A DNA stretch of 64,000 nucleotides from positions 62,001-126,000 of the forward strand of contig CANRGH010000003.1 in NCBI GenBank assembly GCA_947630135.1, in the 5' to 3' direction. Positions within the stretch are counted from its first letter, which is position 1. Each line of letters starts with the position of its first letter. Origin of the DNA: an uncultured Monoglobus sp. GTDB lineage: Bacteria > Bacillota > Clostridia > Monoglobales > Monoglobaceae. Made by a program: the position numbers and the translations under genes. Below the pieces are notes generated by a model. That model worked only from the letters and a program-made list of their open reading frames with translations. It did no database searches and had not been told where the DNA came from. Below, piece after piece: positions 1 to 64,000 of the stretch.

Positions 1-2
1 TG

Positions 3-2162
<2,160 letters not shown>

Positions 2163-2178
2163 AATTTAAAAATCAAGC

Positions 2179-2204
2179 GGCGGCATGGAATTCCATGCCG
2201 CCGT
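2179..2204 (+). terminator. hairpin after ppdK
   Basis: An 11-bp perfect stem (CGGCGGCATGG / CCATGCCGCCG) with an AATT loop lies 17 bases after the ppdK stop. The following T-run is short (TTCC), so it may act as an RNA 3' end or weak terminator. Confidence 0.6.
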
Positions 2205-2228
2205 TCCTATGACAAATGTGCGTTAAAC

Positions 2229-2829
2229 GCCGTAGGGGCGGACGACCTCGGCCGCCCGTCCTATTCGCTAATTACTAATCACTATGTTTGTAGGGCGGCT
2301 TGCCCACAAGCCGCCGGCCGGATGTGGGCATCCGCCCCTACGGTTTTGGGGCGAAACAAACGGGCGGATAATATCCGCCCCTACGGCGTTTTGCGTAATT
2401 TGTTCGTAAGGGGCGGCTGCGGTCGGAGCCGCGGGGCGGCAATCTGCCGCCCGTCCTATTTGCTATTCGCTAATTACTAATCACTATGTTTGTAGGGCGG
2501 CTTGCCCACAAACCGCCGGCCGGATGTGGGCATCCGGCCCTACGGTTTTTGGGACGAAACAAACGGGCGGATAATATCTGCCCCTACGGCGTTTTGCGTA
2601 ATTTGTTCGTAAGGGGCGGCTGCGGCCGGAGCCGCGGGGCGGCAATATGCCGCCCGTCCTATTTGCTAATTACTAATCACTATGTTTGTAGGGCGGCTTG
2701 CCCACAAGCCGCCGGCCGGATGTGGGCATCCGGCCCTACGGTTTTTGGGACGAAACAAACGGGCGGATAATATCCGGCCCTACGGTTTTGGGGACGAAAC
2801 AAACGGGCGGATAATATCCGCCCATACGA
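2229..2829. repeat. tandem REP-like hairpin cassettes
   Basis: No gene is seen here. A compound cassette of about 200 bp is repeated nearly three times: the landmark CACTATGTTTGTAGGGC starts at 2280, 2482 and 2678. Each copy strings together short palindromes flanked by GTAGGG...CCCTAC ends: GGGCGGATAATATCCGCCC, CCGGATG-tggg-CATCCGG, GGCGGCTTG-ccca-CAAGCCGCC and GGGCGGCAATATGCCGCCC. They are joined by an AT-rich linker (GCTAATTACTAATCACTA). The same modules recur near 32.8, 54.1-54.7 and 56.6 kb. The array ends about 10 bp before a RAYT transposase gene, the classical partner of REP elements. Confidence 0.9.
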
Positions 2830-2839
2830 AATAAATATT

Positions 2840-3325
2840 ATGAATAATAGAAAACATCCTCGTTTAAACGAATTTGATTATACACAACCCGGCGGATATT
2901 TTGTAACTGTATGTACAAAAAATAAATCGAAAATATTATGTAATATCGTACATGATATAAAATCAAACGAAACATCTGTTGAGTTATCCGCGTATGGCAA
3001 AATTGTTGATAAATATATAAGGAACATAAATGTGGTTTATGACGGTGTAAAAGTATCGAAATATGTTATTATGCCTAATCATCTGCATATTTTATTTGTA
3101 TTTAATGATTTACTTGATATTGAGCGCAAAGGCGCGGCGCGCCGCACAAGCTTGCAGACGATTATAAGATCGTTGAAAACCATGGTTACAAAAGAAATCG
3201 GCAAATCTATATAGCAGCCGTCGTTTTATGAAAAAATAGTGCGTACAAAAAGAGATTTTAAAGACATATGGAAATACATTGACGAAAATCCATTGAAATG
3301 GGTGAATGATGATTATTATATTTAA
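2840..3325 (+). pseudogene. RAYT (REP-associated Y1 transposase), interrupted by an in-frame TAG
   Basis: An IS200-like HUH transposase of the REP-associated type (Y1_Tnp family). The N-terminal part reads YFVTVCTKNK and then MPNHLHIL, which carries the His-x-His metal-binding motif. An in-frame TAG at 3212-3214 stops it after 124 residues, but the same frame continues to a TAA at 3323-3325 with the expected family C-terminus (QPSFYEKIVR, then IWKYIDENPLKW). The family has Trp just before this motif, so TGG to TAG is the simplest explanation. The stop removes the C-terminal segment with the Tyr residues expected to include the catalytic one. The gene is AT-richer than its neighbours, consistent with transfer. 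TAG is an ordinary stop elsewhere in the window. Confidence 0.88.
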
Positions 3326-3455
3326 TGTATTTTATATATAAGCATGTCCCCGGCGCGAGGCGGGGGGGCTGCTTTTGGGCTTTTTCTTGCGCAATGTGTG
3401 CAGAAAATTACTTTGATTTTGATTAAATTTGTGTAAATTTTACCGAAATTTTTTC

Positions 3456-3484
3456 TTGACAATATTTGCTTAAGGTAGTATAAT
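3456..3484 (+). promoter_or_regulatory. consensus sigma-A promoter of the S10 operon
   Basis: TTGACA at 3456-3461 and TATAAT at 3479-3484 are separated by exactly 17 bp, a perfect consensus, as expected for the main ribosomal protein operon. Transcription should start near 3491, giving a leader of about 290 nt. Confidence 0.9.
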
Positions 3485-3490
3485 AATCGA

Positions 3491-3778
3491 GTGTGACGCG
3501 ACCACGACTATGATCCCGGAGGTGGCAAACGGCGTGAATACGTCGGTTTGGGAATTTCGGGGGAGATTGTCCGGTTTCGAAAAACAGGGCGGAAGGTCAC
3601 ATTTTTATGAATACGGATTTGCTTTGCTCCCGCGGGATTTTTGCGGGCTTTTGGCAAAACTGTGTCAATTCCTCCCGAGTGCGTATCCGAAAGGATATGT
3701 TATTCGGGTTTAATTATTCGATCCGCGCGAAACGCCCGGCGCGGTGTAAAACTTATTATATAAGGAGGGTATTTAAGA
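3491..3778 (+). promoter_or_regulatory. long 5' leader of rpsJ, possible r-protein control region
   Basis: About 288 nt without a convincing gene. A short frame at 3510-3713 has no family resemblance. A GC hairpin followed by T's lies near 3630-3655 (CCCGC ... GCGGG then CTTTT), which could act as an attenuator. The SD before rpsJ (AAGGAGGGT) is strong. A leader this long between a perfect promoter and rpsJ suggests feedback control by an operon protein; that is inference. Confidence 0.45.
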
Positions 3779-4087
3779 ATGGCGACAGAAAAAATCAGAA
3801 TCAGACTTAAGGCTTATGACTCAAATCTCATTGACCAGAGCGCGGCTAAGATCGTGGAGACGGCCAAGAGAACAGGCGCGAAGGTTTCGGGCCCCATCCC
3901 GCTTCCCACAAAGAAGGAGATCGTCACGATCTTAAGAGCGGTTCATATGTACAAGGATTCGCGCGAGCAGTTCGAGCTCAGAACTCACAAGAGACTGATC
4001 GACGTTATCGGTCCCAACGGAAAGACGATAGACGCTCTTAAGCATCTTGACCTGCCCGCAGGCGTTGACATTGAATTAAAAATTTAA
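3779..4087 (+). CDS. rpsJ: 30S ribosomal protein S10
   Basis: 102 residues, the usual length. The protein sits in the head of the 30S subunit and in other bacteria also serves as NusE in antitermination. The family signature runs from [14 protein letters not shown] through the conserved RTHKRLIDV segment. First gene of the S10 block, preceded by AAGGAGGGT about ten bases before the ATG. An 84-nt gap with a small hairpin separates it from rplC. Confidence 0.98.
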
Positions 4088-4171
4088 TTTGGTTAAGTTG
4101 AGTTATCAACCGCTGACCCGCGGGTATGTTTAAGCCTAAACCGATGCCCGTGTAAATAGGAGGAGAATTTT

Positions 4172-4807
4172 ATGAAAAAGGCAATCTTAGGAAAAAAGAT
4201 TGGTATGACACAGGTCTTCACCGAGGACGGACAGCTTATCCCCGTTTCGGTTATCGAGGCCGGTCCGTGTCCGGTGGTACAGAAGAAAACCGAGGATGTT
4301 GACGGCTACACCGCCGTTCAGGTCGGTTTTGAGGACAAGAAGGAAAGACGCGCCAACAAGCCCGAGAAGGGACATTTCGGCAAGGCCGGTGTTCCGGTCA
4401 AGAAGCACCTCAAGGAGCTCAAGCTGGACGGCGCGGCCGATATGAACGTCGGCGACAAGCTGACGGTCGCTCAGTTTGAGGAAGGCGAGACGGTCGACGT
4501 TACCGGAACCAGCAAGGGTCACGGATACGCCGGCGTTATCAAGAGATGGGGAACCCACAGAGGCCCCATGACTCACGGCTCCCACTATCACAGAGGCCCC
4601 GGTTCGATGGGCGCCTGCTCGGATCCGTCGAGAGTTTTCAAGGGCAAGAAGCTGCCGGGACACTTCGGTGTCGACAAGGTGACAATTCTTAACCTTGATT
4701 TGGTTAAAATAGACACAGAGCGCAATCTTCTGTTGGTTAAGGGCTCGATCCCGGGTCCCAAGGGCGGCTTGGTTGTTGTTCGCAACGCAGTCAAGGCTCA
4801 GTCCTAA
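4172..4807 (+). CDS. rplC: 50S ribosomal protein L3
   Basis: 211 residues, full length. L3 is an early assembly protein whose extension reaches toward the peptidyl-transferase centre. The typical start ([13 protein letters not shown]) and the central Gly/His-rich loop ([18 protein letters not shown]) are present. GGAGGAG lies upstream of the ATG. Second gene of the S10 operon, before rplD. Confidence 0.98.
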
Positions 4808-4834
4808 AGCAGCAGAGAGAGGAGGATATAGAGA

Positions 4835-5458
4835 ATGCCTACAGTAGACGTTTATAATACCGACGGCCAGGTTGTCGGTTCGATAGATTTGAATGAAAAC
4901 GTGTTTGGCGTAGAAGTCAACGAAAGCGTTATGCATGAAGTGGTTGTGAATTATCTGGCCAACCAGAGACAGGGCACACAGTCAACGCTGACCCGCACAG
5001 AGGTCCGCGGCGGCGGCATCAAGCCCTGGCGCCAGAAGGACACAGGCCGCGCGAGACAGGGCAGTATCCGCGCTCCCCAGTGGGTAGGCGGCGGCGTCGC
5101 CCTCGGCCCCAAGCCCAGAGACTACAGATACAGAGTAAACAAGAAGACGAGACAGCTCGCGCTTAAATCCGCTCTGTCATCCAAGGTGGAGGACAGCGAC
5201 ATCATCGTTCTCGACTCGCTGACATGCGACGAGTACAAGACGAAGCAGATCGCGGATATGCTTAAGAAGCTGGACGTTACGGAAAAGGCGCTTATCGTTC
5301 TTCCCGAGGCTGACAAAAAGATAGTCAACTCGGCGAGAAACATCAAGGGTGTTGACGCGACATATGTCGGCTCGATCAACACATACGAAGTGCTTAACCA
5401 CACAAAGTGCATCATTTTGAAGGATGCGGTCACTAAGCTCGAGGAGGTGTACGCGTAA
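4835..5458 (+). CDS. rplD: 50S ribosomal protein L4
   Basis: 207 residues. L4 lines the exit tunnel through its basic loop (around [19 protein letters not shown]) and is the autogenous repressor of the S10 operon in E. coli; whether it acts so here is unknown. Its stop shares a base with the rplW start (TAATG), so the two are translationally coupled. The SD is GAGAGGAGGA. Confidence 0.98.
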
Positions 5459-5742
5459 TGGTAGCGCACGATATTATCAGAAGACCTATCATAACAGAGA
5501 AGAGTATGGATCAGGTCGCGGACAGAAAGTACACTTTCGAGGTTGCGAAAGGCGCAAACAAGATAGAGATCAAAAAGGCTGTTGAAGAGATCTTCAAGGT
5601 TGAGGTCGAGAGAGTGACGACCATGAACTACAAGGGCAAGCCCAAGAGACAGGGCATGCACTTCGGCAAGAGAGCCGACTGGAAAAAGGCGGTCGTTAAG
5701 CTCACCCCTGGCAGCAAGACAATCGAGTTGTTTGAAGCGTAA
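5458..5742 (+). CDS. rplW: 50S ribosomal protein L23
   Basis: 94 residues, normal length. L23 sits at the tunnel exit and is the docking site for SRP and trigger factor. The start ([14 protein letters not shown]) is typical of the family. It overlaps rplD by one base, with its SD (GAGGAGGTG) inside the rplD coding end. Confidence 0.98.
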
Positions 5743-5779
5743 TAAACCTTGAAAAATTGCAGATAAGGAGATTTGAAAA

Positions 5780-6613
5780 ATGGGAATTAAAAAATATAAT
5801 CCTACAACACCTTCGCTGCGTCAGATGACATGTTCTACATTTGAGGAGATTGACAAGGTAGCGCCCGAGAAATCTCTGCTCCGCCCCTTAAAGAGCAAGG
5901 CGGGACGCAACTCATACGGTAGAATTACTGTAAGACACCGCGGCGGCGGCACAAAAAGAAAGTACAGAATTATTGACTTTAAGAGAAACAAGGACGGAAT
6001 GGAAGCCACCGTTCAGTCCATCGAGTACGATCCCAACAGATCGGCCAATATCGCTCTCATTCAGTACGAGGACGGAGTTAAGAATTACATCATAGCTCCT
6101 CTGGGCCTCAAGAAGGGCGACAAGATAATTTCCGGCGACGGAGCCGACATCAAGCCCGGCAACGCAATGGAGATCAAGAACATCCCGGTCGGCACAATGA
6201 TCTACAACATTGAGCTCAGCCCCGGCAAGGGCGGCCAGATGGTAAGAAGCGCCGGCAATACGGCTCAGCTCATGGCTAAGGAGAACGGATACGCGCAGGT
6301 AAGACTGCCGAGCGGCGAGGTAAGAATGGTTCGCCTCAACTGCCGCGCCACGATCGGTCAGGTCGGCAACGCCGATTATGAGAATATCAATCTGGGCAAG
6401 GCCGGAAGAAAGCGTCACATGGGCTGGCGCCCCACGGTTCGCGGAGTTGTCATGAACCCCAACGACCATCCGCACGGCGGTGGTGAGGGTAAGTCCCCGA
6501 TCGGTATGCCCAGTCCCGTTACCCCTTGGGGTAAGCCCACGCTGGGTTATAAGACAAGAAACAAGAAGAAGGCGTCAAACAAGTTTATTGTTAAGAGACG
6601 CAACAGTAAATAA
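5780..6613 (+). CDS. rplB: 50S ribosomal protein L2
   Basis: 277 residues, the expected size. L2 is needed for subunit joining and peptidyl-transferase activity. The C-terminal [15 protein letters not shown] segment with the functionally important His is intact. The start [15 protein letters not shown] is canonical. SD AAGGAG. Between rplW and rpsS. Confidence 0.98.
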
Positions 6614-6626
6614 GGAGGGAATATAA

Positions 6627-6899
6627 ATGGGCAGAAGTGTTAAAAAAGGACCTTTCGTGGATCAGAAGCTTCTGGCGAGAATTGTCGCCATGAACGAGAA
6701 AAACGAAAAGAACGTACTCAAGACCTGGTCAAGGGCTTCCACAATATTCCCTGAGATGGTAGGTCATACCATTGCGGTTTATGACGGAAGAAAGCACGTT
6801 CCCGTGTATGTCAGTGAGGACATGGTCGGCCACAAGCTGGGCGAGTTCGCTCCCACAAGAACATTCAGGGGTCACGCCGGCGCCAAGACAACGGGCTAA
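6627..6899 (+). CDS. rpsS: 30S ribosomal protein S19
   Basis: 90 residues. S19 forms a complex with S13 in the head of the small subunit near the A site. The family start ([12 protein letters not shown]) and the C-terminal [11 protein letters not shown] motif are clear. Only 13 bases separate it from rplB, with AAGGAGGG in the gap. Confidence 0.98.
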
Positions 6900-6945
6900 G
6901 GCGCGTATTTAAAGAAAACAGAGTATTGAAAGGAGCCATACAGAT

Positions 6946-7281
6946 ATGGAAGCAGTAGCAAAGGTTACTCATGTGCGTATTGCGCCGCGCAAGGTCCGCA
7001 TCGTTATCGACCTTATCAGGAACAAGCCGGTAGGCGAAGCGATCGGTATTCTGAAGCATACGCCCAAGGCGGCGAGCCCTGTTGTTGAAAAGCTTTTGAA
7101 CTCCGCGATAGCAAACGCCGAGAACAACCACCAGATGGATGTTGAAAAGCTGTATATCTCGGAGATCTACGCCGATCAGGGCCCCACGCTCAAGAGGATA
7201 CAGGCGAGAGCGAAAGGCCGCGCATTCAGAATAAACAAGAAAACAAGCCACATTACAATAAAACTTCAGGAGAAGGAATAA
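6946..7281 (+). CDS. rplV: 50S ribosomal protein L22
   Basis: 111 residues. L22 contacts every domain of 23S rRNA and its beta-hairpin lines the exit tunnel, where macrolide-resistance changes are known in other species. The recognisable segments are [18 protein letters not shown] and the C-terminal [25 protein letters not shown]. Confidence 0.97.
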
Positions 7282-7298
7282 GATAGGAGGAAAACAGC

Positions 7299-8042
7299 AT
7301 GGGTCAGAAAGTTAATCCGCATGGTCTCAGAGTAGGTATAATAAAAGACTGGGATTCACGTTGGTTTGCGAGCAAGAAAGACTTCGGCGACAGCCTCGTT
7401 GAGGACTATAACCTCAGAAAATTCTTGAAAGAGAAGTTATTCCAGGCCGGAGTTGCAAAAATAGAAATCGAGAAATTCGCGAACAAGGTTCGCATTTCAA
7501 TCCATGCCGGCAAGCCGGGCATAGTTATCGGCAAGGGCGGCAGCGAGATTGAGAAGCTCAAGAAAGAGCTTGAGAAGATGACGGGCAAGACAATAATCTT
7601 AAACGTTATCGAGGTAAGAAGCCCCGACCTCAACGCGCAGCTTGTGGCCGAGAACATTGCGTCTCAGCTTGAGAGACGTATCTCGTTCAGAAAGGCAATG
7701 AAGCAGTGCATGGGCAGAGCCATGAAGCTGGGCGCCAAGGGTATCAAGACTCAGGTTTCGGGCCGCGTCGGCGGAGCCGAGATCGCCAGAGTCGAGCATT
7801 ACCACGAGGGCACAATTCCGCTGCAGACACTGAGAGCGGACATCGACTACGGTTTTGCCGAGGCCAACACGACCTACGGCAGAATAGGCGTTAAGACATG
7901 GATCTATAACGGTGAGGTCCTCACCGACAAAGGTGCGGCAGGAAACACAAACAACAGCCGTCCTCGCTCAAGAAGGAACAGATCGGACGCTCCCGGCGGC
8001 AGACAGCGCAGGAACTCCGACCAGAGAGGAGGCAGAAGATAA
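7299..8042 (+). CDS. rpsC: 30S ribosomal protein S3
   Basis: 247 residues. S3 lies at the mRNA entry pore and contributes to helicase activity. An N-terminal KH domain is marked by [11 protein letters not shown], followed by the S3 C-terminal domain. The last 35 or so residues form an Arg/Gly/Asn-rich tail, longer than the minimal family core and probably disordered. The stop overlaps the rplP start (TAATG). Confidence 0.98.
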
Positions 8043-8473
8043 TGTTATCCCCTAAGAGAGTTAAATACAGAAGAGTTCACCGCGGACGCATGAAGGGCGC
8101 CGCGCACAGAGGAAACCTCGTGACATACGGAGAGTACGGCCTTCAGGCGACAGCTCCCGCGTGGGTGACAAGCAATCAGATCGAGGCCGCTCGTGTAGCG
8201 ATGACGCGTTACACCAAGAGAGGCGGTAAGGTTTGGATCAAGATATTCCCCGATAAGAGCGTAACCAAGAAGCCCGCCGAGACCCGTATGGGTAAAGGTA
8301 AGGGCGCGCCCGAGTACTGGGTAGCGGTGGTTAAGCCCGGAAAAGTTATGTTTGAAATAGGCGGCGTTTCGGAGGATGTCGCTCGCGAGGCGCTGCGTCT
8401 TGCCATGCACAAGCTTCCGATGAAATGCAAGTTTGTCAGAAAGGCTGACCAGGAAACGGAAGGTGATAGTTAA
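8042..8473 (+). CDS. rplP: 50S ribosomal protein L16
   Basis: 143 residues. L16 organises the A-tRNA site of the 50S subunit. Landmarks are [15 protein letters not shown] and the [19 protein letters not shown] segment. One-base overlaps with rpsC before it and rpmC after it imply coupled translation; its SD (AGAGGAGG) is inside rpsC. Confidence 0.98.
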
Positions 8474-8685
8474 TGAAAATTAATGAAATTAGAGATCTTT
8501 CAACTCAAGAGCTTGAGGATAAGGTTCAGGACTTAAAGGAAGAACTGTTTAACTTACGTTTTCAAAACGCTACCAACCAGCTTGACAATCCGATGAGAAT
8601 GGTTAGCGTTAAGAAGGAAATCGCAAGATGCAAGACGGTTATAAAAGAAAAGCAGCTCGGTTTGAACACCGGCATTAACGCGTAG
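8473..8685 (+). CDS. rpmC: 50S ribosomal protein L29
   Basis: 70 residues, two-helix coiled protein beside L23 at the tunnel exit. The motif [17 protein letters not shown] is diagnostic. It starts on the last base of rplP (TAATG), with AAGGTG upstream. Confidence 0.97.
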
Positions 8686-8698
8686 GAGGTGCGGATAA

Positions 8699-8956
8699 AT
8701 GGAAGAGCGTAATTATCGTAAGACTCGTGTCGGCGAGGTAACAAGCGACAAGATGGATAAGACAATCGTTGTTGCCATCAAAGAGAATGTAAAGCACCCC
8801 CTCTATAACAAGGTAATGAAGAGAACCTATAAGCTTAAGGCCCACGACGAGAACAACGAGTGCGGCGTTGGCGACAGAGTAAGGGTTATGGAGACCAGAC
8901 CTCTCTCGAAGGACAAGAGATGGAGACTGGTCGAGATAATTGAGAAAGCGAAATAA
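8699..8956 (+). CDS. rpsQ: 30S ribosomal protein S17
   Basis: 85 residues, an OB-fold primary binder of 16S rRNA. Typical segments are [16 protein letters not shown] and the C-terminal [25 protein letters not shown]. It lies 13 bases after rpmC. Confidence 0.98.
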
Positions 8957-9022
8957 TCGCGAATTTGCCGATTTAAAGCTTGGTAATCCAGAGTTTAGAA
9001 TTCAGATAGGAGGAAATCCGTT

Positions 9023-9391
9023 ATGGTACAACAGCAAACTATCTTAAAGGTTGCTGACAACAGCGGCGCTAAGGAGATCCTGTGCATCCGCGTTATGGGC
9101 GGTTCTTTCAGAAGATACGGAAATATAGGCGACGTTATAACCGCTTCGGTCAAAAAAGCAACGCCCGGCGGCGGTGTTAAGAAGGGTGACGTTGTCAAGG
9201 CCGTTATCGTCCGCACCAAGAAGGGTATACAGAGAAACGACGGCTCAAAGATCAGATTTGACGAGAACGCCGCGGTTTTGATCAGGGATGACAAGACCCC
9301 GAGAGGAACACGTATATTCGGTCCTGTCGCGAGAGAGCTGAGAGACAAGGATTACATGAAAATTCTGTCTCTTGCCCCCGAGGTATTATAA
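9023..9391 (+). CDS. rplN: 50S ribosomal protein L14
   Basis: 122 residues, exactly the usual length. L14 forms an intersubunit bridge and is the landing site of the silencing factor RsfS. Motifs are the start [18 protein letters not shown] and the C-terminal [23 protein letters not shown]. Confidence 0.98.
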
Positions 9392-9458
9392 CCGCGCGGC
9401 GGATATTAAATTGAGCTAAGGCCGGCCGTGCCGGCAGAATATGAATAGGAGGAATACG

Positions 9459-9779
9459 ATGTCTACAAAAATGCATGTCAGAACCGGCGATCAGGTTATT
9501 GTTCGCAGCGGCAAAGACAAGGGCAAAAAAGGCAAGGTTTTATCCGTTAACAAGGATAAGCGCACCGTTATCGTAGAAGGCGTATCTGTTGCCACAAAGC
9601 ACGTTAAGCCCCGCAGAATGGGCGAGGTTGGCGGAATTGTCAAGCAGGAGACACCGATTTACGCCTGCAAGGTTATGCACGTCTGCGACAAGTGCGGAGC
9701 AGCCACCCGCATAGGCCGCAGGGTCCTTGAGGACGGCTCGCACGTGCGCTACTGCAAAAAGTGCGGAGAAACGTTTTAA
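9459..9779 (+). CDS. rplX: 50S ribosomal protein L24, zinc-ribbon form
   Basis: 106 residues from the ATG at 9459. An upstream in-frame ATG at 9441 is rejected because its first codons are the ribosome-binding site itself (TAGGAGG). The KOW motif occupies residues 8-35 (GDQVIVRSGKDKGKKGKV). The C-terminal half carries two CxxC pairs (Cys76/79 and Cys99/102), so this is the zinc-binding form known in many Clostridia, unlike the Cys-free L24 of Bacillus subtilis. L24 initiates 50S assembly. Confidence 0.96.
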   Translation: MSTKMHVRTGDQVIVRSGKDKGKKGKVLSVNKDKRTVIVEGVSVATKHVKPRRMGEVGGIVKQETPIYACKVMHVCDKCGAATRIGRRVLEDGSHVRYCKKCGETF

Positions 9780-9811
9780 CCCAAACTTCAGGAAGGAGGT
9801 AAAAGTCTGAA

Positions 9812-10348
9812 ATGAGACTTGAAGAGAGATATAACAAAGAGATCAAGGACGCGTTAATGGCAAAGTTCAACTATAAGAGCGTTATGGAGATCCCCAAGCT
9901 CGTTAAGGTTGTTGTCAACATGGGCGTAAGCGACGCCAGAGAGAACTCAAAGGCCTGCGACAGCGCGGCCGGCGACCTTGCTGTTATCACGGGCCAGAAG
10001 GCTGTTATAACCAAGGCCAAGAAGTCCGTAGCGCAGTTTAAGGTAAGAGAAGGCATGAATCTCGGCTGCAAGGTTACGCTCAGACGCTCGCGCATGTATG
10101 AGTTTGTTGACAGACTCTTTAACGCGGCCCTGCCCCGAGTACGCGACTTCAGAGGAATCAACCCCAACTCTTTCGACGGCAGAGGCAACTATAACCTCGG
10201 CGTTAAAGAGCAGCTTATATTCCCCGAGATCGAGTATGACAAGATCGACAAGATCAGAGGTATGGATATAACTTTTGTAACGACCGCCAAGACCGACGAG
10301 GAGGCTAAAGAGCTTCTTACTCTGATGGGCGCGCCGTTTACGAAGTAG
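9812..10348 (+). CDS. rplE: 50S ribosomal protein L5
   Basis: 178 residues, full length. L5 binds 5S rRNA and contacts the P-site tRNA. The start [16 protein letters not shown] and the central [14 protein letters not shown] and [16 protein letters not shown] stretches are canonical. SD GAAGGAGGT. Confidence 0.98.
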
Positions 10349-10381
10349 CACCGAATAAGCGAATAAGGAGGAAAAAAGCTT

Positions 10382-10567
10382 ATGGCGAAAAAGGCAATGA
10401 TCAATAAGCAGCAGAAAAAGCAGAAGTATTCAACGCGCGAATACAACAGATGCAAGATATGCGGCAGACCGCACGCTTATCTCCGCAAATTCGGTATTTG
10501 CAGAATTTGCTTCCGCGAGCTTGCTTATAAGGGCCAGATTCCGGGCGTAAAGAAAGCTTCTTGGTAA
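10382..10567 (+). CDS. rpsZ: 30S ribosomal protein S14, zinc-binding type Z
   Basis: 61 residues, the short form, with a zinc site formed by Cys24/Cys27 and Cys40/Cys43 in [11 protein letters not shown] and [10 protein letters not shown]. The C-terminus [11 protein letters not shown] is diagnostic of type Z. S14 is a late assembly protein of the 30S head. Sometimes labelled rpsN. An unusually long gap of 122 nt follows before rpsH. Confidence 0.98.
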
Positions 10568-10616
10568 AAAATAGGGGCTTTTGTGCAAGACAGTTACACA
10601 GTATAAAACAGAGAAT

Positions 10617-10660
10617 GGGACCAGGTGGTCTTAATTGACACGGAAAACCAAACCGGTCCC
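10617..10660 (+). promoter_or_regulatory. possible RNA hairpin in the rpsZ-rpsH gap
   Basis: GGGACC at 10617-10622 can pair with GGTCCC at 10655-10660, enclosing a GGTGGTC-containing loop. This 122-nt gap is the longest in the block from rplC to secY, and it precedes rpsH, whose product is the autogenous repressor of the spc operon in E. coli. A regulatory or processing role is inference. Confidence 0.3.
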
Positions 10661-10689
10661 GAAATCCGATAAAAAGGAGGAAAGTCTAA

Positions 10690-11088
10690 ATGCATATTAC
10701 AGATCCTATTGCTGATATGCTCACCAGAATCAGAAACGCGAACAACGCGAGACATGAGTCGGTTGACATTCCCGCTTCAAAGATGAAGAAGGCTATCGCC
10801 GAAATTCTGGTAAACGAAGGATATGTTAAGAGCGCCGAGTATATCGACGACGGCGTTCAGGGTGTAATCCGTATCACACTTAAATATGCGGAGAATAAAC
10901 AGAAGGTATTAACGGGCCTTAAGAGGGTTTCAAAGCCCGGCCTGAGATCATACGCGTCAAAGGATGAGCTGCCGAGAGTTTTAAAGGGCCTCGGTATCGC
11001 GATAATCTCGACATCCAAAGGCGTAATGACAGACAAGGAAGCGCGCCGCCAGAACGTTGGCGGAGAAGTGCTGGCATTCATTTGGTAA
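10690..11088 (+). CDS. rpsH: 30S ribosomal protein S8
   Basis: 132 residues. A primary binder of the 16S central domain and the translational repressor of the spc operon in E. coli. Typical segments are [16 protein letters not shown] and the C-terminal [20 protein letters not shown]. Strong SD AAAAAGGAGG. Confidence 0.98.
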
Positions 11089-11110
11089 GAGGAGAAAGGA
11101 GGAGAATAAA

Positions 11111-11656
11111 TTGTCACGTATAGGAAAGATGCCGATCGCTATTCCCGCGGGAGTAAACGTAACGCTCGGCGCGAACAATCAGGTGACCGTCAAGGGCCCC
11201 AAGGGCGAGCTTACGCAGACTCTTCCCGCCGAGATGGTTATCGAGAAAAACGGTGACACGATTGACGTAAAGCGTCCGTCGGACATCAAGAGACACAAAG
11301 CTCTTCATGGTCTTACTCGTTCTCTGCTGCACAATATGGTTGTCGGTACAAACGAGGGATTTAAGAAGGAGCTTGAGATAAACGGCGTCGGCTACAGAGC
11401 ACAGAAGCAGGGCAACAAGCTTGTTATGAACCTCGGCTACTCGCATCAGGTTGAGATGGAGGAGATCGACGGCATAACGATTGAGGTCCCCAAGCCGAAC
11501 CAGATCATTATCTCGGGTCCCGACAAGCAAAAGGTAGGTCAGTTTGCTGCCGAAGTAAGAGAAAAGAGACCTCCCGAGCCGTATAAGGGCAAGGGTATCA
11601 AATACGTTGATGAGCACATCAGACGTAAGGAAGGTAAGACCGGCGCTAAGAAGTAG
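11111..11656 (+). CDS. rplF: 50S ribosomal protein L6, TTG start
   Basis: 181 residues from a TTG at 11111, chosen because AAAGGAGGAGAA sits just upstream and the product starts with the family sequence [15 protein letters not shown]. The longer frame beginning at 11057 overlaps rpsH and is not used. Two L6 repeats and the C-terminal [13 protein letters not shown] are present. L6 lies near the factor-binding region of the 50S subunit. Confidence 0.97.
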
Positions 11657-11680
11657 CGGCCGTAAGGAGGTGCGAATTTA

Positions 11681-12043
11681 ATGATAAAAAAGAAAAGCAG
11701 TAATGTTTCAAGACTCGCGAGACACAAGAGAGTTCGCAGAAAGATTTCAGGCACAGCCGAGCGTCCGAGACTCTGCGTGTTCAGAAGTCTTAAGAATATC
11801 TACGCTCAGGTTATTGACGACACGACCGGCAACACCCTGGCAGCCGCATCTTCCCTTGACGCCGAGCTTAAGGCGTCATACGGCGGAAACAAGGACGCGG
11901 CCAAGGCCGTTGGCGAGCTTATCGCCAAAAAGGCTTTGGACAAAGGCATAACCAACGTCGTGTTTGACAGAGGCGGATATTTGTATCACGGCAGAGTTGC
12001 AGAGCTCGCCGCAGGCGCTCGCGAAGGCGGCCTGAAGTTTTAG
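11681..12043 (+). CDS. rplR: 50S ribosomal protein L18
   Basis: 120 residues. L18 binds 5S rRNA with L5. The basic N-terminus ([14 protein letters not shown]) and the ending [21 protein letters not shown] are diagnostic. SD TAAGGAGGTG. Confidence 0.98.
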
Positions 12044-12069
12044 CGAATAAGAAAGAGGTGAAACGATAA

Positions 12070-12600
12070 ATGGCAGAAAAGGGCGAAAGAACCAGAAAGC
12101 AGGAGCGCATCGACGCCGACGTGCTCGAGCTTGAGGAGAAAGTGGTTTATTTAAATCGTGTTGCAAAGGTTGTAAAGGGCGGCAGAAACTTCAGATTTAG
12201 CGCCTTGGTCGTAGTCGGTGACAATAACGGTCACGTCGGCTGCGGAATGGGCAAGGCGGCCGAAATTCCCGACGCTATACGAAAGGGTATTGACGACGCG
12301 AAGAAGAACATGATAACCGTTCCGATCCTTGACACCACGATCCCCCATGAAATTATCGGCGAGTACGGCGCGGGCAGAGTTCTGCTCAAGCCTGCCGCGC
12401 AAGGTACCGGAGTTATCGCGGGCGGAGCCGCGCGTGCGGTGCTGGAGCTCGCGGGCATAAAGGACATCAGAACAAAGTGCTTGCGCAGCAATAATCCCAA
12501 GAATGTTGTGGCTGCTACCATCGAGGCGCTGGCTTCACTCAAGAGCGTTGAGGAGGTTGCCAGACTGAGAGGCAAGAAGCCCGAGGAAATTCTTGGCTAA
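12070..12600 (+). CDS. rpsE: 30S ribosomal protein S5
   Basis: 176 residues. S5 lies at the mRNA entry channel and influences decoding accuracy. The double-stranded-RNA-binding-like domain starts at [17 protein letters not shown] and the C-terminal domain contains [28 protein letters not shown]. Confidence 0.98.
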
Positions 12601-12621
12601 AAGCAATAGGAGGTAAGAACC

Positions 12622-12801
12622 TTGGCTAATACAATTAAAGTAACTTTAACCAAGAGCACTATCGGTGCGAAACCCGATCAGGTCGCCACAGTTAAGGCGC
12701 TTGGTCTTCGTAAGCTGCATCAGACAGCCACGCTGCCCGACAATCCTCAGGTAAGAGGAATGGTCTTTAAGGTAAAGCATCTTGTCACTGTAGCTGAATA
12801 G
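12622..12801 (+). CDS. rpmD: 50S ribosomal protein L30, TTG start
   Basis: 59 residues from TTG at 12622 to TAG at 12799-12801. The translation ([15 protein letters not shown] ... [18 protein letters not shown] ... [12 protein letters not shown]) is a complete bacterial L30. AATAGGAGGT precedes the start. Its place between rpsE and rplO is the expected one. It is easily missed because it is short and starts with TTG. Confidence 0.96.
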
Positions 12802-12851
12802 GCGAAAGCCGTAAACAATTATTTTTGATAAAAAAGGAGGAGGTGGACTCC

Positions 12852-13292
12852 ATGAAACTTCATGAATTATCTCCGGCTGAAGGCTCGAAGAAAAAGGCTT
12901 TCAGAGTCGGCAGAGGCCACGGAAGCGGCAACGGTAAGACTTCGGGAAAAGGTCAGAAGGGTCAGAAATCCCGCAGCGGCGGACATGTTCGTCCCGGCTT
13001 TGAGGGCGGCCAGATGCCTATTTACAGAAGACTGCCCAAGCGCGGCTTCACAAATATTTTCGCAAAGAAGTACACTTCAATAAATGTTGAAGAGCTCAAC
13101 AAATTTGATAACGGCGCCGAGGTTACGGCGGAGACGCTCAAGGAGAGCGGAGTTATCAGCAAGATCAATGACGGCGTAGTTATTTTGGGTCGCGGCGACC
13201 TGAATAAAAAGCTGACCGTTAAGGCTAAGAGATTTAGCAAGAGCGCGGCTGAAAAAATTAGCGCGGCAGGCGGAAAGGCTGAGGTGATTTAG
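12852..13292 (+). CDS. rplO: 50S ribosomal protein L15
   Basis: 146 residues from the ATG at 12852, which follows AAAAAGGAGGAGGTGG. An upstream TTG at 12825 in frame would make the SD part of the protein and is rejected. The Gly-rich N-terminal half ([20 protein letters not shown]) and the [10 protein letters not shown] motif are typical. Followed two bases later by secY. Confidence 0.97.
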
Positions 13293-13294
13293 TA

Positions 13295-14575
13295 ATGTTT
13301 GAAACCATTCGTAACGCGTGGAAGATCGTTGACCTCAGAAAAAAGCTTATCTACACAATGATAATGATCGTTATCTTCCGCCTTGGATCATGTATCCCGG
13401 TTCCTCTTCTGGACCCGGCGGCCATGAGAGAAATATTTACGGGTGAAAACTCAATATTCGGATTTATTGACATTATTTCCGGAGGCGCGTTCCAGAACGC
13501 CACAATATTCGCAATGAGCATCACACCGTACATCAACTCGTCAATTATCATGCAGCTTCTGACTGTCGCCATTCCCGCGCTTGAGAGACTCTCAAAGCAA
13601 GGCGAGGACGGCAGAAAGAAGATCGCGCAGTTCACAAGATACGGCACGGTTGTTCTTGCCATGATCCAGGCCATAGGCCTCTACTTCATGCTGGCGAGCT
13701 ACCACGCTGTTCAGAACCCGGGCTTCCTTACCGCGATCGTTGTTATCTTCACGTTCACGGCCGGAACCTCGTTCCTCATGTGGCTGGGCGAGCAGATAAC
13801 CGAGAAGGGTGTCGGCAACGGTATCTCGCTTATCATCTTCGCGGGTATCGTTTCAAGATTTCCCGGCATGGCTCAGTCCCTTTACGCTTATTCAAAGGGC
13901 GGCAGCCTCGGACTCATCGGCGTTATCGCGATCATCATTCTGATTATCGTGGCGGTTGGATTGGTTGTTACCATGAACGAGGCCGAAAGACGTATTCCCG
14001 TTCAGTACGCCAAGCGTATGGTAGGCAGAAAAATGTACGGCGGCCAGAGCACGCATATTCCCATTAAGGTCGCGTCGGCCGGCGTTATCCCCATCATCTT
14101 CGCTATGTCGATCATGTCGTTCCCCGGCACGATCGCGGGCTTCTTCGGCGTTCAGGCCGGCCAGAGCGGATTTTGGGGCACATTCCTTAAGATATTCTCA
14201 TCAGACTCTATAGTATACGCTATACTGTACTTCCTGTTGATAATATTCTTCACCTATTTCTATACGGCAATACAGTTCAATCCGATTGAAATGTCGAACA
14301 ACATGAAGAGAAACGGCGGATTTATCCCCGGTATCAGACCGGGACGTCCCACGTCGGATTATATTTCAAAGGTTCTTTCGAGAATTACTCTTGTCGGAGC
14401 AATATTCCTCGGCTTGATCGCTATCCTGCCTATCATCATTAACCTTGGTGTGGGCATCAGCAATTTTGCCATAGGCGGCACATCACTGCTTATCGTTGTC
14501 GGAGTTGCTCTTGAAACCGTTAAGAGTATCGAGTCTCAGATGCTTATGCGTCACTACAAGGGATTTTTGGAGTAG
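13295..14575 (+). CDS. secY: protein translocase subunit SecY
   Basis: 426 residues with the ten membrane segments expected of the channel-forming subunit of the Sec translocon. Diagnostic stretches include the plug region after RLGSCIPVPLLD, TPYINSSIIMQLL, and the cytoplasmic loops RRIPVQYAKRM and GGFIPGIRPGRPT that contact the ribosome and SecA. Two bases after rplO, so probably coupled. A GC hairpin lies between it and adk. Confidence 0.98.
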   Translation: MFETIRNAWKIVDLRKKLIYTMIMIVIFRLGSCIPVPLLDPAAMREIFTGENSIFGFIDIISGGAFQNATIFAMSITPYINSSIIMQLLTVAIPALERLSKQGEDGRKKIAQFTRYGTVVLAMIQAIGLYFMLASYHAVQNPGFLTAIVVIFTFTAGTSFLMWLGEQITEKGVGNGISLIIFAGIVSRFPGMAQSLYAYSKGGSLGLIGVIAIIILIIVAVGLVVTMNEAERRIPVQYAKRMVGRKMYGGQSTHIPIKVASAGVIPIIFAMSIMSFPGTIAGFFGVQAGQSGFWGTFLKIFSSDSIVYAILYFLLIIFFTYFYTAIQFNPIEMSNNMKRNGGFIPGIRPGRPTSDYISKVLSRITLVGAIFLGLIAILPIIINLGVGISNFAIGGTSLLIVVGVALETVKSIESQMLMRHYKGFLE

Positions 14576-14607
14576 TCCGCTTTAACCAAAAAAATTATTT
14601 CAGGCAT

Positions 14608-14648
14608 GAGCAGGCGAGACCCGCAAAGCGGCGGGAGATCCCCTGCTC
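14608..14648 (+). promoter_or_regulatory. hairpin between secY and adk
   Basis: GAGCAGG at 14608-14614 pairs with CCTGCTC at 14642-14648, with an inner CCCGC/GCGGG stem. There is no clean T-run after it. It may be a processing site or partial terminator that adjusts adk expression relative to the ribosomal genes. Confidence 0.4.
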
Positions 14649-14688
14649 TTGCGTCTTTGCATTATATGTTTTAAAGGAGGCACTGTTT

Positions 14689-15321
14689 ATGAGATTAATT
14701 TTACTTGCCGCTCCCGGAGCCGGAAAGGGCACTCAGGCTGAGATACTGAGCGAGCATTACGGCATACCCACGATTTCCACCGGGGCGATTTTAAGAAAAG
14801 CGATAAAGGACGGGACCGAGCTCGGCAGGACTGCCGAAAAGTACATAAACGAAGGAAAGCTCATTCCCGACGATTTGATGCTCAAGGTCATGGACGAAAG
14901 ATTTAAGAATGACGACTGCAAAAACGGTTTTATTCTTGACGGCTTTCCCAGAACTCTCGCGCAGGCCGAGGCGCTCAGCGCGTCGCCTATCGAGATAGAC
15001 AAAGTGCTTTCAATTGAAGTGGACGACCAAACGATCATCGAGAGGCTGAGCGGCAGACTCGAATGCAGGAGCTGCGGCACCACATATCACACCGAGCACA
15101 GGCCCCCGAAGACCCCCGGCGTTTGCGACAAATGCGGCGGTGAGCTGGGAGCGAGAGACGACGACAAGCCCGAGACAGTGAAGCAGCGGCTTAAGACCTA
15201 CCACGAGCAGACCGAGCCCCTTATCGAGTATTACAGAGAAAAGGGGCTGCTGAGAGTGGCTAAGGGCCAGAGCGAGATCGAGGAGACGAGCAAAGTCGTG
15301 TTTGAGGCACTGGAGGCGTAG
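14689..15321 (+). CDS. adk: adenylate kinase, zinc-LID form
   Basis: 210 residues. Converts ATP and AMP to two ADP in the cytoplasm. The P-loop is APGAGKGTQAE near the N-terminus, followed by the AMP-binding DGFPRTLAQAEAL. The LID domain carries two CxxC pairs (CRSCGTTYH ... CDKCGGEL), the zinc-binding long form common in Gram-positive bacteria. SD AAAGGAGG. Map follows after two bases. Confidence 0.98.
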   Translation: MRLILLAAPGAGKGTQAEILSEHYGIPTISTGAILRKAIKDGTELGRTAEKYINEGKLIPDDLMLKVMDERFKNDDCKNGFILDGFPRTLAQAEALSASPIEIDKVLSIEVDDQTIIERLSGRLECRSCGTTYHTEHRPPKTPGVCDKCGGELGARDDDKPETVKQRLKTYHEQTEPLIEYYREKGLLRVAKGQSEIEETSKVVFEALEA

Positions 15322-15323
15322 CT

Positions 15324-16091
15324 TTGGTTAAGATAAAATCAAGATCGGAAATCGAAAAGATGAAGGTGGCGGGCCGCTATACCTACGAGACTTTAAAGGC
15401 GGTCAGCGAGGCTGTCCGTCCGGGCGTTACCACAAAGCAGCTTGACAAGATCGCCGAGCATTATATACATTCAAAGGGCTGCACAGGCTCGTTTAAGGGC
15501 TACGGCGGCTTCCCGGGCACGATCTGCGCCAGCGTCAACGAGACGGTTATCCACGGCTTTCCCGACGACGTTCCCCTCAAGGAGGGCGACGTTGTCAGCG
15601 TGGACGTGGGGGCCTGCTATAAGGGCTATCACGGCGACGCCTGCCGAACGTTCAAGGTCGGCAAGGTTGATGAGAAGACCGAAAAGCTTGTGCGCGTGAC
15701 CCGCGAGAGCTTTTACGAGGCGCTCAAGTTCGCCCGCGACGGCTATCGCATATCGGACATTTCAAGGGCGGTTCAGAATTACGTGGAGGCAAATGGATTT
15801 TCGGTGCTGCGGAATTACTGCGGCCACGGCGTCGGCTCGGAGCTCCACGAGGACCCCGAGGTCCCCAATTATGTTACTCGCAGCCGCGGCATACGCCTGC
15901 GGCCCGGCATGGTCATCGCCATCGAGCCGATGGTGTGCGGCGGAAAAAAAGACATTTATGTGGCGGACGACGAGTGGGCGGTCATAACCCAAGACGGCGA
16001 GAAGTCGGCCCATTACGAGAACACGGTGCTTATAACAACGGGCGATCCCATGCTGCTGACGTTCCCCGCGGGCTGCGACGAGATCGGATAG
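15324..16091 (+). CDS. map: methionine aminopeptidase type I, TTG start
   Basis: 255 residues. Removes the initiator Met from nascent proteins. The start is a TTG at 15324 with its SD (TGGAGGCG) inside the end of adk. Metal ligands are seen in order: the Asp pair in SVDVGACYKGYHGDACRTF, His in GHGVGSELHEDP, and Glu in AIEPMV and SAHYENTVLIT. Type I without an N-terminal zinc finger or SH3-binding extension. Confidence 0.97.
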   Translation: MVKIKSRSEIEKMKVAGRYTYETLKAVSEAVRPGVTTKQLDKIAEHYIHSKGCTGSFKGYGGFPGTICASVNETVIHGFPDDVPLKEGDVVSVDVGACYKGYHGDACRTFKVGKVDEKTEKLVRVTRESFYEALKFARDGYRISDISRAVQNYVEANGFSVLRNYCGHGVGSELHEDPEVPNYVTRSRGIRLRPGMVIAIEPMVCGGKKDIYVADDEWAVITQDGEKSAHYENTVLITTGDPMLLTFPAGCDEIG

Positions 16092-16165
16092 GGAATAATT
16101 TCCGTAAATTTTGTGTATGCTGAAAGTGTTGGATAATACGACGCGACTCGGCGGATAGGTGCGTT

Positions 16166-16450
16166 ATGAAAAATAGCTCAAGACCGGCGCTGCGCGTCGG
16201 AGATATAGTGGAGGCCAAAGCCGGACGGGGCAGCGGCAGAATATTTCTGGTCGTTGAAAGGGTTGACGGTGAGTACGTCAGAATTTCTGACGGCGACACC
16301 AGAAAAATAAGCCGAGCGAAGCTCAAGAAAAACCTGCACCTGACCCTGCTGGGCAGGGTCGGGGACACAAGCTTTCTGACCGCCCCGGGCGGAACCGCGG
16401 ACTCCGAGATAAGAAAAATTATTGAGAATAAGACATACGAGGAGGTGTAG
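16166..16450 (+). CDS. KOW-domain RNA-binding protein (L14e/L6e/L27e-like)
   Basis: 94 residues with an SH3-like KOW fold near residues 8-45 ([22 protein letters not shown]). Such genes sit between map and infA in many Clostridia and related Firmicutes, and resemble archaeal/eukaryotic L14e-type proteins. An RNA or ribosome role is inferred from domain and location; the exact function is not established. The infA ribosome site overlaps its last codons. Confidence 0.8.
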
Positions 16451-16454
16451 CTTT

Positions 16455-16673
16455 ATGTCAAAAGAGGATATGCTTGAGGTAGAGGGCAAGGTTGTCGAGG
16501 CACTGCCCAACGCGATGTTTAAGGTCGAGCTCGAGAACGGGCACCAGATCCTGGCGCACATTTCGGGCAAGCTGAGAATGCACTTCATTAAGATACTGCC
16601 CGGCGACAAGGTGACGGTCGAGATCTCGCCCTATGATCTGACCAAGGGCAGAATAACATGGAGAGCGAAATAA
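16455..16673 (+). CDS. infA: translation initiation factor IF-1
   Basis: 72 residues, the exact family length, from the ATG at 16455, four bases after the KOW gene; GAGGAGGTG lies upstream. A longer frame from 16422 is rejected. The OB-fold sequence ([20 protein letters not shown] ... [19 protein letters not shown] ... [11 protein letters not shown]) is canonical. IF-1 occupies the A site of the 30S subunit during initiation. Confidence 0.98.
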
Positions 16674-16694
16674 ATTCGATCCGGGGAATTTGTT

Positions 16695-16953
16695 ATGAAA
16701 AGATTATTTGCGGTTCTGCCGACCTTGCCGGTGTCGGCGGTTTTGCCGCGCTCGTGCGGCGATAAGGATGGGCCCGCGGCCGAAAGCGCGTCGGCGGAAA
16801 CAAGCGTGACGATAAACTCGTCGGGCGGCAGCGAATCGCCCCGCGCCTCTTGAGGGCGCGCGGAAGGAGAGAGTCGAGAAAAAAATAACCGAGCGCTCGG
16901 AGCTTGTGTGGAAAGAAACCAAAACTCAAAATCTTGACTTAAAATTCTTTTAA
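16695..16953 (+). pseudogene. possible decayed small lipoprotein gene
   Basis: An ATG at 16695 opens a frame that looks like a lipoprotein signal peptide (MKRLFAVLPTLPVSAVLP then RSCGDKDG, with Cys at the lipobox position) but has Pro and Arg where hydrophobic residues and Ala are usual. It stops at TGA 16851-16853. A +1 frame continues with a charged sequence (EGARKERVEKKITERSELVW) to TAA at 16951-16953. This suggests a small lipoprotein gene disabled by a frameshift. No family was recognised, and chance cannot be excluded. Confidence 0.35.
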
Positions 16954-17004
16954 AAATTCTTAAAGTTTGTTAAAGATTTACATAGCCGTAATTCACAATA
17001 TTTC

Positions 17005-17033
17005 TTGACTTTAAGTATAAATTATGGTAAAAT
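17005..17033 (+). promoter_or_regulatory. sigma-A promoter before rpmJ
   Basis: TTGACT at 17005-17010 and TAAAAT at 17028-17033 with a 17-bp spacer, in AT-rich DNA. It gives the alpha-operon genes (rpmJ to rplQ) a second promoter independent of the S10 promoter. Confidence 0.75.
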
Positions 17034-17086
17034 AATACGGTTCGTTAGTATGGCTTTCCATATTTTCGGGCATAATACAAATTTAG

Positions 17087-17212
<126 letters not shown>

Positions 17213-17228
17213 TCGGGAAAACAAACCG

Positions 17229-17305
17229 GGAGCAGGGTCAGGCATTAAAACCACTTTATTTTTTGCCGATGCCATATGCAAGCAGTATGGGTGAAATTCT
17301 GCTCC
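17229..17305 (+). promoter_or_regulatory. candidate structured leader upstream of rpsM
   Basis: GGAGCAG at 17229-17235 pairs with CTGCTCC at 17299-17305. Inside are GGCAT/ATGCC (17241-17245 with 17269-17273) and an alternative CCATA/TATGG stem, giving a possible three-way junction followed by GCTTTTT. In E. coli the mRNA just before rpsM is the S4 control site of the alpha operon; an equivalent role here is inference from position. Confidence 0.4.
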
Positions 17306-17342
17306 GCTTTTTCATTGAAAAATTTATGGAGGTGAAATAATT

Positions 17343-17708
17343 ATGGCACGTATCGCAGGTGTGGATTTACCGAACGACAAAAGAGTTGAGGCAGGCCTCA
17401 CATACATCTTCGGAATCGGTTTCTCCACTTCCAGAAAGATTTTGGCGGCAACAGGCGTTAATCCGGACACAAGAGTCCGCGATCTGACGGAGGAAGACGT
17501 TCAGAAGCTCAGGAACGAGATCGACAACTACAACGTTGAAGGTGACCTGAGACGAGACATCGCTCTTGACATCAAGCGTTTGATGGAGATCAACTGCTAC
17601 AGAGGAATTCGTCACAGAAAAGGTCTCCCTGTCCGCGGACAGCGCAGCAAGACCAACGCCAGAACCCGTAAGGGTCCCAAGAGAACCATCGCTAACAAGA
17701 AGAAATAA
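17343..17708 (+). CDS. rpsM: 30S ribosomal protein S13
   Basis: 121 residues. S13 bridges the subunits at the head and contacts the P-site tRNA through its C-terminal tail. The family sequence runs from [16 protein letters not shown] through [22 protein letters not shown] (positions near residue 90) and the basic tail. SD ATGGAGGTG. Confidence 0.98.
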
Positions 17709-17791
17709 GCGATCGGTCGATTGATTTTGAATTTTCTTTTGATTTGAATATCAAAGGAATGCCGTATTTCTTATAGGAGGTGAAAGATACA

Positions 17792-18184
17792 ATGGCAAAA
17801 ACAGTAAAGAAAACCAGACGCCGCAGAGAGAAAAAGCATATCGAGCGCGGCGCGGCACATATCAAATCTACATTTAATAACACCATTGTTACCATTACAG
17901 ACGTCGCCGGCAACGCGATCTCGTGGGCCAGCGCGGGCGGACTGGGCTTTAAGGGCTCCAAAAAGAGCACACCCTTCGCGGCGCAGATGGCGGCGGAGAC
18001 AGCGGCGAGAGCGGCTATGGAACATGGTTTAAAGACGGTTGAGGTATACGTTAAGGGCCCCGGCTCGGGCCGCGAGGCGGCTATCAGAGCGCTTCAGGTC
18101 GCGGGTCTTGAGGTCAACATGATCAAGGACGTTACGCCCATCCCCCATAACGGATGCAGACCGCCGAAGAGAAGACGCGTTTAG
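17792..18184 (+). CDS. rpsK: 30S ribosomal protein S11
   Basis: 130 residues from the ATG at 17792, preceded by ATAGGAGGTG; the alternative start 12 bases earlier lies against the SD and is rejected. Conserved segments are [15 protein letters not shown] and [14 protein letters not shown]11 forms part of the platform near the E site. Confidence 0.98.
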
Positions 18185-18235
18185 TTTAAACCGCGGACAC
18201 CGAATATTAAAATTAGATTTGAAGGAGGAAATAAA

Positions 18236-18829
18236 ATGGCTAAAAATATGCAGCCTGTGCTTAAAAGATGCCGCACTCTGGGTATTGAGCCCGCCGTTAT
18301 GGGCATAGACAAGAGCTCGAACAGAACCTTTGACCAGAGACGGAAAAAGCAGAGCGAATATGGCATGCAGCTTAATGAAAAGCAGAAGGTCAGATTTATA
18401 TACGGCGTTCTGGAAAAACAGTTCGCTAAATACTATGTTATGGCCACAAAGATGAACGGCGTTACGGGCGAGTGCCTGCTGAGCATCCTTGAGTCAAGAC
18501 TTGACAACGTTATCTACCGCATGGGTCTTGCCAACACAAGACGCGAGGCGAGACAGATAGTAAACCACGGCCACGTCACGGTTAACGGCAAGAGAGTTAA
18601 CATTCCCTCTTACCTGGTTAAGCCCGGCGAGGTCATCAGCCTGAAGGAAAAGAGCAGAAACGCCGAAAGAATGAAGGACATTGTTGAGAGAAACTCCAAC
18701 AGACTGGTTCCCAAGTGGATCGACATGAACAAAGACACATTGGAAGGCAAAATCATTGCGCTTGCTGACAGAGAGGATATCGACTTCCCTGTAGAGGAGC
18801 ACTTGATAGTCGAGTATTACAGCAAATAA
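18236..18829 (+). CDS. rpsD: 30S ribosomal protein S4
   Basis: 197 residues. A primary 16S rRNA binder with an S4 RNA-binding domain (SRLDNVIYRMGLANTRREAR, near residues 85-105). The zinc-site Cys residues of some S4 proteins are absent from its N-terminus, so this is the C- form. S4 is an autogenous repressor in B. subtilis and E. coli. SD GAAGGAGG. Confidence 0.97.
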   Translation: MAKNMQPVLKRCRTLGIEPAVMGIDKSSNRTFDQRRKKQSEYGMQLNEKQKVRFIYGVLEKQFAKYYVMATKMNGVTGECLLSILESRLDNVIYRMGLANTRREARQIVNHGHVTVNGKRVNIPSYLVKPGEVISLKEKSRNAERMKDIVERNSNRLVPKWIDMNKDTLEGKIIALADREDIDFPVEEHLIVEYYSK

Positions 18830-18871
18830 TAGGCTTTTTGCCTATATCCTAATTTTATAGGAGGTTTAACA

Positions 18872-19819
18872 ATGATTGAGATTGAAAAACCGAGAATCGA
18901 ATGTGTTGAGTCATCGGAAGATGAAAAATACGCGAAATTTGTCATCGAGCCTCTTGAGAGGGGCTACGGAACGACTCTCGGCAACTCCTTGAGACGGATG
19001 CTGCTGTCGTCTCTGCCCGGTGTGGCTTCCACATCGATAAAGATCGACGGCGTGCTCCATGAGTTCTCCACCATTCCCGGAGTCAAAGAGGATGTTACCG
19101 AGATCATACTGAACATAAAGAACCTGGTGATCAAGCTTCACTCCGACCAGCCGAAGACGATCTACATTAATCAGGAGGGCGCCGGCGAGGTCTGCGCCCG
19201 CGACATCAAGCATGACGCGGACGTTGAGATCCTTAACGAGGATCTGCACATCGCCACGCTGGACGACGACGCGAAGCTGTTCATGGAGATCGTGATTGAC
19301 AGAGGCCGCGGTTATGTTTCGTCGGATGTTAATAAGGAGCTCGTTCGCGACCAGATTGGCGTTATCGCCACCGACTCCATATTCACACCGGTTGAAAAGG
19401 TTAATTATGAGGTTCAGACGACCCGCGTAGGCAACGTTACTGATTATGACAAGCTCACGATCGAGATTTGGACAAACGGAACGATTTCTCCCGCCGAGGC
19501 GGTGTCTCTTGCGGCAAAGATAATCAGCGAGCATCTGAGACTGTTCATTGATTTGTCTGACAACGCGAAGAACGTTGAGATCATGATAGAGAAGGAAGAG
19601 GGACAGAAGGAGAAGGTTCTCGAGACGACTATCGAGGAGCTTGACCTGTCAGTCCGTTCCTACAACTGTTTAAAGCGCGCGGGCATCAACACCGTTCAGG
19701 ATCTGACGACCCGCAGCGAAAGCGACATGATGAAGGTGAGGAACCTCGGCAGAAAGTCGCTTGAGGAGGTTATGTCGAAGCTTCAGGCTATGGACCTGAG
19801 CCTCGCCAATGACGATTAA
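18872..19819 (+). CDS. rpoA: RNA polymerase alpha subunit
   Basis: 315 residues. The N-terminal domain (residues 1 to about 228) dimerises and nucleates core polymerase ([20 protein letters not shown]). The C-terminal domain (about 250-315, with [20 protein letters not shown] and [11 protein letters not shown]) binds UP elements and activators. SD ATAGGAGG. Between rpsD and rplQ as in most Firmicutes. Confidence 0.98.
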
Positions 19820-19851
19820 TAGTTTTAGAATTACAGGAAGAGGTGATTTAT

Positions 19852-20193
19852 ATGGCACAGCAGAGAAAGCTGGGCAGACCGACCGCTCACAGACGCGCCA
19901 TGCTCAGAAATCTCACAACCTCGCTTCTGGAAAACGGCAAGATCGAGACTACCACAACCAGAGCCAAAGAGGTTAAGAGAATGGCCGACAAAATGATAAC
20001 GCTCGGTAAAAAGAACACGCTTCACACCAAGAGACAGGCGCTCTCATACATCACAAAGAGAGAGGTCGTATCGAAGCTGTTTGACGAGATCGCTCCCAAG
20101 TATCAAAGCAGAAACGGCGGATACACAAGAATCATCAAGATCGGACCCCGCCGCGGCGACGCAGCGGAAATGTCCGTACTGGAGCTGGTTTAA
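19852..20193 (+). CDS. rplQ: 50S ribosomal protein L17
   Basis: 113 residues from the ATG at 19852, preceded by GAAGAGGTGA. An upstream alternative start at 19843 overlaps that site and is rejected. The start [21 protein letters not shown] and the ending [14 protein letters not shown] are canonical. Last gene of the ribosomal block, followed by a strong terminator. Confidence 0.98.
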
Positions 20194-20207
20194 TTTAAAA
20201 ACAAAAT

Positions 20208-20240
20208 CCCCGCGGTTTATATACCGCGGGGTTGTTTTTT
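20208..20240 (+). terminator. terminator of the ribosomal gene cluster
   Basis: An 8-bp stem CCCCGCGG / CCGCGGGG with an 8-nt loop, followed by TTGTTTTTT. A strong intrinsic terminator 14 bases after rplQ. Confidence 0.93.
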
Positions 20241-20272
20241 ATAATTATTTATCGAAAAACAATAAATAATTA

Positions 20273-20301
20273 TTGACAAATGATATTGTTGGTGATATAA
20301 T
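20273..20301 (+). promoter_or_regulatory. promoter of the DUF2975/HTH genes
   Basis: TTGACA at 20273-20278 and TATAAT at 20296-20301, 17-bp spacer. The spacer and -10 contain the partly repeated TGATATTGT/TGATATAAT, a plausible site for the downstream HTH protein. Confidence 0.8.
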
Positions 20302-20331
20302 CAAAATATCAAAACAAAATGAGGTGATATT

Positions 20332-20769
20332 ATGTACAGATCAAAGATCATAACGCTGACCGAGTGGTGCGTGAGCACTATGTTTTGGCTGGGGATCCCT
20401 GCCTGCGCACTTTCGCCCGCGGCGGTCTATCTCTACGGCTACCGAGGCTTTGATTTTTATGTTCAGGCGGGCGCGGTCTTTCTTTCGGGCATCGCGTCAG
20501 TTTTCATTATGCGGCAGCTCAGAAAAATGTTTAAGACGATAAAAGCGGGTGATCCGTTTGTGGTCGATAATGTGAAGTCGCTCGGAAACGTCGGCATTGC
20601 GGCGTGGTGCATAGGGCTTGTGTATGTTTTGAAGCTGTTTTTTCTGCCGACGGTCTCGACGGTGATGATAGTCATTATATTTGTCTGCGGCGGTCTGTTC
20701 TGCTTCACGCTGTCGCGGCTTTTTGAGACCGCCGTGCGGATCAAGCTTGAAAACGATCTGACGATATGA
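20332..20769 (+). CDS. DUF2975 membrane protein (YoaS-like)
   Basis: 145 residues with four hydrophobic segments: about 15-35, 43-60, 82-102 and 106-126. The cytoplasmic loop RKMFKTIKAGDPFVVDNVKSL is typical of DUF2975 proteins such as B. subtilis YoaS. The family is usually encoded next to a small Xre-type regulator, as here, nine bases upstream of it. Function unknown. First gene of an accessory stretch after the ribosomal block. Confidence 0.8.
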   Translation: MYRSKIITLTEWCVSTMFWLGIPACALSPAAVYLYGYRGFDFYVQAGAVFLSGIASVFIMRQLRKMFKTIKAGDPFVVDNVKSLGNVGIAAWCIGLVYVLKLFFLPTVSTVMIVIIFVCGGLFCFTLSRLFETAVRIKLENDLTI

Positions 20770-20778
20770 GGTGGCGTA

Positions 20779-21021
20779 ATGGGAATTATAGTTAATCTTG
20801 ACGTTATGATGGCGAAGCGCAAGATCGGGCTAATGGAGTTGGCGGAGAGAATCGGCATAACCCCCGCCAACCTTTCGATACTCAAAAACAACAAGGCAAA
20901 GGCGATAAGGTTTTCGACTCTCGCGGAAATATGCAGCGCGCTCGACTGCCAGCCCGCGGACATTCTGGAATACAGGAGGAACAGTTATGAGGAAAAAACG
21001 CGCGTTTTTAAAAATATTTAA
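20779..21021 (+). CDS. small Xre-family HTH regulator (YozG-like)
   Basis: 80 residues. One helix-turn-helix (about residues 15-60: IGLMELAERIGITPANLSIL ... STLAEICSALDCQPADIL) resembling B. subtilis YozG, the usual partner of DUF2975 proteins. Probably controls its own operon. The next gene starts inside its 3' end, so expression is likely coupled. SD GAGGTGGCG. Confidence 0.85.
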   Translation: MGIIVNLDVMMAKRKIGLMELAERIGITPANLSILKNNKAKAIRFSTLAEICSALDCQPADILEYRRNSYEEKTRVFKNI

Positions 21022-21502
21022 AATTTTTGCGATTATTGCCGCCGCATCGTTCGCGGTTTCTGTGATTTTTGCCGCGGTATGCGTTATAACCATAGAAGTC
21101 AAAAATTATAATAAATATGACAAAGCTCTTATGATCGATATACCCGAGCGCGGCGCCGATTTACACAAGGACACTCATGGCGGATTTCACGGCGACGGCG
21201 AGACTGTAAAAATGTATGAACTTAGCGATAAGGAAGCGGACAATCTGATTGCCGAAATAAAAATAAGCGGCGTGTGGGAAAACATAGACGATGAGGCAAA
21301 TTCGCTCTTGTACGGTGAGCGCGGCGCTTTTGCGTACCGTAATGACAGAATACCGCCCGCTCAAAGCGGCTTTTACTGTGTTTATGATAAGCAAACAGGC
21401 AGGTATGGGTTCCCGACGGACGCGAAGTTTTCGTTTAATTATATTATAGGCGTATATTCCGAGGACGACAAAAAATTATGGATGTATGAACTTGACACAT
21501 AG
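20987..21502 (+). CDS. membrane-anchored protein of unknown function
   Basis: 171 residues. A basic N-terminus (RKKRAFLK) and one hydrophobic segment (about 13-38) would anchor it, with a soluble outer domain of about 130 residues. I recognise no family. It overlaps the HTH gene by 35 bases and has its own SD (AGGAGGAAC). Its C-terminal region (SGFYCVYDKQTGRYGFPTDAK) looks like a compact beta-rich fold; this is a weak impression. Confidence 0.6.
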   Translation: MRKKRAFLKIFKIFAIIAAASFAVSVIFAAVCVITIEVKNYNKYDKALMIDIPERGADLHKDTHGGFHGDGETVKMYELSDKEADNLIAEIKISGVWENIDDEANSLLYGERGAFAYRNDRIPPAQSGFYCVYDKQTGRYGFPTDAKFSFNYIIGVYSEDDKKLWMYELDT

Positions 21503-21513
21503 GAGATAGGTAT

Positions 21514-22143
21514 ATGAAAAAAGCCAAAGTACTGATCGCTGCGATTTTGGGAGCGATCGGAATTACCGCGATCAAAAAGTTGATATTGGGTTTATTGCTG
21601 CCGCTGTTTATGCTTTTGATTGCGGTAGGCTCAAATTCGAGCGTGTGCCCGAAAACCGAGGTTTCAGACACGGCTCGGCAAAACAGCGGGATAATCAACG
21701 CGGCGGCGTATGTTATATATGAAGGCAATATCAGCGGAGTGTATGACGCCGAGAAAGATCCGCCGCCCGAGGAAACAGCTGGGCTTGACAAATACTATAT
21801 TCATATTGATGAGGTGATTGATATGAACAGCGGCAGCCTCAAAGGACGGTGGGAACCGCTTAACGACAGAAATGTTATCGCGGTCATGGATTTAGACGGA
21901 GTTCAAAAAATAACCAAAGAAAAGAATATAATAAAAATAGATTTCGGCAGCCGCGGGATAGCGCCCTCCGGCATGAGCCGTGGCGTGTATTTCCTACCAA
22001 ACGACAATATAGATGACGTTAAAACAATTTACAAAGGCCCGTTTGAGGCGGAAAATAACGGTTTCATATCGTGCACAGACGGAAACACACTGTACACGGA
22101 GCGAATATGCGAAAACCTTTGGTTTTATGAGGAAACATGGTAA
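21514..22143 (+). CDS. membrane-anchored protein of unknown function
   Basis: 209 residues with one or two hydrophobic segments near the N-terminus (about 5-40) and a soluble remainder. No family was recognised. It follows the previous gene by 11 bases (SD AGGAGATAGG), so the four genes from 20332 form an operon ending at a bidirectional terminator. The soluble part has a repeated VIAVMDLDGV / IIKIDFGSRG beta-strand pattern. Confidence 0.6.
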   Translation: MKKAKVLIAAILGAIGITAIKKLILGLLLPLFMLLIAVGSNSSVCPKTEVSDTARQNSGIINAAAYVIYEGNISGVYDAEKDPPPEETAGLDKYYIHIDEVIDMNSGSLKGRWEPLNDRNVIAVMDLDGVQKITKEKNIIKIDFGSRGIAPSGMSRGVYFLPNDNIDDVKTIYKGPFEAENNGFISCTDGNTLYTERICENLWFYEETW

Positions 22144-22148
22144 GAAAT

Positions 22149-22186
22149 AACAAATCACCGCGGCACATCAACCGCGGTGATTTGTT
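22149..22186. terminator. bidirectional terminator
   Basis: A perfect 15-bp stem, AACAAATCACCGCGG at 22149-22163 with CCGCGGTGATTTGTT at 22172-22186. It serves the convergent genes on both sides and overlaps the stop of the relE-like gene. Confidence 0.9.
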
Positions 22187-22439
22187 AATATTTTTTATAA
22201 ATTTGACCGCGGTTTCCTGCGTCGATAACGCAAACAATATATTTGCCGTTATCAACGATGAATATAATACGATAATCTCCGACACGCAGTCTGAAATAAC
22301 CTTCTCTGTCGGTTATTGCGGCAATGTCTCCGTTATCCGGAAGTTTGTAAATTGCCCTTAGCAGCCGCTCTTGTTGATTACGCGGCTGTTTCTTTATGAA
22401 TTTCAAAGGTTTTTTCTCGATCACAACATGATATTTCAT
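22185..22439 (-). CDS. RelE/ParE-superfamily toxin
   Basis: 84 residues. The family fold is recognisable: an N-terminal amphipathic helix (VVIEKKPLKFIKKQPRNQQERLL is the start region), then GYFRLRVGDYRIIFIVDNGKYIVCVIDAG, where RLRVGDYRIIF is the hallmark strand. Toxins of this type usually cleave mRNA at the ribosome. It overlaps its antitoxin gene by four bases. Target not known here. Confidence 0.88.
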   Translation of the reverse strand: MKYHVVIEKKPLKFIKKQPRNQQERLLRAIYKLPDNGDIAAITDREGYFRLRVGDYRIIFIVDNGKYIVCVIDAGNRGQIYKKY

Positions 22440-22657
22440 AAGGCGATATCCAATTCCTTTGCCAAATCTTCAATCGAAACTGTCTCGTGTTTGTCGGGAC
22501 TTTTGTCGTTTAAATATTCATCAACCAATTTGCGGCAATAAATGTCGTCCTCAATATCATCATCATAGGTAACGCCTTTAAGAAATGTTATAATATATGC
22601 CAGTTTATACTCGGGAAGATTATTTATCAAATCAATTGCTATTTCTCTGTTTGACAT
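22436..22657 (-). CDS. antitoxin partner of the RelE-like toxin
   Basis: 73 residues, acidic (DDDIEDDIYC). The start MSNREIAIDLINNLPEYKLAYIITFLKG is seen in clostridial antitoxins paired with RelE toxins. Its gene overlaps the toxin start by four bases, a typical coupled toxin-antitoxin order (antitoxin first). A palindrome covers the promoter. Called from context and short similarity. Confidence 0.75.
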   Translation of the reverse strand: MSNREIAIDLINNLPEYKLAYIITFLKGVTYDDDIEDDIYCRKLVDEYLNDKSPDKHETVSIEDLAKELDIAL

Positions 22658-22691
22658 GCTATCACCCTTTCAATAATCCGATATTAACTTA

Positions 22692-22721
22692 ATTATATCA
22701 CAAAACGTTGTAAATTACAAC
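22692..22721 (-). promoter_or_regulatory. toxin-antitoxin promoter with palindromic operator
   Basis: On the minus strand, TTGTAA (22720-22715) and TATAAT (22697-22692) are 17 bp apart. A perfect 15-bp palindrome, GTTGTAAATTACAAC at 22707-22721, covers the -35 box, as expected for autorepression by the antitoxin-toxin complex. Confidence 0.75.
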
Positions 22722-22748
22722 TCTTTTTCGGTTCATAAAATATAAATA

Positions 22749-22777
22749 TTGCATTTTTGATAGTGTTATGCTATAAT
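22749..22777 (+). promoter_or_regulatory. promoter of candidate RNA copy 1
   Basis: TTGCAT at 22749-22754 and TATAAT at 22772-22777, 17-bp spacer. The first base of the rod hairpin (22784) is seven bases after the -10, the expected +1. Confidence 0.65.
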
Positions 22778-22783
22778 ATTCCT

Positions 22784-22951
22784 GCAACATAATTTCACAA
22801 TTTAATAGAACGGATAACGTGTGCTATTTTTATCATTGATAAAAATGCACCCTCTGTTTACGCGTTGTCTGTTCTTGACATTGTTGTGAAATTGTGTTGC
22901 AGCAATTGGGGTTTGTGCATTTTTTTGCGCGGCTCCGGCTGCGCATTTTTT
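22784..22951 (+). ncRNA. candidate structured RNA, copy 1 (about 168 nt)
   Basis: No gene is seen between 22658 and 23017 apart from this element. A 117-nt rod: 17-bp closing stem (22784-22800 with 22884-22900), internal loop, 15-bp stem (22807-22821 with 22861-22875), an 11-nt bulge on the 3' side (22850-22860) and a 12-bp apical stem with one bulged base (22822-22849). All four non-Watson-Crick positions in the two lower stems are G-U pairs in plus-strand RNA, so the plus strand is the RNA. After the rod come AGCAAUUGGGGU and an 8-bp terminator with six T's. A homologous copy lies at 35008-35178 on the minus strand. Not translated; function unknown. Confidence 0.75.
22926..22951 (+). terminator. 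terminator of candidate RNA copy 1
   Basis: TGCGCGGC / GCTGCGCA, an 8-bp stem with one G-U pair, loop TCCG, then TTTTTT. It separates the RNA from the hicAB promoter. Confidence 0.85.
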
Positions 22952-22971
22952 AATTTGAGATAAAAATAAAC

Positions 22972-23003
22972 TTGACATATGATACTAAATATGATACTAT
23001 AAT
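22972..23003 (+). promoter_or_regulatory. hicAB promoter with repeated operator
   Basis: TTGACA at 22972-22977, with TACTAT at 22995-23000 (17-bp spacer) or TATAAT at 22998-23003. An 11-bp direct repeat ATATGATACTA at 22977-22987 and 22989-22999, spaced 12 bp, fills the spacer and is a likely binding site for the HicB RHH domain. Confidence 0.75.
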
Positions 23004-23017
23004 TTTGAGGTGATATT

Positions 23018-23245
23018 GTGTCTCAGATCGAAAAATTGATTAATAAGATGAAAGACAGGCCAAACGGTATCAGACCCGAGGAAGCGCAGCGCGTTTTAAA
23101 CGCGTTCGGATATAGGCTTGACAGACAAAAAGGCCCTCATATGCATTTTATTAACGATGATGGAGATGTTGTCACTATTCCCGAAAGAACCCCTCTCAAG
23201 GCGGTATATGTTAAGGATATTTTAATCAGAATTTCAAAGCAGTAA
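23018..23245 (+). CDS. hicA: HicA-family toxin, GTG start
   Basis: 75 residues starting at GTG with GAGGTG upstream. The double-stranded-RNA-binding-like HicA fold is marked by the GPHMHFIND strand containing the catalytic His, followed by VTIPERTPLKAVYVKDIL. HicA toxins are mRNA interferases. Toxin-first order with hicB 14 bases later is the usual hicAB layout. The 5' UTR is only about ten bases long. Confidence 0.9.
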   Translation: MSQIEKLINKMKDRPNGIRPEEAQRVLNAFGYRLDRQKGPHMHFINDDGDVVTIPERTPLKAVYVKDILIRISKQ

Positions 23246-23259
23246 CGGAGGTAAAGCAT

Positions 23260-23604
23260 ATGACTGTTAAAGAATACATGAAGCTGCCTTATAATTTTAT
23301 TATCCAAAAAGTCAATGATGAGAGTGGCGAGTATTTTTACGCGCGCGTAATGGAGCTTGACGGCTGTCAGAGCGACGGTGAAACGTTTGATGAGGCGTAT
23401 CAAAATATTTTGGATGCAATGGAAGGATATATTGAGGCAAAGCTTGAAAACGGATTTGATGTGCCGCTGCCGGGCAGCGAGGATCGTTACAGCGGCAAAT
23501 TTGTTGTCAGAGTCCCGAAATCGCTTCATCGCTCACTTGCCGCGGCCGCGGAGAGAGAAGGCGTCTCGCTCAATCAATATGCGCTGTATAAACTCAGCAA
23601 ATAA
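23260..23604 (+). CDS. hicB: HicB-family antitoxin
   Basis: 114 residues. A degraded RNase-H-like N-terminal domain (YFYARVMELDGCQSDGETFDEAYQNILDAMEGYI) binds HicA, and a C-terminal ribbon-helix-helix segment (FVVRVPKSLHRSLAAAAEREGVSLNQYA) binds DNA. SD CGGAGGT. It should repress the direct-repeat promoter upstream. A second, orphan HicB lies at 56230-56565. Confidence 0.9.
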   Translation: MTVKEYMKLPYNFIIQKVNDESGEYFYARVMELDGCQSDGETFDEAYQNILDAMEGYIEAKLENGFDVPLPGSEDRYSGKFVVRVPKSLHRSLAAAAEREGVSLNQYALYKLSK

Positions 23605-23641
23605 CAAAATCCCCGCGGCCAAATGTGCCGCGGGGATTTTG
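23605..23641. terminator. bidirectional terminator between hicB and the GH26-like gene
   Basis: A perfect 15-bp stem CAAAATCCCCGCGGC / GCCGCGGGGATTTTG with a short loop, between convergent genes; the A/T ends provide a U-run in both directions. Confidence 0.9.
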
Positions 23642-25345
23642 TTAATCGGTGATGATCACGGTTTGGGCGGGGTCGTTCCAGTCTACGGCGCAGCCGAGGG
23701 CTTCGCTGACGGCTCGGGCGGGAACCAACGTTCGGTTGTTGATCAATTGGGCGGGTACGTCAAGCGTTACGCGGCTGCCGTTTACCGTCATGTAGTTTTT
23801 GCCTATCGGGATTATTATTGTTTTGCCGCCCCTTTCGGCTATGGCGGTCTGCTCGGCATCGTCCCAGTACACATCCGCGCCAAGCGCCTCGAATATCTTG
23901 CGCATCGGCACGAGAACGCGGTCGTTATCCATGATCGGCGGCTGGTCAAAGGTTATTTTTGAACCGTTCAGCGTGACGCTGATCTCGGGAGCGGCGGGGA
24001 CGTATTCGGGCTCCGCGCCGAAAGCGATCGCGCCGCCGCGCTTGTAGAACGTGTAGCTTTTTTCGTTGCCCGCGGCGGATATTTTAAGAGAATGGGCTCC
24101 GTCGGCCAGAGCCGAGATGTTCAGATTGTATATATAGGGTATCTGGCTTGCCGAATGCGTCCAACCTCCGTCAATGTAGTAATTAACAGTGATGTCGGGC
24201 TGCTTCGGAATGTGCGCGAGGGTGTAGAGCTTCACAAATCCGTTTTTCGCGGCTAATGTTCCCGCGCCGTTCGCGGGCTGAAATACGAAGTCGGGCTGTC
24301 CGCCGGCCTCTCTGATATATGCTCCGCTGTTTTCGGCCTCTTTGAAGATCTCGCGGGCGTAGGGGTAGTCGTTTATGTCGTATCTCGAAGTTTCGTTCGC
24401 GCGGTGGGTGTTGAAGTAGTTCACCATTTTGATCTGCGGATATTTCATCACGAGCGACCAAAGGAAATTGCGCATTCTCGGCGCAGTCCAATTCTGCGGT
24501 GTCGGGCCGAAGTTTGTGTTGGTGGCGACGCCGCCCTCGCTGATCATTATCGGCTTGTTAATGTTGTTGGCGCTTAAAAAGTTCATAAACGGCTTTACTT
24601 TGTTTGTCGCCCACGCGTAGTCGCCGGTCATAAAGTAAACGCTGTCTTTGTATGTGGTGTCGGGATTGCCGAGGAAATACATCATGGAATAGCTGCTTAG
24701 GCCGACCCAGTCGACATACTCGTCGCCGGGATAAAAGTATCCGAACGGGCGGTCGAGCGAGCCTATGTCCATCGGCGACCACACTACCGCCAGGTTGGGG
24801 AACCCGTGAGCAATGTCGGCCACCGTGCGGAACACGCGGATATATTTATCGGGATCGAGGCCGATCGAGGACTCGTTCATCTCGTTCGCGAACCTGATAA
24901 ACATCGGCTTGCCGTAGCTGTTGAGCCGCTCGAGCACCGAGTATACCGTGCCGTAATTCACGCTGTCAAGGTCGGATATAGTCCAGCCGACCATAGCCAC
25001 AACATTGTCATCCTCGATCATTCGATTGGCGGGATAATACAAATCGTCTTGATTCATGTTGTCGATATATGTCAGATAACAGCCGAGAGGCGCGAACTCC
25101 TCCGAGGTCTCGGCAATCATTCCGATATAGGCTCCGCCGCGCGGCTCGAACTTTGCGCCGTAGTATGGCGCCGATTGAATGCAGCCTTCGGCGTAAAGCT
25201 CAAAATCTGTCTGGCTGACCATCTGTTCGCGCTCGCGCAGGAGCGCGCCCCAATCGGGCTCGGGAAAGCTGAACGCTAACGCGGGAGATACAGCCGACAG
25301 GAGCATTGTGATAAAAACGGCAAAAGCGGTTATTTTTCTTTTCAT
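23642..25345 (-). CDS. secreted GH26-like glycosidase with copper amine oxidase-like stalk domain
   Basis: 567 residues. A signal peptide (residues 1-24) is followed by a TIM-barrel region (about 50-345) of the GH26 mannanase type: FIRFANEMNE puts the likely acid/base Glu at 155 and IMISEGG puts the likely nucleophile at Glu270. A bridging beta domain follows. The last 110 residues (about 455-567, with DNDRVLVPMRKIFEALGA and LINNRTLVPARAVSEALGC) are a copper amine oxidase N-terminal-like repeat, a clostridial wall/stalk module. Substrate is inferred only. It starts 19 bases after ftsK and probably shares its transcript. Confidence 0.85.
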   Translation of the reverse strand: MKRKITAFAVFITMLLSAVSPALAFSFPEPDWGALLREREQMVSQTDFELYAEGCIQSAPYYGAKFEPRGGAYIGMIAETSEEFAPLGCYLTYIDNMNQDDLYYPANRMIEDDNVVAMVGWTISDLDSVNYGTVYSVLERLNSYGKPMFIRFANEMNESSIGLDPDKYIRVFRTVADIAHGFPNLAVVWSPMDIGSLDRPFGYFYPGDEYVDWVGLSSYSMMYFLGNPDTTYKDSVYFMTGDYAWATNKVKPFMNFLSANNINKPIMISEGGVATNTNFGPTPQNWTAPRMRNFLWSLVMKYPQIKMVNYFNTHRANETSRYDINDYPYAREIFKEAENSGAYIREAGGQPDFVFQPANGAGTLAAKNGFVKLYTLAHIPKQPDITVNYYIDGGWTHSASQIPYIYNLNISALADGAHSLKISAAGNEKSYTFYKRGGAIAFGAEPEYVPAAPEISVTLNGSKITFDQPPIMDNDRVLVPMRKIFEALGADVYWDDAEQTAIAERGGKTIIIPIGKNYMTVNGSRVTLDVPAQLINNRTLVPARAVSEALGCAVDWNDPAQTVIITD

Positions 25346-25364
25346 TTTGCATACCTCGCAATTT

Positions 25365-28193
25365 TTATGAATTATCGCGGTTAAATTTCATTTCGTTGAA
25401 TTCCTGACGGGTTATGAGGACCTGGCGGGGCTTGGTTCCCTCGTAGGGGCCGATTATTTTGCGCTCTTCCATCTGATCGATCAGCTTGGCCGCGCGCTGA
25501 TAGCCCATTTTGAATTTGCGCTGGAACATGGCCACCGAGGCCTGTCCGCTTTCAAGCACCAGCTCGACCGCGTCGAGGAACATATCATCCGTCCTGCCAG
25601 AGCCGCCCGCGGATGCCGAAGCCGCGGCTTCGCGCGCGCCCGCGTTCTCAAGATCGGCGGCGACCTTCTCGTGCTCTTTTTCGATTTTTTCAATGAGCTC
25701 CTCGTCATATTCGGCCTCGTATTGATTTTTTATGTAATTCACGAGCGCCTCGATTTCGTTGTCCGAGACGAAGTTGCCTTGAACGCGTATCGGCTTCAGC
25801 TCGCCGCGCGGGTAATACAGCATGTCGCCCATGCCGAGCAGCTTTTCCGCGCCCGCCGAGTCGATGATCGTGCGGCTGTCGACCTGCTGTGAGACAGCGA
25901 AGGCTATTCTTGAGGGAATGTTGGCCTTGATAACGCCCGTGATGACGTTGACCGACGGCCTCTGCGTGGCGATCACCAGATACATTCCCGCGGCTCTCGC
26001 CAGCGCCGCGAGGCGGTTTATCGCTTCTTCGACCTCGCTCTTGGCGACGCTCATCAGATCGGCGAGCTCGTCAATGATGATCACGATCTCGGGAAGCTTC
26101 GCGTCCGGCTCGCCGTTTTCCTCCATGAGCTTGTTGTAGCCGTCAAGGTTCCTGACCTTGTTGTCCTTAAGCAGCGCATAGCGGTTCTGCATTTCGATCA
26201 CGGCCCAATTGAGGGCGCCCGCCGCGTGCTTCGGGTCGGTCACGACCGGGATCAGCAGATGCGGGATCCCGTTGTAAACGCCAAGCTCGACCATTTTGGG
26301 GTCGACCATTATCATTTTTATCTCGTTCGGCTTCGCCTTATAGAGAATACTGGTTATCAGCGAGTTGATGCAGACGGATTTGCCCGAGCCGGTCGCTCCC
26401 GCGATCAGAATGTGCGGGAAGTCGGCGATGTCGGCCACGACGCAGCTTCCGCTGATGTCTTTGCCGAGCGCGACCGTGGTCTTGGATTTGCGATTGCGGA
26501 AGGCGGGCGTGTCGATGACCTCGCGGATCGGGACTGACTGCCGCTCGGAGTTCGGTATCTCGATGCCTATGGCCGCCTTTCCGGGGATCGGAGCCTCGAT
26601 CCTGACGCCGGGAGCGGCGAGACTCAGGGCGATGTCGTCGGCCAGACGGGTTATCTGCGCCACCTTGACGCCCTTGCCCGGCTGAAGCTCAAACCTCGTC
26701 ACCGAGGGGCCTTGGGTTATGTTGATTATGTCGGCCTCGACCTTAAAGCTGTTCAGCGTGTCAAGCAGGTGGTTGGCCTTTTCTTCAAGCTCGCGCTTTA
26801 TTTCATCTTTGGTTTTGCGTTTGTGCTTCGGCTCCGCCAAAAGTTCGATCGGCGGGAGCTGATAGTAAACGAGCTGCGGCTTTGCGTCATTTTCCTCAAT
26901 CTCGGCGGCTATCTTTTCGGCCGGCGAGGCCTTTTCGTCAAGCAGCATTTTGCGGCCCTTGGTCACGGCCTCGTCAAGCGGCACGCCGCTGTCCAGTGCT
27001 TTTTTGGTCATCGGGTCGAGGCGGTCCTCCATTTTCGCGTCGCTCGGCGGCTCAAAATCGTCGGGGTCGCTTTCCTCGGAGATCACGCCGTTTTCGTCGG
27101 GCGTCTTGGTGAGCGCGCCCGTCTTGCTCTTGTCGAGGAATTCAGGCACGTCAACGCCGGCAAACGGATCGTCGTCGGGCACCTCGGTCTCGATCTCCGC
27201 AGTCCCGCTCTTTATCCCGTCAATGTCAAACGGCAGGTCGTCAATGCTGAACCGCTGCCTCGCGGACTCCGCCTCGGGCTGATCGTCGTCCTCGCGTATC
27301 ACAAAGCGCTGCGGCTTTGTGGGGGTCTCGGGGATTTCGGGCTTCCGCCGCGGCGGAGAGGGATCCTCGGCCTTTTGGCGGGCGGCGGTCTCCTTGGCGC
27401 GGCGCTTTGCCTCTTTTTTGGCGGCGCGGCGCTCTGACATGAGCGCGAATATTGATTTTTTCTTTTTTTTCCGCTCGGTGGTGTGCGGTGCTATCGGGTC
27501 GATCTCGATCTCGCTCTCCATGCGCTCGCGAAAGCTGTTTTTGACGCCGCCGAAAAAGTTGATGATCTTCCTGAATATCCCCTCTATCGAAACGCCGGTG
27601 AGGATAATAAGCAGCACCAATGTCAGGGCGCAGGCGCATACCCACGCGCCCATATAGCCGATGAGCAGCGTCAGGACCTTGCAGAGAAATCCGCTGATTA
27701 TTCCGCCGCCGACGCCGTCAATGCCGTTTTCGTAAAGATTGCGCAGGTTGGCGCCGAAACCTCCGTCAACAAAGCCGGTGTCGCGCTTAAACAGCGCGTA
27801 GATCACGCCCGAGCATATCATAAGCCCGAGCAGGATTATCCATTTGTAAGCGGCGCTCTCGGAGCTTTTGTCGCGGAACGCGTTTATTCCCGCGATCAAA
27901 AAGTACACGAAAAAGATCGAGGCCGCCGCGCCGAACAGGCCGTAGCACACGTTTTTGATGAACTGTCCGACTATCCCTGCCGCGGGCACATAAAACGCGC
28001 ACACGAGCAGCAGCGCTGCCGCGATCAGCAGTATTCCCTGCACCTCGCCCGACATGCGCTTGACGGGCTTTTTGACCGGAGCGGTCTTTTCGGCTCTCGC
28101 GGCGGCTCTCGCCGCGCCACGGCCGCCGCTTTGCTTCGGCTTCGCCGATTTATTTGATTTTGTGTTTTTTGTTGTTTTTGTTTTTGCCGCCAT
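25365..28193 (-). CDS. ftsK: FtsK/SpoIIIE DNA translocase
   Basis: 942 residues. A Lys-rich N-terminus leads into four membrane segments (about 45-210). A charged, Pro/Asp-rich linker (about 220-430) follows, then the RecA-like motor with Walker A GATGSGKSVC (near residue 600) and Walker B IVIIIDELADL (near 706). The C-terminal winged-helix gamma domain (about 870-930, SVAMFQRKFKMGYQRAAKLIDQ) reads KOPS/SRS-type DNA sites. It pumps chromosomal DNA through the septum at division or sporulation; which role cannot be told here. Confidence 0.96.
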   Translation of the reverse strand: MAAKTKTTKNTKSNKSAKPKQSGGRGAARAAARAEKTAPVKKPVKRMSGEVQGILLIAAALLLVCAFYVPAAGIVGQFIKNVCYGLFGAAASIFFVYFLIAGINAFRDKSSESAAYKWIILLGLMICSGVIYALFKRDTGFVDGGFGANLRNLYENGIDGVGGGIISGFLCKVLTLLIGYMGAWVCACALTLVLLIILTGVSIEGIFRKIINFFGGVKNSFRERMESEIEIDPIAPHTTERKKKKKSIFALMSERRAAKKEAKRRAKETAARQKAEDPSPPRRKPEIPETPTKPQRFVIREDDDQPEAESARQRFSIDDLPFDIDGIKSGTAEIETEVPDDDPFAGVDVPEFLDKSKTGALTKTPDENGVISEESDPDDFEPPSDAKMEDRLDPMTKKALDSGVPLDEAVTKGRKMLLDEKASPAEKIAAEIEENDAKPQLVYYQLPPIELLAEPKHKRKTKDEIKRELEEKANHLLDTLNSFKVEADIINITQGPSVTRFELQPGKGVKVAQITRLADDIALSLAAPGVRIEAPIPGKAAIGIEIPNSERQSVPIREVIDTPAFRNRKSKTTVALGKDISGSCVVADIADFPHILIAGATGSGKSVCINSLITSILYKAKPNEIKMIMVDPKMVELGVYNGIPHLLIPVVTDPKHAAGALNWAVIEMQNRYALLKDNKVRNLDGYNKLMEENGEPDAKLPEIVIIIDELADLMSVAKSEVEEAINRLAALARAAGMYLVIATQRPSVNVITGVIKANIPSRIAFAVSQQVDSRTIIDSAGAEKLLGMGDMLYYPRGELKPIRVQGNFVSDNEIEALVNYIKNQYEAEYDEELIEKIEKEHEKVAADLENAGAREAAASASAGGSGRTDDMFLDAVELVLESGQASVAMFQRKFKMGYQRAAKLIDQMEERKIIGPYEGTKPRQVLITRQEFNEMKFNRDNS

Positions 28194-28369
28194 ATCAATT
28201 CCCCTTTATAGGCGTTATTATTCAGAATAATTATAACACAAAGCAGGTTACATTTGTATTACGACAGTGTTTCTTTTTGTCTATTTTCTCTTAAAAATAT
28301 CAATAAAACCCGCGAAATTTGCATAATTATCCAAAGTTAAAAAATATGAAATATTCGGGTAAATTCGTA

Positions 28370-28398
28370 TTGCAAAACATTCTTTGATATGGTATAAT
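28370..28398 (+). promoter_or_regulatory. promoter of leuA
   Basis: TTGCAA at 28370-28375 and TATAAT at 28393-28398, 17-bp spacer. The 80-nt leader has one small hairpin (CTTATCGG / CCGGTAAG near 28404-28425), too small for a T-box. Confidence 0.8.
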
Positions 28399-28485
28399 AA
28401 AATCCTTATCGGATTTTTCCGGTAAGTTAGAGTTTTCATTATATTTTATTAATTTGTTTAAAAATCTTTGAAAGGAGGAGGTAAC

Positions 28486-30162
28486 ATGAAAAACTTTAAC
28501 AAGTACAAAAAGGGCTATTTTATGCCGCCCGTGAAATCAATGAAGTGGACAGAAAAAGACGCTATCGAAAAAGCGCCCATATGGTGCAGCGTTGACCTAA
28601 GAGACGGAAACCAGGCTTTGGTGGTGCCTATGAGCCTTGAAGAGAAGCTGGAGTTTTTCATCTATCTGTGCAAGATAGGCTTTAAGGAAATTGAAGTCGG
28701 ATTTCCGGCCGCGTCGGAGACGGAGTACCTCTTTCTTCGCAGGCTGATCGAGGATAATCTCATACCCGACGATGTTACCATTCAGGTTCTGACTCAGGCG
28801 AGAGAGCATATAATTAAAAAGACGTTCGAGGGCTTAAGAGGCGCGAAGAACGCAATCGTGCACGTTTATAACTCAACCTCGCTCGCGCAGAGACAGCAGG
28901 TCTTCAGAATGTCCAAGGACGAGATCAAGAAGATCGCGGTCGACGGCGCCAAGCTGCTCAAAAAGTTGACCGAGGAGGAAGGGGCGGATTACCGCTTTGA
29001 ATACAGCCCCGAAAGCTTCACGGGCACGGAGCCCGAGTACGCTCTTGAGGTGTGCAACGCGGTGCTCGACGTGTGGAAGCCCACTCCCGACCGCAAGGTA
29101 ATAATCAATCTCCCGGTAACGGTGCAGATGTCGCTGCCGCATGTTTACGCTTCGCAGATCGAGTATATGAGCGAGCATATGAAATACCGCGAGAACGTGG
29201 TGCTCTCGCTCCACCCGCATAACGACAGAGGCACGGGCGTGGCGGATACCGAGCTCGGCCTGCTGGCGGGAGCCGACCGCGTTGAGGGAACGCTGTTCGG
29301 CAACGGCGAGAGGACCGGAAACGTGGATATTGTGACGCTCGCGCTTAACATGTATACCCACGGCGTTGACCCGGGCCTTGATTTTACAGACATTCAGGAC
29401 GTTGTCGAGCATTATGAGCGCCTCACCGGTATGAGGGTCGACCCGCGCCAGCCGTACGGCGGAAAGCTGGTGTTCGCGGCATTCTCGGGCTCACATCAGG
29501 ACGCTATCGCCAAGGGCATGAAGTACCGCGACGAGAAGCATGAGAACTACTGGACGGTGCCTTATCTGCCGATCGACCCCAAGGATCTGGGCCGCGAGTA
29601 TGAGGGCGACGTTATCAGGATCAACAGCCAGTCGGGAAAGGGCGGAATAGGCTATCTTATGGAGCAGAGGTTCGGCTTCAACATTCCCAAAAAGATGCGC
29701 GAGGACTTCGGCTATATGGTAAAGGACGTGTCCGACCACCTGCATAAGGAGCTTCAGCCCGACGAGATCGTAAATATATTCAGAGAGAACTACATAAACA
29801 TTGAGACAAAGATCAAGATGCTTGAGGCGCATTTTGAGCAGAAGGACGGAATTATCGCCCACATCACGCTCGAGGAGGACGGAAAGAGCGAGGTGCTCAC
29901 CGGCCATGGAAACGGCAGACTGGACGCGGTCGTGAAGGCCTTCGGCGACGTGCTCCATGGCAAGTACACGATCGAGACCTATGAGGAGCACGCGATAAGC
30001 ACCGGCTCAAACTCGCAGGCCTGCGCGTATATCGGGCTGTCTGACCCTTACGGAAATGTGACATGGGGCGTCGGCATACACAACGACATAATCAACGCGT
30101 CGCTCCTGGCCCTTATTAGCGCGATAAACCGCATTTACGAGAAAAAGGGCGACTTAAATTAG
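28486..30162 (+). CDS. leuA: 2-isopropylmalate synthase
   Basis: 558 residues from the ATG at 28486, after AAAGGAGGAGGT; an upstream TTG would put the SD in the protein. It condenses acetyl-CoA with 2-ketoisovalerate in the first step of leucine synthesis. The DRE-TIM barrel begins with CSVDLRDGNQAL, and HPHNDRGTGVADTELGL plus GTLFGNGERTGNVD are diagnostic. A C-terminal LeuA allosteric domain (about 430-555) allows leucine feedback. It is the long fungal/actinobacterial-type LeuA. No other leu genes are adjacent. Confidence 0.95.
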   Translation: MKNFNKYKKGYFMPPVKSMKWTEKDAIEKAPIWCSVDLRDGNQALVVPMSLEEKLEFFIYLCKIGFKEIEVGFPAASETEYLFLRRLIEDNLIPDDVTIQVLTQAREHIIKKTFEGLRGAKNAIVHVYNSTSLAQRQQVFRMSKDEIKKIAVDGAKLLKKLTEEEGADYRFEYSPESFTGTEPEYALEVCNAVLDVWKPTPDRKVIINLPVTVQMSLPHVYASQIEYMSEHMKYRENVVLSLHPHNDRGTGVADTELGLLAGADRVEGTLFGNGERTGNVDIVTLALNMYTHGVDPGLDFTDIQDVVEHYERLTGMRVDPRQPYGGKLVFAAFSGSHQDAIAKGMKYRDEKHENYWTVPYLPIDPKDLGREYEGDVIRINSQSGKGGIGYLMEQRFGFNIPKKMREDFGYMVKDVSDHLHKELQPDEIVNIFRENYINIETKIKMLEAHFEQKDGIIAHITLEEDGKSEVLTGHGNGRLDAVVKAFGDVLHGKYTIETYEEHAISTGSNSQACAYIGLSDPYGNVTWGVGIHNDIINASLLALISAINRIYEKKGDLN

Positions 30163-30224
30163 GTATTTAACGGATTTTGAAAAACGAATTAACTGAATAA
30201 GGATTTTTTTAGGAGTTGAGAAAC

Positions 30225-32735
30225 ATGAAAAAGTTTTCGGTATTGCTTGCGGCAATAATGCTTTTGTTGTGTTTTTCGGCTCCTTTTTCCGTTTGCGCCG
30301 AGCCCGCCGCCGGCACCGCGGAGGCGGCGCTTGATACGGCGGAGGCTCCTGCCGCGCCCGACAGCGATTATGTCACCCGCGCGCGGGCGGTCTATATACT
30401 TATCGAGGGGCTTGGCGACGAGCTTAAGGCGGTCATGCCCGCCGATCTTTCGGCTTTCGCGGACTATGACCGGATCGACCCGATGTATTACGACTCTCTC
30501 GGCCTTGCGGTGGCGCTTGGAATTCTCGGCGGCTCTGACGACGGCATGCTCCACCCGAACGATTATATCACGCGCGTCGAGAGCTTCGCTATTGTCAGCC
30601 GCGTTCTCGCGGCGGACGATCTGCCCACCGATCTGGGCGACGGCTCGGATTTCTTCACCGATGTTCCGAAATGGGCCGAGCAGGACATAGCGCGCCTCAA
30701 AAACGCCGGTCTCGTTTACGGCTACGGGGACGGGACTTTGGGCTCCGACGATTATATACTCTATGACCAGATCGTGCTCGTCTACGGCAGGATGCTCGAG
30801 TTCCGTGCGGCTCTGCCCTCCGGCGAGCTTTACAAAGAGGATTATTACGCCTATGTTAACGAGCAGTGGCTTTCAGAGACGACACTTCCCGCGGGCTACG
30901 CCAAGTGGTCAAACGTTGAGCAGATCGCTCAGAACAACGCGTACAGAATTCAGAATATTATCGGCGATATAATTTCCGACTCGTATGTCGGCGACCTGCC
31001 CGAAAACGGCAGCAACGAGCAGAAGATATTGGATATTTACATGGCGGCGTCAAACGAAAAATACCGCGAGCAGGTGGGCATTGACCCGATAAGGCCGTAT
31101 CTCGAGATGATCGACGGCATAAACGGGCTCGCCGATCTGCCCGACGTTCTCGCCGAGCTTGAAAAGGCGGGCTTCCACTCGCTTATTCCGATCAAGATAA
31201 ACACCGACTTCATGGACTCCACGCAGTACCGCTTATCCTTTGAGGCATGCTACACCGGAATAGAGCCGGGGGTAGTCAAAAGCGGCGGATATGATAACGT
31301 CAGAGACGCCTACCGCGAGTATGTAAGGGCGCTGTTTTTCGCCTCGGGCCAGCAGCCCGCGGAGGCCGCGAAGAACGCGGAATCGGTCGTGAATTTGTGC
31401 GTCCGCCTTGCGGAGGAGACAATGGACGAGGCGCTGTGGAACGAGCCCGAGATGATATACAACGTGTACTCGGCCGACGAGCTTAAGGACCTGTTTTCAA
31501 ACATAGGAATAGTGAAATACATCAAAAATCTCGGCTATGACTCCGCCGAGGACGTGGTGATCTACGACAGGGGACTGGCGCGGGCCATTAACTATGAGCT
31601 GAGGCCGCAGAACGTTAAGATAATCAAGCAGTATCTTAAGGCCTCTGTGCTTGACAGCTCGGCCATGTACTTAAACTCCGCGCTGTTCGACGCGTATCGG
31701 AACTACATCAACGCCATTGGCGGCACCGACTCAAAGATCGCCCCCTCGGCCTACGCGGTCACAATCACTCAGTCGCTGACGGGTATGGAGCTGGGTGAGG
31801 AATATGTGGAGAGATATTTTTCGGCCGAGTCCAAAAAAGAGATCGAGGATCTGGCCGATCTGATAATAAAGACGTTTGAAAAGAGGATCGACGCCCTCGA
31901 CTGGATGAGCGGCGTCACCAAGGAGGTCGCGAAGGATAAGCTTGAGGCGATCTCGGTCAACATAGGCTATCCGGAGTATATAAAGAGCTATAAGAATGAC
32001 GATTTTTCCGTCCGCAGCATTGACGACGGTGGAAATCTGATGGAATATGTAATCGACTATAATCTGATGCTTAACGACAAGAACAACGAGCTGATCAACA
32101 GCGGCGAGATTGTCGACAAATCGGCATGGAGCATGACGCCGCAGTCGGTCAACGCCTACTATGACCGCGCGAAAAACTGCATAGTAATTCCCGCTGGCGT
32201 GCTTCAGGCGCCGTATTACAGCCCCAACGCGTCGTTTGAGACAAACCTCGGCGGGATAGGCAGCGTGATCGCCCATGAGATCACCCACGCCTTTGACGAC
32301 GTGGGCTCGCGGTTCGACAAAAACGGAAACTACCGCGACTGGTGGCTGCCCGGGGATTATTCGTCTTTTAATGAGATGTGCAGAAAATTTGTCGCGGAAT
32401 ACGGAAAAATTGAGGCTCTGCCGGGATGCTTTGTGGACGGCAGCCTGACGCTCAGCGAGAACATCGCGGACGTAGGGGCCGTGGCGTGTATCCTTGACAT
32501 TGCGGGAGCGGATAACCCCAACCTTGACGAACTGTTTAAGACTTACGCCAGAACCTACAGAACGGTCTGCACCGACGAGTACGCGAAGATGCTGCTTGCC
32601 ACCGACGTTCACGCGCCTAACCGCGTGAGGGTCAACATGGTTCTGTCAAACTTCGGCGAGTTTCTGGAGCTTTACCATATGCAGTCCGGCTGCGCCATGT
32701 ACAGAGACGAAAAAGACAGATTAAAGTTATGGTAA
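30225..32735 (+). CDS. secreted M13 metallopeptidase with N-terminal SLH domains
   Basis: 836 residues from ATG 30225 (AGGAGTTG upstream). A signal peptide (1 to about 26) is followed by SLH-type repeats (about 40-190; GDGTLGSDDYILYDQIV resembles the repeat core) and an M13/neprilysin-like domain. Zinc ligands are seen in VIAHEITHAFDDVG (His684 and His688, with Glu685 catalytic) and ENIADVGAVA (Glu745). M13 enzymes cleave peptides; the SLH part should tether it to the wall. The family C-terminal Cys-Trp pattern is only partly kept (CAMYRDEKDRLKLW). Confidence 0.93.
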   Translation: MKKFSVLLAAIMLLLCFSAPFSVCAEPAAGTAEAALDTAEAPAAPDSDYVTRARAVYILIEGLGDELKAVMPADLSAFADYDRIDPMYYDSLGLAVALGILGGSDDGMLHPNDYITRVESFAIVSRVLAADDLPTDLGDGSDFFTDVPKWAEQDIARLKNAGLVYGYGDGTLGSDDYILYDQIVLVYGRMLEFRAALPSGELYKEDYYAYVNEQWLSETTLPAGYAKWSNVEQIAQNNAYRIQNIIGDIISDSYVGDLPENGSNEQKILDIYMAASNEKYREQVGIDPIRPYLEMIDGINGLADLPDVLAELEKAGFHSLIPIKINTDFMDSTQYRLSFEACYTGIEPGVVKSGGYDNVRDAYREYVRALFFASGQQPAEAAKNAESVVNLCVRLAEETMDEALWNEPEMIYNVYSADELKDLFSNIGIVKYIKNLGYDSAEDVVIYDRGLARAINYELRPQNVKIIKQYLKASVLDSSAMYLNSALFDAYRNYINAIGGTDSKIAPSAYAVTITQSLTGMELGEEYVERYFSAESKKEIEDLADLIIKTFEKRIDALDWMSGVTKEVAKDKLEAISVNIGYPEYIKSYKNDDFSVRSIDDGGNLMEYVIDYNLMLNDKNNELINSGEIVDKSAWSMTPQSVNAYYDRAKNCIVIPAGVLQAPYYSPNASFETNLGGIGSVIAHEITHAFDDVGSRFDKNGNYRDWWLPGDYSSFNEMCRKFVAEYGKIEALPGCFVDGSLTLSENIADVGAVACILDIAGADNPNLDELFKTYARTYRTVCTDEYAKMLLATDVHAPNRVRVNMVLSNFGEFLELYHMQSGCAMYRDEKDRLKLW

Positions 32736-33290
32736 CGTAGGGACTAGAGAATAGGGACTGGGAACTAGGGAGGGACGTCGAGGGCGCCGTCCCCTACGAA
32801 CATAGTGATTAGTAATTAGTGAATAGCGATTAGAGCGGGCGGCAGATTGCCGCCCCTACAGGTTTCATCACACCGTAGGGGCGGATATTATCCGCCCGTT
32901 TTACCCCCTAAAATACTGTAGGGCCGGATGCCCACATCCGGCCGGCGGCACGGTCCCGTTTGCCTCCCCCTCGGGGGAGGTGGATTTCCGCCAACGGCGG
33001 AAAGACGGAGAGGGGTACTTGTGTGGGGTTCCCCTCTCAGTCTGCGGACAAGCCGCAGCCAGCTTCCCCCAAGGGGAGCCAACGTAGCGAATAGGGCTCC
33101 CACAAAGCGCCAACGAAGTGCACTTTGCGGGAAAAGGAACAATCGCAGAGCGATAAGAAAAAATCGCCTGCGATTTTTTTGATAAGCGGCGCGCATTGTG
33201 ACGCAGCTATTAGAATAATAGTATATAAAACACCGTAGGGGCGGACGACCTCGGCCGCCCGCCCTTTGAATTTAATTGGGAAGAATTAAT
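32736..33290. repeat. mixed intergenic hairpin repeats
   Basis: A 560-bp stretch with no gene. In order: a GGGACGTCGAGGGCGCCGTCCC-type hairpin, the AT-rich linker in reverse (TAGTGATTAGTAATTAGTGAAT), GGGCGGCAGATTGCCGCCC, GGGCGGATATTATCCGCCC and the CCGGATG/CATCCGG element. A second family follows (CCTCCCCCTCGGGGGAGG, TTCCGCC/GGCGGAA, then CTCAGTCTGCGGACAAGCCG). A final GTAGGGGCGG...CCGCCC unit ends at about 33266. These are the modules seen near the RAYT gene. Confidence 0.85.
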
Positions 33291-33296
33291 TATTTT

Positions 33297-34988
33297 TTAC
33301 AAACTCATTTCGGCGGTTTCGGCCAGCGGCTTTATGTTGTCCGTATTACTCCACAGCATTACTTTTATATTCGCGTTTTGCAGATTAGCACTAAAAAACG
33401 TTACATCGCCGAAGTTATAATATTTCTGCATTTCGATCAGTGCGCCGTTTTTGTTGTACACCGCCAAAATAACCTGCGCATCGGTATCATCGCAATTGTT
33501 TACTTTAGCCGTCACAAATCCATTTCGAACTTCGATGATCTCAACCGAAGGCGTGTTTGGGTCGGCTGTAGGCTTTGTCGTCGGTGTGGGAGCAGGCTTT
33601 TGAGTAGGCGTCGGTTTTGGCGTGGGCGTTGCCCCGCCCGGCATTGTTGAATTATAGTGGATCGCGGCGTTCAACAAGGAATCATTATTTGAATTAATTT
33701 CAATCGCCTGCCATTCGGATTTATTTCCGCCATAATATATATCGCTAAGACTATCACAATTATAAAATGCAAATCTATCAACGGATATAACACTATTTGG
33801 TATTTCTATACATTTCAGATTGCGGCAGCCTTGGAATGCGCTATATTGTATAGAAGTTACACCGTGAGGAATAGTTACGCTGAGCAAATTGCTACATTCA
33901 TTAAATGCGTAATCTTTTATAAACGCAACACTGTTGGGAATCATGTAATTTCTTTTTGTATTAGCTGCGGGATATTTAATTAAGGCGGTCATATTTTTAT
34001 CGAACAAAACGCCGCTTTCCGAGCGAAAATGTTGATTTTTTTCCGATACATATATATCCGTTAAGTTATAACAGAAATCAAACGCACTGCTTCCAATAGA
34101 AATAACGCTTGCGGGAATGGTTAATGTTTTTATTTCATAGCATTTTAGTGCAATATCAGCTATACATGTGGTGCCTTCTTTTATTATACATTCCGTTATA
34201 TCTAAATCAGTATCAATTAAATAGCTGCCTATATATAAAATTCCGTTAATCCAGTTATTTTTATTATTATAATATTCAGTATTATAAAATGCATGAAAGC
34301 TAATGGATGTGACCCCGCTGCCTATTGTTATATTTTTTAAGGCGCTGCAATCAAGAAATGCTTCGCTGCAAATAGATTCAACACTATCGGGGATTTCTAT
34401 TTTTGCAAGCGATTTGCAATTTACAAACGCTCTCTCTCCGATAATTTTAACACTGCTGCCAACAGTTACATCCGTTAGCTTATTGCAAGAATAAAATGCC
34501 GCGGTTCCAATAGAAGTAACGCCATTACCTATTTTTACGCTTTGTAATTTTGTACACATCATGAACGCATTACTGTCTATTAAAGTAACACTGTCCGGAA
34601 TGTTAATATTCGTAAGACCGTAACAATAGCTAAATGCGCCACTTTCGATAGATTTAATACTGTTTGGCAAAGAAACATTCGTTAGCGTGTCAGACCAGCT
34701 TTCAAATGCATTAACACCAACATCTGTTACACCATATTCAATTACGACTGACGAAATAGAGCGTCGTACATCTCTCCATGGTATTTCACTGTCCTCTGAA
34801 GTTATTCCCATACTGCCCACGCCGCTGATTGTCAGAACTCCTTTATCATCGAGTGTCCAAGTCAAATTATTGCCATTTGCGCCAAAAGTGCCGTTATTTA
34901 CTATTGTCGCGGCGGTCACGGGCATAAACGTCAGCAGCGCGCAAATCATTATTGTCATTACCAGTCCTAAACTTAAAACTCTTTTCAT
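33297..34988 (-). CDS. secreted BspA-like leucine-rich-repeat protein
   Basis: 563 residues from the ATG at 34988 (CAGGAGGTAC upstream); a longer frame runs through the upstream RNA element and is not used. Signal peptide 1 to about 25. About 14 LRR_5 repeats of the BspA type follow (pattern such as LTNVSLPNSIKSIESGAFSY), to about residue 455. A Thr/Pro linker (TPTPKPTPTQKPAPTP) leads to a C-terminal beta module ending KPLAETAEMSL. Such proteins bind surfaces or host proteins; function here is inferred. Base composition is AT-richer than the neighbours. Confidence 0.88.
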   Translation of the reverse strand: MKRVLSLGLVMTIMICALLTFMPVTAATIVNNGTFGANGNNLTWTLDDKGVLTISGVGSMGITSEDSEIPWRDVRRSISSVVIEYGVTDVGVNAFESWSDTLTNVSLPNSIKSIESGAFSYCYGLTNINIPDSVTLIDSNAFMMCTKLQSVKIGNGVTSIGTAAFYSCNKLTDVTVGSSVKIIGERAFVNCKSLAKIEIPDSVESICSEAFLDCSALKNITIGSGVTSISFHAFYNTEYYNNKNNWINGILYIGSYLIDTDLDITECIIKEGTTCIADIALKCYEIKTLTIPASVISIGSSAFDFCYNLTDIYVSEKNQHFRSESGVLFDKNMTALIKYPAANTKRNYMIPNSVAFIKDYAFNECSNLLSVTIPHGVTSIQYSAFQGCRNLKCIEIPNSVISVDRFAFYNCDSLSDIYYGGNKSEWQAIEINSNNDSLLNAAIHYNSTMPGGATPTPKPTPTQKPAPTPTTKPTADPNTPSVEIIEVRNGFVTAKVNNCDDTDAQVILAVYNKNGALIEMQKYYNFGDVTFFSANLQNANIKVMLWSNTDNIKPLAETAEMSL

Positions 34989-35007
34989 AAAAATGTACCT
35001 CCTGAAA

Positions 35008-35178
35008 AATAAAAAGTGTGTGGTCTCAATCGGAACCACACACGAAAAATGTTTAGCTCCGATTGCTGCCACGCAAATTATTTCACTCTTTAACAAGGAT
35101 GCGAAAATAGAGCGTACATTTTTACACAATGAAAAATGCACCCTTAATATAAAGAGTAAAATATTTAATTTACGTGGC
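35008..35178 (-). ncRNA. candidate structured RNA, copy 2 (about 171 nt)
   Basis: Homologue of the RNA at 22784-22951, on the other strand. A 111-nt rod: closing stem 35178-35166 with 35080-35068 (13 bp), a four-base bulge, an 11-bp stem (35161-35151 with 35091-35081), and an apical 9-bp stem TGCATTTTT / AAAAATGTA around 35140-35115. Conserved with copy 1 are the apical hairpin with CAUUG in its loop, the 3' bulge C-S-CUCURUUUWCGC, the linker AGCAAUCGGAGCU and the terminator. The G-U pairs fit minus-strand RNA only. It lies immediately upstream of the LRR gene, so it is either a separate RNA or a leader. Confidence 0.75.
35016..35043 (-). terminator. terminator at the end of RNA copy 2
   Basis: GTGTGTGGT / ACCACACAC, a perfect 9-bp stem with a 10-nt loop, followed on the minus strand by TTTTTATTTTT. 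It lies about 11 bases before the SD of the LRR gene, so read-through would be needed to express that gene from this promoter. Confidence 0.85.
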
Positions 35179-35185
35179 AAAATAC

Positions 35186-35214
35186 ATTCTATCATATTAT
35201 TTCCAAAAGGTCAA
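35186..35214 (-). promoter_or_regulatory. promoter of RNA copy 2
   Basis: On the minus strand, TTGACC (35214-35209) and TAGAAT (35191-35186), 17-bp spacer. The rod begins seven to eight bases after the -10, as in copy 1. Confidence 0.75.
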
Positions 35215-35315
35215 ATAAAAATATGAAAAACTATAAATCCGCAAGTGTGTCCATAACTGCCGGCAAATATTTTGTCCGGTTTCCGGTTCGGGCACTGTTA
35301 TTATTCGGAAAATTA

Positions 35316-35347
35316 AACAGCGGCATAGCCAAAGCTATGCCGCTGTT
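35316..35347. terminator. terminator after the GT28 gene
   Basis: A perfect 14-bp stem AACAGCGGCATAGC / GCTATGCCGCTGTT with a four-base loop, ten bases beyond the stop of the minus-strand glycosyltransferase gene. The AT ends favour termination. Confidence 0.85.
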
Positions 35348-35356
35348 AATAATTTA

Positions 35357-36481
35357 TTACTGTTTTTGATTGTTTACTTTGCTTATAACAAAATCGACGA
35401 GGTCAGCGGCGGCGGTCGGTTTGGCAAGGAGCCGCATGTTTTCACGCATAAGGGCGCGGTGCTCGTCGCTGATGAACATTTGATAGACCGCCTCGTCAAG
35501 CGGGTTGGTGCGGCTTATCTTCATCGCCGCGCCCGCGTTCAGCAGAAACTCCACGTTTCTGTCCTCCTGACCGGGTATGGGGTTGTTCATAAGCATGGGT
35601 ATCTGCTTCGCCAGCGCCTCGCTGGTCGTGAGACCGCCCGGCTTGGTGATTATGCAGTCGCAGGCGTCCATGAACAGATCAACCTTTTTGGTGAAGCCGT
35701 GGTTATAAATTTTCTTTTTGGTTTTAAGAGCGTCTATGCGCTCTTTTAATTTTTTGTTGCGGCCGCAGATCGTCACTATCCCGAAATCAATATCAAGCTT
35801 GTCAAGCTGGCGTATCTCGCTGACTATGTTGCCGAAGCCCATGCTTCCGCTCATGACCAGAACCGCGCGCTCGCTGTCTATCCCGAGCTCGCGCTTGGCC
35901 TCTGCCTTGTCGTGCTTGTTCATAAACTTGGGGTCGATCGGTATGCCGAGCGGCAGCAGGCGGTTTTCGGGGAAGCCCTTTTTCATGCCCTGGATTACGA
36001 GCCGTTTGTCGGGCAGGATGTAATAGTCAAGATACGAGTCCTCCCAGTACGGGTGAACGGTGAAGTCGGTCACGATGCCCACGGTCAGCGCGTTCAGGCT
36101 CTCGATCGACGAGATATAGGTCACGAGCAGCGCCGCGAAAATATGGGTGCAAATAATAAAATCGGGCCGCTTTTCTTTTATTAAGTTTATAAGCTTGCGC
36201 GACAGCACCGAGTTTGTCAGCTTTGTCATGCCGCGGACCCCGACCTTTGGCTGAATGTTGCGCTTTTCCGCGAGGCGATAGACCCCGCCATATATCTTGG
36301 GTATGTTTTTAGTGGACATGAGGTATATTCTGTTCACCGAGTCCGAAAGATGAGGATTTATATATCCGTAAACGTCAAGATACTCGGTCTCGACGCCGCG
36401 CTGTTTGAACTGCTTGTCAAGAACATGCGCGGTCTGGTTGTGCCCCTGCCCCGCCGTGATCGACAGTATAAGTCCTTTCAT
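35357..36481 (-). CDS. UgtP/MGDG synthase-like glycosyltransferase (GT28)
   Basis: 374 residues. The N-terminal domain resembles MGDG synthase (LILSITAGQGHNQTAHVLDK, near residue 4), and the C-terminal GT28 domain has the donor-binding CDCIITKPGGLTTSEALAK (near residue 290). Enzymes of this type transfer a hexose to diacylglycerol at the membrane to make glycolipids or the lipoteichoic acid anchor. The exact sugar cannot be told. It starts 12 bases after addA with AAAGGAGGGAC, so it is last in a comEB-addA-GT operon. Confidence 0.85.
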   Translation of the reverse strand: MKGLILSITAGQGHNQTAHVLDKQFKQRGVETEYLDVYGYINPHLSDSVNRIYLMSTKNIPKIYGGVYRLAEKRNIQPKVGVRGMTKLTNSVLSRKLINLIKEKRPDFIICTHIFAALLVTYISSIESLNALTVGIVTDFTVHPYWEDSYLDYYILPDKRLVIQGMKKGFPENRLLPLGIPIDPKFMNKHDKAEAKRELGIDSERAVLVMSGSMGFGNIVSEIRQLDKLDIDFGIVTICGRNKKLKERIDALKTKKKIYNHGFTKKVDLFMDACDCIITKPGGLTTSEALAKQIPMLMNNPIPGQEDRNVEFLLNAGAAMKISRTNPLDEAVYQMFISDEHRALMRENMRLLAKPTAAADLVDFVISKVNNQKQ

Positions 36482-36493
36482 AAGTCCCTCCTT

Positions 36494-39400
36494 TTATATC
36501 TCGACCGCTGTGCCGGGCGTCAGAAAATATATAATCCGTTTTTTCACCGACACGCCTAAGATCGCCTCGATCCCACGGGTGTAGCACTCGATCTGCACCC
36601 GATATTTTTCGGCCAGCGCCGCGGCCTGCTCCGCCGTGCACCTGTCGGTTTTGTAGTCGATAAGCGCCGCGCCGTCCTCGCTCAAACATACGCAGTCGGC
36701 CACGCCCTGGACGATGATCTCGGCGTTATCGAGAGTCGGGTCGCCGTAGACCTCCGACGCCTTCATCGGGAACAGCATTTTAAGCTCACGTTCAAGCTCG
36801 CCGCGCTTTGCCGCGGCGCGGATCTCCGCGCCCGTTTCCGAGTTAAACAGCGTAATTATCGAGTCTTGGTCGACCCGCTCAAGCTGAGTTCCGCTGATGA
36901 CGCCCTTGATCGCGAGCTCGGATATTTGAGCGGCGGTCTCCTCGGGCGTTTCGGTTCTGAGCGGGTCGATATGCTGGAGCACAAAGTGAGTGATTGTGCC
37001 GCGCTCCGCCGCGTCGTTCCGCTCCGCTCTGTGAAATGTCCGATCCGCTATGCTGCGGAGCCGCGGCGTGTATTCCCATTCCTGCTCGCCGATGTTTTCG
37101 CGGAGATAATTCTTTATCTCGCTCACCGAGAGCTTGAGCGGTATCTTTGTCAGCTCCGCCCGCGGATATTCGTATTCAAGCGCCGCGCCGAGCTTTTCCG
37201 GGTCTATATCCGCGCCGACGCCGCCGCTTTCGGCGGTTTCGGGCTCCGCCGCGGGCGCGTCCTCCGTGCCGCGGAAAAATGTCACGGACACCGGTGCTCC
37301 GCCGCGAACGATAAAGTCGGAAATATCATTTTCCATCATTTCGCGCAGACCGTCGAGGTTTTCGTTGTTCAAAAGGCCGAACACGATCCAGTCTCTTAAA
37401 ATTGACGTGTCTTCAACGCAGACGCTGAAAATTTTTCCGTTTTCGTCCGAGAAAGGCTTTTTCCACTTTTTTGATTTGCCGGTTTCCGAGAACGAAATGA
37501 TGAGCTTTTCCCTCGCGCGGGTCATTGCGACATAAAGCAGCCGCATTTCCTCGGCTCTCTCATCAATGTTGTTGTAGTATCCCACGAGGTCCCTTGGCAG
37601 AGTCGGGTACTTCACCCGCCGCTCGGTGTCGACATAGCTTAAGGCTATGCCGAGCTTTTCGCTGAACACAAGCGGATTGGAGTTCGTGTTCTCGTAGGAC
37701 GCGTTGGCAAGAATGACGACCGGATATTCGAGACCCTTGGATTTGTGTATCGTCATAAGCTGCACCGCCGAACCGCCGTCCGCGGTCACCGCCATGCGCA
37801 GCCCGCCGTTTCCGCTCACGTTTTTAAGGTATTCGATAAAGTCAAAAAGCCCGCTCAGGCCCTTGCGCTCAAAATCCGAGGCGGTCTTAAGCAGGAGCCG
37901 CAGATTGGCGCGCCTTCCCTCACCGCCGCGCATCGCGGAGGCGACGGCTATATAGTCGAAGTCGTAACATATTTTGTATACAAGCTCGTGAATGCCCATA
38001 TATTCGGAGTATTCGCGCATTTTGCTCAGCGCGCCGATAAATCCGGCGGCTTTGTCGTCGCTTTCGGCCGCCGCCTCGACCGCTTCATAAAAGCTGCATT
38101 TTCTGCGGCCCGCGCGGATCGCGGCAAGCTCGTCGGCCGTGAAGCCGAATATTGGGCTGCGCATGACCGCGATAAGGTCAATGTCCTGAAGCGGATTGTC
38201 GATTATCGCGAGAAACGCCAGAACCGTTCCGATCTCGACCGACTCCAGAAATCCGCCGCTCTTTGAAAGAGTGGGAATTCCGTATTCGGCAAAGACAGCT
38301 TCATACACGTCGAGAGGAGAAGATATGCTCCTGAAAAGCACCGCTATGTCGCCGAACTCTATCGGCCTCGTTTCGCCTGTCTTGCTGTCGTATATTGGTG
38401 TTTTGCGATTGTAGACCAGATCGATTATGCGTCTCGCCACCGCTTCGGCCTCGATCTCGTGCCGCGTTTTGCCGGGCACGGGGCTGCAGATTATGAGCTC
38501 GGTCGCGTACGCGCTCTCGTCCTCGGCGGCGGGGAAGTCGGCCCCCGCCCTAAGCCGCTCGTTTTCGTCGTAGTCAATGCCCGCCGTGTTCACGGTCATA
38601 ATGTTTTCAAAAATCTCGTTCACCGTCCGCACCACGGTTTCACGGCTGCGGAAATTGTCGGAAAGTGTAGTCAGCGTTCCTCCGCTGCCCGCGCCGTAGC
38701 GGTTGTATTTATCCAGAAACAGCGCCGACGACGCGTTGCGAAATCCGTAAATGCTTTGTTTCAGATCGCCGACCATGAACAGGTTGCCCCTGCCGCCCGA
38801 CAGCACACGGAACAGAGTGTCCTGAATATTGTTGGTGTCCTGATACTCGTCGACGTATATCTCGCGGTATTTGCCCCTCAGGGTCTCGCACAGCTCGGTT
38901 GGCTCACCGCGGCGGTTCGTGAGCATATTTAAAAGATAATGTTCAAGGTCGTTAAAATCCAGAAGGCCGAGGCTTAATTTCATGCGGCGGTGTCGCCGCA
39001 TAAGCATAAGAAGTATGTTTTTAAGCGTTCGGATAACGGGATACTGCTTGATTATGCCGTCGGTTATCTGCCCGACGCCGCTGTATAAAAAGAGCTTGTG
39101 TTCATTAACAACTTTTTTTGCCATGTCGCGGTGATCTTTGATCTTTTTGCGCTCCGCTATAAGCTCGGGGCTAGCCTTTTCCTCTTTGGTCGCCCCGGGC
39201 ATGGTATTAAACTTCATCGCGTTCTTTTTCTCGTAAAACTCGCTCAGGCTGTCAAAATTTTTGAGGTCGGAATAGCGCACCGCCTCGTCTACATAAAACC
39301 GCATGGCTTTTTCGTTGCCGGGAAAGCTGCGGCAGAGAATTCTCACGATCGCGCGGTAGTTTTTAAAGCCCGAGTCGATCTCTCTCCGAACAGCTTCGGC

Positions 39401-40063
39401 GAGCGCTTTTCCCCACGGGCTGTCGTCAGACAAGTCCGACCTCGCCGCGCAGCGGTACATGTCGACCGAGTCGTTGAGCCATTTTTCGGGCCTCGCCAGA
39501 CTGCGGGCAAACGCGTAAAGCGAGATGATCATCTTTCTCAGGTTTTTGTCGTTTTTTATTCCGCCATGGCCGAACGTCAGCGCGGCAAAAGACGGATCGC
39601 GGTCGATCCGCTCGTAGAACCGCTCAAGGCAGTCGTCGAGCGCCTCGTTGATTATCGTGGCGTTCGCGTTGCCATCCGCGATCGAAAAATCAGCCGGAAT
39701 GTCGGTTTTATGTATGTTATTGGTTATTATTTTTTTCGCGAAGGAGTGGATCGTGGAAATATCCGCCGCCCCCATTTTCATGCTCTGCTCCCTCAGACGG
39801 CGGTTGTCGGGGTCCTCGGCGAGGCGGCGCTCGATGGCGGAGGCGATTTTGTTCCTCATTTCCTCTGCCGCCGCGTCCGTGAACGTGAGCACAAGCAGCT
39901 CGTCCACCGATACCGGGTCGTTTTTGTCAAGTATTCTTCTGATTATACGCTCGACAAGCACGGCGGTTTTTCCGCTTCCCGCCGCGGCCGCCACCAGCAT
40001 GTTTTCGCCGCCGGGGTGCTCTATCGCGCGCGACTGCGCTTTGGTCCAGTTCATGCCGCTCAT
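36494..40063 (-). CDS. addA: ATP-dependent helicase/nuclease subunit A
   Basis: About 1189 residues from the ATG at 40063, four bases after the comEB stop. UvrD-type SF1 helicase: Walker A AAAAGSGKTAVLVERI near the N-terminus, Walker B VDEYQDTNNIQD, and the MTRAREKLIISFS motif VI region. The C-terminal RecB-like nuclease has GVADCVCLSEDGAALIDYKTD with the expected Asp/Glu-x-Lys. It processes double-strand breaks with AddB. The gene for AddB is not in the window, whereas it is usually adjacent, so it must lie elsewhere. Confidence 0.93.
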   Translation of the reverse strand: MSGMNWTKAQSRAIEHPGGENMLVAAAAGSGKTAVLVERIIRRILDKNDPVSVDELLVLTFTDAAAEEMRNKIASAIERRLAEDPDNRRLREQSMKMGAADISTIHSFAKKIITNNIHKTDIPADFSIADGNANATIINEALDDCLERFYERIDRDPSFAALTFGHGGIKNDKNLRKMIISLYAFARSLARPEKWLNDSVDMYRCAARSDLSDDSPWGKALAEAVRREIDSGFKNYRAIVRILCRSFPGNEKAMRFYVDEAVRYSDLKNFDSLSEFYEKKNAMKFNTMPGATKEEKASPELIAERKKIKDHRDMAKKVVNEHKLFLYSGVGQITDGIIKQYPVIRTLKNILLMLMRRHRRMKLSLGLLDFNDLEHYLLNMLTNRRGEPTELCETLRGKYREIYVDEYQDTNNIQDTLFRVLSGGRGNLFMVGDLKQSIYGFRNASSALFLDKYNRYGAGSGGTLTTLSDNFRSRETVVRTVNEIFENIMTVNTAGIDYDENERLRAGADFPAAEDESAYATELIICSPVPGKTRHEIEAEAVARRIIDLVYNRKTPIYDSKTGETRPIEFGDIAVLFRSISSPLDVYEAVFAEYGIPTLSKSGGFLESVEIGTVLAFLAIIDNPLQDIDLIAVMRSPIFGFTADELAAIRAGRRKCSFYEAVEAAAESDDKAAGFIGALSKMREYSEYMGIHELVYKICYDFDYIAVASAMRGGEGRRANLRLLLKTASDFERKGLSGLFDFIEYLKNVSGNGGLRMAVTADGGSAVQLMTIHKSKGLEYPVVILANASYENTNSNPLVFSEKLGIALSYVDTERRVKYPTLPRDLVGYYNNIDERAEEMRLLYVAMTRAREKLIISFSETGKSKKWKKPFSDENGKIFSVCVEDTSILRDWIVFGLLNNENLDGLREMMENDISDFIVRGGAPVSVTFFRGTEDAPAAEPETAESGGVGADIDPEKLGAALEYEYPRAELTKIPLKLSVSEIKNYLRENIGEQEWEYTPRLRSIADRTFHRAERNDAAERGTITHFVLQHIDPLRTETPEETAAQISELAIKGVISGTQLERVDQDSIITLFNSETGAEIRAAAKRGELERELKMLFPMKASEVYGDPTLDNAEIIVQGVADCVCLSEDGAALIDYKTDRCTAEQAAALAEKYRVQIECYTRGIEAILGVSVKKRIIYFLTPGTAVEI

Positions 40064-40067
40064 CAGA

Positions 40068-40556
40068 TCAATATCCCAGCGCGCCGTCCAGGGTCTCGTC
40101 GTTCTCGACCCAGTTTTCGACCGGAATGACCTCGTATTCGGTGTCGGTGCGGCGCACAATTACCTTTTCAATTCCCGAGTTTATCACAAGCCTCTTGCAC
40201 ATGGCGCAGCAGTTCGCGTTCTCGACCAGCTCGCCCGTTTTGGCGTCTCTGCCGACCAGATAAAGCGTTCCGCCGATCATGTCGCGCCTTGAGGCGCTGA
40301 TTATGCAGTTGGCCTCGGCGTGGACGCTGCGGCACAGCTCGTATCTCTCGCCGCGCGGAATGCCGAGCTTGTCCCTCATGCACCAGCCCAGATCGGAGCA
40401 GTTGGCGCGGCCCCTGGGCGCACCCGAATAGCCGGTCGAGATGATCTCGTCGTTGCGCACGACAATTGCGCCGAAGTTGCGGCGCAGGCAGGTGCCGCGC
40501 TCGATTACCGTCTCGGCGATATCCAGATAATAATTTGCTTTGTCCACTCTTTGCAT
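40068..40556 (-). CDS. comEB: deoxycytidylate deaminase, ComEB-like
   Basis: 162 residues from the ATG at 40556; a GTG nine bases earlier leaves too little room after the SD (AAGGATG). It deaminates dCMP to dUMP to feed thymidylate synthesis. The zinc site is the HAEAN motif (SVHAEANCIIS) with the CCAMCKR motif downstream. Size and motifs fit ComEB/dCMP deaminase. First gene of the minus-strand operon with addA. Confidence 0.94.
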   Translation of the reverse strand: MQRVDKANYYLDIAETVIERGTCLRRNFGAIVVRNDEIISTGYSGAPRGRANCSDLGWCMRDKLGIPRGERYELCRSVHAEANCIISASRRDMIGGTLYLVGRDAKTGELVENANCCAMCKRLVINSGIEKVIVRRTDTEYEVIPVENWVENDETLDGALGY

Positions 40557-40627
40557 ATTGATCACATCCTTAAAATTTATCGCGCCGTCTGTTCGCCCGC
40601 GGCGCGGTTTTTAAATAATATATCACT

Positions 40628-40656
40628 ATTATAATTGATTTTTTAAAAATATTCAA
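40628..40656 (-). promoter_or_regulatory. promoter of comEB-addA
   Basis: On the minus strand, TTGAAT (40656-40651) and TATAAT (40633-40628), 17-bp spacer. The leader contains a CGCGCCG/CGGCGCG hairpin (40581-40606). Divergent from the tsaE promoter. Confidence 0.75.
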
Positions 40657-40666
40657 TAGTTTATTA

Positions 40667-40695
40667 TTGACTTTATGACATATTGTAAATATAAT
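40667..40695 (+). promoter_or_regulatory. promoter of tsaE-tsaB-dacF
   Basis: TTGACT at 40667-40672 and TATAAT at 40690-40695, 17-bp spacer, 36 bases upstream of the tsaE ATG. Confidence 0.85.
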
Positions 40696-40731
40696 ATAAA
40701 GTGAAATATTTTTAATGAGGTAAATCTTTTT

Positions 40732-41148
40732 ATGGAAATATACGAGTCAACGTCTCCCGAGGAGACCGAGGAGATCGCGTCCGGGTTCGCGGAGCGGCTG
40801 GGTCCCGGCTCGGTCGTGGCGCTTGTCGGCGGCCTCGGCGCGGGAAAAACCGCGTTTGTCAAGGGGATAGCCGCCCGCTTCGGCCTCGGCGCGGTCACAA
40901 GCCCCACCTACACTTTGGTCAATCACTATGACGGCGATCCGCCGGTTTACCATTTTGACGTTTACAGAATAGAGGAAGCGGACGAGGGCACCCGCGAATG
41001 GATGGACGAGTATCTGTTCGGAGATGGGATCTGCGTCATTGAGTGGGCGGATAATATAAAAGGAATTCTGCCCGACGACACGATCAGGGTCGAGATCGCG
41101 AAAGATTCGGCGCGGGGCGACGACTTCAGGGAGATAAGGATATGCTGA
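40732..41148 (+). CDS. tsaE: tRNA t6A synthesis ATPase TsaE
   Basis: 138 residues. P-loop VGGLGAGKTAFVKGIA near residue 35, then the family TSPTYTLVNHYDG and the Walker-B-like YHFDVYRIEEADE. TsaE works with TsaB and TsaD to add threonylcarbamoyl-adenosine at position 37 of ANN-reading tRNAs. It overlaps tsaB by seven bases. Confidence 0.96.
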   Translation: MEIYESTSPEETEEIASGFAERLGPGSVVALVGGLGAGKTAFVKGIAARFGLGAVTSPTYTLVNHYDGDPPVYHFDVYRIEEADEGTREWMDEYLFGDGICVIEWADNIKGILPDDTIRVEIAKDSARGDDFREIRIC

Positions 41149-41846
41149 TTTTGGGAATAGACACCTGCTGTATGCCCGCCTCGGCGGCGGTGTATGACGG
41201 CGCTAAGATAATAGGCGAGTACACGCTGAACAACGGAAGGACCCACTCGCAGAAGATAATGCCAATGATCGCGGAGCTGTTTAACGATCTCGGAATAAAG
41301 CCGAGGGATATCGACTGTTTCGCCGCGGCGGCGGGGCCGGGCTCGTTTACGGGCGTCAGAATAGGCGCGGCGACGATAAAGGCGCTTGCACGCGGGGCGG
41401 AAAGGCCGTGCGCGGCCGTTTCGACGCTGCTCGGGCTCGCGAACAATGTTCGGTTTTTTGACGGCGTGATCTGCCCGATCATGGACGCCAGAAGAGGGCA
41501 GGTCTATAACGCGCTGTTTTCGGGCGACGGCAGCTTGACGCGGCTCTCGCCCGACAGGGCGATCGCGTTGAGCGAGCTTTTGAGCGAGCTTGAGGGAAAG
41601 CGCGCGCTGTTCCTCGGCGACGGCGTCGCGGTCCACCGCGGTGAGATAGAGGAGCGGATGGGCGAAAGAGCTGCTTTCGCGCCCGCGAACGCGCTGCTCA
41701 ATTCGGCGGCGTCGGTCGCTTGCGCCGCGGCCGAAATGTTTGAAAAGGGCGAGACCGTCAGCTATTCGGAGCTTGTGCCCAACTATATAAGGCTCTCTCA
41801 GGCGGAGCGCGAGAGAAAGGAGAAGCTTAAACGTGAGACACATTAG
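41142..41846 (+). CDS. tsaB: tRNA t6A complex dimerisation protein TsaB
   Basis: 234 residues with an ASKHA fold. The start LILGIDTCCMPASAAVYDG and the AAAAGPGSFTGVRIGAATIKALA motif are diagnostic. It is the non-catalytic partner of TsaD. A rimI N-acetyltransferase gene, often next, is absent; the following gene is a carboxypeptidase that begins 14 bases before the tsaB stop. Confidence 0.95.
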   Translation: MLILGIDTCCMPASAAVYDGAKIIGEYTLNNGRTHSQKIMPMIAELFNDLGIKPRDIDCFAAAAGPGSFTGVRIGAATIKALARGAERPCAAVSTLLGLANNVRFFDGVICPIMDARRGQVYNALFSGDGSLTRLSPDRAIALSELLSELEGKRALFLGDGVAVHRGEIEERMGERAAFAPANALLNSAASVACAAAEMFEKGETVSYSELVPNYIRLSQAERERKEKLKRETH

Positions 41847-43446
41847 CGAGCATATAGATTTAAAGAGGTTGTTTTCGTTTTTGGCGGCGCTTGTTCTGTG
41901 CGCGTCGCTTTGCCTCGCGCCTTTGCGCGCGGCGGCCGCGCCCGCTGACGAGAGCGAGGCGGCGGAGACGGCAAGAGCGGACGAGCCCGAGCGCGGCACG
42001 ATCCGAGGCAGCGGCGGTTCAGACGACGAGTCGGAGGACCCCGAGCCGTCGGCGGCGCGGCGCGCCGATAATGACGACGAGGACGCCGACGAAGAAGCGG
42101 CCGACGGCAGCTCGAGGACCGCAAAAAATTCCGACGAAGACTCGGAGGCGGAGCCGACAGCCACGCCCGATCCGAGGGTGGGTGCCGACGGCAAGCCGAA
42201 TTTAAGCGAAAACGAGAGCGCCGTGCTTCTGAACCTGACAAACGGCGAGATAATGTTTGAAAAGGACAAGGACAAGCGCGTGTATCCGGCCAGTACCACA
42301 AAAATCATGACCGCGCTGCTGACGCTCGAGGCGATCGAGCGGGGCGAGATAAGCCTTCACGCGGCGTTTTTGGTCATGCCCGAAATGCTTGAAAACCTGC
42401 CCGCGGACGGCTCGAGCATGCTGCTCAAGGAAGGCGAGACGATCACGGTCGAGCAGCTTTTGCAGGGGCTTATCGTGCAGTCGGGCAACGACGCGGCGCA
42501 GGCCCTGGCGATCATTGTCTGCGGAGATATTCCGACTTTTGTCGAGAGAATGAACGCGCGGGCGGCGGAGCTTGAAATGACAGGAACGAATTTTGTGAAT
42601 GTTCACGGCCTGCACGACGATAATCACTACACCACGGCGGCTGATATGGCGAAGCTCGCGGCCGAGGCTGTGAAGAACAGCATGTTCCGCGACCTCGCGG
42701 CGACCGCGAGAGTCGTTATCCCCGCCACCGACAAGACGACGCAGCGGACGTTTATCAGCACCAACGGTCTTTTGTCGACACTCAGGTACCCGAATTATTA
42801 TTACGAGTACGCCACCGGAATAAAGACGGGCCACACCTCCCAGGCGGGCTACTGCATGGTCTCGTCGGCGAAAAAGGGCGACCTTGAGGTCATAGGCGTT
42901 CTGATGAACGGCGCGGACGAGGACGACAGGCACTTTGACTCGAGGAACCTGCTGAAATACGCCATAGACAACTATAAGACCGTGACCGCGGTCTCGCGCG
43001 GCGACATGGTCAGCGAGATAAGAGTGAAATTCGGCTCGGGTACAGACCATACCACGCTGTCGACCGACAGCGATATAAAGGTGACGATCCCGATCGACGC
43101 GAACGAGGAGGACCTGGTCCTTGAGCCCCAAACCGCGGAATATCTGGTGGCTCCGGTCAATCAGGGCGACGAGATAGGCGCGGTCAACATTACGCTGAAC
43201 GGTGAGGTCGTGGGCAGCGGAAAGCTGTTTGCGGACAGCGGCGTTAAGCGGCACCCGCTCGGATTTTTGATGCGGTTCTTCAGCTTTCTGTGGAGCGTCA
43301 CGATCATACGCGTGTTGATCATACTGATTTTGGCGGCGCTTGTTATTTTTGCCGTTTATATGTTCGTCAAGATAAGAAAGAACATAAAAATCGCGGAAAG
43401 ACGAAGGAGGATCTCGGGAAACGCTCCCCGACGCCGCAGAAAATAA
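41833..43446 (+). CDS. dacF: D-alanyl-D-alanine carboxypeptidase (DacF/PBP5 type)
   Basis: 537 residues from a GTG at 41833 (AAAGGAGAAG upstream), overlapping tsaB by 14 bases. A signal peptide (to about 36) is followed by a highly acidic, low-complexity linker (about 37-120). The S11 peptidase domain has the SxxK active site at Ser154-Lys157 (YPASTTKIM), the SxN motif at Ser217-Asn219 (SGNDAA) and KTG at Lys331 (GIKTGHTS). A PBP5 C-terminal domain and a C-terminal membrane segment (FLWSVTIIRVLIILILAAL) with a basic tail follow. It trims terminal D-Ala from peptidoglycan. Confidence 0.94.
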   Translation: MRHISEHIDLKRLFSFLAALVLCASLCLAPLRAAAAPADESEAAETARADEPERGTIRGSGGSDDESEDPEPSAARRADNDDEDADEEAADGSSRTAKNSDEDSEAEPTATPDPRVGADGKPNLSENESAVLLNLTNGEIMFEKDKDKRVYPASTTKIMTALLTLEAIERGEISLHAAFLVMPEMLENLPADGSSMLLKEGETITVEQLLQGLIVQSGNDAAQALAIIVCGDIPTFVERMNARAAELEMTGTNFVNVHGLHDDNHYTTAADMAKLAAEAVKNSMFRDLAATARVVIPATDKTTQRTFISTNGLLSTLRYPNYYYEYATGIKTGHTSQAGYCMVSSAKKGDLEVIGVLMNGADEDDRHFDSRNLLKYAIDNYKTVTAVSRGDMVSEIRVKFGSGTDHTTLSTDSDIKVTIPIDANEEDLVLEPQTAEYLVAPVNQGDEIGAVNITLNGEVVGSGKLFADSGVKRHPLGFLMRFFSFLWSVTIIRVLIILILAALVIFAVYMFVKIRKNIKIAERRRRISGNAPRRRRK

Positions 43447-43490
43447 AGACGCGCGGACAAGAAATTTAATCAAATGTTAACATAAATATC

Positions 43491-43519
43491 TTGCTATGGC
43501 GGAAGTTTCGTGATATAAT
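43491..43519 (+). promoter_or_regulatory. promoter of the COG2426 gene
   Basis: TTGCTA at 43491-43496 and TATAAT at 43514-43519, 17-bp spacer. A small CCCGC/GCGGG hairpin lies in the 45-nt leader. Confidence 0.75.
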
Positions 43520-43568
43520 ATTATGAACAGAAAATCACCCGCCTTGCGCGGGCGCGCGGAGGATAGTA

Positions 43569-44078
43569 ATGAGCGAGACACTGACAACGTACATAACAAC
43601 TTTTCTGCTGGCGATAATGCCCGTATCGGAAATAAGAGGTTCGATGATATACGGCCTGTCTCAGGTTGAGCACACATTGTCGAATATTCTTCAGATATAT
43701 GGTATATCGGTTATAGCCAATTTTCTGCCCGTCCCGTTTATTCTGATAGCGTTCCGCCCGCTTATAAAATGGCTGAAGCGGACCAAGCTTCTTGGCAGAT
43801 TTGCCGTGTGGCTTGAGAACAGGACCCACCGCAAGGCCGGAGATATTTCGCGGAAGAGCGCCAGGGCGGCAGCCGTGGCGATATACGTGTTTGTCTCGAT
43901 CCCGTTCCCGACCACGGGCGCGTGGACAGGCTCAATGATCGCGGGCCTGCTCGACATGCGCGCGAGATACGCGCTTCCCGCGGTGCTGCTCGGCATAATG
44001 ACGAGCGGCGCGATCATGACCCTGCTGGTCACGGGAGTGCTGAACCTTGGCGCGCTTGGCGAGTTTATGATGAGATAA
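43569..44078 (+). CDS. small multidrug-export family membrane protein (COG2426)
   Basis: 169 residues, about four membrane segments. The start TTYITTFLLAIMPVSEIRGSMIYG and FVSIPFPTTGAWTGSMIA are hallmarks of the family annotated as small multi-drug export protein (Sm_multidrug_ex). The transport role is poorly supported in the family as a whole. SD CGGAGGA. Confidence 0.85.
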   Translation: MSETLTTYITTFLLAIMPVSEIRGSMIYGLSQVEHTLSNILQIYGISVIANFLPVPFILIAFRPLIKWLKRTKLLGRFAVWLENRTHRKAGDISRKSARAAAVAIYVFVSIPFPTTGAWTGSMIAGLLDMRARYALPAVLLGIMTSGAIMTLLVTGVLNLGALGEFMMR

Positions 44079-44144
44079 TAATATTTAACGGTGAATAAAA
44101 ATTTATATGATTGCTTTTTACGAAGTATCTGAAAGGAAATGTCA

Positions 44145-44531
44145 ATGAAAGAAAAATATTACGGCGACAAAAATCAAAATCGGGAGCGGGGAAGCAGGCC
44201 GCTGTTGGTTATCGGCATTATTCTGCTTAACATCTCGTTGTTTCTGGCGGCGTTCGTGATGGCGTTCACACTTATCGTGAACCCGATCGCCGAGCGTGAT
44301 TCTCAGGTCAAGACGCTCACCGAGGAAAACACCAAGCTTAAAAACGACGCGCAGCTGCTTCAGGATCAGCTCGACGTTGTGGAGTCCGAGCTTGACACAT
44401 ACAAAAAGCAGAGTGGAAGTTCCTCATCCTCATCGTCAAGCCGGGCATCCTCCGATGACGAAGACGACGAGATCGGGACGCGCGCGTCATCCTCAAGGAG
44501 CAGGGACGATGAAATGAATATGGATGAATAA
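44145..44531 (+). CDS. single-pass membrane protein with coiled coil and Ser/Asp-rich tail
   Basis: 128 residues from the second ATG (44145), which fits the AAAGGA spacing better than the ATG at 44139. A basic N-terminus, one membrane segment (about 20-45, [22 protein letters not shown]), a coiled coil (about 52-88, [20 protein letters not shown]) and a disordered tail of Ser and Asp runs. No family is assigned; the layout recalls small division proteins such as DivIC, which is only an analogy. It overlaps no other gene and precedes pyrH. Confidence 0.65.
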
Positions 44532-44577
44532 TAACCCGCAGAATTTATCCGAAAATATTTTTGAAGGGAGAAAAACA

Positions 44578-45282
44578 ATGACACCGAAGTATAAGAGGAT
44601 TATGATAAAGATCAGTGGCGAGGCCATGTCGGGACACACCGGGTTCGGCCTTGACCATGAAACTATCGAGGCCATAGCGGAACAGATCAAAAACTGCTAT
44701 GACCTGGGCTGCGAGATAGGAATAGTGATCGGCGGCGGCAACTTCTGGAGGGGTCGCGACGGCGAGGGCATGGATCGCTCAAGGGCAGATCACATGGGAA
44801 TGCTCGCCACGGTCATCAACTGCCTTGCGATGTTGGACGCTCTTGAGCGCTTGGGCGTTGAGGCGAGAGTGCAGACCGCGATCGAGATGCGGCAGATCGC
44901 CGAGCCATATATCAGGCTCAGAGCGGGCGCGCATCTTTCAAGGGGCAGAGTTGTGATCTTCGGCTGCGGAACCGGAAACCCGTTCTTCTCGACCGACACG
45001 GCGGCGGCCTTAAGAGCCGCGGAGATCGGGGCCGAGGTTATCCTGCTCGCCAAAAAGATCGACGGCGTTTACGACAGCGACCCGAACGTCAATCCGAACG
45101 CGAAGAAGTTCGACCGCCTCTCGTTTATGGACGTGCTCAACAAGGGCCTCGGGGTCATGGACACCACGGCCGCCACGCTGTGCATGGACAACAACATTCC
45201 GCTTTTGGTGTTCGGACTTGACAAGCCCGAGAATATTGTAAAAGTTTTGTGCGGAGAGAATATCGGCACTATTGTATCATAA
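44578..45282 (+). CDS. pyrH: UMP kinase
   Basis: 234 residues from the ATG at 44578 (GAAGGGAG upstream); the longer frame from 44524 overlaps the previous gene and is rejected. It phosphorylates UMP to UDP. Motifs of the amino-acid-kinase fold are [26 protein letters not shown] and the uridylate-binding [16 protein letters not shown]. The usual rpsB-tsf genes are not upstream. Confidence 0.97.
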
Positions 45283-45315
45283 AACGGCGAACACGCCGAA
45301 GAAAGGAAGATTGTT

Positions 45316-45858
45316 ATGCAGGAATCTGAAAGAAGAATGGGAAAGGCTATTGAGGCTTTGGAGAGGGACCTGTCCCGCATCCGCGCGGGCAGAGCGAACC
45401 CCGCCATCCTCGACAAGGTAACGGTTGAGTATTACGGCGCTCCCACGCCTCTCGCGCAGGTGGGAACCATTTCGGTGCCCGAGGCGAGAATGATCATTAT
45501 TCAGCCGTGGGACGTAACGCTGCTTAAGGCTATCGAAAGAGCCATTCAGGCATCCGACATAGGCATCAACCCCAACAACGACGGAAAGGTTATCCGCCTC
45601 GTGTTCCCGCCGCTTGACGGAGAGCGCAGAAAAGAGCTTGTCAAGCAGGTGTCAAAGCGTGGCGAGGAGGCCAAGGTGGCCGTGCGCGGCGTGCGGCGCG
45701 ACGCGATCGAGCGCTTTAAGAAGCAGAAAAAGGCCGGCGAGGTCACAGAGGACGGCCTGGCTGATCTTGAGGACGATATCCAGAAGCTGACCGACAAATT
45801 CATCAAGAAGATCGGCGAGATCGTTAAAGAGAAGGAAACCGAGATCGCCGAGGTATAG
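45316..45858 (+). CDS. frr: ribosome recycling factor
   Basis: 180 residues. It splits post-termination ribosomes with EF-G. The two-domain signature is complete: LERDLSRIRAGRANPAILD, then GTISVPEARMIIIQPWD and IRLVFPPLDGERRKEL. SD AAGGAAG. Two bases after its stop the uppS start begins. Confidence 0.98.
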   Translation: MQESERRMGKAIEALERDLSRIRAGRANPAILDKVTVEYYGAPTPLAQVGTISVPEARMIIIQPWDVTLLKAIERAIQASDIGINPNNDGKVIRLVFPPLDGERRKELVKQVSKRGEEAKVAVRGVRRDAIERFKKQKKAGEVTEDGLADLEDDIQKLTDKFIKKIGEIVKEKETEIAEV

Positions 45859-45860
45859 GA

Positions 45861-46619
45861 GTGCGCGCAGTGTTTTTCGGAAAAAAACGTAAGGAGCCGG
45901 AGCGGCGAGAGCTTGACTTAAGCCGCGTTCCGGCTCATATAGGAGTTATAATGGACGGCAACGGCCGCTGGGCCAGGCGCAGAGGCATGCCCCGAAGCGT
46001 GGGCCACAAGGCGGGCGCCGACAATCTTGAGTCGATGTGCGATTATTTGAACTCGATCGGCGTTAAGGCGCTCACGGTTTACGCCTTTTCAACCGAGAAC
46101 TGGAGCCGTCCGCAGGACGAGGTAGACGCGCTTATGGACCTGCTTTACGGCTATCTTTTGACTGTTGAGGAAAAGTTTAAAAACCGCAACATGAAGCTCA
46201 AGATAAGCGGCGACACGTCGGCGTTTTCGGAAAAGATAAGAGGGGCCATAGCCCACGCCGAGGAGGTCACAGCTCCGGGCGACGGCATGGTGCTCAACAT
46301 CGCGCTGAATTACGGCGGCAGAAGCGAGATTACCCGCGCGGCGAGGCTGGCGGCTGAGGCCGTTAAAGAGGGTAAGATAACGCCCGATGATATTGATGAA
46401 GATTATATCGGCGGGCTTATGTACACCGCGGATCTGCCCGAGGTTGACCTGATCATCCGCCCCAGCGGCGAGCAGCGGCTGTCAAATTTTCTGCTGTGGC
46501 AGGCGGCCTACGCCGAGCTCTGGTACAGCGACATCTGCTGGCCCGATTTTAAAGAGAAGGATATGGAGCGGGCGATCATAGATTATCAAAACCGCGACAG
46601 GCGGTTCGGAAACGTGTGA
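45861..46619 (+). CDS. uppS: undecaprenyl diphosphate synthase, GTG start
   Basis: 252 residues from GTG 45861. Makes the C55 lipid carrier for peptidoglycan from FPP and IPP. The catalytic Asp is in HIGVIMDGNGRWARRRG, and YAFSTENWSRP and LIIRPSGEQRLSNFLLWQ are canonical. The SD lies in the end of frr (GAGGTATAGGAG). First of the uppS-cdsA-dxr-rseP group. Confidence 0.97.
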   Translation: MRAVFFGKKRKEPERRELDLSRVPAHIGVIMDGNGRWARRRGMPRSVGHKAGADNLESMCDYLNSIGVKALTVYAFSTENWSRPQDEVDALMDLLYGYLLTVEEKFKNRNMKLKISGDTSAFSEKIRGAIAHAEEVTAPGDGMVLNIALNYGGRSEITRAARLAAEAVKEGKITPDDIDEDYIGGLMYTADLPEVDLIIRPSGEQRLSNFLLWQAAYAELWYSDICWPDFKEKDMERAIIDYQNRDRRFGNV

Positions 46620-46638
46620 GGCATTGGGGGACTTACAA

Positions 46639-47505
46639 ATGGGTGAGAGAACAAGCGAGTCAAAAAAGAGCGGCGCGGGGCCCGGCTTTAAAATGAGGGT
46701 GCTGACCGCGGCGGTCGGCATTCCGGTTATAATTTTAATCTTGCTGGCGCCCTTGTGGGTTTTGACCGCCGCCGCCGTTTTGTGCTCGCTTATCGGAACC
46801 TTTGAGTTTTACGGCGCGTCGGGACTGCTGAGGAGGCAGCTTCCGCTGTGTGTCGTCGGGTTTATAGGTACCGCGGCTTTGCCGCTGTGCGTTTTTCTCG
46901 ACCCGATAATGATAATGACCTTCGCCTTTTTGTATCTGATCGTCCTGTTTTTGATGATGCTTTCCAGCCGCAGAAAAATCAGGATAACGGATATATCAAT
47001 GCTGATAACGGCGCTTATCTATATTCCGTTCCTGCTGTCGAACGTGCTGCTTATCAGGCGGCTCGAGTTCGGAAACGTGCTGGTTTGGCTCGTGTTCGTC
47101 GGCTCGTTTATGACAGACAGCGGCGCGTATTTTTCGGGCAAATTTTTCGGCAGGCACAAGCTTTGCCCCGATATAAGCCCCAAAAAAACGGTCGAGGGCG
47201 CGGTCGGCGGCACGATCGTGTGCGGACTCAGCTTTTTGCTGTTCGCGCTTATCGTAAATCTGTTCTTCGCGGACATGATAAACGCCGACATGAGCTACGG
47301 CATGATGTTTGTCTTAGGTCTCATATCGGCGGTCGCGGCGCAGATCGGCGATCTTACCGCCTCGCTCATTAAGCGGCAGTTCGGGATCAAGGACTTCGGA
47401 AATTTGTTCCCGGGCCACGGCGGAATGCTCGACCGCTGCGACAGCATAGTTCTGGTGGCGCCGGTGATATATCTGTTCGCGTCGCAGATAAGCATGTTTT
47501 TTTAA
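46639..47505 (+). CDS. cdsA: phosphatidate cytidylyltransferase
   Basis: 288 residues from the ATG at 46639 (a TTG at 46624 is a possible alternative). It makes CDP-diacylglycerol for phospholipid synthesis. About eight membrane segments; the signature near the C-terminus is DLTASLIKRQFGIKDFGNLFPGHGG and FDR-like MLDRCDS, with KTVEGAVGG earlier. A GC hairpin follows before dxr. Confidence 0.95.
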   Translation: MGERTSESKKSGAGPGFKMRVLTAAVGIPVIILILLAPLWVLTAAAVLCSLIGTFEFYGASGLLRRQLPLCVVGFIGTAALPLCVFLDPIMIMTFAFLYLIVLFLMMLSSRRKIRITDISMLITALIYIPFLLSNVLLIRRLEFGNVLVWLVFVGSFMTDSGAYFSGKFFGRHKLCPDISPKKTVEGAVGGTIVCGLSFLLFALIVNLFFADMINADMSYGMMFVLGLISAVAAQIGDLTASLIKRQFGIKDFGNLFPGHGGMLDRCDSIVLVAPVIYLFASQISMFF

Positions 47506-47520
47506 GATTTGAGAATAATT

Positions 47521-47557
47521 GCGGCAAAGAGGGGGCTTGCCCGTGCGTCTTTGCCGC
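47521..47557 (+). terminator. hairpin between cdsA and dxr
   Basis: GCGGCAAAGA at 47521-47530 pairs with TCTTTGCCGC at 47548-47557, followed by TTAAATTTT. A possible partial terminator that lowers dxr-rseP transcription relative to cdsA. Confidence 0.6.
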
Positions 47558-47593
47558 TTAAATTTTGGTATTAATTTCGGGAGTATTGATATA

Positions 47594-48772
47594 ATGAATA
47601 ATGTGTGTGAAACAAAAAACAAAAAGCTCAAAGTCGCGATCCTCGGCTCGACGGGCTCGATCGGGACCCAGGCCCTTGAGGTCGCCGACGATTTAAAGGG
47701 GATAAAGGAGATCGAGATCACCGCCCTCGCCGCGGGCAGCAACATAAGGCTGCTTGAGGAGCAGGCGCGGAAATACCGCCCGAAGATCGCGGCGGTCCAC
47801 GACGAGAAGGCCGCGGCCGAGCTTAAGATCAGGCTCGCGGACACAAGCGTGCGCGTCGCGGCGGGCGATGATGGCCTTATCGAGGCCGCCACCGAGGAGA
47901 GCGCCGATATGGTCCTGTCCTCGATCGTGGGCTTCGCGGGGCTGGTCCCGACGATGCGCGCGATCGAGTGCGGCAAGGATATAGCCCTCGCCAACAAGGA
48001 AACGCTCGTGACCGCCGGAGGATTGTTTATGGACGCGGTAAAGAAAAACGGAGTCCGCCTGCTTCCGGTCGACAGCGAGCATTCGGCCATTTTCCAAAGT
48101 CTGCGCGGCGGCAGCCGCGGCGAGCTTAAAAAGATACTGCTCACCGCCAGCGGGGGCCCGTTCTTCGGAAAGACCGCCGACGAGCTTAAAAACGTCACCA
48201 GGCGCGACGCGCTGAAGCACCCCAACTGGGACATGGGCGCGAAGATAACGATCGACAGCGCGACGCTGATGAACAAGGGGCTTGAGGTGATAGAAGCCAA
48301 GTGGCTGTTCGGAGTCGGTCTTGACGATATTGAGGTCGTTGTCCACCGCGAGAGCATAATCCATTCAATGGTCGAGTTTTGCGACAAAAGCATAATCGCG
48401 CAGCTCTCGCTGCCTTCGATGAAGCATCCCATTCAGTACGCTTTCACCTATCCGGAGCGGCTCCCGTCGCCCGATAAGGAGGTATCGTTCAAGGAGCTGG
48501 GGCAGATGACGTTTTATGAGCCTGACCGAAAAACGTTCAGGTGCCTTGATTTGGCTTTGAGCGCGGGAAGGAGCGGCGGAACGATGCCCGCGGTCATGAA
48601 CGCGGCCAACGAGGTGGCGGTCGGCAGATTTTTGCGGGATGAGATAGGATTTCTTGATATAGCGGATTATGCGGAAAGGGCAATGAGCGCCGTTAAGGCG
48701 AAGCCCGATCCGACAATAGAGGATATAATAGAAACTGACAGAGAGGTGCGGGATATATGTCAACGGTTCTGA
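47594..48772 (+). CDS. dxr: 1-deoxy-D-xylulose 5-phosphate reductoisomerase
   Basis: 392 residues from the ATG at 47594. Second step of the MEP isoprenoid pathway. The NADPH loop is AILGSTGSIGTQALEV, and substrate and metal motifs are ALANKETLVTAGG, LLPVDSEHSAIFQ and ILLTASGGPFF. Its end overlaps rseP by 16 bases. The organism thus makes isoprenoids by the MEP route. Confidence 0.97.
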   Translation: MNNVCETKNKKLKVAILGSTGSIGTQALEVADDLKGIKEIEITALAAGSNIRLLEEQARKYRPKIAAVHDEKAAAELKIRLADTSVRVAAGDDGLIEAATEESADMVLSSIVGFAGLVPTMRAIECGKDIALANKETLVTAGGLFMDAVKKNGVRLLPVDSEHSAIFQSLRGGSRGELKKILLTASGGPFFGKTADELKNVTRRDALKHPNWDMGAKITIDSATLMNKGLEVIEAKWLFGVGLDDIEVVVHRESIIHSMVEFCDKSIIAQLSLPSMKHPIQYAFTYPERLPSPDKEVSFKELGQMTFYEPDRKTFRCLDLALSAGRSGGTMPAVMNAANEVAVGRFLRDEIGFLDIADYAERAMSAVKAKPDPTIEDIIETDREVRDICQRF

Positions 48773-49806
48773 CGATACTTGTCGCGATAGTGATCTTCGG
48801 CATAATTATTTTTGTGCACGAGTTCGGACACTTTATCGCGGCGAGAATATTCGGGGTCAAGGTCAATGAGTTCGCGATCGGCATGGGGCCGACGCTTTAT
48901 AAGAGGCAGGGAAAGGAGACGCTCTATTCCGTGCGCGCGATCCCGATGGGCGGCTTCTGTGCTATGGAGGGCGAGGACGAGGAGAACGACGATCCGAGGG
49001 CGTTCAACAACAAAAAGCCGTGGCAGAGGATAATCATACTCGCCGCGGGCGCGGCAATGAATATTTTGCTCGGCTTTGTCATTGTGACGATAATCGTGAT
49101 AAGCTCGGCGCACCAGAGCGGGTTTATCCCCTCGACGACCATTGAGAGTGTGGAGCCCGAGAGCGACGCGGCGCGGTTTTTGCAGCCGGGCGACAAGGTC
49201 GTGGGCATAAACGGGACCAGGGTCAACATCCGCCGCGATCTTTCGTTCGAGCTCGGCATGTATGACGGCAGCGGCGAGTGCGAGCTTGAATACAAGCGCG
49301 ACGGCAAAAAATATACCGAGAAATTCACGCCTATGCAGACGACCCTTGAGGACGGCAGCCCTTATTATATCGTGGGCTTCACGATAAAGCAGGACCCGAT
49401 CAATCCGCTGACCGTGCTGCACGAGGGCTTTTTCCAGACAGTGTGGATGGTGAAGCTGGTGTTCGTCTCGCTGGGAATGCTGTTTACGGGCGAGGCCGGG
49501 GTTTCCGATCTGTCGGGCCCGGTGGGTGTGGTTTCCGCCATGAGCACCGTGGCGAGGTCGGGGCTTTTGGACCTGATATTCTTCGCGGGATTCCTCGCGG
49601 TCAACATCGGCGTCATGAACCTTTTGCCGCTTCCCGCGCTTGACGGAGGCAGAATTCTGTTTGTGCTGATCGAGCTTATCTTCAGAAAGCCCGTTCCGCG
49701 CGACAAGGAAGGCTATGTCCACTTCGCGGGCTTCGTGCTGCTTATGGGGCTTATGCTTTACGCGACATGGAACGATATTATAAGAATTATCACCGGAGTT
49801 TTCTGA
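48757..49806 (+). CDS. rseP: site-2 intramembrane zinc protease RseP
   Basis: 349 residues. The catalytic HEFGH (His21-Glu22) is in the first membrane segment and the second zinc motif NLLPLPALDGGRI is near the C-terminus. One PDZ domain (about 120-190, with RFLQPGDKVVGINGTRV) lies between them. It cleaves anti-sigma factors or signal-peptide remnants. Overlaps the dxr end. Confidence 0.96.
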   Translation: MSTVLTILVAIVIFGIIIFVHEFGHFIAARIFGVKVNEFAIGMGPTLYKRQGKETLYSVRAIPMGGFCAMEGEDEENDDPRAFNNKKPWQRIIILAAGAAMNILLGFVIVTIIVISSAHQSGFIPSTTIESVEPESDAARFLQPGDKVVGINGTRVNIRRDLSFELGMYDGSGECELEYKRDGKKYTEKFTPMQTTLEDGSPYYIVGFTIKQDPINPLTVLHEGFFQTVWMVKLVFVSLGMLFTGEAGVSDLSGPVGVVSAMSTVARSGLLDLIFFAGFLAVNIGVMNLLPLPALDGGRILFVLIELIFRKPVPRDKEGYVHFAGFVLLMGLMLYATWNDIIRIITGVF

Positions 49807-49855
49807 CGGCCTATGTTTCTTTTAGGTAACAATTTTTAACAATTGTCGAAATTGC

Positions 49856-49884
49856 TTGACTTATTAAAAATTTTATGGTACAAC
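49856..49884 (+). promoter_or_regulatory. promoter of the 49.9-kb SLH gene
   Basis: TTGACT at 49856-49861 and TACAAC at 49879-49884, 17-bp spacer. Confidence 0.6.
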
Positions 49885-49926
49885 AGTAATTGAAATTTTA
49901 ATATTTAACATTATGGAGGAATGAAT

Positions 49927-51849
49927 ATGAAATACTTGAAGAGTTTGGCCGTCTTTGTTGCGGTATGCATGATGATCTCGGTGATACCGGTCATTAGTCA
50001 CGCGGCAGGCGGCGCGGGCGCGGTTATTGCCGCTGACGGCGAAACCGAAGCGACGCCGCTCCCCGAGACAACGGAAGATCCCGACGCGACAGCGGAGCCC
50101 GAGGCGACTCCCGAGATCACGGCGGAGCCCGATATAACGCCGGATCCCGACGCCACGGCTGAGCCGGACGCGACGGCTGATCCCGACGCGACAGCCGACC
50201 CCGATGCCACGGTTGACCCGAACGCAACGGCAGCTCCCGACGCGACTGCGGACCCGAACGCTACGGCAGGCCCGAGCGCGACCCCCGGTCCCTCGACATC
50301 TCCGTCGGCGCAGTATAAGATCACCGTTAACCCGACCGAGAAATCGACCATCACTGCGTCGATAAACTCGCAGCAGGTTACTTCGGCGAACTCCAACGCG
50401 AGAGTCACGATAACCGGTAAGGCGGAGCGCGGCAATACTTACAGCAGCGTATATTATGAGAATTCGGCGAAGGAGAGAACAAATATAATAACTTCTCCCA
50501 CCGAGCAGTTTGAGCAGACGATCACAATGCCTACTTCTGACATTGTGATATACGCCGAGACCGCGGTAATGACTCCGCAGCAGTTATACACCAGCGCGTC
50601 GCGCCAGTACAGCACCGTCAACACGAACATCAGCACATATAAGACGCGCTATATAAACAACAGCGCGAATTATAACGCTTCCGACATCAGAGCGATGAAC
50701 AGCTACATAAAAGAGGCCGAGGAACTGCTTCCCTCGCTCAGGGAGTCATACACGAACCTCAATTCTCTGATCAGAGACGACTCTGTCACCGAGGTCGCTG
50801 TCAGCGATGTTATATACATGCAGAAAGAAATGGACAGAGTCACCGACGAGATGGATAAGCTCGCGAAGCAGATGGGCGGAGATTCCGACACCTACAATCT
50901 TGACGTAAGCATTACGACAAGAGGCGGAAGAGTTACAATATCCGGCGCGGTAACGGGCACGATCGACGCGTACAGTACGCCAAATTCGGAGCTGTACACC
51001 AATGTTCCCGCCGACAACGCGCTCACATTCAGAATTGCAAACCAGACCGGCTACACGCTGAACACTTTCAGAATTAACGGCAGAAATATGACGGTGAACG
51101 GCAACTCGTTTATGATCAGCTCGACAAATATCAGAAATTATATTTCAAACGGCGTTATGGAAGTGACGATAAGCTTCGCCCAGAACTACGGCGGAGGTAC
51201 GACATACGGCGGAGGCACAACATACGGCGGTGGAACGAGCTACAGCAATAACAACAATAATATTCTCAACAGCGGAGGCGCTGCCGCGACTCCGGTGCCG
51301 AATGCGGCAGCCGGAAGCGGCGTGTTCAACGATTTGGCCGGAGTAGAGTGGGCGGTTCCCTCAATCACTGCGCTCTACAGCATGGGCATAATCAACGGCA
51401 TGGGCGACGGCAGGTTTGAGCCGCAGAGCAACGTCACCCGCGAGCAGTTTGCGAAGATGATCGTGGGCGTTATGGGCTACACGGTTGACCAGAACGCTAC
51501 AACAAGCTTCAGTGACGCCAACGGCGACTGGTACACGCCCTACATCGCGGCGGCTGTCCAGAACGGCATAATCAACGGCCGTGACGACGGAACCTTCGGC
51601 GTGGGCGATAACATCACCCGTCAGGACATCGCGGTCATCATCTACAGAACACAGGGCTCGCCCGGAGTTGAGATCCATGAGTTCCCCGATTCCGCGAGCA
51701 TCAGCGACTACGCGGTCGAGGCGGTTTCGTACCTCTTCGCGTGTCAGATCGCGACAGGTGACGATCAGGGCAACTTCAACCCGATCAATCCCGCGACAAG
51801 AGCCGAGGCTTCAAAGATGCTTTACGGACTCTACACGCTGACTCATTAA
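49927..51849 (+). CDS. secreted SLH-domain wall protein with Asp-Ala-Thr repeat tract
   Basis: 640 residues from the second ATG (49927), because the first (49921) touches the GGAGGA site. A signal peptide (to about 25) is followed by a low-complexity tract of xPxATA units (about 40-120, such as DATADPDATADPNATA). Two beta-rich regions flank a helical, coiled-coil-like region (about 215-320). A YGGGTTYGGGT tract (about 418-440) precedes three C-terminal SLH repeats (about 460-640: SITALYSMGIINGMGDGRF and two more). Probably a structural surface protein held by secondary wall polymer. Function otherwise unknown. Confidence 0.88.
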   Translation: MKYLKSLAVFVAVCMMISVIPVISHAAGGAGAVIAADGETEATPLPETTEDPDATAEPEATPEITAEPDITPDPDATAEPDATADPDATADPDATVDPNATAAPDATADPNATAGPSATPGPSTSPSAQYKITVNPTEKSTITASINSQQVTSANSNARVTITGKAERGNTYSSVYYENSAKERTNIITSPTEQFEQTITMPTSDIVIYAETAVMTPQQLYTSASRQYSTVNTNISTYKTRYINNSANYNASDIRAMNSYIKEAEELLPSLRESYTNLNSLIRDDSVTEVAVSDVIYMQKEMDRVTDEMDKLAKQMGGDSDTYNLDVSITTRGGRVTISGAVTGTIDAYSTPNSELYTNVPADNALTFRIANQTGYTLNTFRINGRNMTVNGNSFMISSTNIRNYISNGVMEVTISFAQNYGGGTTYGGGTTYGGGTSYSNNNNNILNSGGAAATPVPNAAAGSGVFNDLAGVEWAVPSITALYSMGIINGMGDGRFEPQSNVTREQFAKMIVGVMGYTVDQNATTSFSDANGDWYTPYIAAAVQNGIINGRDDGTFGVGDNITRQDIAVIIYRTQGSPGVEIHEFPDSASISDYAVEAVSYLFACQIATGDDQGNFNPINPATRAEASKMLYGLYTLTH

Positions 51850-51865
51850 TATTGATTTAATTTCG

Positions 51866-51900
51866 CCGTGGATCAGGGAACGCTCCCCGATCCACGGTTT
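51866..51900 (+). terminator. terminator after the SLH gene
   Basis: CCGTGGATC pairs with GATCCACGG, with an inner GGGA/TCCC pairing, then TTTTG. It lies 20 bases before the next gene, so read-through may supply some arabinofuranosidase mRNA. Confidence 0.85.
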
Positions 51901-51918
51901 TGTATAAGGAGAAAAACA

Positions 51919-53847
51919 ATGCGTATAAAACTGACTGTGACTGCCGAAAGGACCGCGGCGATCAATCCGAAAATGAGCGGCCTGTTTTTTGAGGATATAA
52001 GCCACGCCGCCGACGGCGGCCTCTCGGCGGAACTGATCGAGAACCGCTCGTTCGGCCATATCTCGCCCGAGTTTGAGTATTACACCGACGAGGGCGGCAG
52101 GCGGCGCGAGCGGCTGCTCGGTGCGCAGCCCGACCCCGGTTACGGCTGGACGGTCGAGAGCGGCGCGGCCGAATATTTAAAAGACGACGACGGATATTAT
52201 TATATGCGCCTGCGCGGCGCGGGCGCGATTTCAAACAGCACATTCGGAGGGTTCTGCCTGAAGGGCGGCGCGGATTATGAGCTGCGGCTTTACGGAAATT
52301 TTGGCATGGTAAAAATTTCAGCCGAGGCGGTTTCGGACGGAAGAACCACCGCGTCGTGCGAGCTTGCGGCAGTAGGCGTAGGGGAATACTCGGGAACGCT
52401 CCGCGCCGAAGAAACTGCGCGGAACTGCCGCTTGAGGCTGTCGTTTTTGGGCCTTCGCGAGGGCGGACACGCCGATATTTATATGGTCTCGCTCAAGCCC
52501 GCCGACGAGGTAATGGGGCTTTTCAGACGCGACATGGCCGAGGCGATGCGCGACCTGCGGCCCGCTTTTCTGCGCTTCCCGGGCGGATGCGCGGTCGAGG
52601 GCTATGACCTCAAAAACGCCTATCGCTGGAAGGACACGGTCGGCCCCGCTTTGAGGCGGAAACAGAATTTCAGCCGCTGGGCCTTTAAAGAGCCGGGATA
52701 TAATCAGACATACGCGATAGGATTTTATGAGTATTTTTTTCTGTGCGAATATCTGGAGTGCGAGCCTCTGCCTGTTATAAACGCCGGAATGGCCTGCCAG
52801 TTCAACACGTCCGAGACCGTGCCGCTTTATGATGAAAACGGCGAGTATACCGTCGAGTTTGAGAAGTATTTGAATGACGCGCTTGATCTGATCGAGTTCG
52901 CGAACGGAGACGAGTGCACAAAATGGGGCGCGCTCCGCGCCGATATGGGGCACCTCGAGCCGTTTCGCCTGCGAATGCTCGCGATCGGCAACGAGCAGTG
53001 GCAGACAGGGACCAATCAATGGTTCGAGCGCTATGAGGCGTTTGAAAAGACGATACACGAAAAATATCCCGGGATCAATTTGATTTTCAGCGCCGGGCCG
53101 CGCGTAGGCGAGGAGCGTTATGACGCGGCGTGGGAACGGATAAGAATGAAGATCGCCGAAAATCCGCGTTTCGCTTACGCGGTCGATGAGCATAACTACA
53201 ACACAAAAGAATGGTTTTTTGAGAACGCGAATTTTTATGAAAATTACAGCCGCGAAGTCCCGGTGTATCTGGGCGAGTACGCGGCGAAGGCCTATGAGTC
53301 GGACGGCGGGACGCGCTTTAATGATATGATCTCCGCACTGTCCGAGGCGGCGTTCCTCTGCGGACTCGAAAAAAACGGCGATGTTGTAAAAATGGCGTCC
53401 TACGCTCCGCTGTTTTCAAAAAGACCGCCGCACAGCCATTGGGCGCCAAATATGATCTGGTTCGACAGCGAAACGATAGTCAAGACCCCAAATTATTACA
53501 CTCAAAAAATGTTCGCCGAGGCTCAGGGGCGCTTCGCGCTTAAAACCGAGGCGGGCGGCAGCGTGTATATGTCGGCCGTGACGGACGGAAGCGGCGGACT
53601 TATACTCAAGGCGGTGAACCCGACCGGAGAGACGATCGAGGCGGAGCTTGAGATCGACAAGACTTTAAACACCGCGACGCGCGGCACAAAAACCGTGCTT
53701 TCCGCCGACTGCGCGACCGCGCGCAACACATTTGAAAATCCCGATCTGATAACCCCGAAAACGGAAAAATTTATATCGGCAGAACCAATGATTTTAAAGC
53801 CGTACTCGTTTACGGTAATAAAACTGCCAAAACAATATAGTGATTAG
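51919..53847 (+). CDS. alpha-L-arabinofuranosidase, GH51
   Basis: 642 residues from the ATG at 51919 (AAGGAGAAAA). It releases arabinose from arabinoxylan- or arabinan-derived oligosaccharides. GH51 features: the start ITAERTAAINPKMSGLFFEDISHA pattern, FLRFPGGCAVEGYDLKNAYRW, acid/base Glu359 in AIGNEQWQ and nucleophile Glu453 in VYLGEYAAK. A C-terminal beta domain follows. No signal peptide, so it is probably cytoplasmic and acts on imported oligosaccharides. Confidence 0.93.
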   Translation: MRIKLTVTAERTAAINPKMSGLFFEDISHAADGGLSAELIENRSFGHISPEFEYYTDEGGRRRERLLGAQPDPGYGWTVESGAAEYLKDDDGYYYMRLRGAGAISNSTFGGFCLKGGADYELRLYGNFGMVKISAEAVSDGRTTASCELAAVGVGEYSGTLRAEETARNCRLRLSFLGLREGGHADIYMVSLKPADEVMGLFRRDMAEAMRDLRPAFLRFPGGCAVEGYDLKNAYRWKDTVGPALRRKQNFSRWAFKEPGYNQTYAIGFYEYFFLCEYLECEPLPVINAGMACQFNTSETVPLYDENGEYTVEFEKYLNDALDLIEFANGDECTKWGALRADMGHLEPFRLRMLAIGNEQWQTGTNQWFERYEAFEKTIHEKYPGINLIFSAGPRVGEERYDAAWERIRMKIAENPRFAYAVDEHNYNTKEWFFENANFYENYSREVPVYLGEYAAKAYESDGGTRFNDMISALSEAAFLCGLEKNGDVVKMASYAPLFSKRPPHSHWAPNMIWFDSETIVKTPNYYTQKMFAEAQGRFALKTEAGGSVYMSAVTDGSGGLILKAVNPTGETIEAELEIDKTLNTATRGTKTVLSADCATARNTFENPDLITPKTEKFISAEPMILKPYSFTVIKLPKQYSD

Positions 53848-53859
53848 GGGAAATATAAA

Positions 53860-54690
53860 GGCTCCCATTGCTGATTATCCCCAAAGGGAGGTAAAAAAAC
53901 GCCTCCCTCTTTGAGGGAGGGGGACCGCAGCCAGAGCCGCGGAGCGGGTGCGGGGCACAACCGTATTCCGTTTTCACGGATAAACGAGACCACAAATTAT
54001 TAACGTTTGCGAACATGTCGCGATAGCGGTGGAAGGAGTAAGCACGTCGATCTCCCTCAGTCTGCGGACAAGCCGCAGACAGCTCCCTCCCGGAGGGAGC
54101 CGTAAAGAATTAGCGTCCTAATCGCTATTCGCTAATCACTACGTTGGTGGATATTATCCGCCCGGCGGGACGTCGAGGGCGCCGTCCCCTACAACCAAAG
54201 TACGCAAAAAGCCGTAGGGGCGGACGACCCGGCCGCCCGTCCGGCTCCCCTTCCTTTAGGAGGGGGAGCTGTCGCCAAAGGCGACTGAGAGGGAGGCCTA
54301 TTCGCTATTCTCTAATCACTAATCACTACGTTGGCCCCTCTCCGTCTTTCCGCCTTACGGCGGAAATCCACCTCTAAGGAAGCGCTTGGTCAAAATCGCA
54401 AGCGATTTTGAAAGGTCGCTTTGAACCCGCACGCTCCGCGCGCTGATTATCCCCGAGGGAGAGGCAAAATGGGCGGCAAATGCCGTCGGCCGGATGTGGG
54501 CATCCGGCCCTACGACGAATGGCGAGGCATATCGGGCGGATAATATCCGCCCCTACGGTGTGATGAAATTCGCAGGGGCGGCAAATGCCGTCGGCCGGAT
54601 GTGGGCATCCGGCCCTACGACGAATGGCGAGGCATATCGGGCGGATAATATCCACCCCTACGGTGTGATGAAATTCGCAGGGATCCCACT
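53860..54690. repeat. intergenic hairpin repeats including a 105-bp tandem duplication
   Basis: About 830 bp without a gene. The first half has GGGAG-type hairpins (CCTCCCTC-ttt-GAGGGAGG at about 53900, then CAGTCTGCGGACAAGCCGCAG near 54060) and the ACTAATCACTACGTTGG linker. GGGACGTCGAGGGCGCCGTCCC and GTAGGGGCGG...CCGCCC units follow. A unit with GGGCGGCAAATGCCG, CCGGATG/CATCCGG and GGGCGGATAATATCC is duplicated head to tail (54471-54575 and 54576-54680). Same families as at 2.2, 32.8 and 56.6 kb. Confidence 0.88.
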
Positions 54691-54692
54691 TT

Positions 54693-55052
54693 TTAAACCT
54701 CGTCCGTGCGCGATATGTAGATCCTGCCGGTGAGGCATTTTTCCTTTTTGCGCACATCACCCAGGAGTCTTTGCAGACTGTGGATCGTGTCGCGGTTCTC
54801 GCCGATCCATTCGACAACAAGATCGGTCACGGCGAGAGAGTCTTTGACGCTTCTGCGCTCCCTTCGCGTATCTCTCAGCTTTGTGGCTAGCTTGGCGCGC
54901 TCGCTATAGTTCAGGTCTTCAAGTTCCAATTTGTGCAGAATATCCTGAGACAAATCATCGGTATATTTTAAAGTGTCCGCCGAGATATTGTTTTCGGTCT
55001 GCGCTTCTGTGAGATATGACAGAAAATCGGATATCATCTTGCTGTTTTGCAC
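54693..55052 (-). CDS. small helical protein, phage-associated type
   Basis: 119 residues from a GTG (SD AGAGGTG). Almost entirely helical and charged. The pattern DLSQDILHKLELEDLNYSERAKLATKLRDTRRERRSVKD resembles small proteins of unknown function encoded in Firmicutes phages; this is from memory and unverified. It lies between repeat elements and has its own promoter. It is the only phage-like gene seen. Confidence 0.6.
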   Translation of the reverse strand: MQNSKMISDFLSYLTEAQTENNISADTLKYTDDLSQDILHKLELEDLNYSERAKLATKLRDTRRERRSVKDSLAVTDLVVEWIGENRDTIHSLQRLLGDVRKKEKCLTGRIYISRTDEV

Positions 55053-55085
55053 TCAAATCACCTCTTGTTTATTTTTGATACTCGA

Positions 55086-55114
55086 ATTATATCACCGTTC
55101 GACAAATTTCGCAA
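55086..55114 (-). promoter_or_regulatory. promoter of the 54.7-kb gene
   Basis: On the minus strand, TTGCGA (55114-55109) and TATAAT (55091-55086), 17-bp spacer. Confidence 0.65.
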
Positions 55115-55252
55115 CAATAAAATTTTAAAATCGGTACAGTTTTTTGTACACGCCTGTCGCGTTAAGCGGACATCTGCGATCACAGTGTTTAGAGACAGAA
55201 TATGCGGCGAGGTCGCCGTTTTTTATTTTATAAAAAATTTTTCAAAAATCCC
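55115..55252. other. gap with one terminator-like hairpin
   Basis: No gene is seen. A CGGCG-AGGT-CGCCG hairpin followed by TTTTTTATTTT (about 55200-55225) looks like a plus-strand terminator, but no matching gene or good promoter precedes it. It may be a remnant. Confidence 0.4.
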
Positions 55253-55303
55253 TTGACAAATATTTCTATATAATGTAGAATATATACATGCTACACGGTG
55301 TAG
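55253..55303 (+). promoter_or_regulatory. promoter with palindromic operator-like site
   Basis: TTGACA at 55253-55258 and TAGAAT at 55276-55281, 17-bp spacer. A perfect palindrome CTACACGGTGTAG at 55291-55303 lies over the expected start region. Other TACA/TGTA half-sites are nearby. A repressor site is likely; the regulator is not known. The leader to the SLH gene is about 180 nt. Confidence 0.65.
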
Positions 55304-55352
55304 AGAAGTGAAAACATCAACGACCCAAATAAAAAAGAAGGAGGTGATGCCA

Positions 55353-55364
55353 ATGGGCTTTTAA
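55353..55364 (+). other. three-codon frame behind a near-perfect SD
   Basis: GAAGGAGGTGATGCCA precedes ATG-GGC-TTT-TAA (Met-Gly-Phe). The ribosome site is almost fully complementary to the 16S rRNA end, yet the frame has three codons. It could be a leader peptide for the SLH gene at 55469 or a remnant of a lost gene. Confidence 0.3.
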
Positions 55365-55468
55365 TTAAATGTCAAAAAGAATATAGATCAAAAAACCGCA
55401 ATTTTAAAAGTTTTTATAATATGTTAATTATTGCGAATAAATATAAATACTAATTTGAGGTGATTTAC

Positions 55469-56143
55469 ATGAGGTTTAGAAATAATATATTAATTTTAAC
55501 CGCTGTAACATTGATATTCTGCATGTTTAATTTTATGGCTGTCTTTGCGGACGAAACTCCGGACACTACATTGAACGCTGAAACAGCGGCTGAAAGATTA
55601 CAGGAGCTTGGAATAATAAGCGGCGATCCGGACGGGAATTTACGCCTTGATGACAGTCTGACGCGCGCCGAAATGGCGGCGGTCGTATGCAGGCTTCTGG
55701 GAATGAAGGAAATTCCAAACAAAGCTACGGTTTTCAGTGACGTTCCGGCGGAGCATTGGGCTTCCGGGTATATTGATACGGCGTACCGGAACGGAATAAT
55801 CAGCGGCAGCGGCGACGGAACATTCAGTCCGGATAACAAAGTGACATACGGAGATGTGGCAAAAATGCTTATTACTTTATCTGGCTTTTGGCCTCAAGCC
55901 GAGCAAACGGGCGGCTATCCACGGGGATGTCTTTTTGCTGCCTTGAAAAACGGAACCCTTGACGGCTTAAATATTGACATTGACAAAGACGGCGGCAAAA
56001 TATGTTCTCGCGGCGAAATGATGATAATGACGGCAAACGCCGTTGATGTGCCTATGATGGTGGAAACAGATGAAGGAGCGATATTAATGGACGGGGTATA
56101 TTATCCGCTTCAGACGATCGGAACCAAATATTTGGGGTTATAA
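55469..56143 (+). CDS. small secreted SLH-domain protein
   Basis: 224 residues from the ATG at 55469 (GAGGTGA upstream). A signal peptide (to about 27), then SLH repeats: LQELGIISGDPDGNLRLDDSLTRAEMAAVV (about 45-80) and SGYIDTAYRNGIISGSGDGTFSPDN (about 95-125), and a weaker third. A short C-terminal part has no known domain. Probably bound to the wall; function unknown. A strong terminator follows. Confidence 0.85.
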   Translation: MRFRNNILILTAVTLIFCMFNFMAVFADETPDTTLNAETAAERLQELGIISGDPDGNLRLDDSLTRAEMAAVVCRLLGMKEIPNKATVFSDVPAEHWASGYIDTAYRNGIISGSGDGTFSPDNKVTYGDVAKMLITLSGFWPQAEQTGGYPRGCLFAALKNGTLDGLNIDIDKDGGKICSRGEMMIMTANAVDVPMMVETDEGAILMDGVYYPLQTIGTKYLGL

Positions 56144-56152
56144 ATTTATTGA

Positions 56153-56187
56153 GCAAAAAGCAACTAATTTTTAGTTGCTTTTTGCGT
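56153..56187 (+). terminator. terminator after the small SLH gene
   Basis: A perfect 15-bp stem GCAAAAAGCAACTAA / TTAGTTGCTTTTTGC with a 3-nt loop. Its 3' arm also holds the -35 box of the next promoter. Confidence 0.9.
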
Positions 56188-56203
56188 TTTAATGTGATAT
56201 AAT
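56175..56203 (+). promoter_or_regulatory. promoter of the orphan hicB
   Basis: TTGCTT at 56175-56180 and TATAAT at 56198-56203, 17-bp spacer, overlapping the preceding terminator. Confidence 0.65.
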
Positions 56204-56229
56204 AAAATCCTTGAGAAGGAGGATCTGAT

Positions 56230-56565
56230 ATGAATAATATTTTAGAATATAAGGATTATTACGGAACGGTTGAATATTCGGCTGATGATAATATTTTATA
56301 CGGAAAGGTTATCGGAATAAACGGTTTGATCTCTTATGAGGGCGAGAGCGTTTCCGAGCTCAAGGCCGATTTTGAGGACGCGGTCGACGAGTATCTTTTA
56401 ATGTGCGAGGAAAGCGGCGAAGAGCCGCAAAAGACTTACAAGGGAAGCTTCAATGTCAGGATATCGCCAGCGCTTCATAAAAGCTTGGCGGTCTACGCCG
56501 CGGCTCATAACAGAACATTGAATTCGACCGTGGAACAGGCGATAAGGGAATATGTTTCAAGATAG
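56230..56565 (+). CDS. orphan HicB-family antitoxin-like protein
   Basis: 111 residues. N-terminal HicB-like domain (TVEYSADDNILYGKVIGINGLISYEGESVSELKADFEDAVDEYL) and a C-terminal ribbon-helix-helix (FNVRISPALHKSLAVYAAAHNRTLNSTVEQAI). No hicA gene is found on either side; downstream the repeat cluster begins within 20 bases, so a partner may have been lost. It may act as a stand-alone regulator. SD AGAAGGAGGA. Confidence 0.85.
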   Translation: MNNILEYKDYYGTVEYSADDNILYGKVIGINGLISYEGESVSELKADFEDAVDEYLLMCEESGEEPQKTYKGSFNVRISPALHKSLAVYAAAHNRTLNSTVEQAIREYVSR

Positions 56566-56574
56566 GCAAATTCT

Positions 56575-56775
56575 ATATCGGGCGGATAATATCCGCCCGA
56601 CGGGACGTCGAGGGCGCCGTCCCCTACAACCAAAGTACGCAAAAGGTCGTAGGGGCGGACGACCCCGGCCGCCCGTTTGGCTCCCCTTGGGGGAGCTGTC
56701 GCCGAAGGCGACTGAGGGGGGAGTTCTAATCGCTATTTACTAATCGCTAATCACTACGTTGGCGGAGTGTATCCG
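56575..56775. repeat. intergenic hairpin repeats
   Basis: GGGCGGATAATATCCGCCC, GGGACGTCGAGGGCGCCGTCCC, a GTAGGGGCGG...CCGCCC unit, GGCTCCCCTTGGGGGAGC with GTCGCCGAAGGCGAC, and the AT-rich linker, in that order. No gene. The order matches part of the 54.2-kb cluster. Confidence 0.88.
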
Positions 56776-56778
56776 CCC

Positions 56779-56831
56779 TTTTTGACGCGAAAAATTGATC
56801 CGGCATTTTTGACGCGAAAAATTGATCCGGC
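56779..56831. repeat. 27-bp tandem direct repeat before rlmB
   Basis: A unit of 27 bp (TTTTTGACGCGAAAAATTGA plus TCCGGCA) occurs at 56779-56805 and again at 56806-56831, exact apart from the last base. It ends five bases before the -35 box of rlmB. Confidence 0.9.
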
Positions 56832-56835
56832 GGTA

Positions 56836-56864
56836 TTGAAATGTTTGCGGGTTTGTGTTATACT
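56836..56864 (+). promoter_or_regulatory. promoter of rlmB-ymdB-pgeF
   Basis: TTGAAA at 56836-56841 and TATACT at 56859-56864, 17-bp spacer. Confidence 0.7.
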
Positions 56865-56894
56865 TATTATTATAATAAGAATCGAGGTCATATA

Positions 56895-57671
56895 ATGAAA
56901 AATCAAAACAACGGCGGAGCCGAGAGGGCCGACGTAATTTACGGCAGGAACCCGGTTATCGAGGCGCTTACGGCCGGGCGGGCAATTGACAGGATTTATA
57001 TTCAGGACCGGCTTAATCATCCCGTCATAGGAAAGATCCGGAACCTCGCCAAGGAAAACGGCGTGAGATACGACTTTGCCGACGCACGCAGGCTTGACAA
57101 GCTGTGCGGTGGGGGCAATCATCAGGGGGTCGCGGCACTTGCCGCGGCGCACACCTACGCCGAGCTTGAGGATATTTTAAGCCGGGCCGAGAGCCGCGGC
57201 GAGCCTCCGCTTGTCGTGATTTGCGACGGAATTACCGACCCGCACAATCTGGGGAGTATAATCAGGACGGCCAACGCGGCGGGCGCACACGGAGTGGTTA
57301 TTTCAAAAAACCGCAGCGCGCAGCTCACCTCGACCGTGGCGAAGGTCAGCGCGGGGGCGGTGGAATACACCCTCGTGGCAAAGGTGGCGAACATATCGGC
57401 CGCGATCGACAAGCTGAAAAAGTGCGGGCTGTGGATTGCAGGGACCGACCTTTCGGCCGACCGGAGCCATTTTGACTGCGATCTTTCGGGCCCGCTGGGA
57501 ATAGTCATCGGCAGCGAGGGCGCGGGCATGAGCCGCGTGGTCCGCGAGAAGTGTGATTATTTGGTGAAAATCCCGATGCTCGGCGAGATCGAGTCGCTCA
57601 ACGCGTCGGTTGCCGCGGGCGTTCTGCTTTATGAGGCGGCGCGGCGCAGAATTTTGAAACAGGAGAGATGA
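56895..57671 (+). CDS. rlmB: 23S rRNA 2'-O-methyltransferase RlmB
   Basis: 258 residues from the ATG at 56895; a longer frame starts inside the promoter. SpoU/TrmH family with a SPOUT knot: N-terminal substrate-binding domain (VIYGRNPVIEALTAG), then DPHNLGSIIRTANAAG, GIVIGSEGAGMSR and IPMLGEIESLNASVAAGVLLYE. It methylates G2251 (E. coli numbering) in 23S rRNA. An RlmB-like paralogue with a different target is possible. Confidence 0.92.
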   Translation: MKNQNNGGAERADVIYGRNPVIEALTAGRAIDRIYIQDRLNHPVIGKIRNLAKENGVRYDFADARRLDKLCGGGNHQGVAALAAAHTYAELEDILSRAESRGEPPLVVICDGITDPHNLGSIIRTANAAGAHGVVISKNRSAQLTSTVAKVSAGAVEYTLVAKVANISAAIDKLKKCGLWIAGTDLSADRSHFDCDLSGPLGIVIGSEGAGMSRVVREKCDYLVKIPMLGEIESLNASVAAGVLLYEAARRRILKQER

Positions 57672-57673
57672 TT

Positions 57674-58456
57674 ATGAGAATACTCGCGATCGGAGATATA
57701 GTGGGCAGGCGCGGCAGGGAATACGTCATGCGGAACCTGAACAAGATACGCGAAAAATATGATATAGATTTTGTGGTGGCAAACGGCGAGAACGCCGCCG
57801 AGACCAACGGCATAAACCCGGAGATAGCCGACCGCCTGATCGAGCGCGGCGTTGACATAATAACAATGGGAAACCATACGTTCAGCTGCAAAAACGGAGA
57901 CATAGCCATGGAGGATAATCCGAGGCTGGTGCGCCCGCTCAACTATCCGCCCGAGCTGGCGGGCCGCGGTTACGTCGAGATCGACACGGGCGCCGCCTCG
58001 ATCGCGGTGATCAATCTGGTCGGAAGGATAAACATGGGCCCGGCGGACTGCCCGTTCCACGCGGTGAACGCCGCGCTAAAAAAAATCGACAGCGATATTA
58101 TAATCGTTGACATGCACGCTGAGGCGACCAGCGAGAGACTGGCGATGGGGCATTTTCTGGACGGCAGAGTTCAGATCGTGTTCGGAACGCACACGCATGT
58201 GCAGACCGCCGACGAGCAGATATTGCCAAACGGCACCGGATATATCTCCGACCTCGGCATGACGGGGGTCAAGGACTCGATAATCGGCACCAAAAAAGAG
58301 ATAGTGCTCGATTATTTTTACGGAGCGGTCAAGCGCGCTAAGTTTATGAAAGAGACCGAGGGCGACGTGCGCCTTTGCGGCTGTATTTTTGATGTTGACG
58401 ACAGCACCAGAAAGGTCACGGCGCTGACAAGGGTGAATATTGAGGGAGAGCTTTAG
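57674..58456 (+). CDS. ymdB: YmdB-family metallophosphoesterase
   Basis: 260 residues from ATG 57674 (or 57668, six bases earlier). Calcineurin-like phosphodiesterase: ILAIGDIVGRRGR, ANGENAAETNG, TMGNHTFSC and FGTHTHVQTAD hold the metal ligands. The B. subtilis homologue hydrolyses 2',3'-cAMP and affects the switch between motility and biofilm. It starts at the end of rlmB and pgeF follows after two bases, so the three are co-transcribed. Confidence 0.93.
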   Translation: MRILAIGDIVGRRGREYVMRNLNKIREKYDIDFVVANGENAAETNGINPEIADRLIERGVDIITMGNHTFSCKNGDIAMEDNPRLVRPLNYPPELAGRGYVEIDTGAASIAVINLVGRINMGPADCPFHAVNAALKKIDSDIIIVDMHAEATSERLAMGHFLDGRVQIVFGTHTHVQTADEQILPNGTGYISDLGMTGVKDSIIGTKKEIVLDYFYGAVKRAKFMKETEGDVRLCGCIFDVDDSTRKVTALTRVNIEGEL

Positions 58457-58458
58457 CT

Positions 58459-59259
58459 ATGAACGGAAATTTTTATGAGATACAAAAGTCCGACAGGAGT
58501 TATATCGCGCTCAAAAAAATGAGCGACGCGGGGTTTGTCTGCGGATTTTCAAGGCGGAGCGGCGGAGCGAGCCGCGGAAAGATCGAGGGCTTTAATTTCG
58601 GTTTCCGCGTGGGCGACGATCCCGAAAGCGTGCTCAAAAACTACAGGCTCCTCGCGGATGACCTCGGCTTTGATTTGAGCCGCGCCGTGTGCGCGCGGCA
58701 GACCCACACGAGCAATATAAGAATAGTGACAAGCGCCGACTGCGGCAAGGGCATATTTCAGGTGGACAGCGATATCCGCGATATTGACGGCTTGATAACG
58801 AACGAAAAGGGAATAGCGCTGATCATTTTCACCGCCGACTGCGTGCCGCTTTTGTTTTGCGACCCCGTCAAGGGAGTCGCCGCGGCGTCTCACGCGGGCT
58901 GGCGCGGCACCGCGCAGAATATAGGCGGCAAGACCGTGAGGCTGATGGCGGAAAAATTCGGCTCCGATCCGAGGAATATTATCGCGGCGATCGGCCCGAG
59001 CATAGGGCTGTGCTGCTTTGAGGTCGACCGCGGCACGGCGGAGAATTTTGCCGAAAAATACAGAATTCCTAAGCCGAACGACAAGTTTCACGTCGACCTG
59101 TGGGCCGCCAACCGCGACATGATCGCCGCCGAGGGCGTGCCGGCGGAAAATATTTATATTTCGGAGGAGTGCACGATCTGCAATTCCGACAAGTATTATT
59201 CATACAGAACGCACAAGGAACACACCGGCCGCCAGATCGCGGTCATCGCGATAAAATAA
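58459..59259 (+). CDS. pgeF: purine nucleoside phosphorylase / YfiH-YlmD family
   Basis: 266 residues. The zinc-binding multicopper oxidase-like fold (DUF152) has the ligands in CARQTHTSNI, TADCVPLLF and SHAGWRGT. Members act on purine nucleosides and are called peptidoglycan editing factor PgeF in E. coli. The ending YYSYRTHKEHTGRQIAVI is typical. Last gene of the operon, followed by a terminator. Confidence 0.92.
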   Translation: MNGNFYEIQKSDRSYIALKKMSDAGFVCGFSRRSGGASRGKIEGFNFGFRVGDDPESVLKNYRLLADDLGFDLSRAVCARQTHTSNIRIVTSADCGKGIFQVDSDIRDIDGLITNEKGIALIIFTADCVPLLFCDPVKGVAAASHAGWRGTAQNIGGKTVRLMAEKFGSDPRNIIAAIGPSIGLCCFEVDRGTAENFAEKYRIPKPNDKFHVDLWAANRDMIAAEGVPAENIYISEECTICNSDKYYSYRTHKEHTGRQIAVIAIK

Positions 59260-59265
59260 AAGCGT

Positions 59266-59295
59266 ATGCTCCCCTTCGTTTGTGAAGGGGAGCAT
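59266..59295 (+). terminator. terminator after pgeF
   Basis: A perfect 12-bp stem ATGCTCCCCTTC / GAAGGGGAGCAT with a 6-nt loop, followed by GTTTAT. Confidence 0.85.
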
Positions 59296-59322
59296 GTTTA
59301 TCGGGAAGAAATCTTTGGTGTT

Positions 59323-59925
59323 TTAGTTTGCGAATGTTAGTTCTTTCGGCTCGGCCAGAGGCTTCGCGGAATTGAAATCGCTCCGGACGAAGGCTTTTAT
59401 CGAGCCGATTTTCTGCGCCTGAGCCGGAATGTTAAAGCCGAATGAATAGTCATAATCGGGCGCGAAGTCGGCTCGCACATAGTCGAGGTCAAGCAGTATG
59501 CCGTCCTCGCTGTATGCCGCGACGAAGATATAGTCCTTTGAGCTTTCGCCCTTCAGCTTTTTGAGCGTGACCTCCGCCTCAAAGCTGCCGTTTTCGGGCG
59601 GCGCCTCGAGAGCTTCGCCCGCCTGCGTGAGTATCGACAGACCGCCTATCTCGTACGGATAATCAATGTCGGGCGCCTTGGTGGGAGACGGCTCGGGCGT
59701 CGCGTCAACGGGGACCTCGGGGATCTCGATCCGCCCAAAACTCGATTTTCCGTATGTGTTGACCGCGCGGACGATAACCGAGCGGTAGGTCGTTATCGTT
59801 CCGTTTTCGATCTTTGTCGGGCTGTCCGCGAGATAGAACTCGTCGGTGCCGTTGAGCGACGGGCCTATCGGCTTTGTGACGATATCCGCGTATTCGGCGC
59901 GGGCGGCGCGCCGGATATAAATCAA
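59323..59925 (-). pseudogene. 5'-truncated remnant of a secreted protein
   Basis: 200 codons on the minus strand with no ribosome site and only a TTG as possible start. The sequence begins inside a fibronectin-type-III-like strand pattern (TYRSVIVRAVNTYGKSSFG), then a Pro/Thr linker (DATPEPSPTKAPD) and a C-terminal beta module ending KPLAEPKELTFAN. That module matches the end of the LRR protein at 33297-34988 (KPLAETAEMSL). The signal peptide and main domain are missing. The frame starts three bases past the stop of the upstream DUF3791 gene and in its frame. Confidence 0.8.
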
Positions 59926-59928
59926 AAA

Positions 59929-60144
59929 TTAATGTTTGTTTTCGTTGAACTCCCTTAAAAGATCGTCGGCAAGATATATGTCGCTCATGCAGTGCATATT
60001 TGAAACTCCGCCGCTCATTAAGTCATAAACATCCGAATGATAGAATACTTTAAGCGCGTCGTCAAGAGAAAGACCGGCCTTTTGGGCAAACAGCTCCACG
60101 ACTCTCGTGTATTTTTTTTGCATTAATACGGGGTTTGCGTTCAT
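59929..60144 (-). CDS. small DUF3791-type protein
   Basis: 71 residues. VVELFAQKAGLSLDDALKVFYHSDVYDLMSGGVSNMHCMSDIYLADDLLREF fits small proteins annotated DUF3791 that occur next to DUF3990 genes in gut Clostridia and may form toxin-antitoxin-like sets; the family call is from memory. SD GGAAGTG. No DUF3990 gene is present. Confidence 0.65.
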   Translation of the reverse strand: MNANPVLMQKKYTRVVELFAQKAGLSLDDALKVFYHSDVYDLMSGGVSNMHCMSDIYLADDLLREFNENKH

Positions 60145-60208
60145 ATGTTTTCACTTCCAATAAATTTAAGATATTTGTCGATTTTAATATATGAACCGTG
60201 ATATAAAA

Positions 60209-60442
60209 TCATAGCTTAACGCCTTCTTTCCGCGCCGCGTCAAGTATATCGTCCGTTATATAATTTTTGCTTTGGGTGTGAAGCGCACCGTAGCAGGGAA
60301 TTACATAGGCGTTTAAAATATCGCTTTTTTCTGTCAGGGCGCTGTATACGGCCGTGGCGTCAATGTTCAGCTTTGCGGCAATGCTTTCAATGCAAAATAT
60401 CGCAAACTCAAGCTCGTTTGTGTTTCGGATCGCATTGTTCAT
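60209..60442 (-). CDS. DUF3791 protein
   Basis: 77 residues. ELEFAIFCIESIAAKLNIDATAVYSALTEKSDILNAYVIPCYGALHTQSKNYITDDIL is a good DUF3791 match. The gene starts an operon with the previous one (64-base gap) and has its own promoter. SD GGAGGTGG. Function unknown; context suggests an antitoxin-like or mobile-cluster role. Confidence 0.8.
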   Translation of the reverse strand: MNNAIRNTNELEFAIFCIESIAAKLNIDATAVYSALTEKSDILNAYVIPCYGALHTQSKNYITDDILDAARKEGVKL

Positions 60443-60476
60443 AATTCCACCTCCGCGAAATTATTATAATAAATAT

Positions 60477-60505
60477 ATTATATCACAGATTAAAATATCT
60501 ATCAA
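60477..60505 (-). promoter_or_regulatory. promoter of the DUF3791 genes
   Basis: On the minus strand, TTGATA (60505-60500) and TATAAT (60482-60477), 17-bp spacer. Confidence 0.75.
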
Positions 60506-60565
60506 TAAGCAAATTTAAAATAATGGCCGGGCTTTTAACTTTTTGTTAACTTATTCGGGGCCAAA

Positions 60566-60594
60566 TTGACAAAGTTGATTTTATGTGCTATAAT
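60566..60594 (+). promoter_or_regulatory. promoter of the GHL10-SLH gene
   Basis: TTGACA at 60566-60571 and TATAAT at 60589-60594, 17-bp spacer: perfect consensus. Confidence 0.9.
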
Positions 60595-60668
60595 AGCTAA
60601 TCGCTTCATATAATAATTAAGGCGAATGGAAACAAAAGCTTAGGACGAAAAGATACATAGGAGGAAAT

Positions 60669-62573
60669 ATGATGAAGAAACACGATTTTGGTTTCAGACT
60701 TATAGCCTACGTCATCTGCGCGGTCATCGCTATAAATCTGTTTTACTTTTCCGGAAACAACGTGGTAGAGGCCGAGGACACCGAGCTTCGCGGCGTTTGG
60801 GTCGCGACCGTGGCCAATCTTGACTACCCGTCAAGCGGCACGACCGACGCGTGGCAGCTCAGAACCGAGCTTGACACCGTGCTTGACAACTGCCGGGATA
60901 TGGGCTTTAACGCCGTGTTCTTTCAGGTTCGGCCCTCGGGCGACGCGCTTTACAACTCGTCGATCTATCCGTGGTCAAGGTATTTGACGGGAACACAGGG
61001 CGTCGCGCCGAGCGACGGCTTTGACCCGCTCGAATACGCGGTGAACGAGGCGCACAAGCGCGGCATGCAGCTCCACGCGTGGATCAACCCTTACAGAGTG
61101 ACGAACTCCTCGGCGGACAATGACCGCCTAGCTTCCAATAACCCCGCGGTGCTCCGCCCCGATCTGGTGCTGACCGACAGCTCGGGCAAGATGTATCTGA
61201 ACCCCGGTGAGGCTGATTCGATCGACATAATCCTTGAGGGCATAAGAGAGATCGTCCGCAACTATGACGTTGACGGAATTCATCTTGATGATTATTTTTA
61301 TCCGAGCAGCGGATTTGACGACTCGGCGGCCTATTACAAATATCAGGATCAGTATCCCGACAAGGCCGACTGGCGGCGCAGCATGGTAAACACCCTGATC
61401 TCATGCGCTATGGAGGCGGTCAAGGAGATCGACCCGACCTGCATGTTCGGCGTGAGCCCGAGCGGAATTTGGGCGAACGCGGACACTCCCGGCGGCAGCA
61501 ACACCAACGGCAGCAGCTCGTACCACAGCCTGTATGCCGACACCAAGTACTGGGTGGAGAGCGGATTTCTTGACTACATCATGCCGCAGCTCTATTGGTA
61601 CAACGGCCAGAGCGGCGCGGATTACAACACTCTGCTCAATTGGTGGGCGGGCGTTTGCGCACCCACGAACGTTAAGCTCTATATCGGCGAGGCGGCATAT
61701 AAGGCGGCGGCCGATTCCGACGCGGCATGGAGAGGCCAAAACGGAGTCAACGAGCTTTCGACGCATGTGAACATGGGGCGAAACAGCGTGTATGTCGGCG
61801 GCTACTGCATGTTCGCGTACTCGTCGTTTATGGAGGACTCGGCGTTGCGCGACATGATAAAGAATTTGAACGCGGCCCCCGCCGCGGCTCCCACGGTCGG
61901 CGGAGCGGCGCCGATAACGCCGCAGACTCCTATCGAGCCGTCGACTCCCGCCGAGCCGCAGGCCCCGGCGCAGCCGACTCAGGCTCCCGCGGCCGGAACG
62001 GCATATAAGTTCACCGACATGGGCGAGTACGACTGGGCTATGCCCGCGATCGACGAGCTCGTGAGCCGCGGCATAGTTCACGGAATAAGCGAGACGCAGT
62101 TCGGCCCCGACATATATATCTCAAGGGCAGACGCAACCGCGCTGCTCTACCGCGTTCTCAAGGAGGCGGACATAGAGTTTACGGATAATTTTGCCGACGT
62201 TACGCCCGATAAGTATTATTATAACGAGATAGGCCAGGCGAAGGCCACGGGCGTCGCGTGGGGAGTCGGAGACAATCTGTTTGAGCCCGAGGGCACAATG
62301 CTCCGTCAGGACATGGCGACTCTGGCATACAGGGTAATGCGCGGACGGCAGATCGTGACGGCGATCCCCAACACCGCCAAGGCGCTCAACAATTATTACG
62401 ACTGGAGCGACATTGACTTCTACGCCAGAGACGCGATAGCGGCCTGCGTTGAGAACAACCTCATGGGCGGCTACGGCGACGGAACTATAAGGCCGAAGGA
62501 CTTCGCGACCCGCATAGAGTTCGCGCTGTTTGTTCAAAGAATAATGACGCTCATGGATAATATGCAGAAATAA
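60669..62573 (+). CDS. secreted GHL10-family glycosidase with three SLH domains
   Basis: 634 residues (ATG 60669 or 60672). Signal peptide or anchor at about 10-32, then a DUF187/GHL10 catalytic domain (about 38-340): ELRGVWVATVANLDYPS, NAVFFQVRPSGDALY, LHAWINPYRV, DVDGIHLDDYFYP, FGVSPSGIW and DYIMPQLYWYN. A Pro/Ala linker (about 400-438) leads to three SLH repeats (about 445-634). Related YngK/GHL10 proteins are linked to wall or polysaccharide glycan hydrolysis; the substrate here is unknown. It should be displayed on the cell wall. Confidence 0.92.
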   Translation: MMKKHDFGFRLIAYVICAVIAINLFYFSGNNVVEAEDTELRGVWVATVANLDYPSSGTTDAWQLRTELDTVLDNCRDMGFNAVFFQVRPSGDALYNSSIYPWSRYLTGTQGVAPSDGFDPLEYAVNEAHKRGMQLHAWINPYRVTNSSADNDRLASNNPAVLRPDLVLTDSSGKMYLNPGEADSIDIILEGIREIVRNYDVDGIHLDDYFYPSSGFDDSAAYYKYQDQYPDKADWRRSMVNTLISCAMEAVKEIDPTCMFGVSPSGIWANADTPGGSNTNGSSSYHSLYADTKYWVESGFLDYIMPQLYWYNGQSGADYNTLLNWWAGVCAPTNVKLYIGEAAYKAAADSDAAWRGQNGVNELSTHVNMGRNSVYVGGYCMFAYSSFMEDSALRDMIKNLNAAPAAAPTVGGAAPITPQTPIEPSTPAEPQAPAQPTQAPAAGTAYKFTDMGEYDWAMPAIDELVSRGIVHGISETQFGPDIYISRADATALLYRVLKEADIEFTDNFADVTPDKYYYNEIGQAKATGVAWGVGDNLFEPEGTMLRQDMATLAYRVMRGRQIVTAIPNTAKALNNYYDWSDIDFYARDAIAACVENNLMGGYGDGTIRPKDFATRIEFALFVQRIMTLMDNMQK

Positions 62574-62622
62574 TAAACAAAACAAATTAATTTGTCGATT
62601 TTTGTGTAACAAAATTGTAACA

Positions 62623-62657
62623 GTGCAGCCGCGCTTAACTGTGCGGTTGCACATATT
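62623..62657 (+). terminator. terminator after the GHL10 gene
   Basis: GTGCAGCCGC at 62623-62632 pairs with GCGGTTGCAC at 62643-62652 (one G-U pair), followed by ATATTTTT. Confidence 0.85.
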
Positions 62658-62734
62658 TTTACGGCAAATCGGGGTGTCGAATGGTTAAATATAATAAAAT
62701 TCCGTCCGCGGATCAAAGATTGTATTGTTTTCAC

Positions 62735-62763
62735 TTGATAAAAGCGTAAAATTGGGGTAAAAT
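62735..62763 (+). promoter_or_regulatory. promoter of glgP
   Basis: TTGATA at 62735-62740 and TAAAAT at 62758-62763, 17-bp spacer. Confidence 0.75.
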
Positions 62764-62812
62764 ATAACAATATGAATGTTAGCCAATATAAAAACTAATT
62801 GGAGGTAATAAA

Positions 62813-64000
62813 ATGGCAAGCACTAAAACCGCGGCAGCCAAGACCGGCGCTAAGAAAAAGCATACTCAGTTAAAGCCCGGAACGGCCGCTTTTGAGAAAA
62901 AGAAAAAGTTTATAAAATCCGAGATCACGGGCAAGGTCAAGCGCTATTACGGCAAGACCATTGAAAAGGCCGCGAAGCTTGAGGTTTACAGAGCCACGGC
63001 TCTCACCATTCGCGACGAGATAATGGAAAAATATGTGAATTACCAGGACAAGATGGACAAAAAGCCCCAGAAGGAGCTTTATTATCTGTCGTTTGAGTTC
63101 CTCATGGGACGCGCGATGGGCAACAACCTGATGAACATAATGGAGACCGAGGTTTACAGAGAGGCGCTCAAGGAGCTCGGCTATGATCTGAGCGACATTG
63201 AGGAGGTCGAGACCGACGCGGGCCTCGGCAACGGCGGCCTTGGCAGACTCGCGGCGTGCTTCCTTGACTCGCTGACAAATCTCGACCTGCCCGCGTTCGG
63301 CTGCGGAATAAGATACGAGTACGGCCTGTTCAAGCAGAAGATCGTTGACGGCGAGCAGATAGAGATGCCCGACCCGTGGCTCATGAGCGGAAATGTCTGG
63401 GACATCGCGAGACCCGAGGACGTGAAAGAGGTACACTTCAACGGCAGAATCGTCGAGCGGTGGGAGGACGGCCACATGAAGTTTGAGCATGTGGACTATA
63501 ACACCGTTATAGCCGAGCCGTATGATATGCCGATAACCGGCTTTGACTCCGACACGGTAAACACGCTGAGACTCTGGAGAGCGTGCTCGCCCGAGGAGAT
63601 CGACATGACCCACTTTAACCGCGGCGACTACGCCAAGGCGAACGAGAACAGGGCGCTGGCCGAGGTTATCTCGAAGATACTCTATCCCGAGGATAACCAT
63701 TACGAGGGCAAGCTGCTGAGACTCAAGCAGCAGTATTTCTTCGTGTCCGCGACGATGCAGTGGATAATCGCCAAGCACAAGCAGAAGCATCTCTCGATCA
63801 TGGACATACCCGAGTATATGCAGATACACATTAACGACACGCACCCCACCACGGCCATTCCCGAGCTGATGAGGATTTTGATGGACGAAGAAGGTCTGGG
63901 CTGGGACGACGCGTGGAGCATTGTTCAGAGGACATTCGCCTATACCAACCACACGATCCTTGCCGAGGCGCTTGAGAAGTGGCCGATGGAAATGGTCGAC
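62813..64000 (+). CDS. glgP: glycogen/starch phosphorylase, 3'-truncated by window edge
   Basis: 396 codons are visible from the ATG at 62813 (TGGAGGTAAT upstream) and the frame stays open to the end. It cleaves alpha-1,4-glucan with phosphate to give glucose 1-phosphate. Diagnostic segments: YYLSFEFLMGRAMGNN, DAGLGNGGLGRLAACFLDS, GCGIRYEYGLFKQKI and HINDTHPTTAIPELMRI. The PLP-binding lysine lies beyond the window. The N-terminus has an unusual Lys/Ala-rich stretch (residues 2-30). Confidence 0.97.
   Translation, partial: MASTKTAAAKTGAKKKHTQLKPGTAAFEKKKKFIKSEITGKVKRYYGKTIEKAAKLEVYRATALTIRDEIMEKYVNYQDKMDKKPQKELYYLSFEFLMGRAMGNNLMNIMETEVYREALKELGYDLSDIEEVETDAGLGNGGLGRLAACFLDSLTNLDLPAFGCGIRYEYGLFKQKIVDGEQIEMPDPWLMSGNVWDIARPEDVKEVHFNGRIVERWEDGHMKFEHVDYNTVIAEPYDMPITGFDSDTVNTLRLWRACSPEEIDMTHFNRGDYAKANENRALAEVISKILYPEDNHYEGKLLRLKQQYFFVSATMQWIIAKHKQKHLSIMDIPEYMQIHINDTHPTTAIPELMRILMDEEGLGWDDAWSIVQRTFAYTNHTILAEALEKWPMEMVD

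Follow-up and report, generated by a model that had tools for sequence, protein, structure and literature searches.

A probable recent RAYT pseudogene, cut by a nonsense codon at an invariant tryptophan, in a REP-rich Monoglobus genome

The window, i.e. the whole stretch of 64,000 nucleotides that was analysed, belongs to one assembly of one genome, that of an uncultured Monoglobus species, a gut bacterium (G000 hereafter). Near its start, and on the forward strand, lies a gene for a REP-associated tyrosine transposase (RAYT), which is flanked upstream by the 3' part of what we take from its protein sequence to be ppdK (pyruvate phosphate dikinase; 12..2162, forward strand), and downstream by a gene that is presumably, on the same grounds, rpsJ (ribosomal protein S10; 3779..4087, forward strand). 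The RAYT gene (2840-3325) consists of two parts. The 5' part (2840..3214, forward strand) has 124 codons and ends with the nonsense codon TAG at 3212..3214, and the 3' part (3215..3325, forward strand) continues in the same frame to a TAA at 3323-3325. A preliminary description of this DNA had located the TAG at exactly this position and had noted that the frame stays open beyond it, which we confirm; the open tail has 36 codons, and the 37 given there are reached only by counting the stop. The 5' part includes the sequence N80-H81-L-H83, with His81 at 3080-3082 and His83 at 3086-3088, which is the HUH motif of the RAYT/TnpA-REP proteins (class 2 Y1 HUH enzymes), and both His columns are invariant among 16 relatives. 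The sequence YIDENP, corresponding to the Y...NP motif of these enzymes, is encoded by codons 146-151, downstream of the TAG, and is thus missing from the translated product.

The gene is flanked by dispersed GTAG-tagged REPs. A tandem array of GTAG-tagged palindromes (2261..2828, forward strand) precedes it, in which 127-nt copies start at 2261, 2463 and 2659 and are followed by a further copy of 57 nt (2772-2828); the units are 196-203 bp apart, and exact GTAGGG palindromes are present at 2290-2315 and 2688-2713. The three copies and the partial one in the window compare with a single copy at the corresponding locus of a sister genome (L004 in G004, see below), and the unit has multiplied here by tandem expansion on the spot. 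Local amplification of REPs has been attributed, in the available text of PMC8049555, probably to host replication and not to the RAYT. Among the 11 genomes with rpsJ, for which about 1.5 kb upstream of that gene was inspected, a RAYT is present at the ppdK-rpsJ site only in G000 and G004; the contig of G007 ends near the rpsJ site. Little beyond repeats and the RAYT gene separates ppdK from rpsJ in G000 and G004 (2162-3779 in the window), and in G003 (L052) and G009 (L055) rpsJ is 8-9 kb downstream of ppdK.

The identification of the gene as a RAYT, made before from the letters alone, is borne out by profile searches. Both halves match the NCBIfam family NF047646 (REP-associated tyrosine transposase), and they do so in order: scored apart, the 5' half matches profile positions 27-88 (E 2.9e-6, 27.2 bits) and the 3' half positions 106-133 (E 2.4e-4, 21 bits). 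Neither half reaches the curated cut-off of 80 bits when scored in this way, and we therefore do not file the gene under this equivalog. A profile built from the 16 relatives spans the entire gene with a single TAG inside (E 1.2e-65). The Pfam family PF01797 (IS200/IS605 TnpA) scores 13.6 bits against the 5' half, for a cut-off of 23, and gives no match across the whole genome at E 0.001; it misses this RAYT family and was rejected as a detector of it. A PRANC match of E 0.033 was put down to chance.

The relatives' profile also matches the TnpA-REP protein of E. coli of known structure (4er8; E 1.6e-10), and of the structures in the PDB it is again 4er8 that best matches the AlphaFold2 model (mean pLDDT 79.7) of the intact orthologue (Z 12.6, rmsd 2.2 over 122 aligned residues), which relates the gene to the solved enzyme in fold as well as in sequence. 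In the HMM alignment, window codons 125, 126, 135, 146 and 150 correspond to W94, Q95, R104, Y115 and N119 of 4er8, residue numbers that were counted by hand along the printed alignment. The TAG therefore occupies the codon equivalent to W94, and the equivalents of the other four residues all lie within 3215..3325, those of Y115 and N119 at 3275-3277 and 3287-3289, respectively. W125, Y146 and N150 are invariant among the 16 relatives. According to the available text of PMC6006769, W94, Q95 and R104 form part of a region to which recognition of GTAG is ascribed, though what W94 itself does is described as unclear, and Y115F serves as a catalytic mutant of TnpA-REP (PMC8266576, available text). 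All three residues of the recognition region are present in the intact orthologue, and all three are absent from the truncated product. In the model of the orthologue, a strand (residues 125-134) and a helix (residues 137-153) are both formed by the sequence from the stop onwards. The 124-residue product would thus be predicted to keep the HUH histidines, to lack the GTAG-recognition strand and the helix bearing the nucleophilic tyrosine, and hence to be unable to cut or transfer REP DNA.

Protein comparison gave as the nearest relative an orthologue in the Monoglobus MAG G004 (Clostridia, Monoglobales), which occupies the same ppdK-RAYT-rpsJ site and was recorded twice in our set, as L004 and L028. 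It is full length, has TGG at the codon in question, and is 97% identical to the window RAYT over 124 residues. The two genes differ in 13 of 162 codons: besides the TAG/TGG codon itself, eight differences are synonymous and four nonsynonymous (Nei-Gojobori pS 0.083, pN 0.0104). The excess of synonymous changes has a P value of 0.0006, or of 0.002-0.009 with transition weights of 2-8, in a test that involves 12 changes only and is silent on the branch of each. Because the differences are mostly synonymous, the gene was constrained until recently: purifying selection acted on it during most of the period after the two species separated, and on that scale the stop is young. All of the 29 distinct other RAYT loci with a matched Trp motif have TGG at this codon (31 rows, of which three repeat a locus already counted, plus L031, matched by eye); this set includes L004, relics, fragments and the copy on contig C5 of the same genome, and leaves aside L014, where the region is deleted, and the 5' fragments L003 and L039, which do not extend to it. 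Since the orthologue and every other matched locus carry TGG, an origin of the stop by one base change, from TGG to TAG, as had been proposed, is well supported by these comparisons. The same description had argued for a recent loss from the high similarity of the neighbouring repeats. Recency is favoured by the intact frame and by the 8:4 ratio of synonymous to nonsynonymous differences, whereas the similarity of the repeats is a weak sign of it, because these units multiplied locally in tandem, and such amplification is probably the work of host replication.

The rest of the genome was searched with the relatives' profile (E up to 1; 42 contigs), and only two other RAYT loci were found, neither of them intact. 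The one on contig C5 (L002, G000:C5:67407-67976), which sits between what we take to be a purine nucleoside phosphorylase gene and luxS, has its frame broken by a 93-bp insert. At the same site G004, G006 and G008 have an uninterrupted RAYT frame, and G007 has a related insert of about 93 bp together with a different nonsense codon (L033, G007:C12:64746-65311), an in-frame TAG that precedes the HUH motif. The insert of the C5 gene resembles window positions 54011-53927 (83.5% over 85 bases); this repeat in the window lies near several GTAG-tagged palindromes. The second locus, on contig C21 (L003, G000:C21:34099-34233), is a 5' fragment that is matched by one in G004 (L039, G004:C7:36947-37078), and both fragments abut the upstream region of a gene that is presumably der. 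All three RAYT loci found in G000 are thus broken, by three different lesions, and the sister genome G004 has two intact RAYTs. The earlier suggestion that spread of the repeats now depends on another copy elsewhere finds no backing in this assembly, where the other two loci are broken as well. The assembly (2.35 Mb, 42 contigs) is estimated to be 99.5% complete, and repeats tend to sit at contig breaks, so that a RAYT copy could be missing from it.

We class the gene at 2840-3325 as a RAYT pseudogene, whose product would not be expected to work as a RAYT. To the fuller reading, that a RAYT, an HUH/Tyr nuclease acting on GTAG-tagged REPs, was recently made a pseudogene by a TGG-to-TAG change at a conserved Trp, we give a probability of roughly 0.85. 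A competing explanation, in our view unlikely, is that the gene is in reality intact and that the TAG arose by an error of sequencing or assembly. It could appeal to the facts that nothing but the TAG disturbs the frame and that the sister genome shows TGG; however, short-read assembly does not typically introduce a lone substitution into coding sequence that is not repetitive, and the insert that breaks the C5 RAYT also occurs, in related form, in a second genome of the genus (G007), for which reason we regard the loss of such genes as real here. As the sequence comes from a single assembly, a base-calling error, and likewise a polymorphism between strains, retains some probability.

We consider it very improbable that read-through of the UAG yields full-length RAYT at a low level. 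The stop context, TAG CAG, is of a leaky type, and the 36 tail codons show two synonymous and no nonsynonymous differences from L004, as continued use of the tail would also produce; two changes are nevertheless too few to demonstrate continuing selection. Nor is the codon a conserved recoding site, as TAG occurs there in 0 of the 29 distinct other loci. Elsewhere TAG behaves as a stop. A gene in the window that we take from its C-terminus to be rpsK ends with TAG at the normal place; 17 of 61 long mechanically derived ORFs end in TAG, the RAYT being one (16 of 60 without it); and among the 32 tRNA hits, a set that looks short, 30 loci were scanned for the anticodon, none of which has CUA. Recoding of TAG was therefore set aside, and read-through, named in the preliminary description as something that would overturn the inactivation, left no apparent sign in the ORF ends or the scanned tRNA loci. 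The least credible proposal, to which we give almost no weight, is that the 124-residue fragment has a use of its own, e.g. binding of REP DNA or interference with another RAYT. The HUH half does remain open, but the presumed GTAG-recognition region is missing from the fragment, the genome search turned up no intact RAYT that could be its partner, and a stop at this codon is seen in none of the 29 other loci.

Under the preferred reading, the TAG would have arisen when G changed to A in the codon of the conserved Trp, a residue of the GTAG-recognition region, and would have made the RAYT a pseudogene. The truncated product, without the Tyr helix and the GTAG strand, would neither cut nor transfer REP DNA, and the REPs of this genome would now probably be without a transposase and change only via host processes such as local duplication, deletion and mutation. 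The REP type next to the window gene has five exact copies in G000, including those at 2290-2315 and 2688-2713, against three in G004, and the type present in the relics on C5 and C21 has 39 against 49. On the basis of these counts the REPs have not visibly collapsed in G000, which agrees with a recent loss of the RAYT and with the model of Nunvar et al. 2013 (PMC3686654, available text), in which REPs decay later, once the RAYT has been lost. Across 12 genomes, RAYT presence was considered as a simple driver of REP number and discarded, as no simple relation emerged. Exact copies of GACGGCG-type REPs, in-gene ones included, number 39 in G000 and 37 in G007, the latter kept even though the only RAYT found there is broken; 49, 36, 33, 11 and 0 in G004, G008, G003, G006 and G005, respectively, which have an intact RAYT (that of G005 carries other palindromes); and 12, 2, 0, 0 and 0 in G010, G009, G001, G002 and G011, where no RAYT was found. 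The 98-bp unit has at least 71 matches in G000, at least 52 in each of G007 and G004, and at least 46, 44, 40, 27, 23, 10, 1, 0 and 0 in G006, G003, G008, G010, G009, G005, G011, G001 and G002, respectively.

The relatives' genes have a further feature. In 19 of 27 RAYT loci scanned (a count in which the window-type gene of G004 figures twice, as L004 and L028), the gene contains two in-frame, mutually inverted GTAG palindromes with like stems, which flank the HUH motif on its two sides (L005-L015, L017, L018, L020, L022, L029-L031 and L034). Leaving the loop aside, the two stems are identical in 14 of these 19 genes and differ at one or two positions in the other five. When the pairings were permuted with one gene per stem type (seven hand-picked types), only 2 of 5040, the true one included, were as good; a permutation over all genes, which ignores kinship, gave 0 of 20000, and we prefer the collapsed version. 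L016 and L032, which have two palindromes each with differing stems, were left out of both tests. A single embedded palindrome is present in L035 and in the shortened L019, and none in L004/L028 and L021; none was seen in the window gene either. In L022 the first embedded palindrome has been amplified to five in-frame tandem copies (3097-3300).

One stem type occurs in exactly 4 of the 18 relatives' genomes, namely those whose gene carries it, and G018 has only two copies of that stem, 177 bases apart, as in the gene. A second type occurs in 9 of the 18, i.e. in the eight that carry it in the gene and in G014, which does not. Several of these stem-bearing genomes have few copies outside the gene. 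Both relics in G000 break at in-frame embedded REPs: the second palindrome of the C5 relic is interrupted, the repeat of about 93 bp in L002 and L033 being located inside it, and the C21 fragment ends just after the first. It is conceivable, then, that in this clostridial RAYT lineage the gene carries its own target in the form of two inverted in-frame GTAG-REPs at fixed positions flanking the HUH motif, that the two stems evolve together and in step with the REP family of the genome, and that RAYTs tend to break at these weak points, leaving genomes that, like G000, are RAYT-free but REP-rich. We hold this view tentatively, at somewhat below even odds, having lowered its probability a little because the stems of L016 and L032 differ.

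In-frame REPs inside RAYT genes are in themselves no discovery, and were rejected as such, since the available text of Quentin et al. 2018 (PMC6006769) already describes them in the tnpA-REP genes of subclass 2.4; intragenic GTAG REPs in other genes have likewise been published (PMC3733652, available text). In their in-frame REPs, GTAG feet and lack of a C-terminal extension, the relatives and the relics on C5 and C21 agree with subclass 2.4, and the embedded REPs of the relatives, taken alone, suggest membership in TnpA-REP subclass 2.4/RAYT group 4. In contrast to that subclass as described, the window gene and its orthologue L004/L028 have no GTAG palindrome in the gene, and many relatives have two inverted palindromes that flank the HUH motif, whereas the paper places the insertions generally between HUH and Y. 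In the passages and sections consulted, among them some of PMC6006769 and PMC3733652, neither the arrangement as an inverted pair nor RAYT breakage at such palindromes is mentioned.

With the E. coli TnpA-REP/RAYT protein (4er8), the window gene shares the HUH and Tyr motifs, the equivalents of W94, Q95, R104, Y115 and N119, and the fold. It differs in being cut at the equivalent of W94, and in that 15 residues follow the Tyr in its read-through frame, compared with 50 in the 165-residue E. coli protein. The closest parallels to its loss are the RAYT pseudogenes, due to nonsense or frameshift mutations and with persisting cognate REPs, of the Pseudomonas fluorescens complex and Stenotrophomonas (Nunvar et al. 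2013, PMC3686654). Loss of such a domesticated transposase by nonsense mutation, with the REPs remaining, is therefore, going by the available text of that paper, of a kind already described, and is routine in itself. The sister pair, in which both genomes are REP-rich and one has two intact RAYTs (G004) and the other none that was found (G000), offers a way to test the model of REP decay after RAYT loss, through the number and age of REPs in further strains. Relative to the published pseudogenes, as far as the available text describes them, the present case lies in another phylum, and every RAYT locus found in the genome is broken, each by a different lesion.

Follow-up and report, generated by a model that had tools for sequence, protein, structure and literature searches.

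The window analysed here, a 64,000-nt stretch of DNA from an uncultured Monoglobus sp., contains between positions 22784 and 22951 a segment that can be folded into two long stems, and the question is whether these stems were selected as RNA or belong to a DNA palindrome such as the end of a MITE. A sequence-only reading had proposed an RNA transcribed from the plus strand, on the grounds that every wobble position in the stems is compatible with that strand alone. We found both stems where that reading had placed them: stem 1 (P1) comprises 17 bp (22784-22800/22884-22900) and stem 2 comprises 15 bp (22807-22821/22861-22875). The four non-Watson-Crick positions, U22790-G22894, G22812-U22870, U22815-G22867 and U22820-G22862, were confirmed pair by pair to be G-U in plus-strand RNA and A-C on the opposite strand; an 18th pair of stem 1, U22801-G22883, is also a wobble. 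When compared with dinucleotide shuffles, the plus strand was clearly more stable (-73.7 kcal/mol, z -9.6, with 0 of 200 shuffles as stable) than the minus strand (-44.4 kcal/mol, z -3.9), and the promoter and the U-tailed terminator have the same orientation, as had been noticed from the letters. The features assigned to this locus, hereafter copy 1, and to the genes behind it are as follows.

22749-22777, plus strand: putative sigma-70-type promoter of copy 1, with -35 TTGCAT at 22749-22754, a 17-nt spacer and -10 TATAAT at 22772-22777 (sequence and 117-copy logo)
22783-22951, plus strand: copy 1, leader RNA with its start near 22783 (covariance model 125 bits, E 2e-21; fold z as given above)
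22784-22801, plus strand: P1 5' strand, partner 22883-22900 (P1 97.8% paired, 12 of 12 pairs covary)
22883-22900, plus strand: P1 3' strand (fold; P1 covariation)
22807-22824, plus strand: P2/P3 5' strand, partners 22861-22875 and 22847-22850 (P3, 6 of 6 pairs covary)
22861-22875, plus strand: P2/P3 3' strand (fold; P3 covariation)
22826-22846, plus strand: P4 apical hairpin, with a U-rich 5' strand and an A-rich 3' strand (cis energy beats trans)
22841-22854, plus strand: segment A, AAAAATGCACCCTC, in P4 or in a pseudoknot with segment B (91.6% of cells paired)
22908-22924, plus strand: segment B, GGGGTTTGTGCATTTTT, forms either the pseudoknot with A or, with the terminator 5' half, the antiterminator (pairing statistics, cis energies)
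22906-22938, plus strand: antiterminator hairpin, alternative to the terminator (in copy 1's lowest-energy fold; 85% paired)
22926-22951, plus strand: intrinsic terminator, stem 22926-22932/22939-22945, U-tail 22946-22951 (stem 98.1% paired)
22972-23003, plus strand: possible separate hicA promoter, TTGACA then TACTAT or TATAAT (sequence only)
23018-23245, plus strand: hicA toxin gene, 67 nt past the copy 1 terminator (PF07927, E 6.5e-8)
23260-23604, plus strand: hicB antitoxin gene (PF05534, E 1.6e-15)

By itself, the finding of four G-U pairs out of four in copy 1 is weak (p about 0.06, or 1/16), and we therefore sought relatives. Compared with copy 1, its five orthologues in four related genomes have changes at several stem positions with pairing kept, for example from G-U to A-U at 22812/22870 and from A-U to G-U at 22800/22884; homologues that failed to preserve pairing would, according to the sequence-only reading, have refuted it. 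BLAST followed by a covariance model derived from 20 copies located about 26 copies in the window's genome. The E-values of this home-made model are rough, and its top matches score well over 100 bits. Matches were present in 40 of 60 relatives, with a maximum of 36 copies in one genome, and in 72 of 291 sampled Clostridia genomes from many families, while no other genome in a 348-genome sample of the phylum gave a match. These counts are lower bounds, as the filters in the large genome scans were stricter and few candidates were taken from each genome. Nearly all named matches were metagenome-assembled genomes of gut and rumen Clostridia, and the genomes are mostly drafts.

The strand was then read from the family as a whole. 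An alignment of 118 copies (A2) was fitted to the P1, P3 and terminator helices and is hence biased towards them; in it these helices reach 96% pairing, and double-changed cells number 506, compared with 110 in shuffles, with covariation in 25 of the 26 modelled pairs and double changes in 7 of the 8 pairs of the terminator stem. Non-Watson-Crick cells were G-U rather than A-C in P1 (84 vs 3), P3 (128 vs 14) and the terminator stem (118 vs 3), and the sense strand gave the better fold in 114 of 117 copies (p about 1e-20). P4 showed little covariation because its A and U tracts are nearly invariant, and its covariation was set aside as uninformative. Judged by these alignment comparisons, the evidence for selection on plus-strand RNA is decisive at the family level and settles the question of the strand. 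A MITE or another DNA palindrome with terminal inverted repeats would fit a dispersed multi-copy element with the inverted ends TGCRACAYAA...TTRTGTYGCA, and unrelated MITE-like repeats do lie nearby. It is refuted as the main explanation, and hardly tenable at all, by the G-U vs A-C asymmetry, by covariation within copies, and by a promoter, a segment B and a terminator that are conserved in register outside the inverted repeat. Together with the position of the promoter in 117 copies, the same evidence supports, at the level of comparative inference, both the strand assignment and the reading of a selected RNA stem rather than a palindrome or MITE. The multi-copy family, the control of genes and the switching logic described below lie beyond what that reading had noticed.

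A logo of the 45 nt 5' of P1 in 117 copies contained TTGACA at -34 to -29 and TGnTATAAT at -14 to -6. The consensus is TTGACA-N17-TATAAT with P1 at +1, and from the position of this logo, which is evidence from sequence alone, transcription is placed to start at the first bases of P1. Every copy has at its 3' end a G+C-rich hairpin followed by a U tail. Inspection by eye, without a systematic scan, revealed no Shine-Dalgarno (SD) sequence or upstream ORF common to the copies such as a leader-peptide attenuator would have, and P1 begins at the transcription start.

Gene starts were called with a script applying a simple SD/ORF rule. An SD and a start codon with an ORF lay 8-110 nt past the terminator in 65 of 115 copies, mostly at 14-31 nt, compared with 4 of 117 in mirrored controls (p 8e-21) and 16 of 111 in shifted controls (p 3e-11). 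A distance of 14-31 nt leaves no room for a further promoter, and such genes therefore need read-through of the terminator. The gene behind the RNA often encodes a large protein of the cell surface. In the window's own genome, simple ORF calls placed a gene within 110 nt at 18 of 22 loci; three further loci have a surface-protein gene at 256-354 nt, with an inserted repeat visible in two, and several copies form tandem pairs. LRR_5 genes, of which the genome has about 18, stand behind the RNA at 10 of the 22 loci (p about 6e-17 assuming 2100 genes). One of these arrangements lies in the window, where 23 nt with a strong SD separate the terminator of copy 2 from the ATG of an LRR gene.

35186-35214, minus strand: copy 2 promoter, -35 TTGACC at 35209-35214, -10 TAGAAT at 35186-35191 (sequence and logo)
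35011-35179, minus strand: copy 2 of the RNA family (covariance model 149.6 bits; fold z -7.8)
33297-34988, minus strand: gene for a BspA-type LRR secreted protein, led by copy 2 (PF13306, E 2e-97)

Among 59 downstream proteins scanned, 18 were BspA-type LRR proteins, 5 were MazE/AbrB-like and 4 had a copper-amine-oxidase N-terminal domain. SLH, VWA, NPCBM, dockerin and D-alanyl-D-alanine carboxypeptidase domains occurred once each, and the rest include small proteins without a Pfam match. This functional mixture speaks against an attenuator, as does the fact that about 40% of all copies have no recognisable gene directly 3'. Among the gene-less copies are first members of tandem pairs and copies that stand before pseudogene-like remnants or inserted repeats. 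Antiterminator and terminator energies were no different in copies with and without a gene, and the idea that gene-linked copies have stronger antiterminators was rejected. Since these energies do not differ, the gene-less copies might be decayed or serve some other purpose.

Several of the small proteins recur. A small Cys-rich protein without a Pfam match (M-I/L-x-D...G-x-E-L-I-P-G-N-x-G-K-D-C-P-G...C-C-x-E-C) stands directly behind the RNA at L042, L138, L140, L141, L182 and L189, across several Clostridia families. Another small protein, beginning M-x-D-Y-K/Q-K-L-Y-x-K-L-F-N..., was found at L026, L157, L164, L173 and L175; the one scanned had no Pfam match. All three homologues of a MazE/AbrB-like zinc-ribbon protein in the window's genome (G000 C39:12427, C12:29897 and C39:41055) lie directly behind a copy of the RNA.

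We further explored pairings that had not been included in the covariance model and are hence less biased. Segment A (consensus AAAAAUGCAUGCUC) lies in the P4 region and segment B (consensus GAGCUAUGCAUUUUU) follows P1. The A-B pseudoknot was paired in 91.6% of cells, with 70 double changes against 30 +/- 4 in shuffled controls and no more than 35 in slid ones. The antiterminator, formed by B with the 5' half and loop of the terminator, was paired in 85% of cells, with 55 double changes against 30 +/- 4 shuffled. Duplex energies were better in cis than in trans (n=105) for A-B (p 3e-15), B-terminator (p 8e-12) and P4 (p 8e-13), and this advantage was also seen among the copies of the window's genome. 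Median energies of the terminator (-15.7) and the antiterminator (-15.4) were near equal. Because these helices are mutually exclusive, their arrangement, as predicted from the pairing statistics, is the anatomy of a transcription-attenuating switch.

We consider it highly likely, in the absence of expression data, that the copies represent an apparently undescribed family of 5'-leader RNAs of about 170 nt, which control their downstream genes by transcription attenuation, with a signal inferred to bias the switch. By comparison of the copies, the transcript begins at P1 from its own sigma-70 promoter and folds into P1, a variable P2, P3 and P4, followed by an intrinsic terminator that in most copies stands just 5' of a gene's ribosome-binding site. 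Segment B can pair either with A in the P4 region or with the 5' half of the terminator, both pairings being selected in cis. The rest is inferred: when A holds B, the terminator would form and the gene would be off; when A is kept in P4, B would make the antiterminator and the gene would be on. A cellular signal, either a small ligand or a protein, sensed by the conserved P3/P4 region would bias this choice. The default state and what tips the balance are matters of inference, and no ligand or regulator was identified. The conserved P3/P4 loop is compatible with riboswitch sensing, and the UCUAUUUUCG loop or the A/U tracts would be candidate ligand-sensing sites, for which there are no binding data. 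Three tracts, U5 in P4, A5 and U5 in segment B, are almost invariant, more than pairing requires (A100-A102 in 100%, U248-U249 in 100% and U78-U79 in 94-96% of copies). This would fit a U-A-U triple helix, as a hypothesis only, without structure data. We raise as a tentative proposal, with the odds against it, that the family is a new riboswitch class, widespread among gut and rumen Clostridia, in which a triplex sensor formed by the A tract with the U tracts of P4 and segment B would read an unrecognised signal and set expression of the cell-surface proteome (BspA-type LRR adhesins) at more than 20 loci at once.

Other accounts of the same arrangement have to be weighed. Stand-alone small RNAs acting in trans, with the adjoining genes incidental or only leaked into, were our first guess: each copy has its own promoter and terminator, about 40% have no adjacent gene, and A and B are alike between copies, so that cross-pairing is possible. 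This guess was abandoned on analysis of the gene context and now seems improbable, as genes adjoin strongly and on one side only at 14-31 nt, the RNA is enriched 5' of LRR genes, pairing is better in cis than in trans, and a maintained antiterminator would be useless in such an RNA. A leader without a sensor, that is, a fixed-level attenuator or insulator travelling with accessory-gene cassettes, is harder to dismiss although we think it unlikely. The mixed, accessory-looking downstream genes and the gene replacement at the copy 1 locus agree with it, and the near-equal terminator and antiterminator energies could set a fixed read-through; regulated switching is suggested instead by three helices that exclude one another and are maintained in cis, and by the A5/U5 tracts that are nearly invariant beyond the needs of pairing.

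Signal-biased attenuation also has to be set beside known systems. C. difficile has many c-di-GMP riboswitch copies per genome before surface genes, and a variant class I or II c-di-GMP riboswitch controlling surface proteins would share with our family the many copies per genome 5' of such genes. As in the c-di-GMP-I/II riboswitches (e.g. of Clostridioides), there are a 5' leader, an exclusive choice between antiterminator and terminator, a pseudoknot, many copies, tandem copies and adhesin and envelope targets. However, no Rfam c-di-GMP model matched these RNAs in sequence or structure, no GGDEF protein was detectable in eight genomes that carry 6-30 copies (some of these drafts are incomplete), and copy number does not increase with GGDEF number. 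Gene content does not require c-di-GMP, the GGDEF distribution disfavours it as a necessary partner, and this explanation has almost nothing left in its favour. T-box leader RNAs likewise have a long 5' leader, an antiterminator/terminator choice and tandem copies, but no Rfam T-box match was obtained for the family, no T-box antiterminator sequence was recognised, and the genes behind the RNA are not amino-acid or tRNA-synthetase genes. In LoaP-dependent systems, too, a structured leader hairpin precedes accessory genes whose expression requires read-through, whereas no LoaP/NusG paralogue was found here: each RNA-bearing genome searched gave one NusG-family match, and the single gene in RNA-rich genomes disfavours LoaP as a necessary partner. 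The AbrB-like cargo was considered as a required trans factor and rejected, being present in only 13 of 40 genomes and absent from several RNA-rich ones (G014, G019). U-A-U triplex pseudoknots (SAM-II riboswitch, telomerase RNA, MALAT1/PAN ENE) resemble the family in that nearly invariant U5, A5 and U5 tracts lie in a hairpin and pseudoknot, but its triplex is inferred from conservation only.

The gene that copy 1 itself controls is less clear than for copy 2. Behind the orthologous RNA of G003 and G010 come, after about 18 nt, a small Cys-rich ORF and then hicB; in G004 the RNA runs directly into the end of the following gene. The window lacks the Cys-rich ORF, and hicA and hicB stand behind copy 1 with a possible promoter of their own (22972-23003). 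As the Cys-rich ORF is missing and hicAB is in its place, copy 1 is best read, from the compared loci, as a leader that seems to have lost its original gene, and which gene it now targets is doubtful; read-through from copy 1 might control hicA, but this is unproven. Because gene content there varies among related genomes, the site looks like a turnover hotspot. Two toxin-antitoxin modules flank copy 1, namely a ParE/RelE-like toxin preceded by a small partner gene (22185-22657, minus strand) and hicA-hicB (23018-23604, plus strand).

The family appears to be new as far as database searches can tell, although it belongs to a known kind, that of attenuating leaders, and is probably a riboswitch (for which binding data are lacking). 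Rfam release 15 gave nothing relevant, either at the gathering threshold on the window or at permissive E-values on RNA-holding loci. We found no paper describing the family in the open-access literature; papers elsewhere could. Searches of viral_contigs and plasmids gave no match, and two unverified 'phage' scaffolds from human stool that carry the RNA have bacterial-looking genes in the same RNA-plus-gene layout; spread by phages or plasmids was rejected on these grounds. If the assignment is true, the family would rank among the larger unassigned cis-regulatory RNA classes, as an orphan that reaches 36 copies in a genome, occurs in roughly one in four sampled Clostridia and is absent from Rfam. 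It would suggest that uncultured Clostridia of the gut and rumen use a common signal to regulate surface adhesins together with many small proteins whose function is unknown. Precise mutational tests can be designed around the three competing helices, and the signal could be searched for directly with a few conserved leaders.

Some further elements were noted along the way. At L007, a Cobalamin riboswitch (RF00174) was detected at 21-165 (plus strand), just over the gathering score, on a contig that also has two tandem copies of the RNA. GC-rich dispersed MITE-like repeats (CCGTAGGGGCGGACGACC...CGGCCGCCCG) occur in the window at 2196-2828, 32769-33265, 54111-54682 and 56581-56824, and a similar sequence separates tandem leader RNAs from an LRR gene on contig C13 of the window's genome (G000). 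Positions 50045-50264 of the window hold an 18-nt tandem repeat array that encodes a degenerate acidic repeat.
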